This document shows positions 1 to 64,000 of a DNA stretch of 64,000 nucleotides, one piece after another; within the stretch, counting starts at the first letter, position 1, and the number at the start of each line of letters is the position of its first letter. The DNA lies in NCBI GenBank assembly GCA_010094025.1, contig ML991775.1:124001-188000 (forward strand), in the 5' to 3' direction. This stretch comes from Viridothelium virens (Eukaryota; Ascomycota; Dothideomycetes; Trypetheliales; Trypetheliaceae). The notes below the pieces were generated by a model that ran no database searches, was not told the DNA's origin, and saw only the letters and a program-made list of their open reading frames with translations. The translations under genes were made by a program, and so were the position numbers.

Positions 1-624
1 TGTCGCGCTTTCGCGCGCGAGAAGCTTGAATGGGCTGAAGGTACAAGGTTTGAAGGATTGGCATGGGAGAGGCGATCCACAGGTAAGGGCGCTTCTCAGG
101 GAAAAGTTTGGACTTTGAATTCTGGATTCAACTGGTGTTACTTGGCGGCTTGAATGTTGACGTGCGCATTGGGCGGCAAGGCCTTGTGCCCTTTTCAAGA
201 GATACCTATATACAGCTTTTTCTGGTGTTTTGCCGATTGGCATTGTCTTCGGTGCATTTTACAGGAAATGAGTCTAGACTCGTAGAACCCAATACAGGTA
301 GATGTCGAAATATACTGCCTTCAAATCCAAATAAACTTGATACTGGTTTTTGGAAAGATCGAATGGTTCGTGAGGCAAACCAATCAGACGAATATCTACC
401 TGACCTTCCAATATCCACTGTAATGCGGAGTTTCGAAGCTTCCGCCCGGAGGTCGTGTCTTCATCGCGTACCAACATCCCACCTTGCTTCCTTCATGCCT
501 ACCTGCGCTCGTTCTCCCAAGTCTAGCCCTCGGACACACTTTGCCTCATAACATTGCGTCTGTCTGCCTATAGGGGTTCAATGCAGGAACTGATCTCAAC
601 CCGTCAAGACCGCAAACGCAAGCC
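1..624. other. Upstream region of VPS45, no gene assigned
   Basis: I see no recognisable coding sequence here. A 147-codon open frame (108-551, +) has no family resemblance and is probably chance. The stretch most likely holds the promoter and 5' leader of the VPS45 gene that starts at 625. A TATA-like CTATATA lies near 205-215 but is far from the start codon. Confidence 0.5.
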
Positions 625-2649
625 ATGGACATCGTTCAGACCGTCTCCGGCTACATCAGCAAGATGATAGCTGTTGGGGACGGTTCATCTACTTCTGGAG
701 CGGCAAAAATGAAGATACTGTTACTGGACGCCGATACAGCAAGTCTTGAGATGTCGATTATGAGGCACACTGAAGCTAACAAGGACCTAGGTCTCCATAG
801 TCTCTACCGCAACTACTCAGTCCGCCCTCCTAAACCATGAAGTGTACCTCACGGAGTACGAATATGGATGGGGATATTCCTTGCGAAGCATTTCTAACGT
901 GTTCAGGGCAGTCGACTAGACAATGCGCAAAGAGAAAAGATGCGACATCTCCGGTGTCTCTGCTTCGTACGCCCGTCGTCAGACTCCATTCAGTTCCTCA
1001 TTGATGAGCTCCGAGAACCAAGATACGGCGAATATAACCTTTGTAAGGAGCTTCACAAAGTCTAACGAGTCGGCTCAATCGCTAATGACACAGACTTTAG
1101 CAATATAGTAAAGAAATCGTCGCTTGAGCGCTTAGCAGAAGCGGATGACCATGAAGTCGTGCGCGCCATCCTGGAATACTTTGCTGATTACCTCGTTATA
1201 AATCCAGACCTTATGTCTCTCGACCTCGGATATCCCAAGCAGCGAATATGGAGTAGCAGCCCAGATCAATGGAATGCGGACGCACTACAACGGACAACAG
1301 AAGGGGTCATAGCATTACTGTTGTCGCTAAAGAAGAAGCCCTTGATTCGGTATGCGAAGAATAGTCTCTTAGCAAAAAAGTTGGCAAGCGAAGTACGATA
1401 TCAGATGACACAGGAAGAACAACTCTTCGACTTCAGAAAGGCCGATACACCTCCTATATTGCTCATTGTGGATCGGAGAGAAGACCCGCTTACACCTTTA
1501 TTGACGCAGTGGACGTATCAAGCCATGGTGCATGAGATGCTTGGAATTGATAATGGCCGAGTAGATCTCAGTCATGTGCCAGACGTGAGACCAGAGCTGA
1601 AGGTCAGAAGTTTCCAGTCAAGATCTCATTGACTGCTGACTAAGACTGCCCAGGAAATTGTGCTATCTCAAGACCAGGACCCATTCTTCAAGAAAAACAT
1701 GTACCTCAACTTTGGCGATCTAGGCCAGAACGCAAAAGAGTATGTCGAGCAGTTTGCATCAAAGACGCAAAGCAACGCAAAGCTGGATTCGATTGCGGAT
1801 ATGAAACAATTCGTCGAAGAGTACCCCGAATTCCGACGACTGTCCGGCAATGTCACCAAGCACGTCACTCTAGTCACCGAACTCAGCCGCCGTGTCGAAC
1901 AAGACAACCTACTCGACGTAAGCGAACTCGAGCAATCCCTCGCCTGCAACGACAATCACTCCAACGACCTCAAGACCCTCCAAAAGCTCATCGCCAACCC
2001 CTCCATCCCCCCGGACAACAAGCTCCGCCTCGTCGCCATCTACGCCCTGCGCTACGCCTCCAACCCATCCAACTCCACGCCCATGCTGCTCGACCTGCTC
2101 GCAGCCATCGGCTCGCTCTCGCGCCACCGCATCTCGCTCATCCCAACCCTCCTCTCCTACGCCTCCTCGCTGCACCACGCCTCCACCTCCTCGGGCGCCG
2201 GCGGCAGCGTCGCCGCCGACCTCTTCCAGCCGGGCACCTTCTTCTCTGGCGCGCGCGACCGGCTGAACCGCGGCCTGAAGGGCGTCGAGAACGTGTATAC
2301 GCAGCACTCGCCGAAGCTCGAGGCGACGCTGCAGGATCTGATTAGGGGACGGTTGGGCACCGCGCAGTATCCGTTTTTGGAGGGAGGGGGAGGAGGAGGT
2401 GGGGTGGCGACGAGGGAGAAGCCGCAGGATGTGGTGGTGTTTGTGATGGGGGGCGCGACGTATGAGGAGGCGAGGATGGTGGCGCAGGTTAATGCGAGTA
2501 GTCCGGGGGTCAGGGTGGTGTTGGGCGGCACGACGGTGCATCGGAGTGCGAGTTTCTTGGAGGAGGTGGAGGATGCGGTGGGCATGTGGCCGCAGGAGAG
2601 AAGTGGGGATGCGGGGGAGAGGTTGAGGAGGGAGGTGGGGAGGAGTTGA
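625..2649 (+). CDS. VPS45: Vacuolar protein sorting protein 45 (Sec1/Munc18 family)
   Basis: SM-family protein that binds the syntaxin Tlg2 and promotes SNARE assembly for Golgi/endosome-to-vacuole traffic. My model has five exons: 625-738, 791-855, 912-1042, 1094-1602 and 1654-2649, giving 604 residues, the usual length. The joins restore family sequence: LLDADT-VSIVST, LTD-RLDNAQREKMRHL, EYNLY-FSNIVKKSSLERL and PELK-EIVLSQDQDPFFKKN. Introns 2-4 are GT-AG and 51-56 nt. Intron 1 only keeps frame with a GC-AG border (GCAAGT at 739). The start ATG is followed by the conserved MDIVQTVSGYISKM. Near the C-terminus are a Gly-rich run (seven G) and the conserved ARMVAQVNASSPGVRVVLGG. The 3' half is GC-richer than the 5' half. 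Identification is firm; exact intron borders are inferred. Confidence 0.93.
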
Positions 2650-3929
2650 TGGAGATGGGGAGAGCTGGAGGAGAGCGTGGAGGAAGATGGTGGGGAGTAC
2701 GGTTGCGACTGTATGAACGATTGGCTGCGAAGGTCACAGTACGCACGGAGTTGCGAGTTCCTAATGCGGAGTTCACGCGTTTCGAGACCTTGTCATGACT
2801 GTCTTTGGTGTCCGTCAGATCCAGGCGTCAGAATCAACAGAGTGGGATGCTCTTTGACTTGTCATGCTATTTTGAGAGTAAGAAAGAAGACCATTTAAGC
2901 CAAAAATGCAGGTAATGGAAATGCAAGAAGGTCCAAATCAATCCACACCATGGCCAATTCTCGAAGGCCAGAATCGTATTTAATCGAAGATACTTTCTAT
3001 ACCCGGAGTCATTCTGAATCATCCATTGGATGAAATGGTAGTTATTATTAAGTATGGTGATACGATCGAGAGCTGTAGCTTATGCTTGGCACTACCGTCA
3101 TCATTGGTCTGGACGCATCGTACTTACGCCCCTTCTTGGCAATGAGAAGATTTGAGCAGATCTGAGGATAGATTCTTTAATTAGAACAACGGAGTTTGAG
3201 AAGATTTGAGAAGGCTGGAAAAGAGGTATATAATGCACCATCAGCAAAGCCCTTCGGTCCATTAAGACCACGGACTTCCTATCCTGACAGCTGGATCCTG
3301 GATAGCATTGCTAGACAGCCTCGCAATTTCTTCAGATCCTTCTATTTTTCAAGTTCGCATGTCAATCAACTTCGCGTCCTTCAGATATCTATTCGCCCCC
3401 TCTGTTGCTTCGAGCTCCTTGTTCGTCCTCTCTGTTCCCGCCATTTGGCCGGATTTCAGGATTTCAAATTCGACCCAAAAACCGATGGCTCAACAACTCA
3501 TCAGAAAATTACAGAGAAAAGGACCTCTTGACCTGATAAAATCACGAGCACCTTAGTGCACTTAAGGCGACGAGCACAAGATTTCAAGCTTCACATAAAA
3601 ATAGCACAAGGTAAGGATACTCTGTTCAAGATTGTAAATCCACCAAGCAGATATGTTCGGCTAATACCGTGCATTAATTGTATAGTAGAAAATATGTTCT
3701 AGAAATTAACACTAGTTCCCAGACGAGTTTGGCGCCGAAGGAAAAAAAACCCGATCAACTCCCACCAATGTATCAACCTTTTCTACGAAAGATGAGTGAA
3801 CAAGCAATCCCAACACCGACCAAGGTTAAACTGGGGCCGACGTAATGACGATCGTCTATCTTGAGGCACAAAGGAAATACAGACAGTCCGTAAGGATTAG
3901 GAAAGCTCTTTCGTCGTGAGGCATGTCAT
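2650..3929. other. Intergenic, with one unassigned small open frame
   Basis: This lies between VPS45 (+) and laccase (-), whose 3' ends face each other. It is AT-richer than its flanks. A TATA-like GTATATAATG sits near 3224-3234, and about 80 nt downstream is an open frame (3308-3556, +, 82 codons) without a recognisable domain. It could be a small gene or chance; I do not call it. Confidence 0.4.
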
Positions 3930-5860
3930 TTACAATCCAGAGTCGATCTGGTCAGGGATGTGGCTACCAGTGAAGGTGGACCAGTCACGGCAAGTTTGAG
4001 CCATGACGCTGGGGATGTTGGTCTCGTTGATGTCGGCTGGCCTCTCAATAATGTTGATGTAGAGACCAGCAGAGATGTGCCAGGCAATGTGGCAATGCTG
4101 AAAAGAATGTTAGTTTCAGTTGCTGGATTGAGACGGGTAACATTAGGACTTACGAATGGCCAAACACCAGGGTTGTCAAGGTCGAACTGGACCACAATGT
4201 ACGCCGGCGTGCCATCAATCTGGGCTGGTGGCAAGAGTTGCGTGTCACGTCGTTGAGGGTTGTTTCCGTTGGTGACCTGTCCATTCCAGGTGCCGTAGCC
4301 AGTAGCGAGGACGTAGAAGTTGTGGCCGTGCATGTGCATTGGGTGAGAAGTGAAGGGGAAGGTGTTGTAGACGACGAAACGAACGCTCTTGTTTTCACCG
4401 AAGTTGTAGACATTGCGCTCGGGTGCGAAAGTGAGATTGCCGAGCTTAGCCTCAAGCAGGACCGGGTCGTTGTAGTCATCACGGAAAGTCGAGTTGTTGA
4501 CGTACCAAAGAGTGACGGAGCTACCGTTGATTTGGGCGCTGATGGTGAGCTCGGTGGTGTTCGTTGGGTCCTGAGCTGCGATTGGGTACAGGGGAACAGT
4601 CGAGGTAAGAGCGTCGTTCTGGCAGAAGGTTGGGACAGTGACGGAAGACGATGTGGTCGGCACAGCGGTTTTGTTCGCAGAGGGATAGTAGATTGCGGCA
4701 ACAGCCTCGTTCACACCTTGATTGTCACCGCAACTTGGGTCCCGGCCGATGATTGAGCGCATCCAGTAAGCACCGTTCGCCTGACCAGTGGCCTTGACGA
4801 GAATGTCGGTACGCTGGCCAACACCAAGAGTGATGACTTGTGGAGAATATGGCGTGACGGGAACGAAGTCGTTAGCGATGACAGTCATGGTGTGGCCATC
4901 AATCGTGAATTGCTGGGTGCCCTGGGTACCGGCGTTGATAAGTCGCAGGCGGTGAGTCTTGCCGGTCTGGAAGAAGAACTTGGAGATACCGGCGTTGGGA
5001 GTGCAGGGACCAGTGGTGAGCGAGCAGTTGTAGTTCATCTTGCCGTTGATGAGGTTGTTGTCTGAGAAGGGAGGAACAGTCTCGTTGACATTCTTAGCCA
5101 TGAGCTCCTCGACAAGCGAATAGTACTCTCCGTGGTACCAATCAGTCAGGAGGACTGGGCCCAAGTCGACATCATAGCCCACGTCGTTGGGGCCGTGAAC
5201 GATGATAGGCCCGAATGTACCAGCAGAGTACTGGGCAGAGTAATGGCTGTGGTACCAAGATGAGCCGTAGAGAGTAGCCTGGAACTTGTAGGTGAACGAT
5301 TTTCCGGGAGCGATGGGGCATTGGTTAACACCGGGAACACCATCTTCGTAGGGTGTTCCTTGCTGGAGGAAACCGTGCCAGTGGAGTGAAGTTCCCTCGG
5401 TAACCAAGTTGTTTGTTACCGTGACTTGAATCTCGTCTCCCCAGTTGGCCTCAATGGCGGGGCCTGGGAACTGTCCGTTGACAACCAACATAGGCTTTGC
5501 CACTCCGTCTGGGGATAGGGTCACATTGCTGATGGCGAAATTGTAGGTTCTCGTGACACCAGTGTTTGGGGGATTAGTGTAGGGGTTGGTGTTATTGACG
5601 GTCTTGGTTCCCCATGGAAAGCCTTGAGGCAATGGAGTGTCAGAGGTATTGAGAAATTGCTGGTATACTGGCGCAAGTTCAGTTCCTAGACTGCTAGCGC
5701 CGCTTTGAACTTGTTGAGAGACCGAGTTTAAGAGATAATTGACGTTGAGCAACTGCGCTGGCATGGTATACCCAGTGCTAGCAGACACTGGGACGGTGTT
5801 CATCAGAGAAGAGATTGAAAGGAGGGACATAATGCCCGAGAGACTGTTTGGGAAACCCAT
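3930..5860 (-). CDS. Ascomycete laccase (multicopper oxidase)
   Basis: Secreted blue copper oxidase that oxidises phenols and reduces O2 to water. Two exons on the minus strand (5860-4154 and 4097-3930) with one GT-AG intron (4098-4153, donor GTAAGT) give 624 residues. All four laccase signatures are present: L1 HWHGFLQQGTPYEDG, L2 GSSWYHSHYSAQYS, L3 HPMHMHGHNFYVL, and L4 HCHIAWHISAGL, the last restored by the splice. The residue at the T1 axial position appears to be Leu. The chain ends exactly in DSGL, the C-terminal plug typical of ascomycete laccases. The first about 28 residues look like a signal peptide, followed by an unusually long (about 60 residues) N-terminal stretch before the first cupredoxin domain. 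There are many N-glycosylation sequons. The physiological substrate (melanin, lignin or other phenolics) cannot be told from sequence. Confidence 0.95.
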
Positions 5861-5992
5861 GGTTGGATGGGTCTATCTCTCGATGGAGAGGATCACTTCT
5901 AAACGAAAGAGTGTAGGTTGAGTGATTAAATGAAAGATGGAACTGCGAGTTCGCCCTGTCGATGAAACAGCCAAGAAGGGAGAAGTCACCTG

Positions 5993-6000
5993 TTTATATA
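5993..6000 (-). promoter_or_regulatory. TATA box of the laccase gene
   Basis: Read on the minus strand this is TATATAAA, about 133 nt upstream of the laccase ATG. Distance, orientation and the exact match fit a core promoter TATA element, in keeping with an inducible gene. Confidence 0.55.
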
Positions 6001-9000
6001 TTCTAAGAGGCTGCAATGCATATCTCCAAATGCGGTGAAAGGGCGTTTGCCATGTTCACCACTCTACGGAATATCAGATCCGATGTCAATGAAGTGCTTA
6101 TTCTATTGAGCACGGATCAAAAAATGGCTCATCGAATGGAAAGTGTGCTTGAATCAAGCGGAATCCCTAGATCTCATTAGCCTTAGACATCCAGAAAGCA
6201 GGGTGCTCGTGGAAACCAACTTCCGTAGTCTACCACGTGCATTCCCGCGAGCGTTAAGCCAAAGAGGAAGATCTTCTCATGGATCGACGACAAATGGGTG
6301 CAAGAGAAATCAGCCTGGCTTCAGGTAGACCCTGCATCGAGGCAGTGATGCCGTAGTTCTCATCCAATAGATGTGGTGAGAAGATAGACGGCGGCAGGAA
6401 GGATGGCATCGACATTGGGAGCGGGACGTTGGCGTGCCTGCCTACGGTGCTACCTTGGTCGACGGGACTGTTATTCTAGGCAGCGAACGGGGCCAAGGAT
6501 GAAGGACTGGGGCGGAGATCTGGGAGGATCCGATCTACTAGAGCTCCTTTGGGTTCGCCAAAGCGAAATAGGGTCAAGGTGCAGATGGGCTCTTCAACTC
6601 AAGGCTGAGATACACACGAGACGCGTGCCGCTGAACAGGTAAGCGGTCGGCCGAGTTAAGCGGCCCAACACGAGATGAGTCGACGGTAGCATCGTGTGCA
6701 TGTGCCTTGAGAGCATAGCTAAGCGGTTTGGAGCTTTGGAGTTGCAGGACCAGCCCTACGCAGATCAGCCGCGTGTTTACCTGTGACTGGGTACCTAGGT
6801 AGGCAGTGGCAAAGACAGGAAACATAACGGTGCCACTTTGAAACCAAACCTTCTTGCTCATCAAGGTCGATCCATAATCGTCATATCCAAATGGAATACC
6901 TTGACTAAAGGTCCCACTGGAGAGAATTTGGAAATAGAGAACGACGGTTCGGGCTTTGCCCATCGACGGGAATTTGGCCCAAGGAAGGGGCACAGCGGCT
7001 AGGGAGAGTTGCTGAGGCATGGTATCGTATCAGCGCTATGACGAGCCATCTCGACTACCTCGCGTGTTTGGTCCTCTCACCACTTTGTCTAGTGGTATAG
7101 AGACTTTAGCACCTTTAGCACCATTCTTCTTACCTAATTGCTTAGGTGAACGCCCTACTGGATGCGGGTTAGTCCAATGCTGTGCTTCTGCGCCACCAAC
7201 GTGCGTGTGGCAGCTGCCCCATTTCGCCCCTTACAGAGATCCTCCACGCGAACAGCTGTGGCTGCAGCCGCAAGATAGTTTGTTTATCGAGAATGCAGCA
7301 TCATGCAGCAGTCGTGCAATAGCCCTTCCCCTCTCGTGTAATCTTTCGCACGTGGCTTTGAGGCGTCGTGAGCATTACGGGCGCCCTTAGTCGTAGTTGA
7401 TTTGCCTCTCGAGACCGATTTGGAAAAGGCGCCGAGCAAACCCAAAATTTCGGAGACGAGAGCTTGAGGCTCTATTTTGAGGCCACCAGCCGAGCACTTG
7501 CACTTACACCTGCAGAAGACCCACGAGACCCTGCGGCGAAATGGTGGACCCACAACGTGCGCAGCTGTATGTCAACGCCCTTTCATCTCCCGCAGTCGAG
7601 GGTGATGACGGCGATGACAATCCAGCGGACAATGCCCACCTTCCTGCAGAGCCAGCTCAGCGGACCCAAGTAAACACCGTTGAAGCTGAGACCGAGAGCG
7701 AATGCAGTTACCTTATCCGGGCAAGATATTCCTAGAAAGCCATAGACATGGAGCCGCGGCCGTTAAAGTACCGTGATCCGTCCCTTTAGCTAACCAGCTT
7801 AGTCAATAGTCGAAGATATCAATGCGAACAATGCTCACCTTGCGTAGTACCAGCCCAGCCCAGCGGACCCGTATGACCACCCTTTTCGCTTGGACAGAGC
7901 GCTGAAGCGATGGATCGTGTTGGCTTGAAAGGTTCCACGGTATGGATGCGCCCTCTTGACTGGCCTTCGACTCCCGAGAATTGAGTATCTGGACCTGCGT
8001 CGCTTTCTGAAGCCGTTGCTGCCTATAGCTAGCGTCGAGCGCCTTCGCCGCGTGGATTTCGGCGCCCGACAGCCGGCCAAGGCGCATCTTGCCGTTCTTC
8101 CACCTTCAATAATACTATCGCCAGACAATGTCTGCACAACTTAACTCTAGAACTTCGGGGAAATGAGTAAGACACACACCGCAGCTACCCCTACCTTACC
8201 GAAGCGGCCCGCGTGGACCCTCGGTTCGCCTTCTCCTTGCAGGAAAATCGAAATCATGTCAGAGACATCGAATTCGGCATTTCTCTAGTCTTTGAGATCC
8301 ATTCCTACTTTAGAATCCTGACACCCTCACCCTTCTAGTCTCTAAAAATTTCCGGCGATTTTATCTTGGCACCGAGCTTAGCCGTCCACCAAATTTGGAG
8401 CATTCGAAGGGCGAGTAGGAGAGCCAGTCCGACAAACTCTTGCTGAGCGCTGCTGCCACTCGCGTGACTAGCAAACTGCTCTCACCGATAAGCTTTGTTC
8501 TCATGACTATGCCCGCTAAAAGCGGATTATTGATTAAGGCGCTCCCGAGCGATTTGATTTTGGTGTGCATCTCTGTGGAGCAGGTGGAGAAGAACCAATA
8601 GATCTAAGCTCACGCCAACAGCATGGCCGCAGTATCCATTTCATATTTTGGCTGGATGCTGTGACTATAGTCCCAAATGAAGTGAGAAAATAATGATACA
8701 AAGGGCGGGAATAAAAATTGTCATGGCTCAAATGCCTCATACGAGGATGCAGGCCTGCCGCTGATTTCTGCTCGCGAATGCTGGTAGCGCAAGGTATGGT
8801 GAAAGGAAAGTATCAATGCTACCCCATGCAATAATGCGCCGGAGGGTGCCAAAAATAATTATAAGACAAGACAATTACACGAAATGGAAGAGAAGCTCAG
8901 GTTCGACACGCACTTGCTCACTCACCCTGTTACCGCCCCGTTCACTCCATGGACCCCAAATTTTCGATCTTCTTTCCCAGTATAAACATTTCTTTTTCAG

Positions 9001-9138
9001 GGGCTCCACATGAACGGGAAGATTGCTTGAGATCATGCAAGTAAGGATGGGTTCGTCCCGTGTGGGCCTTCGCCTATCCTCTGGGCAGGGACGGCCAAGT
9101 CGGCCAAGTCTCGGGCTCCGGGGGACTCCAGATTCTGA
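6001..9138. other. 3.1-kb intergenic stretch, no confident gene
   Basis: Only short open frames occur. The longest is a 148-codon ATG frame on the minus strand (7020-6574), with no recognisable domain. Other frames of 60-123 codons overlap on both strands without family resemblance. I see no transposase, reverse transcriptase, tRNA or terminal repeats. The laccase and striatin genes are both on the minus strand, so the segment next to 5860 should hold laccase control elements and that next to 9139 the striatin 3' end. Confidence 0.4.
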
Positions 9139-12110
9139 CTAACGGGCAAAAACCTTGACCACTCCGTCGCCGCCCGCACTAACCACGAATCTGCCGTCTT
9201 GACTCCACACCACACTGCAAACCCCTTCGCCGCGAAGGATGCGATGGCTGGTTAACTCCTGAGTGCAGATGCGTTTTTCCAAGGACCAGAAGCGAATCGA
9301 GGCGTCGTGACCGGCTGAGACGGCTTCACGGCCGTCCTTGGACAGGGACAGCGACGAAATCGCGCTGGGATGAGCGAGCATGCTGTACGTGCATTGACCT
9401 GGAGATAGTCGTTAGCATCTTTCGAAACCACAGCGCCGTTCGGCGGCGACCACATACCACTGTTCGCATCGAAGAACCGGATGTACCGATCCTCGTGCCC
9501 ACTGATTACCACTCCTTCCACTCCTCCCTCTCCACTCCTCCCAGTCGCCCCGCCATGCACCACCTCATCTTCTCCAACCATACCCCTCCCCTGATCCAGA
9601 CTCATCGACCCTCCCTCAAATCCCACACTCGTAGCCACTACCGCATTAACTCCAGTCCCGGGCGTCCCGTCATACGTCTCCGTGCTCGCCATCCCAATCA
9701 CCTCCTCTCCAGTCCTCGTATCATACACCAAGATCGAGCTATCCGTAAACCCCACCACGAAGTTCTCCCCAGCCGGACTCAACGGACTGATGCACGTCGG
9801 ACTAGGCGCACCGAGCCGCGTAATCGAGTGCACAAGCGTATAGTGAAACGGCGTCGCCGTCGCCACGCTCGGCTGCGGACTGCTCGGAAACGCGCTCCCA
9901 CTCGTAACGCTATGCCTGCGACTGCCACCCACCCCCCTCCGACTGCCTCCGCCCGCACCTCCCGCCCCACCCACTCCCGCACCCGCCACACCACCCCCCG
10001 CCCCTCCTCCACCGCCCACACCCCCAGCTCCCGGGGCACTCGACGGCGGCGCACTCACCGCCCAAATCTTCAACGCCCCATCCGCACTCCCACTCGCGAC
10101 GAGAATCCTCTCCCCCCCACCCCAACGCGCCGCGCCTCCAGTCCCGCTGTCACTACCACCGCCACCACCACCCCACGCGCTGCCCGCGCTCCCCGGCAGC
10201 ACGCAGACGGTCCAGACGGTGTCGGCGTGGCCCTCGAGCGTGGCCTTGGGGTCGACGCGGCCGCGCTCCCAGACGCGGATGGTGCGGTCGGCGCCGCCGG
10301 AGAAGATCCAGCCGTCGCCTGGGGCGCGGCCGCCGGTGGAGAAGGCGGAGGCGGAGGAGGAGGGGCAGGCGGCGAGGCTGGTTACGAGACTGGTGTGGCC
10401 CCGGTGGGTGAAGTAGGGTTGGATGTCGAGGTCGGTGAGGGTGGAGGTGGTGTTGGTGCTGGCGCTGGGTTGGCTGGAGGAGGATAGAAGGGGTTGGGAT
10501 AGGGATTGCGACTGTGATTGTGTTGAAGGTTGAGTGCCGCTCCCGCCGCTGCTGCTGGCGGTAGGGTGGTTGCCGTAGCTGGCGGCGGGGATGATCCAGC
10601 GCTTGATGAGGCCGTCGTCGCCTGCCGTGCAGATCTCCGGCTCGGAGGGGCTGCCCCCGCCGGTGAAGATGACGCTGCGGACGACGTCGAGGTGGCCGCG
10701 GAGGCCAAAGCGGACTTTGAAGTTTTGCGCGTCGGGCTTAGTGGCGTGAGAGGAGGCTGAGTCGCGCGTTTCGTCGCTGCGGCGGCGGGCGAGGCGGTTA
10801 GACTCAGACGATTTCCTGCGGTGTGAAGCTGGACCCGTCCGAGGTGGAGACTTCGCCGGGATACTGTTAGCACTCGGAAATAAGTCCGTATCTGGTCTGC
10901 GAGGTGGAGGCTGGTCAGGTGGAGGTTCGGGCGGTGCTGTGGGTTCCCCGAAATTCCAACCGTCTGGCTCTTCGCTGATGGCTTGGGGATTCTGATTTGT
11001 TTCTTCCTCACGAGTTTGAAGTGCACGCCCAAAAGAGTCGTACGAGTGTGTCACTCTCTCTACTAGCTCCTCGTTCTCAGTAGGAAACCTCAGACCTGGT
11101 TGCCCTTGGTTAGGATGCGATAAGTCTTCTTGCTGTAAGCTCGGTGCTTGAGAGAGAGGAAACTGATTAGAGTCTCGGGCCATCTGTGGAGCTTGTTGTG
11201 GCATCTGGTTGTTCGCCTCCCTCATCATGGAAAGGCCCGCTTGATGATTAGTCAATTGTGCTGCTTGAGCTAGCGATGGTTCTTGCATCTGTTGCCCCTT
11301 GTGACGTTGCTGTAGATATACCTCTTCCAATGACATGGGTACATCGCCATGATTTCCAAGATTAGTTGATTCAGCCATATGTTGTAGATTTGGAGGCGGA
11401 GGATGTGAAGGAGGCGCAAGGAGATAATTAATCTCATTTACGCATTTTCTCAGGTATTCTCTTGATCGATCACGGAGCTGCTCGGCTTCAGCTTCAGCTT
11501 GATCGTTTTCGAGGCCTCCGGCTTCAACGTCGAGAAATGAGTTATGCGGCTTGTTTGGTGCTGTTGAAAAATGTTAGCGTCTCTAGAGGTTGAAAATTCA
11601 CTTTCAGAACGTGGCAATGGAGGCAGAGCGCACGCTTAGTAGTTTTCGTAGCCCTACTTGCTTCAGAGGCCTCAGCAGCCTTATTCTTCACGTCCTTTTC
11701 TTGCTCGGCTTCATTAGCCTCACTTCCCTCTGGTGCTGCCGACTTCTTAATCCGTTCATTCTTCAACGCCTTCTCCAACATTCTAATTTGCCTGTTGAGC
11801 TGGTCGTTGAGCTTCTTAGAGCTTCGGGATTCACCCTCTTGCTTTGCTATCTTGGCCTTCATCTCGGCTCGCTCAATGTCCCAGGCGTTCCGTTCCCTCT
11901 CATATCGATGCCATTCAAGTTGGAGGAAGCGCATGACACCTACAAACAGCATGTAAGCTATCTATGCTCAGACGATACTTATCTGATGCGGCATTGTGGC
12001 GCGTTCAGGAGAGTCTCACCTTGCAGAGTATATTCGGTGCCAGCAGGGCCATTGGCCTCTGGGACCCCTCCTGCTACGTTATTCATTGCGGATGGTGACT
12101 GCCAAGCCAT
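9139..12110 (-). CDS. Striatin (STRIPAK scaffold, WD40)
   Basis: Scaffold of the STRIPAK phosphatase/kinase complex, orthologous in type to Sordaria PRO11, Aspergillus StrA and Fusarium FSR1, which act in fruiting-body formation, hyphal fusion and virulence. Four exons (12110-12020, 11939-11634, 11560-9458, 9398-9139) encode 919 residues. The N-terminus (about residues 31-100, starting [21 protein letters not shown]) is the striatin caveolin-binding and coiled-coil segment; then comes the family motif PHNSFLD (after the intron 11561-11633). A low-complexity Pro/Ser/Gln middle leads to a WD40 propeller from about residue 410, with GH...W-type repeats such as GADRTIRVW and [10 protein letters not shown]; the last exon supplies [13 protein letters not shown] and ends VVKVFAR. 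A Gly/Ala-rich insertion interrupts the propeller. The start ATG at 12110 is the first in frame. Identification is strong; splice borders are inferred. Confidence 0.92.
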
Positions 12111-12723
12111 GGGCGCTTCCGAGCAGCAATCGCTGAGTTCAACTGCGCCGTAGAATCATCGGATCGGAGGATCTAATACATCTTACGTGAAAGGAGGAGC
12201 TAGAGTCCGGAGGTTCGTGGTGCTCGGGTAAGAGAAGTAAAGAGTTTTTTGTTGGAGAATGGAGGGTACAGTAGCTTTCAAGCAGATGCTACGGGAGTGT
12301 AGCTATCAGAGATGATGCAAGCCTAGGCAATGCGGGGACATTCGGTGGAAAGAGAGTTGAGTGTCACGTTTTTAACGTTTCTGCAAGAAGACGGGATTTC
12401 CGCAAGTGAACACGGCATGGTCTGTGCACCGGAGGTTGTCACCAGGGATCTCCCCTGACCTCCGTTTATCTGAGTAAATCTTGCGCATTACAGAAGCCCA
12501 GCGTTTGCCATGCATCTATAGTCCTAATACAACTACGTCGCGGCCTATTTGCACGCGCTTGTCCGGGGGCGCCTCGCTCAATACGTACAGTTGCCGGAAA
12601 CCTCGTCGACACGATCAGACCGAAACTCCTCCACGTGTTACCTTACCCATATATTCATATCAATTTATTAGTTGACCCCCACACCCTTCGTGACTTGAGA
12701 AACTATCAATCCACTCAACCTCG
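12111..12723. other. Intergenic / striatin upstream region
   Basis: Contains the promoter and 5' leader of striatin and the 3' end of the MATH-RING gene. No coding potential is seen beyond a short frame without resemblance. Confidence 0.5.
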
Positions 12724-15700
12724 TTACGAGACGAACCATAGCTTGACCACTCCCGCAACACGACCCCGGCAGACAGGGCAGTCATCCAGATTCTGAGCAC
12801 AATCCATGCACGCCGCAACATGGCCACAATGGAGAAACGCCGTGTCCGCATCACTCTCCCAGCAAATCTTACATCTCTTTCCGCTGTCATCCTCTGCCTG
12901 TTTCCATACAGTGACACCCTGCCCGTGCCGCTTACCATTCTTCCATCCCCCAGTGTATTCGTTTCCAGTCGCATGCTCTACCAAGGTGCCCTTGCCACTC
13001 AGCAGCCCAGACTCGAAGCTCCCTTCATACACATCGCCATTAGCGAAGATGAGGCGTCCATGACCATGACGTTTGCCAAGAGCAAAGTCGCCACGGTAGG
13101 CCTCATTATTGCCCAGTGAAATATGTTCCCCCAGGCCATGGTATTGGCCTTTCAAAACGCTTCCTCTGAAGTAAGAAGACGAAAAGTACGACCTTGTGAG
13201 ATGACAAGCAGAAAGGTAGGGGAAGTTCCGTACGTTCGTTTCAGCCCGTATAAAGTCTGCCGGATCGACCGACCGACCGTCAGCCAAATATTTCTCGGGG
13301 TCCGTCACTCGCTCGTGGGCGATGATGATTGCACCGTCGCGGATAAGTTCGTGGGCAAACGTTCTGTAAGAAAGGAGTTTGCGACAGCCACTATTCGTCT
13401 CTTCAAACAGATCGAGAGGCTTGTCCGTCTGGAGCAACTTGAATATGGTTTCAAGAGTATCCTCGTAGCTGATCGTATAGCTCCCAACATGCCGGAGGGT
13501 CTGAGTATTCACATCGAAGGACTTCAGGAAAATGTACACGTTTGTCTTGATCGTTTTTGATCGTAAATTTTCGTATAGTTGCAAAAGAGTTGAAAGGTCT
13601 AACTCCTGGGCAATTTTGGAAATTTTCTCCAATCGAAGAGCGCTTTTCCTGCCCCGAGGAGGTCCTTCTGGTTCAGCAGGAGGTGGGGGCGGAGGCACTG
13701 CGATCGGTGGAGCAGGCACATCTACCATTATTGCTTCTGGCGCTAGACCCGTGGTATTCCCCGAGTCGTTCGTGGTCCCTCCGGTGCTGTCTACTGCAGC
13801 AATTAATGTAGCCTCTAGATCAGAGGGAACTCCTGCTCCATCTACTTGAGAGGCTGCAGCGGGCTCTATAGTTACCGGGTCATTGGCGGCCGGCTGATTG
13901 GAAGATGCAGCGGGAACAGTTGCTTGATCGTCAACGTCGGACATCGGGCTATCTTCTCTTTCATGGGGATCGGTGCGATCTTCTGGCTCGATCTGCGACG
14001 AGCTACTCTGCCCGTTAACTTCCTGCGCCGTCTGTCCATGATCGGGCTGGCCGTCGGATTTAGTACTAGCCCCAGCTACCGTGGCAGCTTCAGCAACTCG
14101 ATCTTGTTTTTCTATTATTTCGAAAGGAATGATATGCAGCCAGATTCTCTTTTCGGGGCAAAGCTGACTGATCACTCCCAGGTCCAGTGCCAAATCGTTA
14201 CAATCAGGCCAACGAGACATTTGAGGCCAATCCACACACCCTTGCCGGGAATCGATGATGAACAAAGCGCACTGTCGATGATCGCGAACTTCAGGTAGTC
14301 TTTCTTTGAGATGTTCCTGGAGATCTTGGAGGGTGGCTGTTGCTGGAAGCGTGGCCTCGATGATTGGAAGGGGGTTGGTCCTCGCATCTTTGGAGCCGTC
14401 CTCAAACAAGTTAACTACTCCAGAGTCCTTGCTAGACTGAAACGCTTTGGATTCAATAATCTGCAAGTCGATTTCGTCAGGAGGGCTTATCTTGATGCGC
14501 TCCTTGAGGCATTTTACAGCGTCCGAAAAGTCGTCTAGTTCGAGAGACAGTATGGTCCAATCATCAGGGCTGTCTTCGTATCGTATGTTTCGCAACCATT
14601 GCGCTTGTAGCCATTGCGGGACCTTCCATTCTGGCTCTGGCGTATGCAACAGTTCTAGCATTTGCTCACATATGTAAATAGCAATGTAAGCTACGCCCTT
14701 ATTCGCATCGCGTGATGATTTGGACGCGTATCCTTCTTCGTGAGCAGCCTCTCTTTGAGTAATACAAGTGACCTTGCAGTCGGATGAACGATTGTTGTAT
14801 CGGTACCACTTTCCGCCAAGACCGAGAGGCCTCAACGTTGAGTAGTATGAGCCAGACTGAAGTTCTCCTCGATGACTAACATGACCATAAAGAATGTAAG
14901 ACACTCCATGTATCACGACTCGGTCATCCAAAGAGACTTTGTCGGTGAGTTTCTTCCATCGACGCGCTTCAGGGTCAAAGGCCTGTCTATCAAGCTCAAG
15001 ACAGAGCACTTGTGCAGTTGGAAAATTGTGGTTGCCCGAAGTCTCCACATTCTCGACAGCCTTGGCCAGTGACTTGAACCCCTTTATCTTTACCCGATGA
15101 TTAGGTATTCCACGAATTTGGTCTTTGGCTGGACCAAATATGTTACTCAGAGAGTTGCACCACGGGGTACCTTGCAGCTCCTCTTCGATTTTGGCCCTCA
15201 ACACCTCCCAGATTTCGATGATGTCCATCTTTCGGATGGGTTCGGCAAGTCCGTAAAATTCGAGTGTGTCAATCAGATCATCAAGCGCAATCTTTCCCGA
15301 GAGTGGGGACTTCGGTTGACGCATCTGAAATAATATAGACTGTAGTTGTTCCACAACATGCATGGACCGCCTTCGAGCGTCTATCGAAGGATCTGGGATT
15401 TGAACATTGTACAGTAGTTCACGAAATGATCGGAGAAGCATCCACGCAGATATGGCCGCCGCAATGTTACCATCTGTTGCGCTCGTCGGACTCTGCAGAC
15501 TATGGAGACCGGTCATGGCAAGACTATCCCAGGGATTGCTATCGCTAGGGTGTTCCCAGAGGCATCCGGTTGCATCATCGACAGTCCTGATGTATGCTGT
15601 GAACGCAAGTGTGTCATTCTTTAACAAAGCTTGCCGCTCAAAGGGCTCTCGATAGCAGATTCGATAGAAAGGGCCATGAAATCGAGTGGAACCCCAATCG

Positions 15701-16875
15701 GTATTTTTGGGGCAAAATCTATGCGTATAGGAGTGGAAGTGGTTCACTCGTGGCTCGTTTGGGTTGTAAAGGACAATCGAAAATTGAGTCGCAACACTTG
15801 GACGTTGTGCGGTCGCCTCCACCGAGGGTTCTTTGAGAGGCGGAAGAGGCGTTTGCTGGGTCTTCATGCCACTAGATGTGGATTGGTCTGGTAGAGTTTC
15901 CATTTGTGTGTCGCCATGTCCCGCATCCGTGATTGACTCCGATGGTTTTTCTGCATCTGTATCAAAACTGACGCACTCGATGTAGACACTGAGATATTCC
16001 GAATCATTTCCTCTAGGGTAGAATTTTATCTGCCAATCGTAGCCCCCAATGTTGACAATCGGAGAACGCATGAGTGCTTCGTGGTTGGGCTTTTCTTTCG
16101 TTCCGTTATAGTTTGTCACTGTCCAATGGATTCTACCACTTGTATTTGGCGTATATTCTGGGTCGTGAAGGTCAAAAAAGGTCTGATTTTCCCAATACTC
16201 ATGGTCTTCTGCACTGTGTTCCACCTTGTCCTCGATCTCTTTGAGCTCAGTCTCATTTGGAGATGAAGTGTCTTCTGGTAGCGGACGCCATCGCTCGTTA
16301 CTATGGTCGTAATCGCCATCGGACATCTCTTGATCTTCAGGAGGGGGTGGTGGAGGCGGTGAGCCTCGACTAGAATGCACTGGGGGAGCGGTCAACGTCG
16401 GATCCTCGTCCCTACTCGTAGAGATAGGAGGCTCAGTATCTCCTGAAGAATCAACACTGCTACCATTCGATGACACTCTGACAAGGTTCTCGTTGCGCGG
16501 ATGAGCGGTACCTGAGAGCTCAGCACCCGTTGTGTTCACAACCATGTGTGGATTCGCCTCAGATTGAGCCGGTCCGGCTTCAGGTTCAATGTCGATAGTA
16601 GACCCTCTGTCATGATTCTGCCCTTGAACCGGGGTGGGTAGAGTCATTGACACATCCATATCAACATCCTCTTCGGCCAAGCGGAGGGTCTCGGAGGACC
16701 CAGATGGCGGTGGAATGGGAAGCTCGCCAGGAATCTCACCTGATTCGTCTGAAGACGGCGGCGGAACGTTATTCGCGAGGTTGGAGGGAAAAGGAAGAGG
16801 GCGAGGTGAGGAGGAACGACGACCGAAGAGGAGCGGTGGTGGGTCCGGAGGCGTGGATCTGGTCGTAAGGCTCAT
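12724..16875 (-). CDS. MATH / inactive USP7-like / MORN / RING protein
   Basis: One long uninterrupted frame of 1383 residues. Residues 1-240 are disordered and Pro/Ser-rich. Residues about 246-430 form a MATH domain (IHWTVTNYNG, then GGYDWQIKFYPRGN) with a roughly 60-residue low-complexity insert. Residues about 450-720 align by eye with the USP7 catalytic fold: the segment ending EEELQGT matches the USP7 region ending ENKMKGT, and GKWYRYNN matches GKWCKFDD. However, the Cys-box shows no Cys, and the catalytic His of GGHY is Ser676 (SGSYY). AYIAIY matches the end of the USP fold. Residues about 1110-1190 (VYIFLKSFDVNTQTL) resemble the USP7 ICP0-binding ubiquitin-like domain. Three MORN repeats follow (about 1258-1324), then a C-terminal C3HC4 RING (CKIC...CGH...CPVC). 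Inference: an E3 ubiquitin ligase carrying a pseudo-deubiquitinase. No intron is needed, though one cannot be excluded. Confidence 0.85.
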   Translation of the reverse strand: MSLTTRSTPPDPPPLLFGRRSSSPRPLPFPSNLANNVPPPSSDESGEIPGELPIPPPSGSSETLRLAEEDVDMDVSMTLPTPVQGQNHDRGSTIDIEPEAGPAQSEANPHMVVNTTGAELSGTAHPRNENLVRVSSNGSSVDSSGDTEPPISTSRDEDPTLTAPPVHSSRGSPPPPPPPEDQEMSDGDYDHSNERWRPLPEDTSSPNETELKEIEDKVEHSAEDHEYWENQTFFDLHDPEYTPNTSGRIHWTVTNYNGTKEKPNHEALMRSPIVNIGGYDWQIKFYPRGNDSEYLSVYIECVSFDTDAEKPSESITDAGHGDTQMETLPDQSTSSGMKTQQTPLPPLKEPSVEATAQRPSVATQFSIVLYNPNEPRVNHFHSYTHRFCPKNTDWGSTRFHGPFYRICYREPFERQALLKNDTLAFTAYIRTVDDATGCLWEHPSDSNPWDSLAMTGLHSLQSPTSATDGNIAAAISAWMLLRSFRELLYNVQIPDPSIDARRRSMHVVEQLQSILFQMRQPKSPLSGKIALDDLIDTLEFYGLAEPIRKMDIIEIWEVLRAKIEEELQGTPWCNSLSNIFGPAKDQIRGIPNHRVKIKGFKSLAKAVENVETSGNHNFPTAQVLCLELDRQAFDPEARRWKKLTDKVSLDDRVVIHGVSYILYGHVSHRGELQSGSYYSTLRPLGLGGKWYRYNNRSSDCKVTCITQREAAHEEGYASKSSRDANKGVAYIAIYICEQMLELLHTPEPEWKVPQWLQAQWLRNIRYEDSPDDWTILSLELDDFSDAVKCLKERIKISPPDEIDLQIIESKAFQSSKDSGVVNLFEDGSKDARTNPLPIIEATLPATATLQDLQEHLKERLPEVRDHRQCALFIIDSRQGCVDWPQMSRWPDCNDLALDLGVISQLCPEKRIWLHIIPFEIIEKQDRVAEAATVAGASTKSDGQPDHGQTAQEVNGQSSSSQIEPEDRTDPHEREDSPMSDVDDQATVPAASSNQPAANDPVTIEPAAASQVDGAGVPSDLEATLIAAVDSTGGTTNDSGNTTGLAPEAIMVDVPAPPIAVPPPPPPAEPEGPPRGRKSALRLEKISKIAQELDLSTLLQLYENLRSKTIKTNVYIFLKSFDVNTQTLRHVGSYTISYEDTLETIFKLLQTDKPLDLFEETNSGCRKLLSYRTFAHELIRDGAIIIAHERVTDPEKYLADGRSVDPADFIRAETNVRNFPYLSACHLTRSYFSSSYFRGSVLKGQYHGLGEHISLGNNEAYRGDFALGKRHGHGRLIFANGDVYEGSFESGLLSGKGTLVEHATGNEYTGGWKNGKRHGQGVTVWKQAEDDSGKRCKICWESDADTAFLHCGHVAACMDCAQNLDDCPVCRGRVAGVVKLWFVS

Positions 16876-17645
16876 GGTCGGAGGAGGTGAAGGACATCAA
16901 AGAGGCGACCAAGGAGGCAGGCGAGACTCTGCTTAGAGTGGGAGTAGCGAGGCAGACAACCGAAAGATTTATGAACTCCTTCAAGGCTCTACGCGGCAAA
17001 CTTTCCTAGTAACGTTCTCTGCCTTGAAACGTCGAAGCTATCAGAGAGCTGTCAATTTTGCCGCTCCTTGCAGGCGGTCAGGCCGATAGCAAGGCAACCC
17101 TGTCGAGGGTTCGGAAAGAAAGGCTGATACTGTACGCCTGGCTGAACTGATTTCAACGGTCTTACTATCCCACAAGGCGCACAAGAGTCTAAAGATGAGA
17201 ACGATACAGAGTTGCGACTTCACTTCGAAAAGGTGGCATAGGTGAAATGTCAGAGCTTATGACGACTTATGACAGCTCAGCGCGGTCATGTAGGCAGCGG
17301 CTACAATGCGTGATTCACTAGATGACTGATTGGCGAATTCAGTCACGGTAGACGCATGGAAACACGGGCAAGGCGGATACGCCGCTGATCCATGTCAGGC
17401 CATCGCCACCACCGTTCTTCGGGTTAGCTTCCGCCATCATTCTCGTCACGACCTGGCCAGTTGGCGGGAATTTTTTGGTGGACAGTTGCTGCCTTCGGCA
17501 CACGGCGTTCCACACGTGCGAGCAAAAGCAAGAGCCGGTGAACAGAACGATCAGCCTTGAGCAGCTTCCGGCCCGTCTACTTTGGCATATCCATCAATCG
17601 ATGCAATGATAAGGTGCTCTGTACTCCATCTATCAGTCCGGACGG
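16876..17645. other. Intergenic, no gene seen
   Basis: Should contain the promoter of the MATH-RING gene next to 16876 and the 3' untranslated region of deoxyhypusine synthase next to 17645. Short open frames here show no family resemblance. Confidence 0.5.
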
Positions 17646-18824
17646 TCATCCCACGCGGGCAAATGTCGCTGCAACAATGAGCGGGAACGCTATCGTGGCT
17701 TCCGCATATACCTAGGCCATCCTAGATTAGCATCATTTCCTCCACCGCTCTGAAGCCAGCTCCGACTCACCTTGACGCTATCACCATCTGCTTTGATTTT
17801 TCCCCAACTGACAGCTTCATCTGGCCGTGCTCCTGCATCGCTTCCGTCAAATTCCTGTGCAGTATTAATGTATACTGCACTCTCCGCCCCGTTGCGCATG
17901 AGACAGGCGTTGGCGATATGATGCTTTACAAGTCCACCCCCAAGAATGATCATGCCCGCTTGTCTTGCCTTGACTGATATCGAGTTAATCTTCCGTATGT
18001 CTTCCACGATGTCGATGCGAAGCTGCTGGGGCGATGCTTTGTATGTGTGAAAATAGAGCATATCTCCAAGACTGCCGTCGGTAAGAGCCGGACAAAATAC
18101 AGGGATATCATTCTTCCAAGCCCAGTAGTAGATGGATCGTTCGTCATCAATTTCCTCACCCAAGCGCCGAACGACTTTACTTGGGGTCCAGTGAAGAGGC
18201 TCCGCTGCGTCTCTGCTGGCTTCTTGCTCTTCCAGCATTCGGTCAAAGATCGGCACCACCCAGTCTTCGAAGGCGCAATAGTTACTGTTTGGCACGAAAA
18301 GATTTCCAATTCGATTTCGACCCTTTTCTCGCATCTCTGCGCCTTTATCAGTGAAAGATCCGAGATAAGTTGGGCCAAGGCACTTGATGAAATCCTCCTC
18401 AACGCCACCAGCTGTTGTTACTATGGCCGAAACATGCTTGTGTTGAACAAGATAACGGACAGTCTCGCGTAGGCCGGAGGAGACAAGATTTGACGTATAT
18501 CCCAGGAAAATAGTAGTCTTTTCTCCAGTCTCCGAATCCCTCCAAGACCTCTGCACAGGGGTTTAGAGGCATAATTTCCAAATTTTGCAAGTGCTAGATT
18601 CGTACCATGTCATTAATAATGCGGATGGCTTCACCAATTGATGTCGCCTGGAAGCCCATCCCTCCCATTCCCTCAACCAACTCCTGAACGGTGATGTCGC
18701 GGCTTTTGAATTGATCAAACTCAATACCCTGTACCTTCCTTGCCCCTTGTTCGACGGGCTCAGAAGCTTTCAGTACGGCGCTCGTGGCCTCGGAAGGAAC
18801 TACAGATTCACCATTCGTTGCCAT
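17646..18824 (-). CDS. Deoxyhypusine synthase
   Basis: Transfers the aminobutyl group of spermidine to a lysine of eIF5A, the first step of hypusine formation; NAD-dependent, cytosolic, essential. Three exons (18824-18606, 18550-17771, 17711-17646), introns 55 and 59 nt, give 354 residues, normal for the family. Conserved segments are [50 protein letters not shown] and [16 protein letters not shown]. The active-site lysine lies in VSWGKI (about Lys324). The last exon restores the usual C-terminal stretch [14 protein letters not shown] and ends in RVG. Both splice joins are phase 0 and keep the family sequence continuous. DYS1 is the yeast counterpart. Confidence 0.95.
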
Positions 18825-20778
18825 TCTGAATAGTCACTTAAGTGTCGGGATAATATTAAATCTTTGGGATCACAAAGTCAGAGACCCAGATGATCGATCC
18901 GCATGGATATGGATATAGAACGAAGTTAGCCTCTAATGACTTTAGGGCAAAGAAAAAAGGATTGGTCACTGTAGTATTTAGTAAGGCTATTTCGCTAGTT
19001 CATCTGCGCTAGTTCATCTGCCGATTACGCTTAAACTTTGAATGAAAACTGCACACAATCTTAAATTTCTGCATCTCCGAAAATTTGCCGATTCTCCCAC
19101 AAGCATGATCGGGTTTGTCCGTGGTGCGCGTTTACTTAAGCCATATGGGATTGAGGGGTGGGAGCTAAGCCGAACTGCACCGCCACATTCTCGCTACCAG
19201 CGTGCAGTGCTGGGTATGCGACAGTCGACCCCCACAGTGTGCTTTGAAGAGATCTGGAAACTCAGCTTCGATCAAATCTACAGTCGAGATGGAACCACCG
19301 AACGATCCCATCCCTTCTAGGTCGCCTAGCACCAGTGGTATCCTAGGCCGAACTATGGTAATATAGGTACGTAGGTAATTCGCGCTCAAGGCTCTAGAAG
19401 ACGGGGTTTCGGCTAGGGGCGCCTTGTGAAAAGCCCACGTCACGATCATCGGGACAGGCCACCAAGGCGCTTCAAGCCTTCCTTGCAGCCGCCAAACGCG
19501 AGTCATCGCTTCCCAGATTTGCCCTAGCCAATCTCCCGAGGTCGCCCGTTTCACATCAACGGTTTCGGAGACATACAATTTTCCTTGGAGGTGGACAAGC
19601 ACAATGGTGTCCGTACGTTCTTTACACTTCTAGCTATGGGGATCGACAGCCAGAGATGAGCTTGAAGGTGAAGCAGGTGTAGCCTGACGCAAATACTGCA
19701 TGCAAGGGTGTGACGGCGCCGCAGCGGAGGACAAGCCCCTGGAGCAGAGCACCGACATCTGAAGTAGGGCGGGCTGGGAGCGCGCTGATTGGATAGGAGA
19801 TTGAAGATGCGTGTGGACGAGGGAAGCCGGCCTGCAAAGGTTCCACGCCAAGCCCCATGCAGAAAATCAGAGCATGGCCATTGCCGTTTGCCGGCTCCAT
19901 CCTGCATCATGGGCAACCATTTAGCAACAAACTGCCACAACCTTGCAAGTGCATCTGCTTACTACGACGACTCGCTGCCACGCAAGGTGCACTTCCCCAA
20001 CTTCCTCCTCTCCTCTGTCTCCAATTCCGCCCATTTGCCTCTCACGACGTGGAGCTCCACCCCGGGAACCGAGCGTTTGACGTCGTGCCCTTCTCTGCCA
20101 AAGATTGGGCGCGCTACCGCTGTTAGGTTTGCAGACATCCAGGGCTGCGCTTTGTGGGCAGCTGTCGGGTTCTTTGGTCGAAAACCCAGGGATCCACCAT
20201 TCCAACCAGATTTGGTTCATCTGGTGCGGCTGTCGACGGCGATTCCCCACAGAGTTTCCGTGCTTGCGTGCGCTGCATCTGACCATCTGACCGTCAGTCT
20301 TCCCACTCAGTCCGAGGAGTCACGACGAGGTCGCAGTGCATCGGTCGTCGACGTGTCTACTCGTGCCTCAGCTGGGGCTCGTTCGTCTAAACTAAGGGAT
20401 CCAAGCCCGCGGACCACGCAGAGAGATCCATGCGGCGTGTGGGCGCACTAACTCGCTAGCTCCGTTTTGGTCCGTCCCGCGCCTGGACCTGGAACGTCAA
20501 ACCTCCAAATCTCTCGCATCGCAACTTCACGATACCCAACAATCCACCACCACGCTCATTCCACCCTGTTCGGTTACAATACAGTCTCTTCCTTTCTGAT
20601 TAGTCTCAGGCTTGATACCCAGTGAAATTTGGAACCTCACTGTTCGCCTTTATGCTTCCATTCATCACTTCCACACGTGCGGCCGTCCTTTCTTTGAGAT
20701 CGGGTGAAACCGCGGTACGCCACCACGGCAACCCCAACTTAATGTCCTTAAATCTATAAAGTTCGCGCTCTCTCTGTA
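18825..20778. other. Divergent intergenic region, about 1.95 kb
   Basis: Lies between deoxyhypusine synthase (-) and the SANT gene (+), so it holds two promoters. A direct duplication of the 14-mer CGCTAGTTCATCTG occurs at about 18991-19018. A 220-codon open frame (19789-20451, +) has no recognisable domain and probably reflects the GC-rich leader of the SANT gene. Confidence 0.45.
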
Positions 20779-23700
20779 ATGTCTTCGCGCTATCCCAACA
20801 TTCACGACTCGCGATACCCGCCTCGAGACCGATCGCGCTCACCACCACGGTACTCTGATCGCCGTGGCTCCACTGTTTATCAATCTGCCTTCTCAGGTGC
20901 CGATGTTCCGCGTGGACCTAAAGCTCTGGTTGACCCCTCCAGACCTCCAGGACCTGGCACGCCCTCAACTGTACCCGCCGGTCCGCGAGGGCGAGGTTTT
21001 GGGGGACGGCCAGATTATCGCGACTCCCGGGATTTGCCACCATCAAGTGAAAGAGATCGCTCATGGCGAGACCGAGAATATGACAGGAGAGACCGCAGGC
21101 CATCACCTCGTGGACGATCCCCAACCCGGGATTTTCGCGAAAACAGGGAGTATCCACGTGATCTCGACACTGCTCGGGCCAGGAGAGGATCTCGAGATGG
21201 ACCTCCTTCGGCAAGCTCAACGTATTCAGATCCACCATCCTTCAGTTCAGCGCCATTTGGAAGAGGCGGTTTTGGAAGAGGTCGAGGCCGAGGTGAATAT
21301 GATTACCGCGGGCGAGGAAGAGGACTGTATCCTGACGAGCGAGACGTGTTTCGACCCCGCAGTCGATCGCGAGGACCGGCTCGACGTGAAAAAGAGTTTG
21401 TGAGGGATGATCGGGATTTTGAACGGGCGGAGGACCGTCGTTATGAACGGTGGGAGGACGATCGGAGGCCGGAGCGGGATGACCGAGATCGCGACCGCGA
21501 CCGCGACCGTGATCGTGACTTTGACCGTCAACGTCGAGACTTACCTCCCACTCGCCTCGACCTTCGCCAAGGCTCTTCCTCTGCGGGCCCTTCGACGCCC
21601 CATCCTCTGTCTGCCTCCTCTTCGCATCCACCTCCTTTGGATCGGGCCGGAGGCACAAGTACTCCACGTGATGCAGCTACCAGTAGACGAGGTTCTGCCG
21701 GCATCTTTCCCTCGGCCCATAAGGAAATTCGTCGAGAAAGTGAAAGATCTGATTCTTTCACCAGCAGAGCTGAATCGTCTCGGGAAAAGTATGCGCAACG
21801 CCCAGAATCTCCCCCACCTCAAGCACCTCAAGTTCCAGCGTTTGGCTCCTTACCTCAATTCAAAACCTCAAGCTATAATGGACCTCCATCGAACGTGTGG
21901 CGAGCACCTGTGGAAAACAAGGCATCGGAACCGACCCAGCCGGCCCCAGTCCCTCCGCAGGCACCAAAAGACGCCCCGGTTGCCCCAAAGGCACAATTGA
22001 GTGCGGCTCCTCCTACAGGACCACGGTCATCGCGACCTTTTCCAGAGCGATCTTCCGTAGGGGACTTAACCGAATCCGTCTCGCAGAACTTGCAGGATAC
22101 GAAGCCCAAAGATGGCACATCCATCTCTCAACCTACAACACCTCAACCAACGCCATCGGCAAAATTGGCGGTAGCCAACCAGACAGTTGCGGCCCGACCA
22201 TCCCCGCATCAACCTGAGCCTACTGCGATAGCTCCGACTGGCCCCCGTGGCATTCCGGGTGGACCTGTGGCTGGGCCAAGGGTGGCAGCAGCACCACCAC
22301 CATACTCGTTCACCAAGTCTCCCGGACAAGCTCCAGTTCGTCCATCAACTCCTCCAAACTTTGCACCACTAGGTCCAAGGAGTGCACCTCAACCAAACAC
22401 TTCCCCAAAAGCTCTGGGCGTGAACGTTCCTACTGGTCCTCGAGGTAGTAGGGTAACCATGCCAACCAGGCCTGGACCTACTCCGGAGAGGAGGACCGCT
22501 GCAGCGCCGAGGGCAGGTTATGGAGCTGGTAGAGGAAGCAATCAATGGATAAGTCCGCGTGTTCAGCAGCATGTGTCCAACGTTGTGCCTGCGAAAAGAG
22601 ATAGCGCCGGAGAAGAAGTTGTAAAAGAGTCCAACAGCTCACGGGGCGGACCAAAGACAGAGCTTACTCCTACACTTCAAGAAACATCAACGAAGGCGCA
22701 CTCTGATGATCCCATCGATCACCAAGCAGGTGTGGTTACTCTAAAGACTGAGCAGGAAGAGCCTCAGCTCAAGTCCGTTTCCGAAAGCGACCTTATCCAG
22801 GAAGATGGAATAGTTCATATTGACGGAGGTGCTGAGTCCGCCGCTATCAAACAGTCTAGAAACGCTCCATCTCAAGTTGGCACCGGAGAAGCTCCGAGCG
22901 ATGATGATGATGGCTTGGATCTAGATCTAGATGAAGAGGATTTCATGCAAACCGAAGACGATTTTGCCAAAATAAGGCAACGTCTTGAAGCATCAAAGGT
23001 CGATCTTAGCGCACGCCACGTCCGATCTTCAACACCGTTGCGGCAAATTGCGTCACTGGCAAGAATTGCCAGTGTTGACACTGAGGCTGTGAAGTTCTTC
23101 GTACCGGAGCCTCCTAAGAGTCGTCTGGGTCTGGGCGAGCATCGATCTAGCGGACAGGCAAAGGCTCGAAAAGCTGCGCAGGCTAGTATGCTCACCCCGA
23201 AAGCCGAGGATAGCGAAGACACAGTCATGTCAGATGACATTACTTTGCACGAAGCGTCTCCAAATCGAATGCCCAGCCCCGATCCGAAGAGTCTCCCACA
23301 CCTCTTAGCAGCACCACCCACGCCACTCTCCGATCAAGCTCCTTTCCAGGAGAGCCTCGCGCTGCACGAAGAATTGAAAGACACCATTGCTGATTACTTT
23401 ATGGACCACACCCAGGAACTAGATACGGAATATGAAAAGATGCGTTCTATATATGCCACGCAGTACAAGCTATGGAAGTCGCATGTTCAGTCTTTGGATT
23501 ACGAGAAGGAGCTGGCCGAAAAAATAAGGCAAAAGTCCGCAGAACCTATACCGGCACCTGAACCTGCACTGCCACCGACGACGCCAATCACGGAAAGTCG
23601 GCGTGCACACAAATTCAACACGGACTATGATGTTGAGAGGGCTCTCAAGGAGTCCATGGATACTCATAGAGAGGAGCAAGAAAAGGCTAAACGGGAGGCT

Positions 23701-26700
23701 TCTCAAGCCAAAGCTGATTTCACCAAGGAAGCCTGCATTCCTCCTATGCTCGATACAATCGAGCTGAGCCAGCCTAAATTCAAGGATATCAATAATCTGA
23801 GGGACCCTGCAGACCTCACAGCAATTTATGGCTTCTTCCCACCAAAAGACAATTTCACCCAAGAGGAGCACGAGATATTGGTACAAAGTTATCATCTGTT
23901 TCCAAAGAAGTGGGGTCGCATTGCTGAAGAGTTAAAACCGCGTCGGTCTTACAAAGAATGCATCAATCACTACTATGCTACTAAATGGAATGGCGAATAC
24001 AAAGATAACCGCTCCAGAACCGGCAGAAGGGGTGGCCGTGTATCCAGAGGTAGAGCGGCAAAAGGACAACCACGTATGAAGTCGAGTGTTGTCACCTCTG
24101 AAATGGACACCAAACCAGATCTATACGAAGGTAACGAATTCCAGGCACCGGCCGTCAGCACAGAAAGTGGGCGTCCGCGTCGTGCTGCAGCACCAGTCAA
24201 CTTTGGAGCAGAGAAAGACAATGATGGCAAGCAAGGAACTCCAACTGCTACCCCTGGGAGAAAGGCTACGGCAGCCAACCGATACGATGGTACTTCGGAT
24301 CCTGCTCCACACAAGACCGTCAGAAGACCGAAAGGTGCTGGAAAAGAAAAGGTTTCAAGGAAGACAAAGGGCCAGACTGTCGCGCTTGCACCTGCCGGTT
24401 CGCCCCTGAAGACTGAAAAGGCCCTGGAGAGCAGAGCAAGCGATCAGACCGTGGAGGATATCCCACTCACAGCAAGGCTTGAAGATGCGAGCCTTTTGGC
24501 CAATCTGCAGACGGGGCAAAGTCAGCCAGGCCTTGATAAGCCGGCATCCTATCTTGAAATGCAACCCAAGCCAAGCATGCCGACACCTGCCCCTTCAGAT
24601 AGGCCGAGTACCGGAGGAGGTGAAAAGGCGAAATCTCAAAATGCGACACAGCAGAGGACGGGGCCATCCAGCTATTGGTCTGTCCCTGAAGTGCAGGATT
24701 TTCCAAAGAACGTTGCCCACTTTGGGACGGATTGGACGGCTATTGCCAACCACATGGGTACAAAGACGCAAACTATGGTAGGACGTCAGCTAGCTCACTT
24801 GTCACGATTGTACTAATAAAGACTTCCAGGTTAAAAATTATTATGTGCGTCTAATTGAGGGAAACAGACCGGACCTGCAACACATGGCAACTCTGGCCGA
24901 TCAACGGAGAGAGCGAGGTGAAGATCTGGGCCCTCCCCCAACTGCGACCCCTCTGACCAAACGTCGATACGACAATCCTCAACCTCCAGCGCCTCGCCCG
25001 CTTGCTCCAAATCTAGAAGTCGTCGAGGTTGAGGATCATTCCCCTCCGCTCAGGCCCCAACCGCAGCAAAGCCATCAGTCTCCACGCCAGCTTTCGCTAG
25101 ATTCGCGAGCACCTCCACCATTTACAGGTGCAGCTCAAGGTCAAACCGCTACAACGAGTCGGCCTTCATCGTCATCCACAGCGCTACAGAACCAGCCTGC
25201 GCCTAAGCGGCCTTCCCAACCGCATGGTCCTCCTGTAACGGGTTACTTTCCCGAAGCCCGCGCAGAAGGCCGCTCTTCAGTGGTGGGTACGAGTGCACCA
25301 CTCCAAAGCCACGTGGAGCCGCACGCGAAGCCTCAACAAGCGATAGCCGTCAATCGAGACGCAAAGGATGACCAGTTTCGACGTCAGCTGATTGCGCAAC
25401 AAGACCAGGCCATGGAACTCCAAGCTATAGAAGCTAAGCAGGCCATGGAAGCTCAGGCACATGTCCGGCTACAACAACAGGCTCGAGACCGTGGGCCATC
25501 AGCTTCTTCGGCGCAACAACAAGTCACATCACGGCCACCTGTCACGGAGGTACCGCAAATACGATCTGCTTCTATTGATCAACGCCCTGCAGCCGAGCCT
25601 CGGAGATCGCCACCCTCACAACCAAATCCACTCCCACCACGTCAATCACAGTCAAATATTCGCCATCTCATTGATCTAACTCCTCAAGTATCACACGCAC
25701 CATCTCCATTAGAGACGCCTGTAAGTCAGGCGCTACCAATGCCAGCTCTGAAAGAGGAGGCTCGCTCTCATTCCGTCCCAATGCCGCTATCTGGCCCGAA
25801 TCCCACTGCCGCACCATCGTCAGCACCTCGCCTGCCTCAGGAGCCTCGGAAGACTTCTAACATAGCATCGATCTTGAATCCCTTAAATGACGAGCCTGAG
25901 GAGCCCAAACCGCGTAAGAAACCAGCGGAACAAGTATCAGCTACTCCGACGCCAACCCAGGTTGCACCTTCACATGGATTTCCTCCCACCCAGGGTCCGT
26001 CATTCTCGCGGCGCGACTCTCATAGTGAGCCATCTATCTCGCAAGCGTCGATGCAACGTGATCAATTCGGCCGTCCAATGCCGCATCCCACGCAGGTGCC
26101 TCCTCGACTCCCACCTGACTTTGTCGCTCGAGAACAAGTTCGAGACAATGCCCCAAGACAAGAGTGGGGTCCAAGACTAGGCTACGCAGCGTACCCGCGA
26201 GCATCCTCTCCACTGCACGAGCGCATGCCAGAGAGTCGACAAGCATTTCCACACCGTGCTTCTATTCTTGGTCCGCTCAATGATCAATCTCGTCACAACC
26301 CTTCTCCTCCACCACATCAAGGCTTTTCTCACTCTCGCACGCCTTCGTATCAACAAACACAGATAGCGCAACCTCAGAGTCAGCAGTCACCAAACCCGCT
26401 CAATCAATCATCACAAATATTGCAGCCGAACCCGTATGCACAGCAAGGAGTGCCGCCTCCGGTCACCAGAGCACCTACTCAGACAATGCAGCCACCATCA
26501 CAACAACAGCCGCCTCTATCATTTCATTCAACGTCACATCTATCTCAAAATCCCCACCAACGTCACATGAGCCTACAGCACCACCGGGAGCACGAGGTTC
26601 TATCACGCCAACACGAAGAGTCCCGCGAACGCGAGCGTGAACAAGCGCAGACCCAGGCGCACAACGCCCATTCCCATGCTCAAAATCGCTACACCCCTAT

Positions 26701-27046
26701 CCAACATGCTGAGTCTCGATTCCCACCCCCTCCGCCTCGACAGACGACAACGACACCACTGCAACACCACAATCCTCACCAGCCTCCGCCACCTCCAGAA
26801 TTTCTGCAACAACACCCGCCTCAGCAGCACGATCCCCGCTACCCACCGCCAGGTTCGAGGGAGGAAGAGCGCATGCGGATGGAACATCAGCATCAACACC
26901 AACAGGCCAGGTGGAGGGAAGATGAGGAGGCGCGAAGGAGACAGAATTTCGGGAGACATACGGATACGCGGACCCCGCCGGGTCCAGGCGGCGGATATCC
27001 GGCAGGAGGAGGAGGTATCTTTGGACCGCCACCAAGAGGACGATGA
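20779..27046 (+). CDS. Snt1-like SANT-domain co-repressor subunit
   Basis: Large nuclear protein resembling yeast Snt1, the NCoR/SMRT-like scaffold of the Set3 histone deacetylase complex. Two exons (20779-24777, 24830-27046) encode 2071 residues; the 52-nt intron carries a TACTAAT branch site at about 24811 and cuts the second SANT domain (TKTQTMV-KNYYVRLIEG). Residues 1-250 are rich in RS/RD/ER, with a run of alternating D and R near 21480. The middle is Pro-rich and disordered. SANT1 (DNFTQEEHEILVQSYHLFPK, with KKWGRIAEEL following) lies at about residues 1015-1075, SANT2 (SYWSVPEVQDF, GTDWTAIANHMG) at about 1295-1350. After that come long Gln/Pro/His-rich stretches, with DEEARRRQNF near the end. 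The start MSSRYP with RDRSRSPPRY fits fungal relatives. Assignment to Set3C is by family resemblance. Confidence 0.87.
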
Positions 27047-27622
27047 GCTATATCTGCGTAAAACAACCCAATTTCTCTCTGAGGAAGAGCCATTTTAGAA
27101 GATTATGTGAACGAAAAGGAATGAGAGTTAAGAGGCGCGTATGATGATGATGATGATGGGTTTCATGAGCGGCAAGCGACCAAGCAGGAGAGCAGCTAAT
27201 CTGCTGCTTCTGCACACTGTAAATATCTCCAGGATGATGACGCACGATACGATCAAAGTTGTAGTAGTTTTGTATGAAAATAGATTCTCGAATCTAGAAA
27301 TACTATCGCATCTTCTCTCAGCACGTGGGCTGGCTATCTAAAAGGTCTAGTGGAAAGTAGTCGTGTGAGCAAAGCAAGCAAGTATCCACCCTCAACTCAG
27401 TCTCGCATTGATCCCACCCTCGTCAGAGCCGGCAAATTTCCACCGAGTCCGAACTCCGCATCTCTATCCTGTGAAAGCAAACGCCTGTAGTATATTCGAA
27501 ACCTGAAGAAAAGAAAGCTAATCTCCCAGATCATCATCTGCCATCTCTCCAGCCCAATCCAGCGCAGAACATACCACCCACCACTTTTTTCCCCGAGCGA
27601 CGCTTCCAGATCATTCCGCAGC
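27047..27622. other. Convergent intergenic region
   Basis: Lies between the 3' ends of the SANT gene (+) and the small acidic-protein gene (-). It contains an ATG trinucleotide microsatellite (27141-27158) and otherwise nothing recognisable. Confidence 0.5.
27141..27158. repeat. (ATG)6 microsatellite
   Basis: Six perfect ATG units directly visible in the 3' flank of the SANT gene. Probably a neutral simple repeat. Confidence 0.8.
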
Positions 27623-28519
27623 TTAGAAGGCAAACTCCTCCGCCCCACCCATCTCCATCCTCAACTGAGCATCCGCCGCCCCAGCAAACTCCTCTTCTTC
27701 GTCCCCGGAAACCCCCTTCTCATCGTCACTTGCCACCTCGCTCTTCACACGCCTACGCGGACCCTGCATCCCGCCGCCCTCTTCGCGCACCTCCAGAACC
27801 TCCACCTCCTCTCCATCCGACTCCGCATCGTCCGACGCCGCCTCCGCATAGTTCATAGCTGCGCGCGAAGCACGGGGCGAGACACGCTGCGGAGCCGTCC
27901 TGGGGGGTACGAGGGAGCCGCTCGGCAGCGCGACGACGTCGTCGTCATCGTCATCATCATCATTAGCGTTGCGGTTGGAGGTTGCACCAGGGCGGCCGAA
28001 GTCAGACTCTTCTTCGTCGTCGTCGTCGTCGTCGGAGACAGGGGTGGCTTGTTTTTTGTTTCGGGAGTTGGCGCCAGCAGCGCGGCCGCCGCGGGGGGTG
28101 CCACCGCCGCGCTTGCGTCCTCTCTTGCTGGGAGTGCCGGAGACGTTCATGTCGATGGTTTTGCGTTTGGTGGGAAGAGGCTTGGTAGGGGTTGGGGTAG
28201 AAGGTTTGGAAGGAGCGGTGGGGCCTTCGCGACCGCGGGCTTTGATGCCGCCGATGCGGTGCATGATTGCTTTCGGAGTGCACTCTGTTGGGAAAGTCAG
28301 TGGTCAGATCGTGGGGGAAAGTGAGGCTGGGGGGAGGTGCTTACCGGGACCCATCTCAGCGGCGAGGGCCTGATAGTTAAGCTTGACATCGGCGGTCTTC
28401 AAAACGGCGGCGAACAGCTAGATCTTTCTTTAGCGAGAATCATGCTGCTATAGGATGTAAAAGCAAGAGAAAAAACCACTTACGCGCGCGTCGGCGTGTG
28501 AATCCCACGTCATAGGCAT
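27623..28519 (-). CDS. Small acidic, AT-hook-like nuclear protein (fungal hypothetical)
   Basis: Three exons (28519-28484, 28417-28345, 28284-27623) give 256 residues. The 5' part, created by two splices, reads MPMTWDSHADAR, then LFAAVLKTADVKLNYQALAA, then EMGPECTPKAIMHRIGGIK. This short helical N-terminus is common in small fungal nuclear proteins. It is followed by Pro/Lys-rich sequence with a possible basic hook (KRGRKRGGG), runs of Asp (six and eight) and a Glu/Asp-rich tail ending AEEFAF. Donors are GTAAGT and GTAAGC; the joins are phase 0 and phase 1. The poly-acidic runs come from GTC-type triplets on the plus strand. No biochemical role can be assigned; DNA or chromatin binding is an inference from composition. 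Confidence 0.75.
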
Positions 28520-28741
28520 CTTGCCGGTCGATGGAATGTGAAGACTTTGTTAAGGGATTCTCAGAACAATTCTTGGACGTATAAAACAAGTGGGAGGGAG
28601 GCGGGGGAAGCTGAGGTCATGTGGACTTAAATCGAAGATTGTGGAAGACTAGAGCCGTATCAGGCGTAGAGAGTGTGAGGTTTACATGAATGGGGGGTGG
28701 GAAATGTGAGATGGAAATCGGAAGTCAGGTTGGGCAGTGTG

Positions 28742-30109
28742 TTAGGAAGAAACAGTCACCGTCTCCCCAATATCACAGAGACCGACTTCTTGGCCCCAAC
28801 GCAGTCCAGCTTTTTCGCATGACTCCTTCCATCGCCGTGGTGGCTCCCGGACATCCTCATACTGAGCGCTAAGTCCCCCCCTTACCGTGCCCCAATGCAT
28901 ACCTATACTTTTTCGACTCTTAATATCTCTGTGTATGCAGGCAGAGTCTTCCGGGGCACAATGAACGGTCGACATAAAACTTGGAGGAGAGTAGAGGCCA
29001 ATTGGAAGCAGAGCCAGATTGAAGGGACCATAGAGATTACCAATTTCTGAGAAGGCCGGGCAATGAGGTAAAGTTGAAAGATCCTTTGGCTCTGGGGAGG
29101 GTCTAGCACGGTAACCGGTGTCGCCTGCTGAAAGATTAACATAGCACAGCACATATTGATTTGGCAGACAGTGCTGTGTACTGTTGGGTTTGGAAAGAGT
29201 ATGGTACACGCATTTAAAATGGAAAGCCCGCAACCTACCTGCAAAATAAAGCTTTCTTGGCACACTGATGGGCTTTCCTTTGGGCGAACTGTCTCCTTTA
29301 TCCGATAGTCCCAAGTTTTCCTCGATCACCCAGGAACACCACAGCCCAGCACCCATATTCCAAACCGCTCGTCCGCTGAAATGCTGCGCGGGAGTACACA
29401 CAATCTTTACTTTTCCTACTCCCTCCACTTCCACCTCTACCCCGTCCCACCAGTCCATTTCAACTACATCCTCTCCTCTCACCCCGATTCCTTCAAGACA
29501 CCCCTTATTCCCGATCCCACACAAATATCTTACCCGTCCTTTCCCCATTCTGTCCACCTCCCTTATCGTCGCCGCATCCAAATGATCATAATGATTATGA
29601 CTGATCACCACCACATCCACCTCCGGCAGCTCCTCCAACTTACACGGCGTCGGCGTATACCGCTTCGGACCAAACCACTGGCTTGGGCTTGTCCGCTCGC
29701 TGAACACCGGATCCAGCAGAATCCTCACCCCTCTCTGCTTTCCCCTTTCGCTTCCCTTTTGTTCTCCCTTTCCGCCGTTCGTCGCCATCGTCGTCGTCTC
29801 GATCAAGAAGCTAGCATGCCCAATCCACGTCGCCTTGAGCCCGGGTTTCCCCTTCCCCCAGTCAGGCTTCCGGACCCCCACGAGCTCTGTGCGGTCGCTG
29901 GGCACGGGGACGAAGTTGCGGTTGCGTCCGAAGCGTGTCTCCAGCGCGGAGAGGAGGCCATTGTGGGGGCCGGCGGAGGGCCAGGGATTGCGAAAGGAGC
30001 TTGGGGGAGAACCGACATGGTGGGCCGGGTTGGTAGAGGGGTAATTGGGGGGGTATTTAGCGGGGAGGCGAGTGATGGTTACGGGGGGCGATGTTGATGG
30101 TTTGGGCAT
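28742..30109 (-). CDS. NAPE-PLD-like metallo-beta-lactamase-fold hydrolase
   Basis: Resembles N-acyl-phosphatidylethanolamine-hydrolysing phospholipase D, a zinc enzyme releasing N-acylethanolamines. Two exons (30109-29239, 29124-28742) give 417 residues; the 114-nt intron ends CAGCAG, and the second AG restores YFAG-DTGYR. Metal-binding motifs are ATWIGHASFLI, HNHYDHLD (HxHxDH), PAQHFSGR, AGDTGYR and SIGMHWGT, in the order of the family. I chose the ATG at 30109 (MPKPSTSPPV); the frame stays open upstream to about 30532, so a longer N-terminus is possible. A low-complexity insert (near ATTMATNGGKGEQKG) separates the first strands. The exact lipid substrate in fungi is not established by the sequence. 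Confidence 0.88.
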   Translation of the reverse strand: MPKPSTSPPVTITRLPAKYPPNYPSTNPAHHVGSPPSSFRNPWPSAGPHNGLLSALETRFGRNRNFVPVPSDRTELVGVRKPDWGKGKPGLKATWIGHASFLIETTTMATNGGKGEQKGSERGKQRGVRILLDPVFSERTSPSQWFGPKRYTPTPCKLEELPEVDVVVISHNHYDHLDAATIREVDRMGKGRVRYLCGIGNKGCLEGIGVRGEDVVEMDWWDGVEVEVEGVGKVKIVCTPAQHFSGRAVWNMGAGLWCSWVIEENLGLSDKGDSSPKGKPISVPRKLYFAGRLRAFHFKCVYHTLSKPNSTQHCLPNQYVLCYVNLSAGDTGYRARPSPEPKDLSTLPHCPAFSEIGNLYGPFNLALLPIGLYSPPSFMSTVHCAPEDSACIHRDIKSRKSIGMHWGTVRGGLSAQYEDVREPPRRWKESCEKAGLRWGQEVGLCDIGETVTVSS

Positions 30110-32234
30110 CTTGCGTGCGGAGGAGACGAAGATGAGAGGGGAGGGTGAGGAAGCATTTTGGAGTTGGGGGCTGTTGTCATCTTTTTCACTTGTGGCTGGG
30201 CTTGGTGGTGTTTGGTGACGTTGATGAGAGACGGAGATTAGGCAAGCTCGACCGCCGACACTTGGCCGCAAACAGGTTGAATTGGTGTCGCACAGCAATC
30301 CAATCAACAAGTCGACTACATCCTCAAAACCTCTAGGCATTGCTTGAGTCTGAACTTCTATCGATTCTCTCCCAAAGACACTCCCAAGTCTAAATATCCT
30401 CTTCCGAACTATCCTCCCAAAGCATCTGCATCTGTTCTTGTGACAATTGTGCAATGGCTTCTGCGGCCATTTATCACGCAAATCTGGACGCAAGACAGTC
30501 CACTCGAGCGATTCTTGCCAATGATCCCACATGACGACCCGCCATGACCAGCCAATATAGATTGCGTCACCGCTCGTCTAGTAAGCTTTTTCTTCATGGA
30601 CATTCTTATACATAGCTTTGATCTGCCCTCAAATTCTCTCTTACAGGTCAGACGTGCAAGTGATTTGTCAATATCAAAGCCGTGGGGTCCGTTCGAGTCT
30701 TCACTGGACAATTTGTAGTCGGAGAGGTTGGGGCGATTGATCTCCTCATGGCCGATGCTTTGCGGAAGACTACACATTTCATCAAGTCCCTACAAGTTCT
30801 TCAAAGTCAGGGGGGGTCTTTTTTGCTGTGCGGTCGAACTCATTGTCATCAAGCGCCGAAGTTAACAGTACAACCGAACAAAACACGACGGATCCGTACG
30901 TGTCAAATACGGCGGATGTCGTCGTCCTCTATGATCGGGTCCATGAAACTTTTTTGGATCGTCCGGGCCCACTCTGAAAGCTTTAGACTTGCGAAAATAA
31001 GGGTGACGTTGGGCCGACCTTCAGCTCTGTGTACAACTTGTCTTTCAAATTGACCAATGGCTTTTTCCACGATGACAGAATTTCCCACGAGTTTCAGTGC
31101 GTCCTTCGAACGAATTGTGGGGGTCACCTCTTCGCGTTCAAGTTGCTCGGCAAGAGGTCTTCGCGCATAGCGCTCGCAGAGAATGCATTTTAGCGCCATC
31201 TCAGATTGCAGCTGTGTTCTGTTGTCATGCAGATTGAAGTCGGCTGTACGCTACGGCAAGGGCAAATACATCGGAGAAGGCATGAAGACAGCAAAGGACC
31301 TCTATAATGAGCTCGAGTGGTAGTGTCCCTAAGAGAACACAGGGCTTTTCCATCCCTTTATTTGCGATAGACTGGCAAGGCCAACATCTAACGATTAGGT
31401 TTGATGAAAATACTTCGCTAAAGGAACATTCTTATCTCCACCGACAATGGAAGACGTTGTAAGTTAGCCCAAGCACCGAAGCCTAGTGCCCAACGTGCAC
31501 AGTGCAGGCGGTCCAAGGGCTGCAGTTAATGCTCTACTGTCTCACGGTGCAGGCCGTAGGAAAGGATGGAACAAGTGGCCCGCAAGACTCTATCAGCGAT
31601 ATCGGAAATCATGGGCCAGTACTGTTCCAAATTGATCATCGATTTGCAAATCATCGGTGGCACGTAAAATCTGGCCACCCCTGCTCCGTAACCCCAGTAG
31701 TCACTCAACTCTGAAGGTCACAGCACTCACTTGATCACCAGCTTTTCGTGACAGTCAGACGGTGTATGCATTGCAGCCTTAATTGTCGTAGCATGCCTGA
31801 CACATATCATAAATAAGGAGGGACTCTGAAAGCTTTCATGTTGGAGAGTTGTCGCTTCTACAAGCTGCATTTGATCGAAAGAACTGAGACGTGTGTGGCA
31901 CAAAGTGTTTTTCGAGCCTTCTGTCGGTCCAATTTAGGTTACAAAGTCATTATGTCCAGCATCAGTGTTCATTTGAAGGTTTCTTTTAGTGTTGTATCTT
32001 GCTGTTCTCTTCTTGCGCAATCTTCTACCTTATGATCATCTAAATTCAAAGACTTTTCTCCTCACCCGTCAGGAAGCAAGCTAATTTCTTGCTTATTATT
32101 TAAGTCAATCTTCCTTCCATCATCCTTGCCTTCAAGTTCGAGCGCAGGGCGCTCCAGCGATGTCCCGATATCATCTTCAGTATGAAGGATCTTTAAACGG
32201 CGGATCATCAAAGATGCTAAAGAGAGGGTTACAA
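30110..32234. other. Gene-poor stretch, no confident gene
   Basis: Only short, overlapping open frames occur. The clearest is a 98-codon frame on the minus strand (31199-30903), without resemblance to a known family. It begins with the upstream region of the NAPE-PLD gene. Around 31235-31322 a 27-codon run on the plus strand looks weakly coding (AVRYGKGKYIGEGMKTAKD) but is isolated. No transposon hallmarks are visible. Confidence 0.4.
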
Positions 32235-33501
32235 GGGTAGGATTCTAGGCAATCCTGTTGCGAAATCATATAGTCAATACTCCTACTGATTGCCAAGGAG
32301 CCTCTTCGAAAGGAGAAACGCCGACCATCCGAGAATCCGGCAGAGGAACGGTTCGTCAGCTTGCGCGTTGTCAACCGGCATTGTTACCCGCCAAATATCA
32401 CCCGCACCAACGACAGCTGGTCCTTCAACGCTATCATGTACACTTCAAAATGAAGATTCAGACCAAGACATCACTAATCGAGGCTGTATATGCGGCTCCG
32501 TGACAATACCCTTGTTAACCATTCCTCCTGCTACCGACAAATCCCAGAGCTGCTCATACACGGCGATGCCATCATCGCAGAAATCCGATCCCATTACTTT
32601 ATCAACGATGCACAACAAAAGCAATTGTCAGTCGTGTACATTCGTTGGTAGCATCGCAGATGAACCTTCGTGCACATCTGTGTCCGGACTCACTCCAACA
32701 CCTGCAGCAACATCCAGTTCCAAACCTACCTATACTGTTTACCTCTCGAACAATACCATTTTCATTGGAGATGCACACAATAGCAATGGTGGATCAGATC
32801 TGCGCTCAAATGCCTACAAGCAGCTCCGTTCACTTTGTCTAGATTCTGCCAAAGCATGTGACTTGACCAGCAAGGCCAAAATCACTAAGATATCCACAGT
32901 GGTCGAAAGCGCAGGAGATTGAGAGAATTTAACATTCACTGCACAGGGCAGTCATTATGACAATACTACTGTGAGAGATCAAACGCTAGCCACAATGGTC
33001 GCAGGCTGGCAGGTGGCTGCTTCGAAGACTTGCAACACCACAAACTATCGTACCTTCGTCGACAAAGCAATGCCATGCCCAAGTGGCGGTCACGTAAAGA
33101 GGGACCTATCCACAGTCAAGAACTCAGAGAAACGTGCGCCTCTTGTCGTTGACCCTTCGCCAGACCAAGTTCAAAAAGCCTGCGACTATATAGCAACGCT
33201 TTGCTCTGGGCCTGATCATAGAAGTCCGCACTTGCAGACATACGCCGAATGACAGTCGTGCTAATTTTCGCTCTTAGGTACTGTCATGGCTGGTTTTCAA
33301 ACTACGTAGAGTAATTACAGGGACATCGAGCTTGCTCAGAATTCAGAGCTAGATCCTTCGTAGAAGACCTTTGTTTGCGATCTTATCATTGGTGGTGTAA
33401 GTGAAGCGGCTATGGCGTTCGCCCCTGAACTTGCTCCACAGAAGATCATGGAGGATATTGATCTTGAGCCGATCTGCGGAGAGTGGGCTAACGGCAGCTA
33501 A
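32235..33501 (+). pseudogene. Decayed gene for a secreted-type fungal protein, family unassigned
   Basis: Islands of coherent protein sequence occur in one order over about 1.2 kb, mostly in one frame but interrupted by several stops and at least one frame change. Examples are ILGNPVAKSYSQYSY, CTLQNEDSDQDITNRGCICG, LSNNTIFIGDAHNSNGGSDL, QTLATMVAGWQVAASKTC, KACDYIATLCSGPDH and GGVSEAAMAFAPELAPQKIM. Cys spacing and Ser/Thr/Pro-rich linkers suggest an extracellular protein. These islands resemble a fungal family I have seen but cannot name, so no function is offered. No clean GT-AG set removes the breaks. The surrounding 5 kb is also poor in genes, which fits a decaying accessory region, possibly marked by repeat-induced point mutation (inference). 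Confidence 0.6.
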
Positions 33502-35006
33502 AATTAACGTTTACTTGCGATCCTCCGAATGATTGTGGTACAAGTCTGACCGGACAGGATCTCACATAACCGTTTCGACTCATAAATTTCCAGGCACTTT
33601 GAGTACTTGTTGCGCAAGGTGTGCAGAAGCCAAGCTAGAGTTGTATTGCAGTCTTTGGCAATCTATACTGGCTCATAATACTGTGACGGGTATTTGGATT
33701 TCCTAATACAGTCATTGCTTAATCTATTGTGATCTCCTGAATTGTATATGTAGATGATAATTTCCTACTACTCTAATAGTTTTGTGTATACTAGCTAAAG
33801 GTCTACATAAGTGAATTCTCCTGCACTCTTGAATATAGCAATTGAGTCCTGATAATTTCATCAAGTTGTCATAACTCACAAATAACATCACGAGCCAAGG
33901 CTGAAGCCGACGCAAACATTGCGAACTAAGATGCAACGCAACGCTGACTAAAAAGATGTTGTAATAGGAGAGAGCGAGCGGAGTCCGATGGTACGCACTG
34001 AACTGAGATCGACAGGACTTCAAAATGGGCGAAAAGAAAAAGATGAACAACAGACGGGGGACTGTCCACAGAGTATGACATTTCTATCCTTGATCCGTGA
34101 AGTAAGAGGCCTGCCGACGAATCTTTGGCCATATCCACTGGGTTCATGCCGCCATAATCCTTCGCTGTTTGCCGGACCTTACAGGAGGTGTATGCTAACC
34201 ACAAGAATCATCTGACTCAACCCAATCCACACAGCTGAAAAGACCAGAATTTAGTGCCAATCCAAAGTGTTGAATATGCCTTTATGAATTTATCTATTAG
34301 CGATGCATGAAAGCTTGATGGGACGCGGTGGTGGGTGCCATTCAACGGAATATCCTTTGGGGGTCCTGCGCGCAATCAAATCCGGATAATCTGCGACTTC
34401 TGGCCATTGTCATCAAACCGGATGGCAATGCATGTTTTGTAAAGGGCCGTGACAAAATTTTGTCTTCTGAGCCACCAATCGTCCAAATAGGATTTCAAGG
34501 GAGGAAATCACGCTCTCCACAACGCTGTTCTCTGAAAGAATGAACTGTGCAGCTCATCTTGCAGTTTGATTCTACCTCTTTATCTCTTTTTTTTTTTTAG
34601 CAATCCGTTTGATGAGTTTCTTTGAAGAATCTTGAGAGTAAGTATCCCCGCATTGTAGCGATCTAATCGAAAGCCATACAATCAGGGTGCGCTATCGTGT
34701 AGTCAAACCTAATGACGAATCTAGCAGTAAGCTCAAAGCTTTCTGGATATCGACGAGCGCAATCGCTACCATAATAATGACCAGAGATTATGCATCCTCT
34801 CTCATGTTTTCCACGGGTGCTCACAGCACAAGCAACATTGCGCTTGCAGTCTCAATGCCGATTTCTCCTGTTGTCACATCAAGAATCTGACGGAAAGTAA
34901 GCTCTATGTAGAGTCTTTAATACGTCTCTCCTTAGGTCCACGATAGGCAGTCTCTTCAGTTGGAATAGCCAGGAAAGATTGCCTTCAGAAAGTTTTGTTT
35001 TAACCC
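33502..35006. other. Intergenic, AT-rich in part
   Basis: The stretch 33690-33860 is strongly AT-rich. A 12-nt poly-T run lies at 34587-34598. No credible coding sequence is seen. The right end should contain the promoter of the methyltransferase at 35007. Confidence 0.45.
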
Positions 35007-35960
35007 ATGACTTCCACCCCTGAACTACAACAGTATTACGCTTCCTGGGAGTCACGAATCGGCTACCGCTTTCTCCTTGGCGGGACTAGGCATTTTGGAT
35101 ATTATGCAAAGTCATCTTCCAGGCCCTGGCCAGTGGGCTCCGCTCTCGTGAAAATGGAAGGTCAGTTATTCGAAGCACTACAGTGCCCAAGGGGCTCTCG
35201 GGTCCTTGATGCCGGTTGTGGTGTCGGTCATGTCGCAATGTACATGGCAAAACGCGGTCAATACAAGGTTGATTGTATAGATGTGGTGCCGCGCCATGTA
35301 GATTGGGCAAAGAAGAACGTGAGGGACGCTAAGATGGAAGATGTGATCCGCGTTGAGAAGGGCGACTATCATCGTCTTGAAGGATATAAAGACGGATCAT
35401 TCGACGGAATCTATACTATGGAAACATTAGTCCACTCGACAGATCCAACGAATGCACTCAAAGGTTTCTATCGTATCTTGAAGCCTGGTGGAAGAATAGC
35501 ACTCCACGAATACCATTTTCATAGCATGAATACGGCACCAACAGATGTGAAAGAGTCTGCAGAAAAGATAATCAGACATGCTGCCATGCCGGCATTAGCA
35601 AGATTCACCATGGCTGATGTCTTAAGACGTCACTTACAGAAAGTCGGGTTTCAAGACGTTTGCATTCGGGACATATCTTCCCATATTATGCCCATGCTTC
35701 GACTTTTCTACTACCTCGCCAGAATCCCGTATCTGATCTTCAAACGCCGCGGAATGGAGCACCACTTCATCAATACTTTTGTAGCGGTTAAGTGTTGGCA
35801 AGGACGAGAGTTTTGGAGTTATGTTCAAGTTACTGGCCGAAAAGCAACGGAATCTGACTTCGATCAGGGGAGAACATCGTCTGCGTTGGTAATGGTCACA
35901 GGGCGAGACAAAGATAGTGCTGAGGAATCTAAGCACAGAGTCGTGAAGCGACGGAGGTAA
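35007..35960 (+). CDS. Erg6-like SAM-dependent methyltransferase
   Basis: Intronless, 317 residues. Rossmann-fold class I methyltransferase: motif I VLDAGCGVGHVAMYMAKRG (about residues 68-86), acidic residue of motif II in VDCIDVVPRHVDWAKKN, the motif-IV region DGSFDGIYTMETLVHSTDP, and RILKPGGRIALHEYH (post motif III). The pattern and the length-specific ending resemble sterol C24-methyltransferases and related small-molecule methyltransferases. But the YEYGWG sterol-binding signature of true Erg6 is not visible at the N-terminus (it reads YYASWESRIGYRFL), so it is probably a paralogue acting on a terpenoid or other specialised substrate. A hydrophobic stretch near MPMLRLFYYLARIPYLIF could bind a membrane. 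The next gene that could share its pathway is the delta24-sterol reductase at 40760. Confidence 0.85.
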   Translation: MTSTPELQQYYASWESRIGYRFLLGGTRHFGYYAKSSSRPWPVGSALVKMEGQLFEALQCPRGSRVLDAGCGVGHVAMYMAKRGQYKVDCIDVVPRHVDWAKKNVRDAKMEDVIRVEKGDYHRLEGYKDGSFDGIYTMETLVHSTDPTNALKGFYRILKPGGRIALHEYHFHSMNTAPTDVKESAEKIIRHAAMPALARFTMADVLRRHLQKVGFQDVCIRDISSHIMPMLRLFYYLARIPYLIFKRRGMEHHFINTFVAVKCWQGREFWSYVQVTGRKATESDFDQGRTSSALVMVTGRDKDSAEESKHRVVKRRR

Positions 35961-37278
35961 TTGCCCCGTGGATGGTCACGTGTCCCTACCCCTTCTTCCT
36001 ACCTACCTCTTCTCTTCAACATGCGCGGTGTAAGATAAGATATGAGAAAGGTTTACTGTAGAGTATAGGTACTGGAGCCAGCTTAGCTTGTGGGTCCTCA
36101 ACTTAGCATCATCGTTTTTGGCCCAGACTTAACCTCTATTTGTGCTCTCAGGATGCTAGTCTTGCTAGAATCGCTCGTACCTCCAATCCATCGAGAGGTC
36201 GAACCGGTGTCGTGCCGACAGTCTTGCACAAAAGCAAGATTTCCGCCTTACCTAATAAGGTCGCCGCAAGGATCCTGACGTTGACGCCGCATCAATAGGT
36301 GTTGTCGCCACTTTGGACATCTGAGCCTGGAAGTCGAAGCAGGTACTCTACTCGAGAAGGCTGCAGCGCCCAGAGAACGAATCGCCCCACTTCGGGGCTG
36401 AGAGGACTTCAAGTCAGGCAGCATTTTACAGACAATTCGAGCGACCCGTAAAGATGTAGTGATGTAGGTTATCATCGAAGGACCGCACCCTAGAACAGGC
36501 AAGCATACCTCAGCAGTATCATATAGCCATTTGTGAGGATGACAAGATGAGTCTGGCCGGTGTTTGCTGATTTCTTCGAGTAGCACCAACATCCAAGGAG
36601 ATAGGATAGAGTACGCGTGCAGTCCCTGTGCTCGCCTGCAGCCAGATCGACGGTGCTGCGTTTTCTGATTGGGAATCCTGGTCCTTGTACACTAGTCCTC
36701 GGGTTCTCGCTTAGCTCGTGAATCCTTCAGCGCCAATCCTCGATTCCCTCTAGGATGCTCCCTAATAAATGGTGCTACTCTAGTGCAGGTAAGGCTATTC
36801 GATATGCATTTAACACGCTCGCATACATGATATATAGTCCATCACGCGATTTCTCAACCTCATTTTGTGTGCTTGCATACATTGTACTACTGCTATGTTT
36901 CGGAAATATTGCCATTCGCCTGTTCAGGTTTAGTCGGTAGTATTGCTTTTTCCTGCCACCAAAGCTGCAAGGCAATCACCTAGCCAATCAAAACTATTCG
37001 CAGCCATAAACGCTGGACTCCGAGCAGTTCAAATCCCGAGAAATCGGACGGGATCTGTACGAATCCGATGAGGTTGAAACGCTGTGCTACACCCAAGGAG
37101 GCGTATCGCCAATGCTGCCTGCAAAAAGCAATCAACTTCACTGCCTTGTGCGGTTCCACAACCGTCTTCGTTATGGCAGTCGTCAGAAGTATATCAAGGC
37201 GCCTTGTCGTGTGCTTCTCATTCTCCAGAATCAAACAAATACCGTGATCATACGACAGGCTTGGAGTGTGGGCACATA
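35961..37278. other. Intergenic, no gene seen
   Basis: Short open frames only, on both strands, none with family resemblance. Contains the 3' flank of the methyltransferase and the upstream region of the membrane-protein gene. Confidence 0.45.
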
Positions 37279-38843
37279 ATGAACAAAAGCGATATCGTGG
37301 TCACCTCGGGATGGCAGGCTCAGCCAGATGGGCGTGGAACTTGGGATATCCTCAAGTCCTGCGGAGGGACGGTGCTGCTACTGTGCTGGTCCTCGGTCTG
37401 CCCTAATGTTCTGGCTGCGGAAGACTCGAAGTTCCGGAAGCTGCGCTCCAAATTGTCGATTTTTTTGCTTGCAATCTTATGCCCGGACTTGATCTTTGTG
37501 AGTGCTTTGGGACAATTGAATGCCGCAAGAACAGCAAGAAGGGTATCTCATGCTCTCACGAATTCATATCCTTTCTGACACCCCTTTAGGAGTTCCACGA
37601 AGCTGGCTATGAATCCTGGAGCTTGCGCAAGTGTTTCTTCGTTAACATGGGAGGATTCTATCTTCGAGCGCCAGATTGGAAGGTAGATGGTAGAGACTCA
37701 TTCGCCATCAATGCGAAGCAATTACTGTTTCTCATCAAGGCCGGGTATCTCGAGTTGCCTTCGATATACGAAGAAGAGATAAATGATCGGAATAAGGCTG
37801 ATAGCCTGACACGGCGAGTTCACCCAGACGAAAGCAGTGTTACAATTCTAACTGACTGATTACCAGGGGTATCACTATTACCCAAGTCCTCTGGTTCACC
37901 TTTACCACCATCGGCCGTGCTGTCCAAGGCCTGGCGATGACAACCCTCGAGCTAACTACACTGGGCCTTATTTTCATGATGACCGTAGCATCCCTATGCT
38001 GGTGGCACAAGCCAATGGATGTATCAGCTCCAATCGTGCTTGATTTGAAGGTTGACTTGAGAACCGTGCTTGCAGAAGTGAGACAGCATACAACAGAGGA
38101 CTCGGGACGTCTCAGTTTAAAGACATTGGCTAATCCTCGTCTAGGGCAACGCTCCTTCCGATGCTTCCGAAATGGCATATATGGGAACTCCACTGAGTTT
38201 CATAGGACGACATGAATGGTTCTACAGCCGGCTGTGGTTCTACTACACTCAAATGCTGCGTGAGTTGGGCCTGGCTCCGAAGCCGTGTTCGCCTTATCAG
38301 TTTGATCATTTCTCCAGTATCGATTTTCATGATCCCGACGTCAAGGCTGGATCCTTTGCCATTCCGCTGGTCATAATCTACGGTTCCATTTTCATGGCGG
38401 CTTGGAAATTCCACTTTCCGACGGAGATCGAACAGACGCTTTGGCGTATCTCTGCTATTGCTTCGTCATCCTTGACGGCGGTTTCCGCATTCGAAACATT
38501 ACAGAATCACAGTCCCGAGCTGGTAGCTTCTTGGTTTTCGTGTCTGCTCAGGTGTAGAAACCCCTCAAGCAATCGTTCATCAACAACAGAACGACCGCCA
38601 TCCAAGTTCATTGTGATGTATCACCGGCTCAATGAGTCTTTAGACTGGCTACGCAACATTTCGCCAAATAGGGATCCAGCGCTGCATCTTCGACTCCGTA
38701 ATTTTATTCCCACGTCGATCATGATATTTGCGTATTGCTTGTCTCGAGGTTACATACTGGCGGAAGATCTGGCCTCACTCAGAACCCTTCCTGAAAGTGT
38801 TTTCGCAACCCTGAACTGGGGACGGTACTCGCCCATTTTCTAA
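37279..38843 (+). CDS. Fungal multi-pass membrane protein of unknown function
   Basis: Four exons (37279-37542, 37590-37813, 37867-38077, 38145-38843) give 465 residues. Joins restore a family widespread in filamentous fungi: GWQAQPDGRGTWDILKSC, TARR-EFHEAGYESW, MGGFYLRAPDW, KADSLTR-GITITQVLW and RTVLAE-GNAPSDASEMAY. About seven hydrophobic segments are visible (near TVLLLCWSSVCPNV, LSIFLLAILCPDLIFVSALG, LWFTFTTIG, LGLIFMMTVASLCWW, GSFAIPLVIIYGSIFMAAW, SAIASSSLTAVSAF, SIMIFAYCLSRGYI). Intron 2 needs a GC-AG border (GCGAGT at 37814) to keep the frame; introns 1 and 3 are GT-AG (47 and 67 nt). The ATG chosen (MNKSDIVV) is the first in frame close to the conserved start; a longer N-terminus is possible. 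Function unknown. Confidence 0.72.
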
Positions 38844-39343
38844 AAAGCATACAGAATATGTGACCAAGCGGTGTGAAGGCGTCTGATTGTCTCGATCAGC
38901 TTGTGTCTATAAGGGTCATTTGGTTACTCTCTGGAAGAGGCGGATGGTATGGGCTTTATTGTGATGCATTTAGTTAATAGATATAGATACATGGTCTCTG
39001 ATGATAATGGATACGACACCACCAACACCGGAGAGAAACACTGCTGACATCGAGTGCGAATGTGGCTGTACCCAATCGAGCTAAGAAATTGCCCGATTGA
39101 AGGATGTTATGCCTTCAGAGTTTTCGAGAGACGAACGCAGGTATTCGTCAGTATCATTATCGGCTTAGTTGTTGCGCAATCACAGTATAAGCTCACGAGC
39201 TCTTTCGCATATCGCCTTTGATAAGCATAAGGTACCGAAGGATCCACCAAAGTAAAGTACATAATGCGCAGGGAGACCAGCGCACCACAGCCGATGACAA
39301 GCCAGTAAACCGGATCCATCGCCTCACTACATGTCGGATCCCC
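38844..39343. other. Convergent intergenic region, no gene seen
   Basis: Holds the 3' flanks of the membrane-protein gene (+) and the C2HC-finger gene (-). A 70-codon minus-strand frame (39319-39107) contains one hydrophobic stretch but shows no family resemblance. Confidence 0.4.
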
Positions 39344-40343
39344 TCACAATATTTCGCTTGAAGCGTGCTCCATTCCGACGTCCGCTACGAAGCGCTGAGC
39401 TTCCGTGTTCGAAATCATGGAGGCCCTAGCCGGATGTTCATTGTGCGAAAGACTCGACTCCCCAAGCACATCAGTGCGGACAACAACACAGGCGTCTTCC
39501 AAAAGAGGAAGGGCACCAGAAGGCGAAATAGAGTACGGCGGGGTGTTTCTGGTGCTTCCTTCTGGATATTCATCGTTACGTACAGCAAGTGGTGTTGGTT
39601 CCAAGCTTTGAACTCGTCGTCGCTTTGCGTGATTTCCGGAAATGGCCTGCTCCGTGTTCGTCTCCAAAAGTGGGCGTTTGAGGCGCTTCATGACGATGCC
39701 TTCGAGTCTTTTGGCAGCACCACGAATCCTAAATGTAGGCTCGTTTTGAGAAGATTCGAACGGGTGGTATGCAGGATTGGGGAAAGGTAGACGCCAACTT
39801 GAGCCGATACCACTTGATATTGGGTTGCAGCCTGTTGCGAGGTGATTGAATAGCTTCCCCCCAGAGCGGAATGCATGTCCACACCCACGACAGATGCGGG
39901 GAACACCATTCGAAGAAATTCCATACATGTTAGCGTTGGTGAATGAACGCCTTGACGACGATGGCTGGATCCAGTGAGTGCTGTTCAGGTATTCCCACCG
40001 ACGAACATACCCAGACCTCCTCTCAGGCCCGTCTCTCTCGCTCTGCGGAGGTTCTCTTCCCATTCTAACATCAAAACCACCGCCAGGTCGGAAGGAATCA
40101 TCATATACCGGCCGGTAGGAATCCAACAGCATGATGGTACTCTTGATCTCGTATGACGCGTGCTTCAGCGGCCTCGCTCTTCACGCCAATTTCTGTATGC
40201 AATTTCAGGCACAGCTTTTCTTGAAAGGCTATCTTTTGAGATCCGATACGCAGTTTCGTTCCACAGTCGCAGAATACTAGAACCCTTTTATAATTTTCAA
40301 GCAATTCGTGGGAGTCACTCAATGCTCTCAGCTCCGTGATGTT
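39344..40343 (-). CDS. Hypothetical protein with a C2HC zinc-finger-like motif
   Basis: Unrecognised protein. A two-exon model (upper exon 40343-40141, lower exon 40064-39344, intron 40065-40140 with GTACCA...TTAG) joins EARVIRDQE to MGREPPQSERDGPERRSGY in frame. The finger-like motif is CRGCGHAFRSGGKLFNHL followed by ATGC (C-x2-C-x11-H-x4-C). Basic stretches KRLKRP and KRRR could be nuclear signals. The first exon contains LLENYKRVLVFCDCGTKL. No ATG is in frame in the upper exon as drawn (the residue before SDSHELL is Leu, TTG), so the true start lies in a further upstream exon or the protein begins at the ATG at 40132 within my intron. Model tentative. Confidence 0.4.
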
Positions 40344-40759
40344 CTGTCCGTTCTCATATTAGCGAGCCATCACCTGAAACGCAGAAGCTTCCTTGTCTAA
40401 TTTCACCTGCAATCAATTGAGATAGTTGTTGAACACTGTAGTCGAAGCTGATGATAGGAAGGCAACCCAAACTTGGCTGGAGGATGGCAAGGGAGTGAAT
40501 ACTAGGAAAGTCCACTTCTAGTTACTAGCTGCGGACCGATCCGAGCCGAGTCAAATAGAGCAGGTGCAGGAAAAGGGAGCAAGTGCAGGAAGGAGTGAAG
40601 AGTGTGCTCCGTCTGATCTCATCGATCGGGCAAGCGCGCTCCTGGTTGGACACTCCGCGGCTGGTGCACACTTCCAAATGAAGCACTGGTCTGTTGAGGA
40701 AGAAGGATCCCTATATGGAGTGTATATTGAAAATTGCCTCAAGTGACATGAGACGTCAT
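40344..40759. other. Intergenic, no gene seen
   Basis: May include an upstream exon of the C2HC-finger gene (a coding-like VKLDKEASAFQ is readable near 40375-40410, minus strand). Otherwise empty. Confidence 0.35.
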
Positions 40760-42277
40760 TCACCGCTCCAACAAGTAATCTTGGCTGGCTATGGTTTTCC
40801 ACACCCCGTAAAGCCCACTCACTGGCCAGAGCCGCCAAACAAAATCGGGTATCCGGTGGCTTCTATTTTCGACCCACGACCGTTTCATGGTGCTGTGATT
40901 TGGCTTCACCTTATCATATATGGTAGGCAGCAATGATGCGTGGTATTTACTTCGAAGAGACTCGTAAGAATTCCGATCGTAGATTTCCCAGAACTCTTCT
41001 TCGGTGTAATACGTCTTGGCGTACAGACATTTCAGTCCATTCAGCTCAAGAATCTTTCGCTCGAACTTGCGGTTGACTTCAGCAAACCTCTGCCCGTCTG
41101 TAGGACCTGGTCCCCATACCCCTATATTGAGCATATTCTTATCAGTCATCTGGGAACAGGCACGTGGTCGCAGCACTGAGTCCGGGCTCAACTTGACTGG
41201 ACAGAGCCAAAGAGGGTACAGGCCAAAATTTGCGTCGACATAATTGACAAACTCTTCCGCTCTTTTGTAAGGCATGCCAATGTCTTGGACGATGTACCGG
41301 TCTGCGTGGCCGCTCTGATGTAACGCATGGTACATCACCCGAGTGTGCATGAAAGTGTTCAGAAACCAGCGCATGAGGAATATGAAAGGCACCATGAAGT
41401 ACAGAAAAGCGTACTTGCCCGTCCAGAATGCGCCTCGATCATACCGAAATAGGTAATCTGTTACAGGGATAATATCAACAGAGGGTTTCGAGGACTTCGA
41501 CATCATTCTCTGGGCATGTAAGTAGAACCAAGGATCTGCCGCTCGAGTAAAGCGTTGTGGCTTAGTACCCAAAGGGGGAGTACGATCTACAAGACGACCG
41601 GTCATGACAACTCCAGACTTCTTGGTGAAAAGAATACCGTCGATGAAATCGTTTGAAGGATTGTCAACCTCCGCTCGAATTCTCTTCACTGCCTCTGTGG
41701 CTGAGAAGACGGGATGGTAAGATAATTGGACATATGGCTTTGCATCGATCAGCTGGACTTCCAGTAAAGTTGTCACTCCCAAGGTACCAAACGAGCTCCG
41801 AGCCCCTCTCCATAGATCCTCTCGCTCAGATGCTGAAGCTGTGACAACATCGCCGTTGGCAAGGACGATCTCAACCCACAGTACTGTCCGCTCGAACAAC
41901 CCGTACTTAAAGGAGCTACTTTCGCCTGAGGTACCGGCATAGCCGCCACCGACCGTAATTCCGGGAAACTCCATTACGACAGGTGGGACAAGGCCATGCC
42001 TCAGGGAAGTATCCACTAAGTCATCCATTGGGACATTGGGCTCCACAAGAATGGTCTTTCGCTCCGCATCGACATCAAAAACATTCCGCAAGCCACTCGT
42101 GTCAACAATCTGGTCCCGTCGGAAATCAGCCGTTCGCGTGCTATTCGTAGAGCCATGGTAGATACGAAAGTCCTTGCCACGTTCATGAAACCCCCGAACG
42201 GCTGCAGCTATAGCATTGACTCTCGCATCATGGGAATTTTTTAATTCTGTGGATGAGGTCGCCAAACTATCGGACAT
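40760..42277 (-). CDS. Delta24-sterol reductase (DHCR24/DWF1-like FAD oxidoreductase)
   Basis: FAD-binding oxidoreductase of the family that reduces the C24-C25 double bond of sterols. Intronless, 505 residues. FAD-binding elements: RIYHGSTNSTR, TILVEPNVPMDDLVD, PPVVMEFPGITVGGGYAGTS (the GG...GT type segment) and SSSFKYGLFERTVLWVEIVL, followed by RGARSSFGTLGVTTLLEV. The middle has a hydrophobic stretch (GKYAFLYFMVPFIFLMRWFL), in the position of the membrane-associated part of DHCR24. The C-terminal WPVSGLYGVWKTI is also characteristic. Ergosterol synthesis does not need this enzyme, since C24 is methylated by Erg6; the copy may reduce specialised sterol or triterpenoid side chains. It lies 4.8 kb from an Erg6-like methyltransferase. 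Confidence 0.92.
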   Translation of the reverse strand: MSDSLATSSTELKNSHDARVNAIAAAVRGFHERGKDFRIYHGSTNSTRTADFRRDQIVDTSGLRNVFDVDAERKTILVEPNVPMDDLVDTSLRHGLVPPVVMEFPGITVGGGYAGTSGESSSFKYGLFERTVLWVEIVLANGDVVTASASEREDLWRGARSSFGTLGVTTLLEVQLIDAKPYVQLSYHPVFSATEAVKRIRAEVDNPSNDFIDGILFTKKSGVVMTGRLVDRTPPLGTKPQRFTRAADPWFYLHAQRMMSKSSKPSVDIIPVTDYLFRYDRGAFWTGKYAFLYFMVPFIFLMRWFLNTFMHTRVMYHALHQSGHADRYIVQDIGMPYKRAEEFVNYVDANFGLYPLWLCPVKLSPDSVLRPRACSQMTDKNMLNIGVWGPGPTDGQRFAEVNRKFERKILELNGLKCLYAKTYYTEEEFWEIYDRNSYESLRSKYHASLLPTIYDKVKPNHSTMKRSWVENRSHRIPDFVWRLWPVSGLYGVWKTIASQDYLLER

Positions 42278-43153
42278 GGTACTCTAGCGTGCGCCGTCGT
42301 GCGGACGAGGTGCTTTAAACCGGAGGAACGCGAGTGCGCGGATGCGAGACGATAACGAAATGGAACAAAAATGATCTAAAATCGTGACGGAACGAGCGGA
42401 CTAGGAGAAGTGGAGTGATCATGTATGTAGTTACTCGTCTGGGGGACTCCTGAAATTCATACTTGAATCCTTCTCGGGCGAGCGTGCCGCCTTCTTCCGG
42501 TCAACGCTTACGAAGAGGGAGATGCCTGGAATTTTTGCTGAGGCCTTTCTGGCTTACACGGTTTTCCGTTCATTCAACATCATAAACCGAGTATATGTCT
42601 CCTCATACAGAAAAAGACGGTTATCATGCCTAACATTCTTCAAGGGAGGGCCCCCATCTTTTTCCATCAGCCATAGAGCATATGGCACGGTTCATGTCAC
42701 CGATTAGACTCTCCAATTTCCCTTGAGACTGCGAGAACACAAATCATCGGAGTGCACAGCGATGGCTCCCCTTAGCGTACATGCCGTTGGTATGGAAAAG
42801 GGCTATCAATGCTATCCAAGACCGAATCTACTTGAAGCAGTGAAATCAGAGCGCGGTGACCAACACCGGCGTCTGAGCAACACTGTAATCATTCTGGCAA
42901 TGACCCGATTGTGGTGACGGAGCTAGATATGCCTAGAGAGATATCATGTCGCGGGCTCATATGCGAGTTGGCAGTGATCAATTCTAAAGGGTCTCTCGAT
43001 TGGGGTTTCTTCCAGAGTTTTTCATTACCGTTCTATTTCCTGACCGACATACTCCCAAGCCTAGCCCAGCCCAAATTAAATATTTACACGAGTCCAACAC
43101 CCACGCTCCCATGTCGAATTAAAACATCGAACACCTTGCCAACGTGATGGCTC
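42278..43153. other. Intergenic, no gene seen
   Basis: Contains the upstream region of the sterol reductase (a TTTAAACC lies near 42312) and the 3' flank of the DUF7726 gene. Open frames of 60-78 codons show no resemblance. Confidence 0.45.
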
Positions 43154-44308
43154 TTAATACGAGACACGCCCGTAAGCATTCATAGTAGGTGCCCTTCCAA
43201 CGGCCCAGAAGAATCTGCCCATCATGTTAGTACCTTCTCATCGAACGTCCGCTTGCCTGTAAGACTCACTTATGCTGCCGTGTCATATCAATGCCCTCCG
43301 GATTCTCACTCATACACTCAATCCGATGCTTGCCCTCCGGCTTCCCTTCCAACAACCGCATCTTCTCAAAGAACACATACGCCCCGTAGGAGACGCAGCT
43401 AGTGTTCCCGGACAGCGGCCCCTTCTTCCCACGGAAATCGTCGAGCTGCTTCGACTGGATCTGCTTGGGACGGCGATCGGTGTTGTATATGTTCCGGAGT
43501 TCACGGCAGAAGCCAGCGGCGGTGACGCCGTCCTTACGCATGTGCGCGCCGATCTTGCGCCGTATCTCGTCGCAGCTGTCGAAGATGGGCGCGGTGTCGG
43601 ACTCTTCGCCGGGGAGGTGGATGTCGTAGATGGTTTTGGACTGCGGCGCTGATGCTGATGCAGATGCAGATGCAGATTTAGACGTGGTGGTGGAGACAGG
43701 AGCGGCGCCAGAGGAAGCAACGCCTCCTTTCTGCGTGCCAGCGGGAGCGGACTTCGTGGCTGTGACCTTGCGCTTCTTCGGCATGGGGATGCCTTTTATC
43801 TCTCTCTTCTTGAAAAATCTCCAAGCTTCGTGGTAGGTCGCACAGCCGGCACCTTTGTCCTTGCCGCTTTGGCTCATAAAACGCGAGTATGCGTTGCTAG
43901 AGACACGGAGCGCTTTCTGAAATTCTCCGACTTTCATTCCGCCGGCTTCAATAAAGGTGTTGATCATGCGTCGAATTTGGTCACAGTTCTTGTCAATGAA
44001 AAGGCCTACAAGCTCGTCGTCCGAGTCATAATCGTCTTCCTCTTCGTCGTCGTCAGACGAGACTTCAACGATGCTGGCATCGTTGGGTTTCATGCCAATA
44101 CCAGATTCGTGGGACTTGGAATTGGAGTCGAAGCCGGCATCAGTAGCAGTACGTTTAGCGCTCGTCGAGGACGTGCTAGTTGCGGTTGTAAGAGAATTCG
44201 CGGCAATTGACGCAAGAGCGCGGCGCTTGGTCTGTCAACAGAGCTGTCAGTGTGCTTCCTGGTCAAGGTATCTCGTTTGTAACTCACAGCAGGAATCTTA
44301 GGCGGCAT
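43154..44308 (-). CDS. DUF7726-type nuclear protein with two tandem domain copies
   Basis: Three exons (44308-44288, 44231-43270, 43214-43154) give 347 residues. Exon 1 encodes MPPKIPA; intron 1 has donor GTGAGT. Intron 2 (43215-43269, donor GTGAGT, branch TACTAAC) avoids a stop directly after RQHK and adds FFWAVGRAPTMNAYGRVSY. Two copies of one domain are visible: CDQIRRMINTFIEAGGMKVG, ending ATYHEAWRFFKKREIKG, and CDEIRRKIGAHMRKDGVTAA, ending VSYGAYVFFEKMRLLEG. They are linked by a Lys-rich and Ser/Ala-repeat segment (SASASASASA). An acidic run precedes the first copy. In fungi this domain is found in uncharacterised, probably nuclear proteins; transcriptional control is a guess. Confidence 0.8.
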
Positions 44309-44671
44309 ATCGAATGGAACTGATTCTCAATGGTCTAGTAGAATAGGCCTATTCAATATACACAAGCAGGAGACATAATTGTAGAACAAAAAAAGGACCA
44401 AAGCCAATCAGCGGGGAGACGGGATTAGGGGAATTAAAGTTCGCGTCCGTGACGTGATATTGTGAATCTGACCACATCGAGATATGTGCATAACACGAGA
44501 AGATCACGCTAGCACGTGACGATCATGAGAGCCTCAAAAGATAAATTTTGCTGAGCTTAGATGTCCAGAATGCCACGCGTGGAGCTCGAACGTGAACGGA
44601 TACGTGTAAAAACTATGCAAGATAACCAATTGCAGACGACTGCTCCAACGCAAAGAGTGCTCTTAATGATC

Positions 44672-45441
44672 TTATTCTTCCTTGGCCCCTCCACGTCCAG
44701 ACCTCTCAGCCTCTTCAATACTCTTCTTATCCGTCTTAATCTCGCCGCCTCCCATGCCAAACATACCGGCCGCCTTCCATGGCCTCTTCATGTCACCCGA
44801 TGCCGCTTGTCCAAGAACATGAATCTTAACCAAATTGCTCTCAAAGGCACCCTTCAAAGGGATGACGGATTGGACCAGGAGCGGGTTGGTGAACTTGAAG
44901 TACAGGTGCATGACTGAAACCATGCCGATACCCATCAATTGTCCCCGGAACAGTGTCCTGAGCTGTTGGAGATCGTAGGCGTGGATCGTGGTGGTGACGG
45001 ACTTTGGCTCTTCTTGCGAACCCATTGGTGGCGGCTCGACGTACTTGATAACCGTCATATCTGCACTTGTTAGCTGTGATAGGAGACAATGAGGCTAGCA
45101 ACGCGACTCAAAACGGCGCATCAAGGATATCGTACCCTTCTTCTTGTTGATCTGCTGCTGCACATAGAGATATATGCCAGCGATAATCAAATTTGAGGTC
45201 ACGTAGAGTGCGCGCACCAGATTGAGGACGTTCGGGTTGTCGAACGGCACCATCTTCGAGAACTGCATGAAAAACCTAAACCCATAGTCAGAGCCGGCAG
45301 ATACGAGCGAACTTGCGCCGAGGAGCCATACAGCAGGATAAGAAGGTTTGTACTGCAAGGTTGAAAAGTTAGCTATTTCACTTATTGGAAAGCATGCATG
45401 AGACCGCACATTTGAGGATTGATTCCACCGATTCCTGCCAT
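44672..45441 (-). CDS. PHO88/SND3-type ER membrane protein
   Basis: ER protein linked in yeast to phosphate transport and, as Snd3, to SRP-independent membrane targeting. Four exons (45441-45410, 45352-45313, 45262-45136, 45060-44672) give 195 residues, the family length. Joins restore GINPQ-ITNLLILLYGSSA-QFSKMVPFD (first TM segment) and NKKK-DMTVIKYVEPPPMGS. Further family marks are TTIHAYDLQQLRTLF, VMHLYFKFTNPLLVQSVIPL, LESN-type AFESNLVKIHVLG, ASGDMKRPWKAAGMF and the ending KTDKKSIEEAERSGRGGAKEE-like tail. Introns are 57, 50 and 75 nt, GT-AG. Exon 2 is only 40 nt; a 41-nt GC-AG alternative for intron 2 was considered and judged worse. Confidence 0.9.
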
Positions 45442-45920
45442 TTTGACGATGTCACTGGTGGTTCAAGATGAATTCTCAAGGCAGAAGAGCGTAGATGGAT
45501 TGAGATCTCTGAGAGAAAGGTGTGGTGGTGTTGTAAGAGTGTTGAGTTCACAATTTTGGAGCACCGGAGCTGGCGGAGGGTTTTCGCCGAATAGTCGTGC
45601 TAAACGTAGTGCAAGCTGTCCAGCCGTGCCAGCCCATGCAGCCACGACTCTGTGGGCTTCTTTCGACTTCCACGCCGGAAGCCGATCCCCGTCAGCTCAT
45701 AGTTACACAGTTGTCTCTATAAATGTACCGCTTTTTGGAGCAAGGCGGTTTTGCGGGTGTCGTGGGTGTCTGGTAGCGTATGTTTGGACGCGGATGTGGA
45801 CCAGGGCAGATCTCAACCACCAAGAATTCGGCGCCATAGTTTGCTAATGTTTATTCTACTTTCCCCTTGTGCTAGCTATCTCATCCCAGATCTACACAGT
45901 GAACTAATGGATGCAGGGAT
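45442..45920. other. Intergenic, no gene seen
   Basis: Upstream region of PHO88 plus the 3' flank of the arylsulfatase. No supported coding sequence. Confidence 0.5.
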
Positions 45921-47750
45921 TCATATCTGCTTGACCTCCCTCTGCCATCTCCATGGCTGTTTCTGAAAACTTTTTGGGTCTTCCCTTGCACCCTCTTTCC
46001 AGTATTCATATTCCATCCATACATCCTCTTTCATTTGCTCCTCCATCAGCTCCATCCACTCACCAAGCTCAGGGGCCAAAGGAACTGTTCCAGTCTCCAC
46101 CACATATTGATCCCAAAGCTTCAGCAGCTGCTTCATTCTTTCGGGCTCCTTTTCTGCTAGATCGTATATCTCGCCAGGATCATTCTTGAGATTGTACAGC
46201 TGCCAGCGCTCAGGACCTTTGGGCTTTGGAACGAAGACAATTTTCCAATCACCTTTGCGAACTGCCGCTCTACCACAAGTCTCCCACCCATTAACAAACT
46301 CATCTTCGTGGACCTTATCGTCTTTGCCTTGGATGAATGGCAACATGGATTTGCCTCGTACGGGCACGACTTCCCTCCCTTGGTAACTAGGCGCCGGATG
46401 CTTTACACCAGCCATTTCGAGGATGGTTGGAGTTAGGTCCATCACTGTTGAGAACTTATGCGTGATACCGCCATTCGCGGCAGATTTATCGGCCAAACCA
46501 GTTGGCCATTTTGCGAGGAATGGGACACGGACGCCACCCTCAGTCGTGTACGCTTTATACAGTCTGCTTGGGGCAGTTGCTGCCTGGGCCCAGCGGGGAC
46601 CATACCAGATGAAGGAATTGCCAGCGCCGAGGTTTTCAAGACTGTTGTCATAGTACTTTTGCAGGTGCTGAAGCATTGTTCCCTGTACGATGGGATACGC
46701 TTCATATGCTGCGCCCTCAGCGCCATTATCAGACATGAAACAAACAAAGGTATTGTCAAGTTCGCCGGTTTTCTCCAGGTAAGATACCACTTTCCCCACG
46801 TTAGCGTCGATGCACTCGACCATGGCCGCAAAAATTTCCATCGCGCGCGACGATTTTGCTTGCTCCTCACTAGTTAACTCGGTCCAGGGCTTTACCTCGT
46901 CTGCTACCACGGGATGAGGTTCGGCATCCTGTGGGACAAGGCCCATCTTCTTGAGACTTTGCAAACGTTGCTGTCGGAGGACGTCTGGCCCGTCCTTGTA
47001 CATGCCTTTGTATTTCTGGATATACTCCCTAGGCGCTTGAAGCGGCCAGTGAGGGGCAGTAAATGGGAGGTAAGCAAAGAAGGGTTTGTCTTTATCTGAA
47101 CCTTCCTGTCGTTCCTGCAGATATTGGACCATCTTGTCACCATATCCATCACTACTATACCAACCATCAGGCAATTTCTTCACGTACTCTCCGTCTTCAC
47201 TGTGCAGGGCAATGAAGCTCATGGTCATGAATTCTGGAATTTTGTCTTGGCCCTGCAGCTGCGGCTCAAAGCCGTAATGATTACTACAGGCTGGCAAATG
47301 TGCGAAGCTCCGTGTGAAACCTCTAGCTTTTGGACTCCGATCTGGTGTCAAGCCTAGGTGCCATTTCCCCGACATTAAGGTCAGATATCCAGCATCTCTC
47401 AGCAGCTCCGGCAAAGCAACGACACGCTCGTTGAGGTAGCCCTCGTAGCCAGGCATTCCACGTTGTGGCGCAGTATCTAGCTTTCCACCCTTTGGTCCAT
47501 TCTGTCCGCTGATGTTCGTCCATTCAATGAGGTTTCCTAATCCGGCGATGTGGTGATCGGTCCCTGTAAGGATCATGGCACGCGATGGAGAACAAGCAGC
47601 AGCGGCATGAAAATCGGTGAATCGAAGACCTTTGGAAGCGATGGCATCGAGGTTTGGAGTTGATATCTCGGAGCCAAAGCAACCGATGTCGCTGAAACCC
47701 AGATCATCGGCCACCACCATGAGGATATTGGGACGTTTTTGGGATGCCAT
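45921..47750 (-). CDS. Arylsulfatase, formylglycine (Cys) type
   Basis: Hydrolyses sulfate esters, probably for sulfur scavenging. Intronless, 609 residues, no signal peptide, so probably cytosolic. RPNILMVVADDLGF carries the metal-binding Asp pair; the modified-Cys motif C53-S-P-S-R57 lies in AAACSPSRAMILTG; the second sulfatase signature is GYLTLMSGKWHLGL; CFMSDNGAEG gives the metal-binding Asp-Asn. DHHIAGLGNLIEW, TAPHWPLQAP and RVPFLAKWPTG follow the pattern of the large bacterial-type arylsulfatases (as in Pseudomonas AtsA). Activity needs conversion of Cys53 to formylglycine. Lack of introns among multi-exon neighbours and the bacterial-type sequence raise the possibility of old horizontal transfer (inference). 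Confidence 0.93.
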   Translation of the reverse strand: MASQKRPNILMVVADDLGFSDIGCFGSEISTPNLDAIASKGLRFTDFHAAAACSPSRAMILTGTDHHIAGLGNLIEWTNISGQNGPKGGKLDTAPQRGMPGYEGYLNERVVALPELLRDAGYLTLMSGKWHLGLTPDRSPKARGFTRSFAHLPACSNHYGFEPQLQGQDKIPEFMTMSFIALHSEDGEYVKKLPDGWYSSDGYGDKMVQYLQERQEGSDKDKPFFAYLPFTAPHWPLQAPREYIQKYKGMYKDGPDVLRQQRLQSLKKMGLVPQDAEPHPVVADEVKPWTELTSEEQAKSSRAMEIFAAMVECIDANVGKVVSYLEKTGELDNTFVCFMSDNGAEGAAYEAYPIVQGTMLQHLQKYYDNSLENLGAGNSFIWYGPRWAQAATAPSRLYKAYTTEGGVRVPFLAKWPTGLADKSAANGGITHKFSTVMDLTPTILEMAGVKHPAPSYQGREVVPVRGKSMLPFIQGKDDKVHEDEFVNGWETCGRAAVRKGDWKIVFVPKPKGPERWQLYNLKNDPGEIYDLAEKEPERMKQLLKLWDQYVVETGTVPLAPELGEWMELMEEQMKEDVWMEYEYWKEGAREDPKSFQKQPWRWQREVKQI

Positions 47751-48861
47751 GACGAATTATTGTGTGGGATTTGCACTTGATGCTTTTCAGCTCGGTTGCG
47801 AAAACACAGTGAGCGAGATGGCAGCCAATGTGCAATAATCAAGCCAAATCTGGATCAGTACCGTGCGTCTTTTGCACCAAGCTAGACTTATGGAGTGATC
47901 GCGTGCTGAGAGAAATTGAATTAATTAAATCTCGTAGAGACGATTGATACGTGCCGCTATATGAATTGTCACTCTGCCATCCACAAGAATTTGACACTTG
48001 GCTGGTAGTAACCAAAAGTGCCAGTGACTAAATTCGCATACTTGAGTGGTGCGCGTCCTTTTTGTCTTCGAGACATTTGAGGGGTCAGACAGGGAGCATG
48101 GCGTGCATGGGGCATGGGCGCATGGATATGACATCCTCCGACAATTTCTCTCCGTCCCGCCTTGGTCCTGTCCATCATCGCTCACTGGACTTCGTGAATA
48201 TGCCTCACACCGACTGTGCGATTTTCTAAAAGCTCCAGACAGGTACATCTGGCAGCTACTGATGTATGGAACAATTCATCTTGTTGCATGCCTGATTAAA
48301 GGAGATCTCCATCAAGTAGTATGATACTTACAGTACGCGATGAGGGACAAGATAAGAAATGTCAGCATTGGATATTCTCTAATACGTTCCAACCTCCTCA
48401 GTTCAGAGCTTCTCAGCAACACCCATCAATGGCCGTTCAGGATCATGGATGAGAGCTCAGTTGGATACAGAGCAAAGACTGGCAGCAGCTCTTCCCGATA
48501 GCCTGAGCTTTCCTTAACCGGGGATCATCCTAACAAGACTTCGGGCTTCACTAAGCGCAGCCAACACTCTACCGTTCTTCTAGTGAGCAAATCAGACAGT
48601 CGATTGGAAATGTGCCTAGTGAGGGTTTATTGATACGGCTCAGAACCGCTTATCGAACCTTCCGTTAACCATGGACAAATCCTCCAAGGAAAGGACCAGA
48701 TGCTCCATTCATCCGAGAGAGCCCATAGCCTTGCCAAGTCACCGCAGTCTCAAATTTATCTCTCAGTCATCAGGTATGCTTTATTGTTCAGAGTGAACAG
48801 ATATCTGATAGAAAATTGGAACCATAGCAAGGTGGCAAACTTCAGCACTACCCACTCTTAT
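47751..48861. other. Intergenic, no gene seen
   Basis: Upstream region of the arylsulfatase and 3' flank of the methyltransferase at 48862. Short open frames without resemblance only. Confidence 0.45.
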
Positions 48862-49969
48862 CTAGACAGAGTTTGGGTATTTGATCGCCATCCATGCTTC
48901 AGTTTTGCCCATTACAATAGCTTTTCTGGCAATGATCCACGTCATTTCGAAGTTCCAATTGTCAACTGCATCGCTTTCTTCACGTTTAATTGCATCGATC
49001 AGGTCTGCAATTTCTTGCGCATCTTCATCGAGTTGCTCTTTTTCAGAGCTTGGAATTGACGACGCCGCGGCAGCGGCTCTCTTACGTCTCATACTTGGTT
49101 CGAGAAGAGTGAGGGCAGCTCCAGTGATAACGTGTCTCTTTCCTGCAATGACGACTGCACTCTGGATATGTGCTGTTGAGACCGTCTCCAGACGCCGAAT
49201 TCGCATTGAATCGCTATTGAAGCTATTCGGATTCTGGTGCCCTTGCGGAACCTCCGTTTGAAGCGATTGTATGGTTCGAATTAAGGGCGTGGCGATCCTG
49301 AATTGGAGTCAGATGATTTCTTCGAGGTTTTATGATCAAGGCCTCGGCTGACCCTGGAAGGAGGCCCCGCGCAATCTTCTCTGGGATGAGATGATTGATG
49401 ATCGATGTCGAAATTGGAGTCTCAGGGGCGGTCCAACTGTCGCCAGGATCGCACTCCTGCCATTGAAGGTATCCCCCAGGACCTAGGATGTGAAAACGTT
49501 ATCGCCCAGAGGCTATCTCAGAGTTGAGCTGCTAGCACTAACGTAATAATTGTATTATATTTCTCACTGTTTTCTCTAGATCTCTTGCCTGGAGAACCCA
49601 ACTGACAAGTCGAACATTGACTAAGTCAAATTGCTCATGATATTCTAATGGAAAAGGCCTCGTCATATCATGAACCACAAGCTCGACCCCGTCTTCAAGC
49701 TCCTCCTTAGTTGGATATTGTTGTGGTGAAATATCAAAGCCCACGAAGGAAGTATTCTTTCCCCTGAACTCCGAGCTTGAAGCCAGCTCTCGTAACCAGA
49801 TGCCCGTGCCGGTGGCCACGTCAGCTACTGCGTTCAGATTCTTCCACGGGATTTCAGGATGGACTAAGTAATCTTTTGACAAACTTCGGAGGAATTTGTG
49901 CTGAGCATCCAGACGTTTGGACTCCGTACTATCTCGTGGAAGCATGTACCCGTCGTCTGTGGTGGCCAT
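48862..49969 (-). CDS. LaeA/UMTA-type methyltransferase
   Basis: SAM-dependent methyltransferase of the large fungal family that includes UMTA-like and LaeA-like proteins. Three exons (49969-49543, 49482-49353, 49297-48862) encode 330 residues; introns of 60 and 55 nt. Joins restore NIIQLLR-PGGYLQWQECDPGDSW and ARGLLPG-IATPLIRTIQSL. Motif I is VADVATGTGIWLRELA, motif II FVGFDISPQQYP, then FDLVNVRLVSWVL. The C-terminal MTWIIARKAIVMGKTEAWMA is characteristic of the family. At first sight the locus looks like two broken frames, but the two introns make it intact. The substrate is unknown; family members are often near secondary-metabolite genes, but no backbone synthase lies in this window. Confidence 0.85.
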
Positions 49970-52163
49970 GACGTTGTGATTTTTCCGTCCTCAGAAGACC
50001 TATGCAATCACATGCGAAACGAGGCAGCTGCAAATCAAGTCTGATGGTGGACGTGGCCTTGTATGCTGAGTAAACAAAAACGGATGACACCGGCAGCGCA
50101 AGACTTGATCAGAGCACGGAGGACAGCGACACAACCCGTCTGCACTGGAGCATCAGTGATACGTATCTCCCCTCGGCGAAACCCATAGCTATCGACCAGG
50201 TCCCAGGGTGCCAAAGGAATAATAGTCGAGCAAGTTCACCGCCAAGGCCAATGCAAGCTACGAGTCACCGATGGATGGGACACTACCTGAAGTTTGTGGA
50301 GCACACCGCAACACGGCACGGCACGGACACGCTTACACAGTAGAGTACCGCTCCGGGATCAAATTATATCTCAACTCCGAGCTACTCACCTACTCAAGGC
50401 CCAACCTCGTCACCGACGCGAAAAAGCAGGCGGCAGAAGCGATCAGTCACAATCCAAACGATAGTCTATGATCAAAGCAATGCACCTCAAAACGCGAGCC
50501 GTGACGATGATGCAGCGACATGATGAGCATCTTGGCCGCGTTTGGGTAATGGTAAACTTTGCTAGTGCTGAGGACTCCTGTGCCGCAATCTGCTCCTTTC
50601 CTGTGGCGCAGTAGCTTCCAATGCTGATGATTACTCAGGTCTGTTGTAATTGCCATCAAGCGCTTAACGGCGACGCTGGAGGCCAATCTCGACGGTGTCA
50701 GCTGCAAGTATAAGGCTATCGCATCGCTCATACTACGCCATTGGGCGCCACGTAGGATACACTGGCATTGCTAGCTGGACGTGCGTTGAGCCGGTAGCCG
50801 AAGTTTTGGGAAGGATAGTCACCGCAGAAATTCGTATCCACACTCGCTCCTTGGTCTCCACCACCAAGACATCAACATCGACATCTAGTAGCAGCAAATT
50901 TCAGGAAGTTCACAGGTCTGATAACCCGATCCAGGATCTTGATCTGGAGCAAGGACAGTGAGCTTCGTCAGCTATGGTCAACCATGAAGCAAAGACTTCT
51001 GACGGTACTTCCTTGCATCCAATTGCGGTTACCGATCATATAGATGTGCATTAGGAATGTCGGAGAATACCGAAATGGTCGCGATGAATGACCCCTTCTA
51101 CAGCCGTGCCTATGGATAAAATTTTCTGCCAGAGTGATAGGTCGACATCCAGTGGAGATGCTGAGAGTGCCGAAAGAAAGAGCTCTACATAGAACCCATC
51201 GAGATCTGTTTCTGTTGCCCTGCGACTGTTCTTCGAGCTCGAGCAACAGGAACGATACTCTCGGAACTGCCAGAAAGAAAAGGGCGACTTTTGCAGAAGG
51301 GAGTCAAGATGATCCATGCTATCGTTCGAATCATTCTCGTAAATCATCAGGCATATAGTCGAAGGGAGATCCAGAATGCGCTGTAGGTCCGATGTGGATG
51401 CTTTATGCGATGCAGATCAAGTGCTTCAGAAGAACGGGCGGAGAAATGGCTACACGAAACTGGACCAAAGGGGCCTGAACCTTCGCCACCACCGCGAATG
51501 GGGGTTGATCTTCGACATCAGGACTTCTCCGATTCTGACACCCTTCTCTGTACCTTTTAGACGCAGCAAATATGATATTGCTTATATTTGAAGGATAGAT
51601 AAGTCACAGAGCCAAACGATGAATTTGACGTTCGGGTTCATTACCTCGGTTACTCCATATTCTTTCGACGGATAATGAAAATAGCATAATGGCTGGAATA
51701 GAGTCTGCTGATGAGTACCTAGGTAGTTCATACGGTCATTCGCCTATATTTGGCAACGCTGTATGTGTCATTCGAATCTTACTAGACTTCCACTTTATGA
51801 GGCACCAGCCTTTGTCACCAGCAACAACAAGCGATCGCCTATACCCTTCCAGAGGTCACAGGCCTGATCCTGCACATCGTCTGGACGGATATGGGAGTGC
51901 TTCCCGAATCGCGACGAGGCTTATGAACGGCGATACTATGGGATACGCAGCAGGTACATCCAATATGGTGTTGGTATATTTTCCGAGTAATACAGGCTTG
52001 CATACATGATGCTGCTCCTTGCAATAGGCGTTGCTGATCTTGGATGGACTTATTGACGCGTTTTAACCATCTAAGCGTAACCAGATGAACAACATCGTCA
52101 TCTCTTCATCCTGACCGAAGGAAACCATCAAAACCGGAACCCTGCGAAATCACTTCATCCTTC
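49970..52163. other. 2.2-kb intergenic stretch, no confident gene
   Basis: Open frames of 60-106 codons occur on both strands, none with family resemblance. The most coding-like is a 98-codon minus frame (51347-51051; DSMDHLDSLLQKSPFSFWQF), which could be a remnant. A CCTAGGTAG motif occurs at about 51718. Confidence 0.4.
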
Positions 52164-54120
52164 TCATCCCTTCGTCGAAGCCGTCTCTTGCTCCACCAGA
52201 TCCTTACTCGACGCGTACGTATCCACATGTGCAATCTCCTCCAAGCTCTTCCCCTTCGTCTCCGTCAGCACCGTCCAGCTGAACATCGCAATCACCGTAT
52301 CGAACAGTCCCCACAGCAAGAATGTGCCCCATCCGAGGTTAGTGATCATGTACGGCGTCGACAGGGTGAAGACGAAATTCCAAAGCCACTGAGCCGCGAC
52401 TCCCGTCGCCACGCCCGGCTCCCGAATGCGGGCGCTGAAGATCTCGCTCACATAGGGCCAGGGTAGCGGGCCCCACGACAGGTTGTACGCGATGACGAAG
52501 AGGTAGATGAGGGCTACAGTGGCGATGCCGCTGTGCGTGACGTTGGTGTGACCGCCTGCCGGGGCTGCAGGCGGGGGCGGCTTGTACTTGACGACGACGG
52601 CGGTGGTAATGAGGCAGGCAGCCATGCAGAGGGCGCCCACGGTGAGCTGGATGCGGCGACCGAAGCGGTCAGCGATGAGAAAGACGAAGCAGGCGCAGGC
52701 GACGACTTTGACGGCGCCGAAGATGCCGGAGAGGAGCAGGGCTTGCGAGCCGGAGCCGCCGACGAGCTTCTTGAAGTATTGGGTTGAGTAGTAGGCGAAG
52801 GCTGTGGCGCCCGTGGCTTGTTGGGCGGTGAAGACGGCGAAGGCCATGGCCAGGGGATAGAGGTTTTGACGTTGGATGAGCTCTGAGAGGGAGTGTTAGT
52901 AATCTTTCCAGGAGTTCTGCAAGAGAAGGAGCGCGGTAAGACGATCGAAGTGTGGAACTGCCGTACCTTTGAGCCTAAAGCCCTCGGTAGCTTGGAATTC
53001 CATCTCAACACCGTATCTGATCTCTTGCATCTCATCCTCGGTGACTTGGGAGTCATCGGCACGGATCCACTTAAGACTCTCCCAAGCTTCTGCGTGACGG
53101 CCCTTTTTCGTCAGCCAACGCACACTTTCCGTAACAGTGAACATGCTCAGGCCAAGCAATCCAGCTGGAATCAGTTGAAGAGCAATAGGAATTTGCCATT
53201 GCATAGCCATAGAGGAAGCCACATTCTTCTGTACGCCGTAGTCAACCCAATATGAGAGGAAAATACCTAGAATGACGTAAGTGCGATCCCCAAGATTAAG
53301 CTTTGTACAAGAAATTTGCGTACCCCAAGTATACATCCATTGGAACATGCCACCAAGAGTACCTCTGATTTCTTTAGGGGCCATCTCACTGGTAAACATG
53401 GGCACAACCACAGTCGCAGAACCCAAACCCAGACCGGCGATAACACGTGCTACGTAGAAGGCAGGTAATGAGTGGGTGTTGATTGTCTGGATCAATGCGC
53501 CAATGCAGAACGTGACGGAAGACACCATGAGAGACCTTTTCCGTCCCAGCGCATTTGTCATTGGCCAGACGAGAAAACAACCGACGAAACCGCCAAGTTG
53601 CTGAAGACTAACAGCTAAAGAGGTAACCCCTGATACGGCAATTAATTAAGCAGTCTGCACTTCGCCGAAGTCAGAACAGACTCACTGGTCGATTGTTTCG
53701 TTGTGTAACGATAGTCCTTTTCATAAGAGGCGAAGGTAAGGACACCACCTAAATATTTTTTAGACTGATGACGGCGAGTAGCATATGTCTGGGAAACTAT
53801 TTCATACCAACACTAGTAGAGACGGAAGTCAGCTTGAATCCCATCCTCATACAGGCACACAGGTCTTGCTGCGATACTTACATTCCCGAATCATATCCAA
53901 AGAGAAACCCTCCTCCCAGATTGACAATGAATGCGAGCCACCACACACGAATCAACCCCAATCTAGTCCCTGCCTTCATCTTCATCTTGGCGGTGTTGGA
54001 GCGCCAATGATCGGTCTCAATCAAGGGAGCGGACTCGCCGTGCTCGTCGTTGTCGACAGGACTCTCGACAGGACTCTCAGGCTGGATGTCAGGACCGCGA
54101 GAGGACGTTGCATCCGTCAT
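52164..54120 (-). CDS. MFS sugar transporter
   Basis: Twelve-helix plasma-membrane hexose-type transporter. My model has six exons: 54120-53882, a 5-nt microexon 53812-53808, 53748-53686, 53629-53324, 53266-52967 and 52882-52164, giving 543 residues, the family norm. All introns are GT-AG, 56-84 nt. The microexon restores the conserved FGYDSG-IVG-GVLTF. Other signatures: NALGRKRSL (loop 2-3), YVARVIAGLGLGSATVVVP (helix 4), VRWLTKKGR after TM6, FTAQQATGATAFAYYSTQYF (helix 7), and LTETKGKSLEEI (PETKG-like) near the C-terminus. The ATG at 54120 (MTDATSSRG) precedes an acidic cytosolic tail. Substrate cannot be predicted. Confidence 0.9.
53808..53812 (-). other. 5-nt internal microexon of the sugar transporter
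   Basis: Between a 69-nt intron (donor GTAAGT, acceptor CTACTAG) and a 59-nt intron (donor GTATGA, acceptor ATTTAG) lie just five coding bases, TGTTG on the minus strand. With the flanking split codons they encode Ile-Val-Gly of the near-invariant GxDSGIVGGVLT motif. Without them the frame is lost. Confidence 0.75.
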
Positions 54121-54760
54121 TACAGGTTGCAATGAGATATATGCAGCACGGCAGAGCCCACGCAATCACTTGACTACCCTGCACTAATTCTGGATTACGC
54201 CGTACAAGCCATACATCCAGGTCAGGGTTCGCACGCGGGGAGTGCTGCTTCTGGCCGCGCAGGAAGGTTAATTCTTTGTGGCCATTGGCTACGCATGGCG
54301 TGCTGAGGACAAGAGACGGCCAGGAGCGATCTCAGGGTCCAAGCTTCCTTCATGCGACATTTGAGGCCTGGCGGGCCTGGTTCTTTGCAACAATCAAACT
54401 CAAGCATCTCGCAGACATTGTAGCCAATTACCAGCGACCTTGATCATGCGCGGAACAACATTAACGTGGCTAGGCTAGACTACTTAGAGCCGAGGCTGAC
54501 TACCGGGATGACGGCTGACGGTGTGAGTATGGGGAAATGCAAGCGGTGCAAGCCAAAGCCGTTCCATCTTGTCAGGCGGTGGCAAAAAACCGTCACCTCA
54601 AATGCAGGTCGATGGTGTCATCCTCGACAGCCGGCGATCGTTGGTACTCGACAACACCAGAGCGGGTCTTGGGCTACACAACCTGTACAGAGTAGCCAGG
54701 GTCCATTTCGTCTTGCATTCTACCTAATTTCCTTGCTCTCGCTCTTGTTCTACGGCTACC
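54121..54760. other. Divergent promoter region, sugar transporter / RAD14
   Basis: No gene seen. Contains the upstream regions of two divergently transcribed genes. Confidence 0.5.
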
Positions 54761-56036
54761 ATGTCAGAGCGGCCTTCCACGCCACCTCCACCCACCCGAC
54801 AGCCAGGCACACTTCCGCAGTCTCCTCTGACGCCAGAGCAAGTCCGGCGCACAGTGAGTGATGACGAGATTATTCCCAGCAGCCCATATCCCGCTAAGTC
54901 AACATTACTAGGAAGAAAAACGACTAAAAGCAAAAGCGCTTCGGGAACAGAAAGAGGCCGCCTCACGATGCAATGACTCCACTATCCGCACCCCGTCTGG
55001 CTTCATCGCCGGTCAAAAACGACCACATAATGCCATCTCCACCTCCAACACTCCTGCCACAAATCGCGATGCTCGCACACCCAGCGTCGCGCCTTTCAGC
55101 AATGGCGCGGCTCCATCAAGAGCGTCCTCTAAGGCTCCTGACACCGGTATCCAAGCTGCGCGGAAATTCACCAAATATGTCGAGTACGACTTCAGTAAGA
55201 TGGAAGACACCAAGGGTGGCTTCCTCACGGCAGAAGACGATCCACATAACCGAGCACTACATACTCCAAATCAGGAGGAGAAGCCGGCGCATATGACACT
55301 AAAGGAGTGGGAGCGGCACCAATTACTGAAGAAGCTTCGAGAGCAAAAAGCTGGGCCGTTTGAGCCCGGGATTAGTGGTGGGAAAGGCGAAGACGTCTCT
55401 AAGCAATGTAAGGAGTGTGGCAGTCTGGAAATCGACTGGAAATGGGAGGAAATATTCGGATGTGCTGTGTGCAATTCTTGCAAGGAGCGTGTACCAGAAA
55501 AGTATAGTCTGTTGACCAAAACTGAAGCCAGGGAGGATTATCTTCTTACAGAACGTGAGCAACTGCCCACACTTGTTGCTGTACCTAGGACGGATTGGGC
55601 TGACTCAAAGTTTCTGGTAGCGGAACTCAAAGACGAAAGTTTACTACCTCATCTCGAAAAACCGAACCCCCATAAAGCTACCTGGAATAATATGATGTTA
55701 TTTTTGAGATGTCAAGTTGAAGAATATGCGTTTTCGGACAAAAAATGGGGCTCTGCAGAGGCTCTGGACGAAGAATTCGCAAGGCGTCAAGACGAGATGA
55801 AGAAGAGGAAGGAGAAGAAATTCAAGACGAAACTAGAGGAGTTGAAGAAACGGACAAAGTTTGATGCATATCAACGGAGCAAGAGGCAAGGTAATGGGGT
55901 CGTTCAATTTGGAGATAGGCTTGCGGGGGGGAAGCATGAGCATGAATGGGGTAGGTCGGTGGAGGATCCTGAGACCGGTGCTACGAAGAAAGCATGCATT
56001 GAATGCGGCATGGAAGTAGAAGAGCTCGAGTTCTGA
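54761..56036 (+). CDS. RAD14: RAD14/XPA nucleotide-excision-repair protein
   Basis: DNA-damage verification factor of nucleotide excision repair. Two exons (54761-54853, 54912-56036) encode 405 residues; the 58-nt intron (GTGAGT...CTAG) restores LTPEQVRRT-EEKRLKAKALREQ. The zinc finger is CKECGS...CAVCNSC (C-x2-C-x17-C-x2-C, about residues 196-222), followed by the conserved YSLLTKTEAREDYLLTE and the Lys/Glu-rich helix of the DNA-binding domain. The C-terminus HEHEWGRSVEDPETGATKKA and CIECGMEVEELEF matches the conserved tail of human XPA (which ends with CxxCG), known to bind TFIIH. N-terminal residues 1-130 are Ser/Pro-rich and probably disordered. Confidence 0.93.
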
Positions 56037-56287
56037 AAGATACCCGCATTTGTAACTGGACATAACCATTAACCTGGAAATTGCATGTTTTCTCCGGACT
56101 TCCCCTACACCGATGACGTTTCGCATCCCCGCATAACCATGGGCCCCACTCTACATCACAATTCATAGCAATACCTAATCATCTCCTCGCACGCGCAACT
56201 TACGCCGAACCAACATTCATACTTTGGACACTCTGCGGACACTCTTCGAAGCCACGCTCCAATCCTCAAAACAACAACACCATAGTA

Positions 56288-57244
56288 ATGGCGACCAACG
56301 GCGTCAACGGCATCCCCCACTCCAACAGCGATCCCCAACCACCACAACCAACTCCGCCGTCCTCCTCGTCTTCCTCCTCCTCGCTCGGCGCCTCCATCGA
56401 CCGCGACGGCTTCGTCATCATCCCCTCCCTCCTCACCCCCTCCGAACTCACCACCCTCCGCACCGCCTGCAGCCGCACCCTCGCCCTCGCCCGCTCCGGC
56501 CACTGGCCCCACCTACGCACCCTCCCCCTGCAATTCCCACCGTGGCCCAAATCGCCACCAGCCGGCACGGGCATCTGGGGGATCCAGCACCTGCTGCACC
56601 CCGCGCTGCCAGAGCGCCGCGTCTTCGCGTCGTCGTATTTCCATCCGCGGATCCTGGGGGCGGTGCGCGAGATCCTGGGGCAGGAGCGCGAGGAGCAGCT
56701 GGTGATGGAGTTGTATAATTTGTTGGTGAGGCCTGATGAGGAGTTTGCGCTGCGTTGGCATCGGGATGATGTTGGGTGGGAGGTGGGGGAAGAGGAGGAG
56801 AGAGTGAGGTTGCAGGAGCCGGCGTTTCATGCGCAGTGGAATTTGGCATTGTGGCGGGATGAGAGCTTGGTTGTGGTTCCGGGGAGTCAGGGGAGGGTGA
56901 GGACGAAGGAGGAGAGGGAGGCGGATGTCACGGGGCATATGCCGGGGGAGAAGGTGGTGAGGTTGGAGGCCGGGGATGTGGTGTTTTATAACAACAATAT
57001 TGTGCATCGGGGGATTTATGCGAAAGATGTCGAGAGGATGACGTTGCATGGGAGTATAGGGGATGTGAGGGGCGGGGGCTCAAGAGCGCGAAATGTGCTC
57101 CAGCACGGAGTTGGGGAATGGGTGGAAGATTGCGATTTAAGTATGCTGGACGAAGAGACCAGAGAGACGGCTGAAGGAATGAGAAAGAGGTTAGTGGAGC
57201 TGGGACGTGGGAGAGGAGATGTTGGATATTCGCAAAAGAACTAG
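56288..57244 (+). CDS. Phytanoyl-CoA dioxygenase (PhyH)-like protein
   Basis: Fe(II)/2-oxoglutarate-dependent oxygenase fold. Intronless, 318 residues. Ser/Pro-rich N-terminus (about 36 residues), then DRDGFVIIPSLLTPSELTTL typical of PhyH proteins. The iron triad is visible as H158-x-D160 in RWHRDDVGWEV and H240 in NNNIVHRGIY, with R250 (VERMTLHGS) in the position of the 2-oxoglutarate-binding Arg. The first half is very C-rich and the second G-rich in synonymous sites. Substrate unknown; fungal relatives are usually annotated only as PhyH family. The 251-nt gap from RAD14 (56037-56287) must hold its promoter. Confidence 0.88.
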   Translation: MATNGVNGIPHSNSDPQPPQPTPPSSSSSSSSLGASIDRDGFVIIPSLLTPSELTTLRTACSRTLALARSGHWPHLRTLPLQFPPWPKSPPAGTGIWGIQHLLHPALPERRVFASSYFHPRILGAVREILGQEREEQLVMELYNLLVRPDEEFALRWHRDDVGWEVGEEEERVRLQEPAFHAQWNLALWRDESLVVVPGSQGRVRTKEEREADVTGHMPGEKVVRLEAGDVVFYNNNIVHRGIYAKDVERMTLHGSIGDVRGGGSRARNVLQHGVGEWVEDCDLSMLDEETRETAEGMRKRLVELGRGRGDVGYSQKN

Positions 57245-58372
57245 AGATACTGAGCATATATCTGTCAATCTCCATGGACACGAAAAGAGGTGGAACCGTT
57301 GCTTCACGATTAGCTTTGGGACGCTCGGAATGGCTTCGCACTTCGCTGGTCAATGCCATGCTATTACCTTAGACTCGCGAACTTTGCAAGGTGTTCTCGC
57401 ATATCCTGGCTTCTACACTTCTGATCTATCTTTGGACGAGGTCCGGTCCGGTCCACCTACTTCGACTTATGAGCGATAGACTGGAAGAAATACTTCTGCC
57501 TTTGCCAATTTCACATTGGCACCCGACAGTTGGCGAGAGGAGCTATCCAGGAACGCCAGTCGTGACAATGGGTGCAGAGACCAAGCATGGTTGACTCTCC
57601 TATCATCTGGACAACCACAATTGCTCTTAGAACGAGGTTAAGCTCATTGATCAGCCTCAGGTTATTCACACTGAGATTTGAAGGAAGATTGACTAGGCCC
57701 TTCTATCGGAGCTCGTGATCGGGAGGACCTGAGAGATCTTTCTCCTTACATCGATCTTAAATAGATCCATCCGGATGCTTTCTCAGAAGCAGGGGTTTCT
57801 CCAAGACCTCCGATGCATGTCTCATTGGCTCTGCTTGTGATTAAGCAACTGCAGTGAAGATAGAGACAAGGGTAAATAAGTCGATTTCAATTGAGAACTG
57901 CTACAATTCTGGTACCTCCGCAGGAGAGAAGATTTCGAGATCGAAAGTGAATGGAAATGGCGTCTGCAAGAATTCGAGCTAGGCCCAACTCCACAATAGC
58001 CTCCGAAAAGATACCAGATAGCGTGGGGGCGTATGGTGAAGTTAGCTGGAGCTGTGGAGGGCATTGAAGCCGTGTTTGCCGGGCCGATCTCGGGGTTTGG
58101 CGAAGAAAAGAATAGCTCGGAGTTGCTATCTGCTAGAACCCCTCACCACCTAGAGAACCACCCCACTTAGTCTGCTCATTCTTCCGTCCACACCATCACG
58201 GATTTTTTCCAATGATGGCAAGGTTGCATGCAGGTGCCTGCGTGAGCTTCCATTGGCCTGGTAGAGCTGCTTGACCAAAATATCTTTGAATCCTCGAGAG
58301 ATTCTTCTCACAGGTGAATCATCTTCCCATTCAAATTCCTCGTCAACAAGAAATTCCAGAAACACCACTGCG
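57245..58372. other. Intergenic, no gene seen
   Basis: Contains the 3' flank of the PhyH gene and the upstream region of the phosphatase-like gene. Short frames only, no resemblance. Confidence 0.45.
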
Positions 58373-59824
58373 ATGGTGAGCCGGACACTGGCTCTTGCGC
58401 TCTTCAGCGCTTCCATTTCTCATGCTGCCGAGACTGTCCTGGGAGTGTACATGTTCCATCGACATGGTGATCGAACAGCAAAGCAAACCCCTCCAGCGAA
58501 CTTGACTGACCTGGGGTACACCGAAGTCTATCATTCTGGTCAGTACTATAGAAGCCGCTATGTAGCGTCCGATGCCTCATTAAAGATTTCCGGCCTCAAC
58601 AGCGACATCGTCCTGCAGTCGCAAATTGCTGTTTCTGCACCATCGGATACGGTCCTCCAAAATTCAGCACAGGGTTTTCTCCAGGGATTATATCCAGCAG
58701 TGGGAGCTCAGCTGGGCAATGAGACGCTTGCGAACGGCTCTAGCGTCCAGGCGCCGCTTAACGGCTATCAACTGATTCCAATTGCCCTCACTCCTTCTGG
58801 AGGTGGCAGTGAAGATAGCAGCTGGCTTCAGAGTGCCTCTGGGTGCTACAATTCTATCACTAGCTCCAATAACTACTTTACGTCGGCAGACTACCAAAGT
58901 CTTTTCAAAAGTACTTCAGGCTTCTATGACAGTTTGACGCCGGTGATCAACAGGACCTTCAATGCAAGTCAAATAAACTATAAGAATGCCTACACCATCT
59001 TCGATCTGATTAACGTCGCTGAAATCCACAACTCTTCAATCCACGCGTTCGACAATATCCTTACAAACGACACTCTGTTCCAGATCCGCACTCTTGCGGA
59101 TCATCACGAGTTCAACCTTGCCTACAATGTCAGCGAACCAGCCCGCGCCATTGCGGGTGCTACAGTAGCAGCCCAAGCGGTCCAGTATCTCAACAATACG
59201 ATTACCGCAAACAACAATTTCAGTGGGCCTCGCCTTGGTATCCAATTTGGCGCGTATAATAGCTTCCAGTCATTCTTCGGACTTGCCAATCTGACAGCAG
59301 CGAGCGAGGATTTCTATGGCGTTCCAGATTACGCATCAGTCATGATCTGGGAACTCTTTACCAACACAACACTACCCTCTTCAGGCCTGCCTCCTCAGGA
59401 CGATCTCTATGTGAGATTTTTGTTCAACAATGGAACCTCAGCGACCACGACTGTACCCCAGGTTTACCCGCTCTTCGGTGGCAATGCGGTCGACCTGAAA
59501 TGGACCGACTTTGTCACTGGCATGAACAAATTCGCTGTTGGTACAACCCAGCAGTGGTGTCAAACTTGCGGAAACATAACAGGCACTTGTGCCCAGTTCG
59601 CCAGTACACCAAGCTCATCTAGTTCCTCAAGTCACTCGTCAGGAAACAGCAACGGTATCTCCACGGCTGTTGGCGGTGTCATTGGAGCAATGGTCACACT
59701 TGCTGTCATTCTCGGAGCTGAAGCATTGCTCCTGCTGCTCTTCGGACTTAGGGTAGTAAGTAAAAAGAGGCTCACCTCGGCAGGGCCTACAAACGGAGCA
59801 GCTGCGACAGGGGCCAAGGCTTGA
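58373..59824 (+). CDS. Histidine-acid-phosphatase-like membrane protein
   Basis: Branch-2 histidine phosphatase fold, 483 residues, intronless. I chose the ATG at 58373 because it starts a signal peptide (MVSRTLALALFSASISHAA); an upstream in-frame ATG at 58271 would bury it. The phosphate pocket motif is R30-H-G-D-R-T35, with Thr where the classical RHGxRxP has Pro. About ten N-glycosylation sequons are present. Near the end a Ser-rich linker precedes one transmembrane helix (VGGVIGAMVTLAVILGAEAL) and a short basic tail, so the enzyme domain should face the cell surface or lumen. The expected catalytic HD dipeptide is not visible where the fold predicts it; the region reads FGAYNSFQSFFGL. Activity is therefore uncertain. 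Confidence 0.88.
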   Translation: MVSRTLALALFSASISHAAETVLGVYMFHRHGDRTAKQTPPANLTDLGYTEVYHSGQYYRSRYVASDASLKISGLNSDIVLQSQIAVSAPSDTVLQNSAQGFLQGLYPAVGAQLGNETLANGSSVQAPLNGYQLIPIALTPSGGGSEDSSWLQSASGCYNSITSSNNYFTSADYQSLFKSTSGFYDSLTPVINRTFNASQINYKNAYTIFDLINVAEIHNSSIHAFDNILTNDTLFQIRTLADHHEFNLAYNVSEPARAIAGATVAAQAVQYLNNTITANNNFSGPRLGIQFGAYNSFQSFFGLANLTAASEDFYGVPDYASVMIWELFTNTTLPSSGLPPQDDLYVRFLFNNGTSATTTVPQVYPLFGGNAVDLKWTDFVTGMNKFAVGTTQQWCQTCGNITGTCAQFASTPSSSSSSSHSSGNSNGISTAVGGVIGAMVTLAVILGAEALLLLLFGLRVVSKKRLTSAGPTNGAAATGAKA

Positions 59825-60224
59825 AGAGATTCAGATGCAAGCATAAGTTGCAATATGCAATTTTTTAATTATAAACAGTTGACAGCGCAAGAAAATCGAG
59901 TTACCATAATCGTTTTCATAGTGGCTTGATCAGGACTAGGTCTAAACAATATGATAATATTCCGAAGCCTTTTGGCGGCTGCTCCTCTAATGTTTCACAC
60001 TAGTCATTGCTTCATCAAAATTTGCAGTTGCCTTCGCGTGTCGTACTCCATTGATGGCTGACGGCCACCTGTTCGGAGACTTCGTAACATCGCAAAGCCT
60101 TCATTTGCTCCCACAACAAGCACCTCCAGTAATTAAAATTGATTACATTGAGATGAGCAGGACGACAGCAGCTCAGAGGCTGCGAACTCACGCGCTAGTA
60201 CATTGACAGAGGTACAATAGTCCT
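59825..60224. other. Convergent intergenic region
   Basis: 3' flanks of the phosphatase-like gene (+) and ARPC3 (-). AT-rich; nothing else seen. Confidence 0.5.
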
Positions 60225-60991
60225 TCAAAGCGCCTTTCCCATAAATTTTCGCTTGGTAAAACTTAACCACCACTATCACAAAGAAGCAATCATGTCAGCT
60301 AGCTTACTCTTGATTGCGCCTCAGCAAGATTAATTACAGGAGCAACACTTACCTTACTCGGCCGGTCCTCTCCATCCGCATACACCCTCTGCAACAACCT
60401 CATTCCCAACTCCTGCCTCATCTGCCCCACGTACCCCCTCAACACCTCCGCCTCGTTCCGATCCCGCGGAGGTTGAAACGCCTGATTCAAAGGAAACCCC
60501 GCGTCTCCAGGGACACTAAAATTATTGTCAAGCGCTACATTCGACACGGCCTTCTCGGCTTCGCGCCGGCCCATAGTCGGCCGGATCTGGTTGAGACATT
60601 GGGAGATGAAGAGGATGGCATAGATGAGGACGCGGTCGGCGGGGCCTTTGATCTCGAAGTTACGGAAGAAGGTATTGGCCCGGAAGAGGGAGAGAGCTTC
60701 GTCGAGGGGGTCATAGGAGGCGTGGTCCGGGGCGAGTTGGAGAGGATCTTCACCGGGGGCGAGAGCAGAGAGTTGAAGGGCAGGACCTCGGGTTTTGGTG
60801 CGAAGAGGAAGGAGAGCAAAGTTGCCTGAACATGTAGTGAGTGGCGGGAAATCTGGACTAAGAAGAGAGGAGCGTACCTATTAGCTGCTGGTTCGGCTCA
60901 TCGAGAAATACGGAGTGGTAGGCCTGGGAATTATTCGTCAGCAAGCGGAATTGGCTCAAGCTCAAACTCGGAAGTCGAGGCTCACTGGCAT
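60225..60991 (-). CDS. ARC18: Arp2/3 complex subunit 3 (p21-Arc)
   Basis: Subunit of the Arp2/3 actin-nucleating complex, needed for actin patches and endocytosis. Four exons (60991-60986, 60923-60878, 60825-60353, 60272-60225) encode 190 residues. Exon 1 is only six bases (Met-Pro). Joins give [33 protein letters not shown], then FFRNFEIKGPADRVLIY and RPSK-WWLSFTKRKFMGKAL at the end, all family hallmarks. Introns are 62, 52 and 80 nt, GT-AG. Inside, NNFSVPGDAGFPLNQAF and GYVGQMRQELGMRLLQRVY are conserved. The gene is divergent from RFC3, with 343 bp between the start codons. Confidence 0.93.
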
Positions 60992-61214
60992 GACTGCAGT
61001 GACAACACTGGTTCAGATTGTGCTGGGCAAGGGTGGCTTCAAGAAAGCCTGACCCGGTTGAAGTGGTCGACTTGTGCGATGACGGACTGGAGCTGCGCGT
61101 CGGACCCACGAAACCCTTGCAATCGGTCGTGTCGGAGTCGGTTTGGCGGGTTTGGCGGGCAGACTTCGGATCAGATAAAAGAGAATCAGATAACTCGGCC
61201 AACTCAATTTCATC

Positions 61215-61230
61215 AACGCGTCGGCGCGTT
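61215..61230. promoter_or_regulatory. Palindromic MluI-cell-cycle-box-like site
   Basis: The sequence AACGCG-TCGG-CGCGTT is a perfect inverted repeat and contains ACGCGT, the MBF-binding MCB element of yeasts, about 110 nt upstream of the RFC3 start codon. Replication genes are classic MBF targets. Its use here is inferred. Confidence 0.5.
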
Positions 61231-61334
61231 CTCCACGATATCAATCCCATCGCTGTTCTACAGGCTCACAACGACGGTGGAAAAGTCTTCCCTCAACCCC
61301 CACCCTCCCAACCCCTTTCTCTTATCCTTTCAAC

Positions 61335-62708
61335 ATGTCCGACCTCGGAGATGATGACATGGACATCGATGTCTCCGTGCAAGATGACGTACAATTCTCC
61401 TCCAACAACTCCAATGCCAAGGGCAAGCGGTCCGCGGCGAATTTACCAATTGAGGCGGAAGACTCTCTCCCTTGGTTCGTCGACCCTTGATCGGCATTTC
61501 CGGGCGGTACAGTAGCTTACAATCAGCCCGGCGATACAGGGTGGAGAAATACCGCCCCAATACGCTTGGTGACGTATCAGGCCATCAAGATATACTAGCA
61601 ACGATAAACAAATTCGTGGACTCAAATGTTCGTCATGCCCTCTCTATATCTTGGCGCCCCGCTAGAGATAGCGTTTTCCAATCTCCAATTTCCATTGACA
61701 ATGCTAAATCATAATGCGTCGGCATAGCGACTCCCACATCTCCTCCTCTACGGCCCACCAGGAACGGGTAAGACCTCCACCGTCCTCGCCCTCGCAAGAC
61801 GAATTTACGGCGCGGCAAACATGCGACAAATGGTCCTCGAGCTCAACGCATCCGACGACCGCGGCATCGACGTCGTCCGAGAGCAAATCAAAACCTTCTC
61901 AAGCACCAAGCAAATCTTCTCCGCTGGCGCCTTCAACCACAACCAAAACCACAACAGCAGCAGCAGCAGCAACATCTCAGCCTTCAAACTCATCATCCTC
62001 GACGAGGCCGACGCCATGACGGCGACCGCCCAGATGGCCCTCCGCCGCATCATGGAGAAATACACCGCCAACACGCGCTTCTGCATCATCGCCAACTACA
62101 CGCACAAGCTATCGCCCGCCCTCCTCTCCCGCTGCACCCGCTTCCGCTTCTCGCCCCTCAAGCCCGCCGACATCCGCTCGCTGGTCGACCGGGTCATCGC
62201 CGAGGAGCACGTCGCGATCGCCGCCGACGCGGCCGACGCGCTCGTCAGCCTCGCCAAAGGCGACATGCGGCGCGCGCTGAACGTGCTGCAGGCGTGCCAC
62301 GCCTCGTCGACGCCGCTGCGCCCGCCTGGCGCGCCTCCCTTGACGCCGAAGCAGCAGGCCGACCTCCAGCGCGACACCATCACCGTCGACACCGTGTATG
62401 ACTGCGTGGCGGCGCCGCATCCGCAGGATATCGAGCGTATCAGGGATACCCTGCTCAGTACCCCCGATGTGGCGAGCTGTTTGAGTGTCGTTAATGCGCT
62501 GAAGAAGGATAAGGGGCTGGCGCTCGCGGATATCTTGAGTGCGTTGGCGGAGGAGCTGGTGAAGTTGGAGGTGCCGAGGCAGACGCGGGTGCTGTGGATG
62601 GAGGGGTTGAGCGAGACTGAGTGGAGGTTGGCGGGTGGGGGGAGCGAGATGGTGCAGACGGGAGGGTTGGTTGGAGTGGTAAGGAGTGGGTGTGAATTGG
62701 CGGCGTAA
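61335..62708 (+). CDS. RFC3: Replication factor C subunit 3 (clamp loader)
   Basis: AAA+ subunit of the RFC clamp loader that places PCNA on DNA. Three exons (61335-61474, 61540-61627, 61728-62708) encode 402 residues; introns 65 and 100 nt. Joins restore EDSLPW-VEKYRPNTLGDVSGH and FVDSN-RLPHLLLYGPPGTGKT. Walker A GPPGTGKT, Walker B LIILDEAD, the RFC boxes LELNASDDRGIDVVREQIK and the SRC arginine-finger motif (LLSRCTRFRF) are all present. An Asn/Ser-rich insertion (NHNQNHNSSSSSN) sits before Walker B. The C-terminal domain ends VVRSGCELAA. The 3' two-thirds has very C-rich codon use. Confidence 0.95.
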
Positions 62709-62807
62709 GAGCTTGCGTAACGTGGCGAGTTTTTCAGCGCTCGGTGAATGGTTTCTCTACACAAGCACGTGTAATGATCTCTTCGTTGTCGTTCTGGTAC
62801 CAGGCGT

Positions 62808-63857
62808 TCAGGGACCTGTACAAAGCTTATGATGAAGTATATACCCAGATTCTAGGTGCTCGCTTCCCAGTCCCCAATCCTTTACATCACTCCTACGCCT
62901 AACCTCCCTCCTTGTAGCTCCCCAGCCTTCTCCTCCCCCACGACCGTATACCGCCAGTCTGCCGGTTCTCTCCCATGGGTAAGGCCCAGTTTCTCCTATC
63001 CGCCGCGATTCGCTGCTCCTCGAGAATCTATTCCACTTTGGCGTCAGCATCAACATCAAAGCCACATCTCGAAGCTTTCCTCCGATCCCGACACAATCGA
63101 TCCCATCGTTCTCACTCACCCGTTCCGCAACCTCCTTCCGCCTTTCCCGCCTCTCCCTCTCCAGATCTTCGTCCACCCCACCCCCACCCTTCTCCGCCCC
63201 AAAATCCACCAGCATGGTGTTCTCCCTTCTCCCACTCCCTAACCCCTGTCTCACCTCCTCCGCCGTAATCCACCGCCGCGCAAGACACACCGCAGCCTCG
63301 CCTCGCCGGGTACAGCGACTGCAGGATGGCAGCGCGCGGTCGCAGGGGAGCTGAGCGACCGCGCACTGGAGGCAGGGAACGCGAGCGATCCAGGGGATGT
63401 CGTAGGGAGAGTTTCGGCTCAGAGGTTGGTGGGGAGGCGCGGGAGTTGGAGATTTCTCATGGTGTTGCTTGGTAGTGGCGGCTGGGGATGGAGCGGGATT
63501 TGGTGCATTGAGATAGTCGGAGCTCGGGTCTTGAGGTTTGGTGAGTGGATCTATGTCGATGCGATGTCTAAAGTCAAGGGGGGGATCAGGGGGAGGCGAT
63601 GAGGGGAGCGATGCGAGGTCTTGAGGCGAGCCGTCCTCGTCCCAAATCGATGATGGTGCAAAAGGTGAGAACGGGGAGGGGAAGGCCGCAGAAGGAGTTT
63701 CATAGTATTGAGTCCCATACGGATTTGTGGGATCTCCCCTTTCAACTTGTGGTCGAGCTGGTGTCTGGAACTTCGATTCCGTTGGAAGTTTTGGTAGTCC
63801 AGAATACTGGGTAGTCTCCTTGATGACCTGTTCGGAAACTGGACCATGCTTGGCCAT
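62808..63857 (-). CDS. Zn2Cys6-like protein, hypothetical
   Basis: Intronless frame of 349 residues. The only recognisable part is a six-cysteine cluster, CLQCAVAQLPCDRALPSCSRC followed by TRRGEAAVC (C-x2-C-x6-C-x6-C-x2-C-x8-C), close to the fungal binuclear Zn2Cys6 pattern. It lies at about residues 160-195 instead of at the N-terminus, after a long Pro/Ser-rich segment, and the basic residues normally between Cys2 and Cys3 are absent. No fungal transcription-factor middle domain follows, so DNA binding is doubtful. A Glu/Arg-rich helix (DLERERRERRKEVAERV) comes after. Convergent with RFC3 (99 nt between stop codons). The C-terminal part could be altered by an unseen intron. Confidence 0.6.
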   Translation of the reverse strand: MAKHGPVSEQVIKETTQYSGLPKLPTESKFQTPARPQVERGDPTNPYGTQYYETPSAAFPSPFSPFAPSSIWDEDGSPQDLASLPSSPPPDPPLDFRHRIDIDPLTKPQDPSSDYLNAPNPAPSPAATTKQHHEKSPTPAPPHQPLSRNSPYDIPWIARVPCLQCAVAQLPCDRALPSCSRCTRRGEAAVCLARRWITAEEVRQGLGSGRRENTMLVDFGAEKGGGGVDEDLERERRERRKEVAERVSENDGIDCVGIGGKLRDVALMLMLTPKWNRFSRSSESRRIGETGPYPWERTGRLAVYGRGGGEGWGATRREVRRRSDVKDWGLGSEHLESGYILHHKLCTGP

Positions 63858-64000
63858 GACGAGCGAAGATTCCCGCCAAGAAATGGATCAATTCAATCAG
63901 GGTAGGAAAGAGTCAAAGAGAAGGAAAGTGAGATCGGTAAGCCCGACCCATGAGCTCCACCTTTATCTCGGGTGTTTGCATACAAACTGACAAACTGAGA

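Follow-up and report, generated by a model that had tools for sequence, protein, structure and literature searches.

The window, that is, the whole 64,000-nucleotide stretch of DNA that was analysed, carries a single open frame of 1383 residues at positions 12724–16875 of the minus strand, on which all features described below lie. Pfam profiles run on the full protein (11 families listed at E values up to 10) recognized five parts above the curated cut-offs, MATH, USP/UCH, USP7-type UBL2, three MORN repeats and a C3HC4 RING, in agreement with an earlier note on this DNA; NCBIfam gave no match to the protein. Among the profiles which that note had put forward, those for UCH, USP7_ICP0_bdg, MORN and RING scored above cut-off, whereas the MATH profile PF00917 remained below its own (0.012, 16.3 bits against 21.2), and the MATH call rests on the sibling profile PF22486. 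The N-terminal region, residues 1–230 (16186–16875), is rich in Pro, Ser and Glu and, from this composition, is probably disordered; a Pro/Ala/Ser-rich linker, also assigned by composition, spans residues 926–1080 (13636–14100).

The same genome, judged by its size, apparent introns and gene content to be fungal and probably that of a filamentous ascomycete, contains a canonical USP7/Ubp15-type gene (C18) with intact catalytic motifs, apparent introns and a USP7_C2 domain (Pfam, 5.3e-39). In profile searches of the genome, the 12724–16875 gene was the only other MATH/USP7-UBL place found besides this paralogue, and the only MORN gene found. PF22486 detected both MATH places, and PF00917 found nothing in the genome or in any control.

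The MATH/TRAF-like domain occupies residues 249–440 (15556–16131) with an insert of approximately 50 residues (about 310–360); it was matched by MATH_2 (PF22486) in two stretches (3.6e-14) and by the paralogue's MATH domain in BLASTP (6e-17), with the DWG motif kept. Alignments of the window protein to the paralogue and of the paralogue to USP7, in which the two DWGF motifs coincide, identified Asp393-Trp394 (15694–15699) as the counterpart of USP7 D164-W165, the pair described in excerpts of PMC7419626 as substrate-binding. Retention of this pair is consistent with the MATH domain serving as a substrate recruiter. The Phe of USP7 DWGF is replaced by Ser396, and a PDB sequence search with the MATH region listed three sequences, none of them a MATH protein; because of these two results the groove may have drifted.

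The degenerate USP domain extends from about residue 448 to 745 (14641–15534). UCH was matched at residues 482–708 (3.1e-7, 30.7 bits against a cut-off of 23.9; 1.8e-8 with the fragment alone), and the USP part matched the paralogue in BLASTP (7e-11, a single comparison). When the paralogue was cut into five parts, with borders of our own choosing, hhalign gave P 5e-7 for the UCH part and P 0.17–0.61 for the other four. As the earlier note had observed, the catalytic Cys region has no Cys, none occurring at residues 439–572, and Ser676 (14848–14850) stands at the USP7 catalytic His column in the alignments. A third loss, which that note did not mention, is the replacement of the catalytic Asp by Asn694 (14794–14796). 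The exact replacement of the Cys by Thr467 (15475–15477) comes from global alignments only, and the column is tentative; the absence of Cys from the region does not depend on these. Local UCH matches begin past the Cys box (at profile position 22–23, and at residue 526 in the local hhalign alignment). In addition, blocks matching paralogue residues 153–164 and 194–213 are missing, which we take to be the region of the ubiquitin-holding fingers of USPs. AlphaFold, run on residues 440–780 without relatives, gave a mean pLDDT of 34.4.

These losses were compared with other USPs of the genome in a nine-row alignment of the window protein and 8 of the 19 other UCH matches; the 11 left out were partial (L008, L011, L018, L020, L021), had internal stops (L009, L012, L016, L017) or were simply unchosen (L013, L019). 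Of the 8 other rows, 6 had Cys at the catalytic position; L004 had Ser, at the very edge of the match and possibly at an intron boundary, and L014, presumably Sad1/USP39-like, had Asp. The catalytic His was kept in all of the 8 except L014.

Between the USP domain and the linker lies a segment, residues 761–925 (14101–14595), that is not of low complexity and has a weak ubiquitin-like match to PF13019 over residues 781–929 (9.9e-5, 23.2 bits, below the cut-off of 26.4). Its best hhalign result against the paralogue, P 0.0043, covered 10 columns of the UBL2 part, and one of five shuffles reached P 0.0039 against the UBL1 part; similarity to the paralogue in hhalign thus did not exceed that of a shuffle. 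Beyond the linker, residues 1096–1202 (13270–13590) form a USP7 UBL2, or ICP0-binding-like, domain (USP7_ICP0_bdg, 3.1e-10), for which hhalign gave P 1e-4 with the paralogue's UBL2 part and 0.34–0.8 with the other four parts. PDB sequence matches for residues 781–929 and 1096–1203 were judged to be chance or repeat artefacts, and the UBL2 call therefore rests on Pfam and hhalign. UBL2 was the only C-terminal UBL of USP7 type matched, with no match to UBL3 or to USP7_C2 (UBL4-5) in the 1383-residue protein. The acidic USP7 residues D758, E759 and D764 correspond to E1176, L1177 and A1182; because only one of the three positions is still acidic, client binding by UBL2 has probably been lost.

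In the place where USP7 has USP7_C2, the protein has MORN repeats and a RING. Three MORN repeats span about residues 1260–1325 (12901–13098; Pfam, 4.7e-14 in three stretches, 51.8 bits against a cut-off of 22.5), with 1260–1282 and 1307–1325 placed by the profile and the middle repeat read from the sequence. The RING (12754–12879; zf-C3HC4_3, 7.3e-13, residues 1333–1374) has all eight zinc ligands (C1335, C1338, C1350, H1352, C1356, C1359, C1366 and C1369) and the linchpin R1370. As far as sequence goes, the earlier proposal of a pseudo-deubiquitinase and a RING within one chain is supported. The best PDB matches were cIAP1 (6hpr, 1e-12) and cIAP2 (3eb5, 2.8e-12). R1370, together with K1378 and W1380 of the C-terminal tail (12727–12753), aligned with cIAP1 R606, R614 and F616; the hallmarks of an IAP-type RING, a full set of eight zinc ligands together with a linchpin Arg and an aromatic C-terminal tail, are thus present, with Trp for the Phe. 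In the cIAP1 dimer the C-terminal tail works in trans, and excerpts of PMC6349121 name the tail aromatic as Phe or Tyr, Trp not being among those given there. AlphaFold without relatives gave residues 1089–1383 a mean pLDDT of 41.7, with 17 of 295 residues reaching 70, all within or adjoining MORN.

Searches with the MORN-RING piece (residues 1226–1383) yielded 10 bacterial loci from 40 pattern matches, and none confirmed from 69 pattern matches in IMG/VR. At eight of the loci the match was confined to the MORN stretch, and at two (L045 and L050) it extended into the region occupied by the RING in the window protein; L050, the one locus of the ten that was scanned, contained MORN only. Whole-protein orthologue searches gave 20 pattern matches in GTDB genomes, none confirmed, and no pattern match in IMG/VR; being prokaryotic and viral collections, these have no bearing on fungal distribution. 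Automatic annotations reading 'MATH and UCH domain protein' occur in Aspergillus-type filamentous fungal genomes, and we therefore regard the protein as an unstudied variant rather than a novel type. That phrase was not found in a search of the open-access literature, and, as the earlier note had supposed, no functional study was found in PMC among the matches listed.

The frame could be an artefact, two genes or an intron-containing frame read as one, or else a decaying relic. Other genes of the genome, among them the USP7 paralogue, have apparent introns, a simple pattern (40–160 bases) found three intron-like stretches with lengths divisible by three within the gene, and no orthologue was found in GTDB or IMG/VR. 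However, the frame is open for 1383 codons, whereas no run without a stop exceeded 318 codons when 300 first-order Markov sequences were built from this gene; every domain lies in the same frame, with the USP7-derived domains, such as MATH followed by UCH, in USP7/Ubp15 order; and the intron-like stretches begin at residues 736, 868 and 879, away from the UBL2-MORN-RING junctions. We consider an artefact or relic very unlikely. The suggestion that the MORN repeats tether the protein to a membrane, made in the earlier note, draws on the name and history of the repeat, and we found it to be unlikely, though less so: in excerpts of PMC7725318, TbMORN1 bound individual phospholipids, yet neither in vivo nor in vitro was there evidence that it binds membranes or vesicles, and just three repeats are present here. 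In the same excerpts, MORN repeats are portrayed as protein-protein modules through which dimers can form.

Two further explanations concern function. The dead USP and MATH parts might bind USP7 clients or ubiquitin chains as a scaffold or decoy, with the RING targeting mainly itself or its partners, which would make the protein a regulator rather than a dedicated client E3. Pseudo-DUBs are reported to serve as scaffolds or allosteric partners (PMC10919355, in part), and MATH and UBL2 are common to the protein and the active paralogue; against this, the RING is complete, and ubiquitin binding by the USP part is doubtful because the putative finger blocks are missing. We regard this explanation as doubtful. 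Residual cleavage of ubiquitin or of a ubiquitin-like protein by the USP part, through non-canonical residues, which would give a writer and eraser in one chain, appears most improbable of all. Cys573, Cys625, Cys700 and Cys704 lie within the domain, and USP39, at first regarded as a pseudo-DUB, may according to a later reassessment be active via non-conserved residues; nevertheless, nucleophile, base and third residue are all lost, blocks are deleted, and USP7_C2 is absent, full USP7 activity requiring UBL4-5 (excerpts of PMC10919355).

We propose, with moderate confidence and on the basis of sequence comparisons, that the gene encodes a catalytically dead USP7/Ubp15 paralogue rebuilt as a dimeric RING E3, perhaps for USP7-type clients. 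The MATH groove would bind P/A/ExxS-like peptides, perhaps those of some clients of the genome's active USP7, and the USP/UBL part would act as scaffold rather than enzyme. The protein would form a homodimer through its MORN repeats and RING, the C-terminal tail of each subunit would brace E2~ubiquitin on the partner RING, and the bound client would be ubiquitinated, in opposition to USP7. More tentatively, a USP7 duplicate may have kept its client-recognition frame while its chemistry was reversed from eraser to dimeric RING writer, leaving an antagonistic pair of common descent with shared MATH clients. Ser396 in place of Phe, the loss of most UBL2 acidic residues, and W1380, outside Phe/Tyr, are points against the dead-paralogue E3. 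This reading, if true, would provide a natural example of a deubiquitinase substrate-binding scaffold turned ubiquitin ligase, with paired opposing enzymes sharing client recognition, and would reveal a role of the USP7 MATH-USP-UBL frame without catalysis.

Among known systems, USP7, yeast Ubp15 and the C18 gene share with the protein the order MATH-UCH-UBL2, each part similar in sequence; it differs in lacking catalytic residues, several blocks and any UBL3 or USP7_C2 match, and in gaining MORN and RING. With cIAP1, cIAP2, XIAP and BIRC7 it shares a C3HC4 RING at the extreme C terminus, the linchpin Arg and an aromatic tail; unlike them, it has Trp for the tail Phe, other substrate-binding parts and no BIR domain among its Pfam matches (11 families at E values up to 10). 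In TRAFs, TRIM37 (RING and MATH) and SPOP (a MATH adaptor of CUL3), MATH brings clients to a ubiquitin-writing module, as it may here. To our knowledge, however, those proteins have either an N-terminal RING or a BTB and lack remnants of USP or UBL2, whereas here the RING is C-terminal and both remnants are present. Sad1, PAN2 and USP53/54 are pseudo-USPs, with a USP fold that lacks the usual catalytic residues. USP39 and USP52 are also described as such in excerpts of PMC10919355. The protein resembles all of these (USP39/Sad1, PAN2/USP52 and USP53/54) in that loss. We know of no pseudo-USP with a RING on the same chain. A deubiquitinase-type fold and ligase activity occur together in A20/TNFAIP3, a similar pairing, but one built from unrelated families, the OTU domain and A20 zinc fingers.

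The window protein, encoded by a stop-free minus-strand frame (12724–16875) of 1383 residues, is best accounted for as a client-binding dimeric RING E3 built on a dead USP7 frame. Among 300 sequences generated from the gene by a first-order Markov model, the longest stop-free run reached 318 codons. When the protein was compared with Pfam, MATH_2, UCH, USP7_ICP0_bdg, MORN (three stretches) and a C3HC4 RING all scored above the curated cut-offs, confirming the five domain types read in an earlier note. Pfam detected no USP7_C2 (UBL4-5), whose place at the C-terminus is occupied by the MORN repeats and RING; full USP7 activity requires UBL4-5 (PMC10919355). The gene lies downstream of a deoxyhypusine synthase ORF on the same strand (17690–18556). 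Other ORFs in the window are a laccase-like, three-domain multicopper oxidase (3926–5860, minus strand), a 1345-aa ORF in which two stretches are of Myb-like DNA-binding type (20779–24816, plus strand) and, adjoining the latter, a 733-aa ORF without a Pfam match at E 0.001 (24845–27046, plus strand).

The assembly (30.7 Mb, 175 contigs) is probably fungal, judging by its genes. It was searched by scoring the best candidates alone and reading them exon by exon, so that "only" here means only found. MATH_2 and USP7_ICP0_bdg each occurred at two places, contig C18 and the window gene; at an E limit of 0.001 the window gene was the only one found with MORN, and it was also the top-scoring of 16 matches to the RING model zf-C3HC4_3 and, at 1.4e-7, the weakest among the 20 UCH matches listed. 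The C18 gene has a MATH frame followed by UCH (3e-59), USP7_ICP0_bdg (7.6e-87) and USP7_C2 (5.3e-39), with motifs GATCYLN, GHYYAF and RFDDD intact, and by these features is a canonical USP7/Ubp15-type enzyme. Databases carry annotations of similar architecture for filamentous ascomycetes, and the family is therefore probably known to databases yet unstudied. None of the PMC matches listed dealt with a protein of this kind; in the text of a fungal DUB review (PMC9599802) "MORN" is absent and "RING" occurs once, within cullin-RING.

The USP domain aligned to the C18 enzyme with 87 identities in 293 paired positions, placing Ser676 at the catalytic His and Asn694 at the Asp; a phmmer match to USP7 in PDB entry 9fit (E 0.001) put the same residues opposite its His and Asp. 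Residues 439–572 contain no Cys, and the Cys and His losses proposed earlier both held. Thr467 may occupy the Cys column, tentatively because local alignments begin downstream of it. Nine gaps face the paralogue, the larger at its residues 45–58, 153–164, 194–213, 245–253 and 329–343; residues 153–213 include what we take to be the USP fingers. With catalytic residues lost and gaps in the finger region, ubiquitin cleavage would be very unlikely and ubiquitin gripping doubtful. A second USP-type domain of this genome without catalytic Cys and His (L014:1501-2466, G000:C3) has KANDYFN at the Cys box and resembles Sad1/USP39.

Using hhalign against parts of the paralogue, with borders that we set, residues 440–780 matched only the UCH part (P 5e-7) and residues 1085–1215 only UBL2 (P 1e-4); for residues 761–925, which could be a diverged UBL, no part scored better than a shuffled control. 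That stretch (14101–14595, minus strand) is not low-complexity; its sole match, sub-threshold, was Sde2 ubiquitin-like. Opposite the client-binding acids of USP7 UBL2, D758, E759 and D764 (PMC7419626), which were located by their spacing, stand E1176, L1177 and A1182, so this binding site appears mostly lost. In a single comparison the window and C18 MATH domains were identical at 47 of 171 columns (27%, E 6e-17). The USP7 Asp-Trp pair, which contacts P/A/ExxS motifs (PMC7419626), is kept as D393-W394 with the next Gly, and the following Phe is Ser396. The paralogue MATH found USP7 in the PDB (5.6e-5), whereas the window MATH region found no MATH protein there, which makes the window MATH the more diverged of the two.

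Beyond domain architecture the mechanism is what we infer: the dead USP7 frame would bind clients and the dimeric RING would act as E3; in the boldest extension, the protein would directly antagonise the active USP7 of this genome on clients common to both. The earlier note's membrane tethering by MORN fared less well. MORN repeats are described as modules for protein-protein contacts that can mediate dimerisation, and TbMORN1 as not binding membranes (PMC7725318); a dimer would fit this better than a tether. MORN-containing stretches also occur in Rhodobacteraceae, Clostridia and relatives (loci L045–L054). Of these, only L050 was scanned; within the stretch given it carries five MORN stretches and lacks a RING.

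The solved structures nearest to the RING in a PDB search were cIAP1 (1e-12) and cIAP2 (2.8e-12), then MYLIP and XIAP, and all eight zinc ligands are kept. The cIAP1 residues that matter, linchpin R606 and, from the other protomer, tail R614 and F616 (PMC6349121), align, counted along the alignment, with R1370, K1378 and W1380; these counterparts and the zinc ligands predict an active, dimeric RING, differing from cIAP1 in having Lys for the tail Arg and Trp for the tail Phe.
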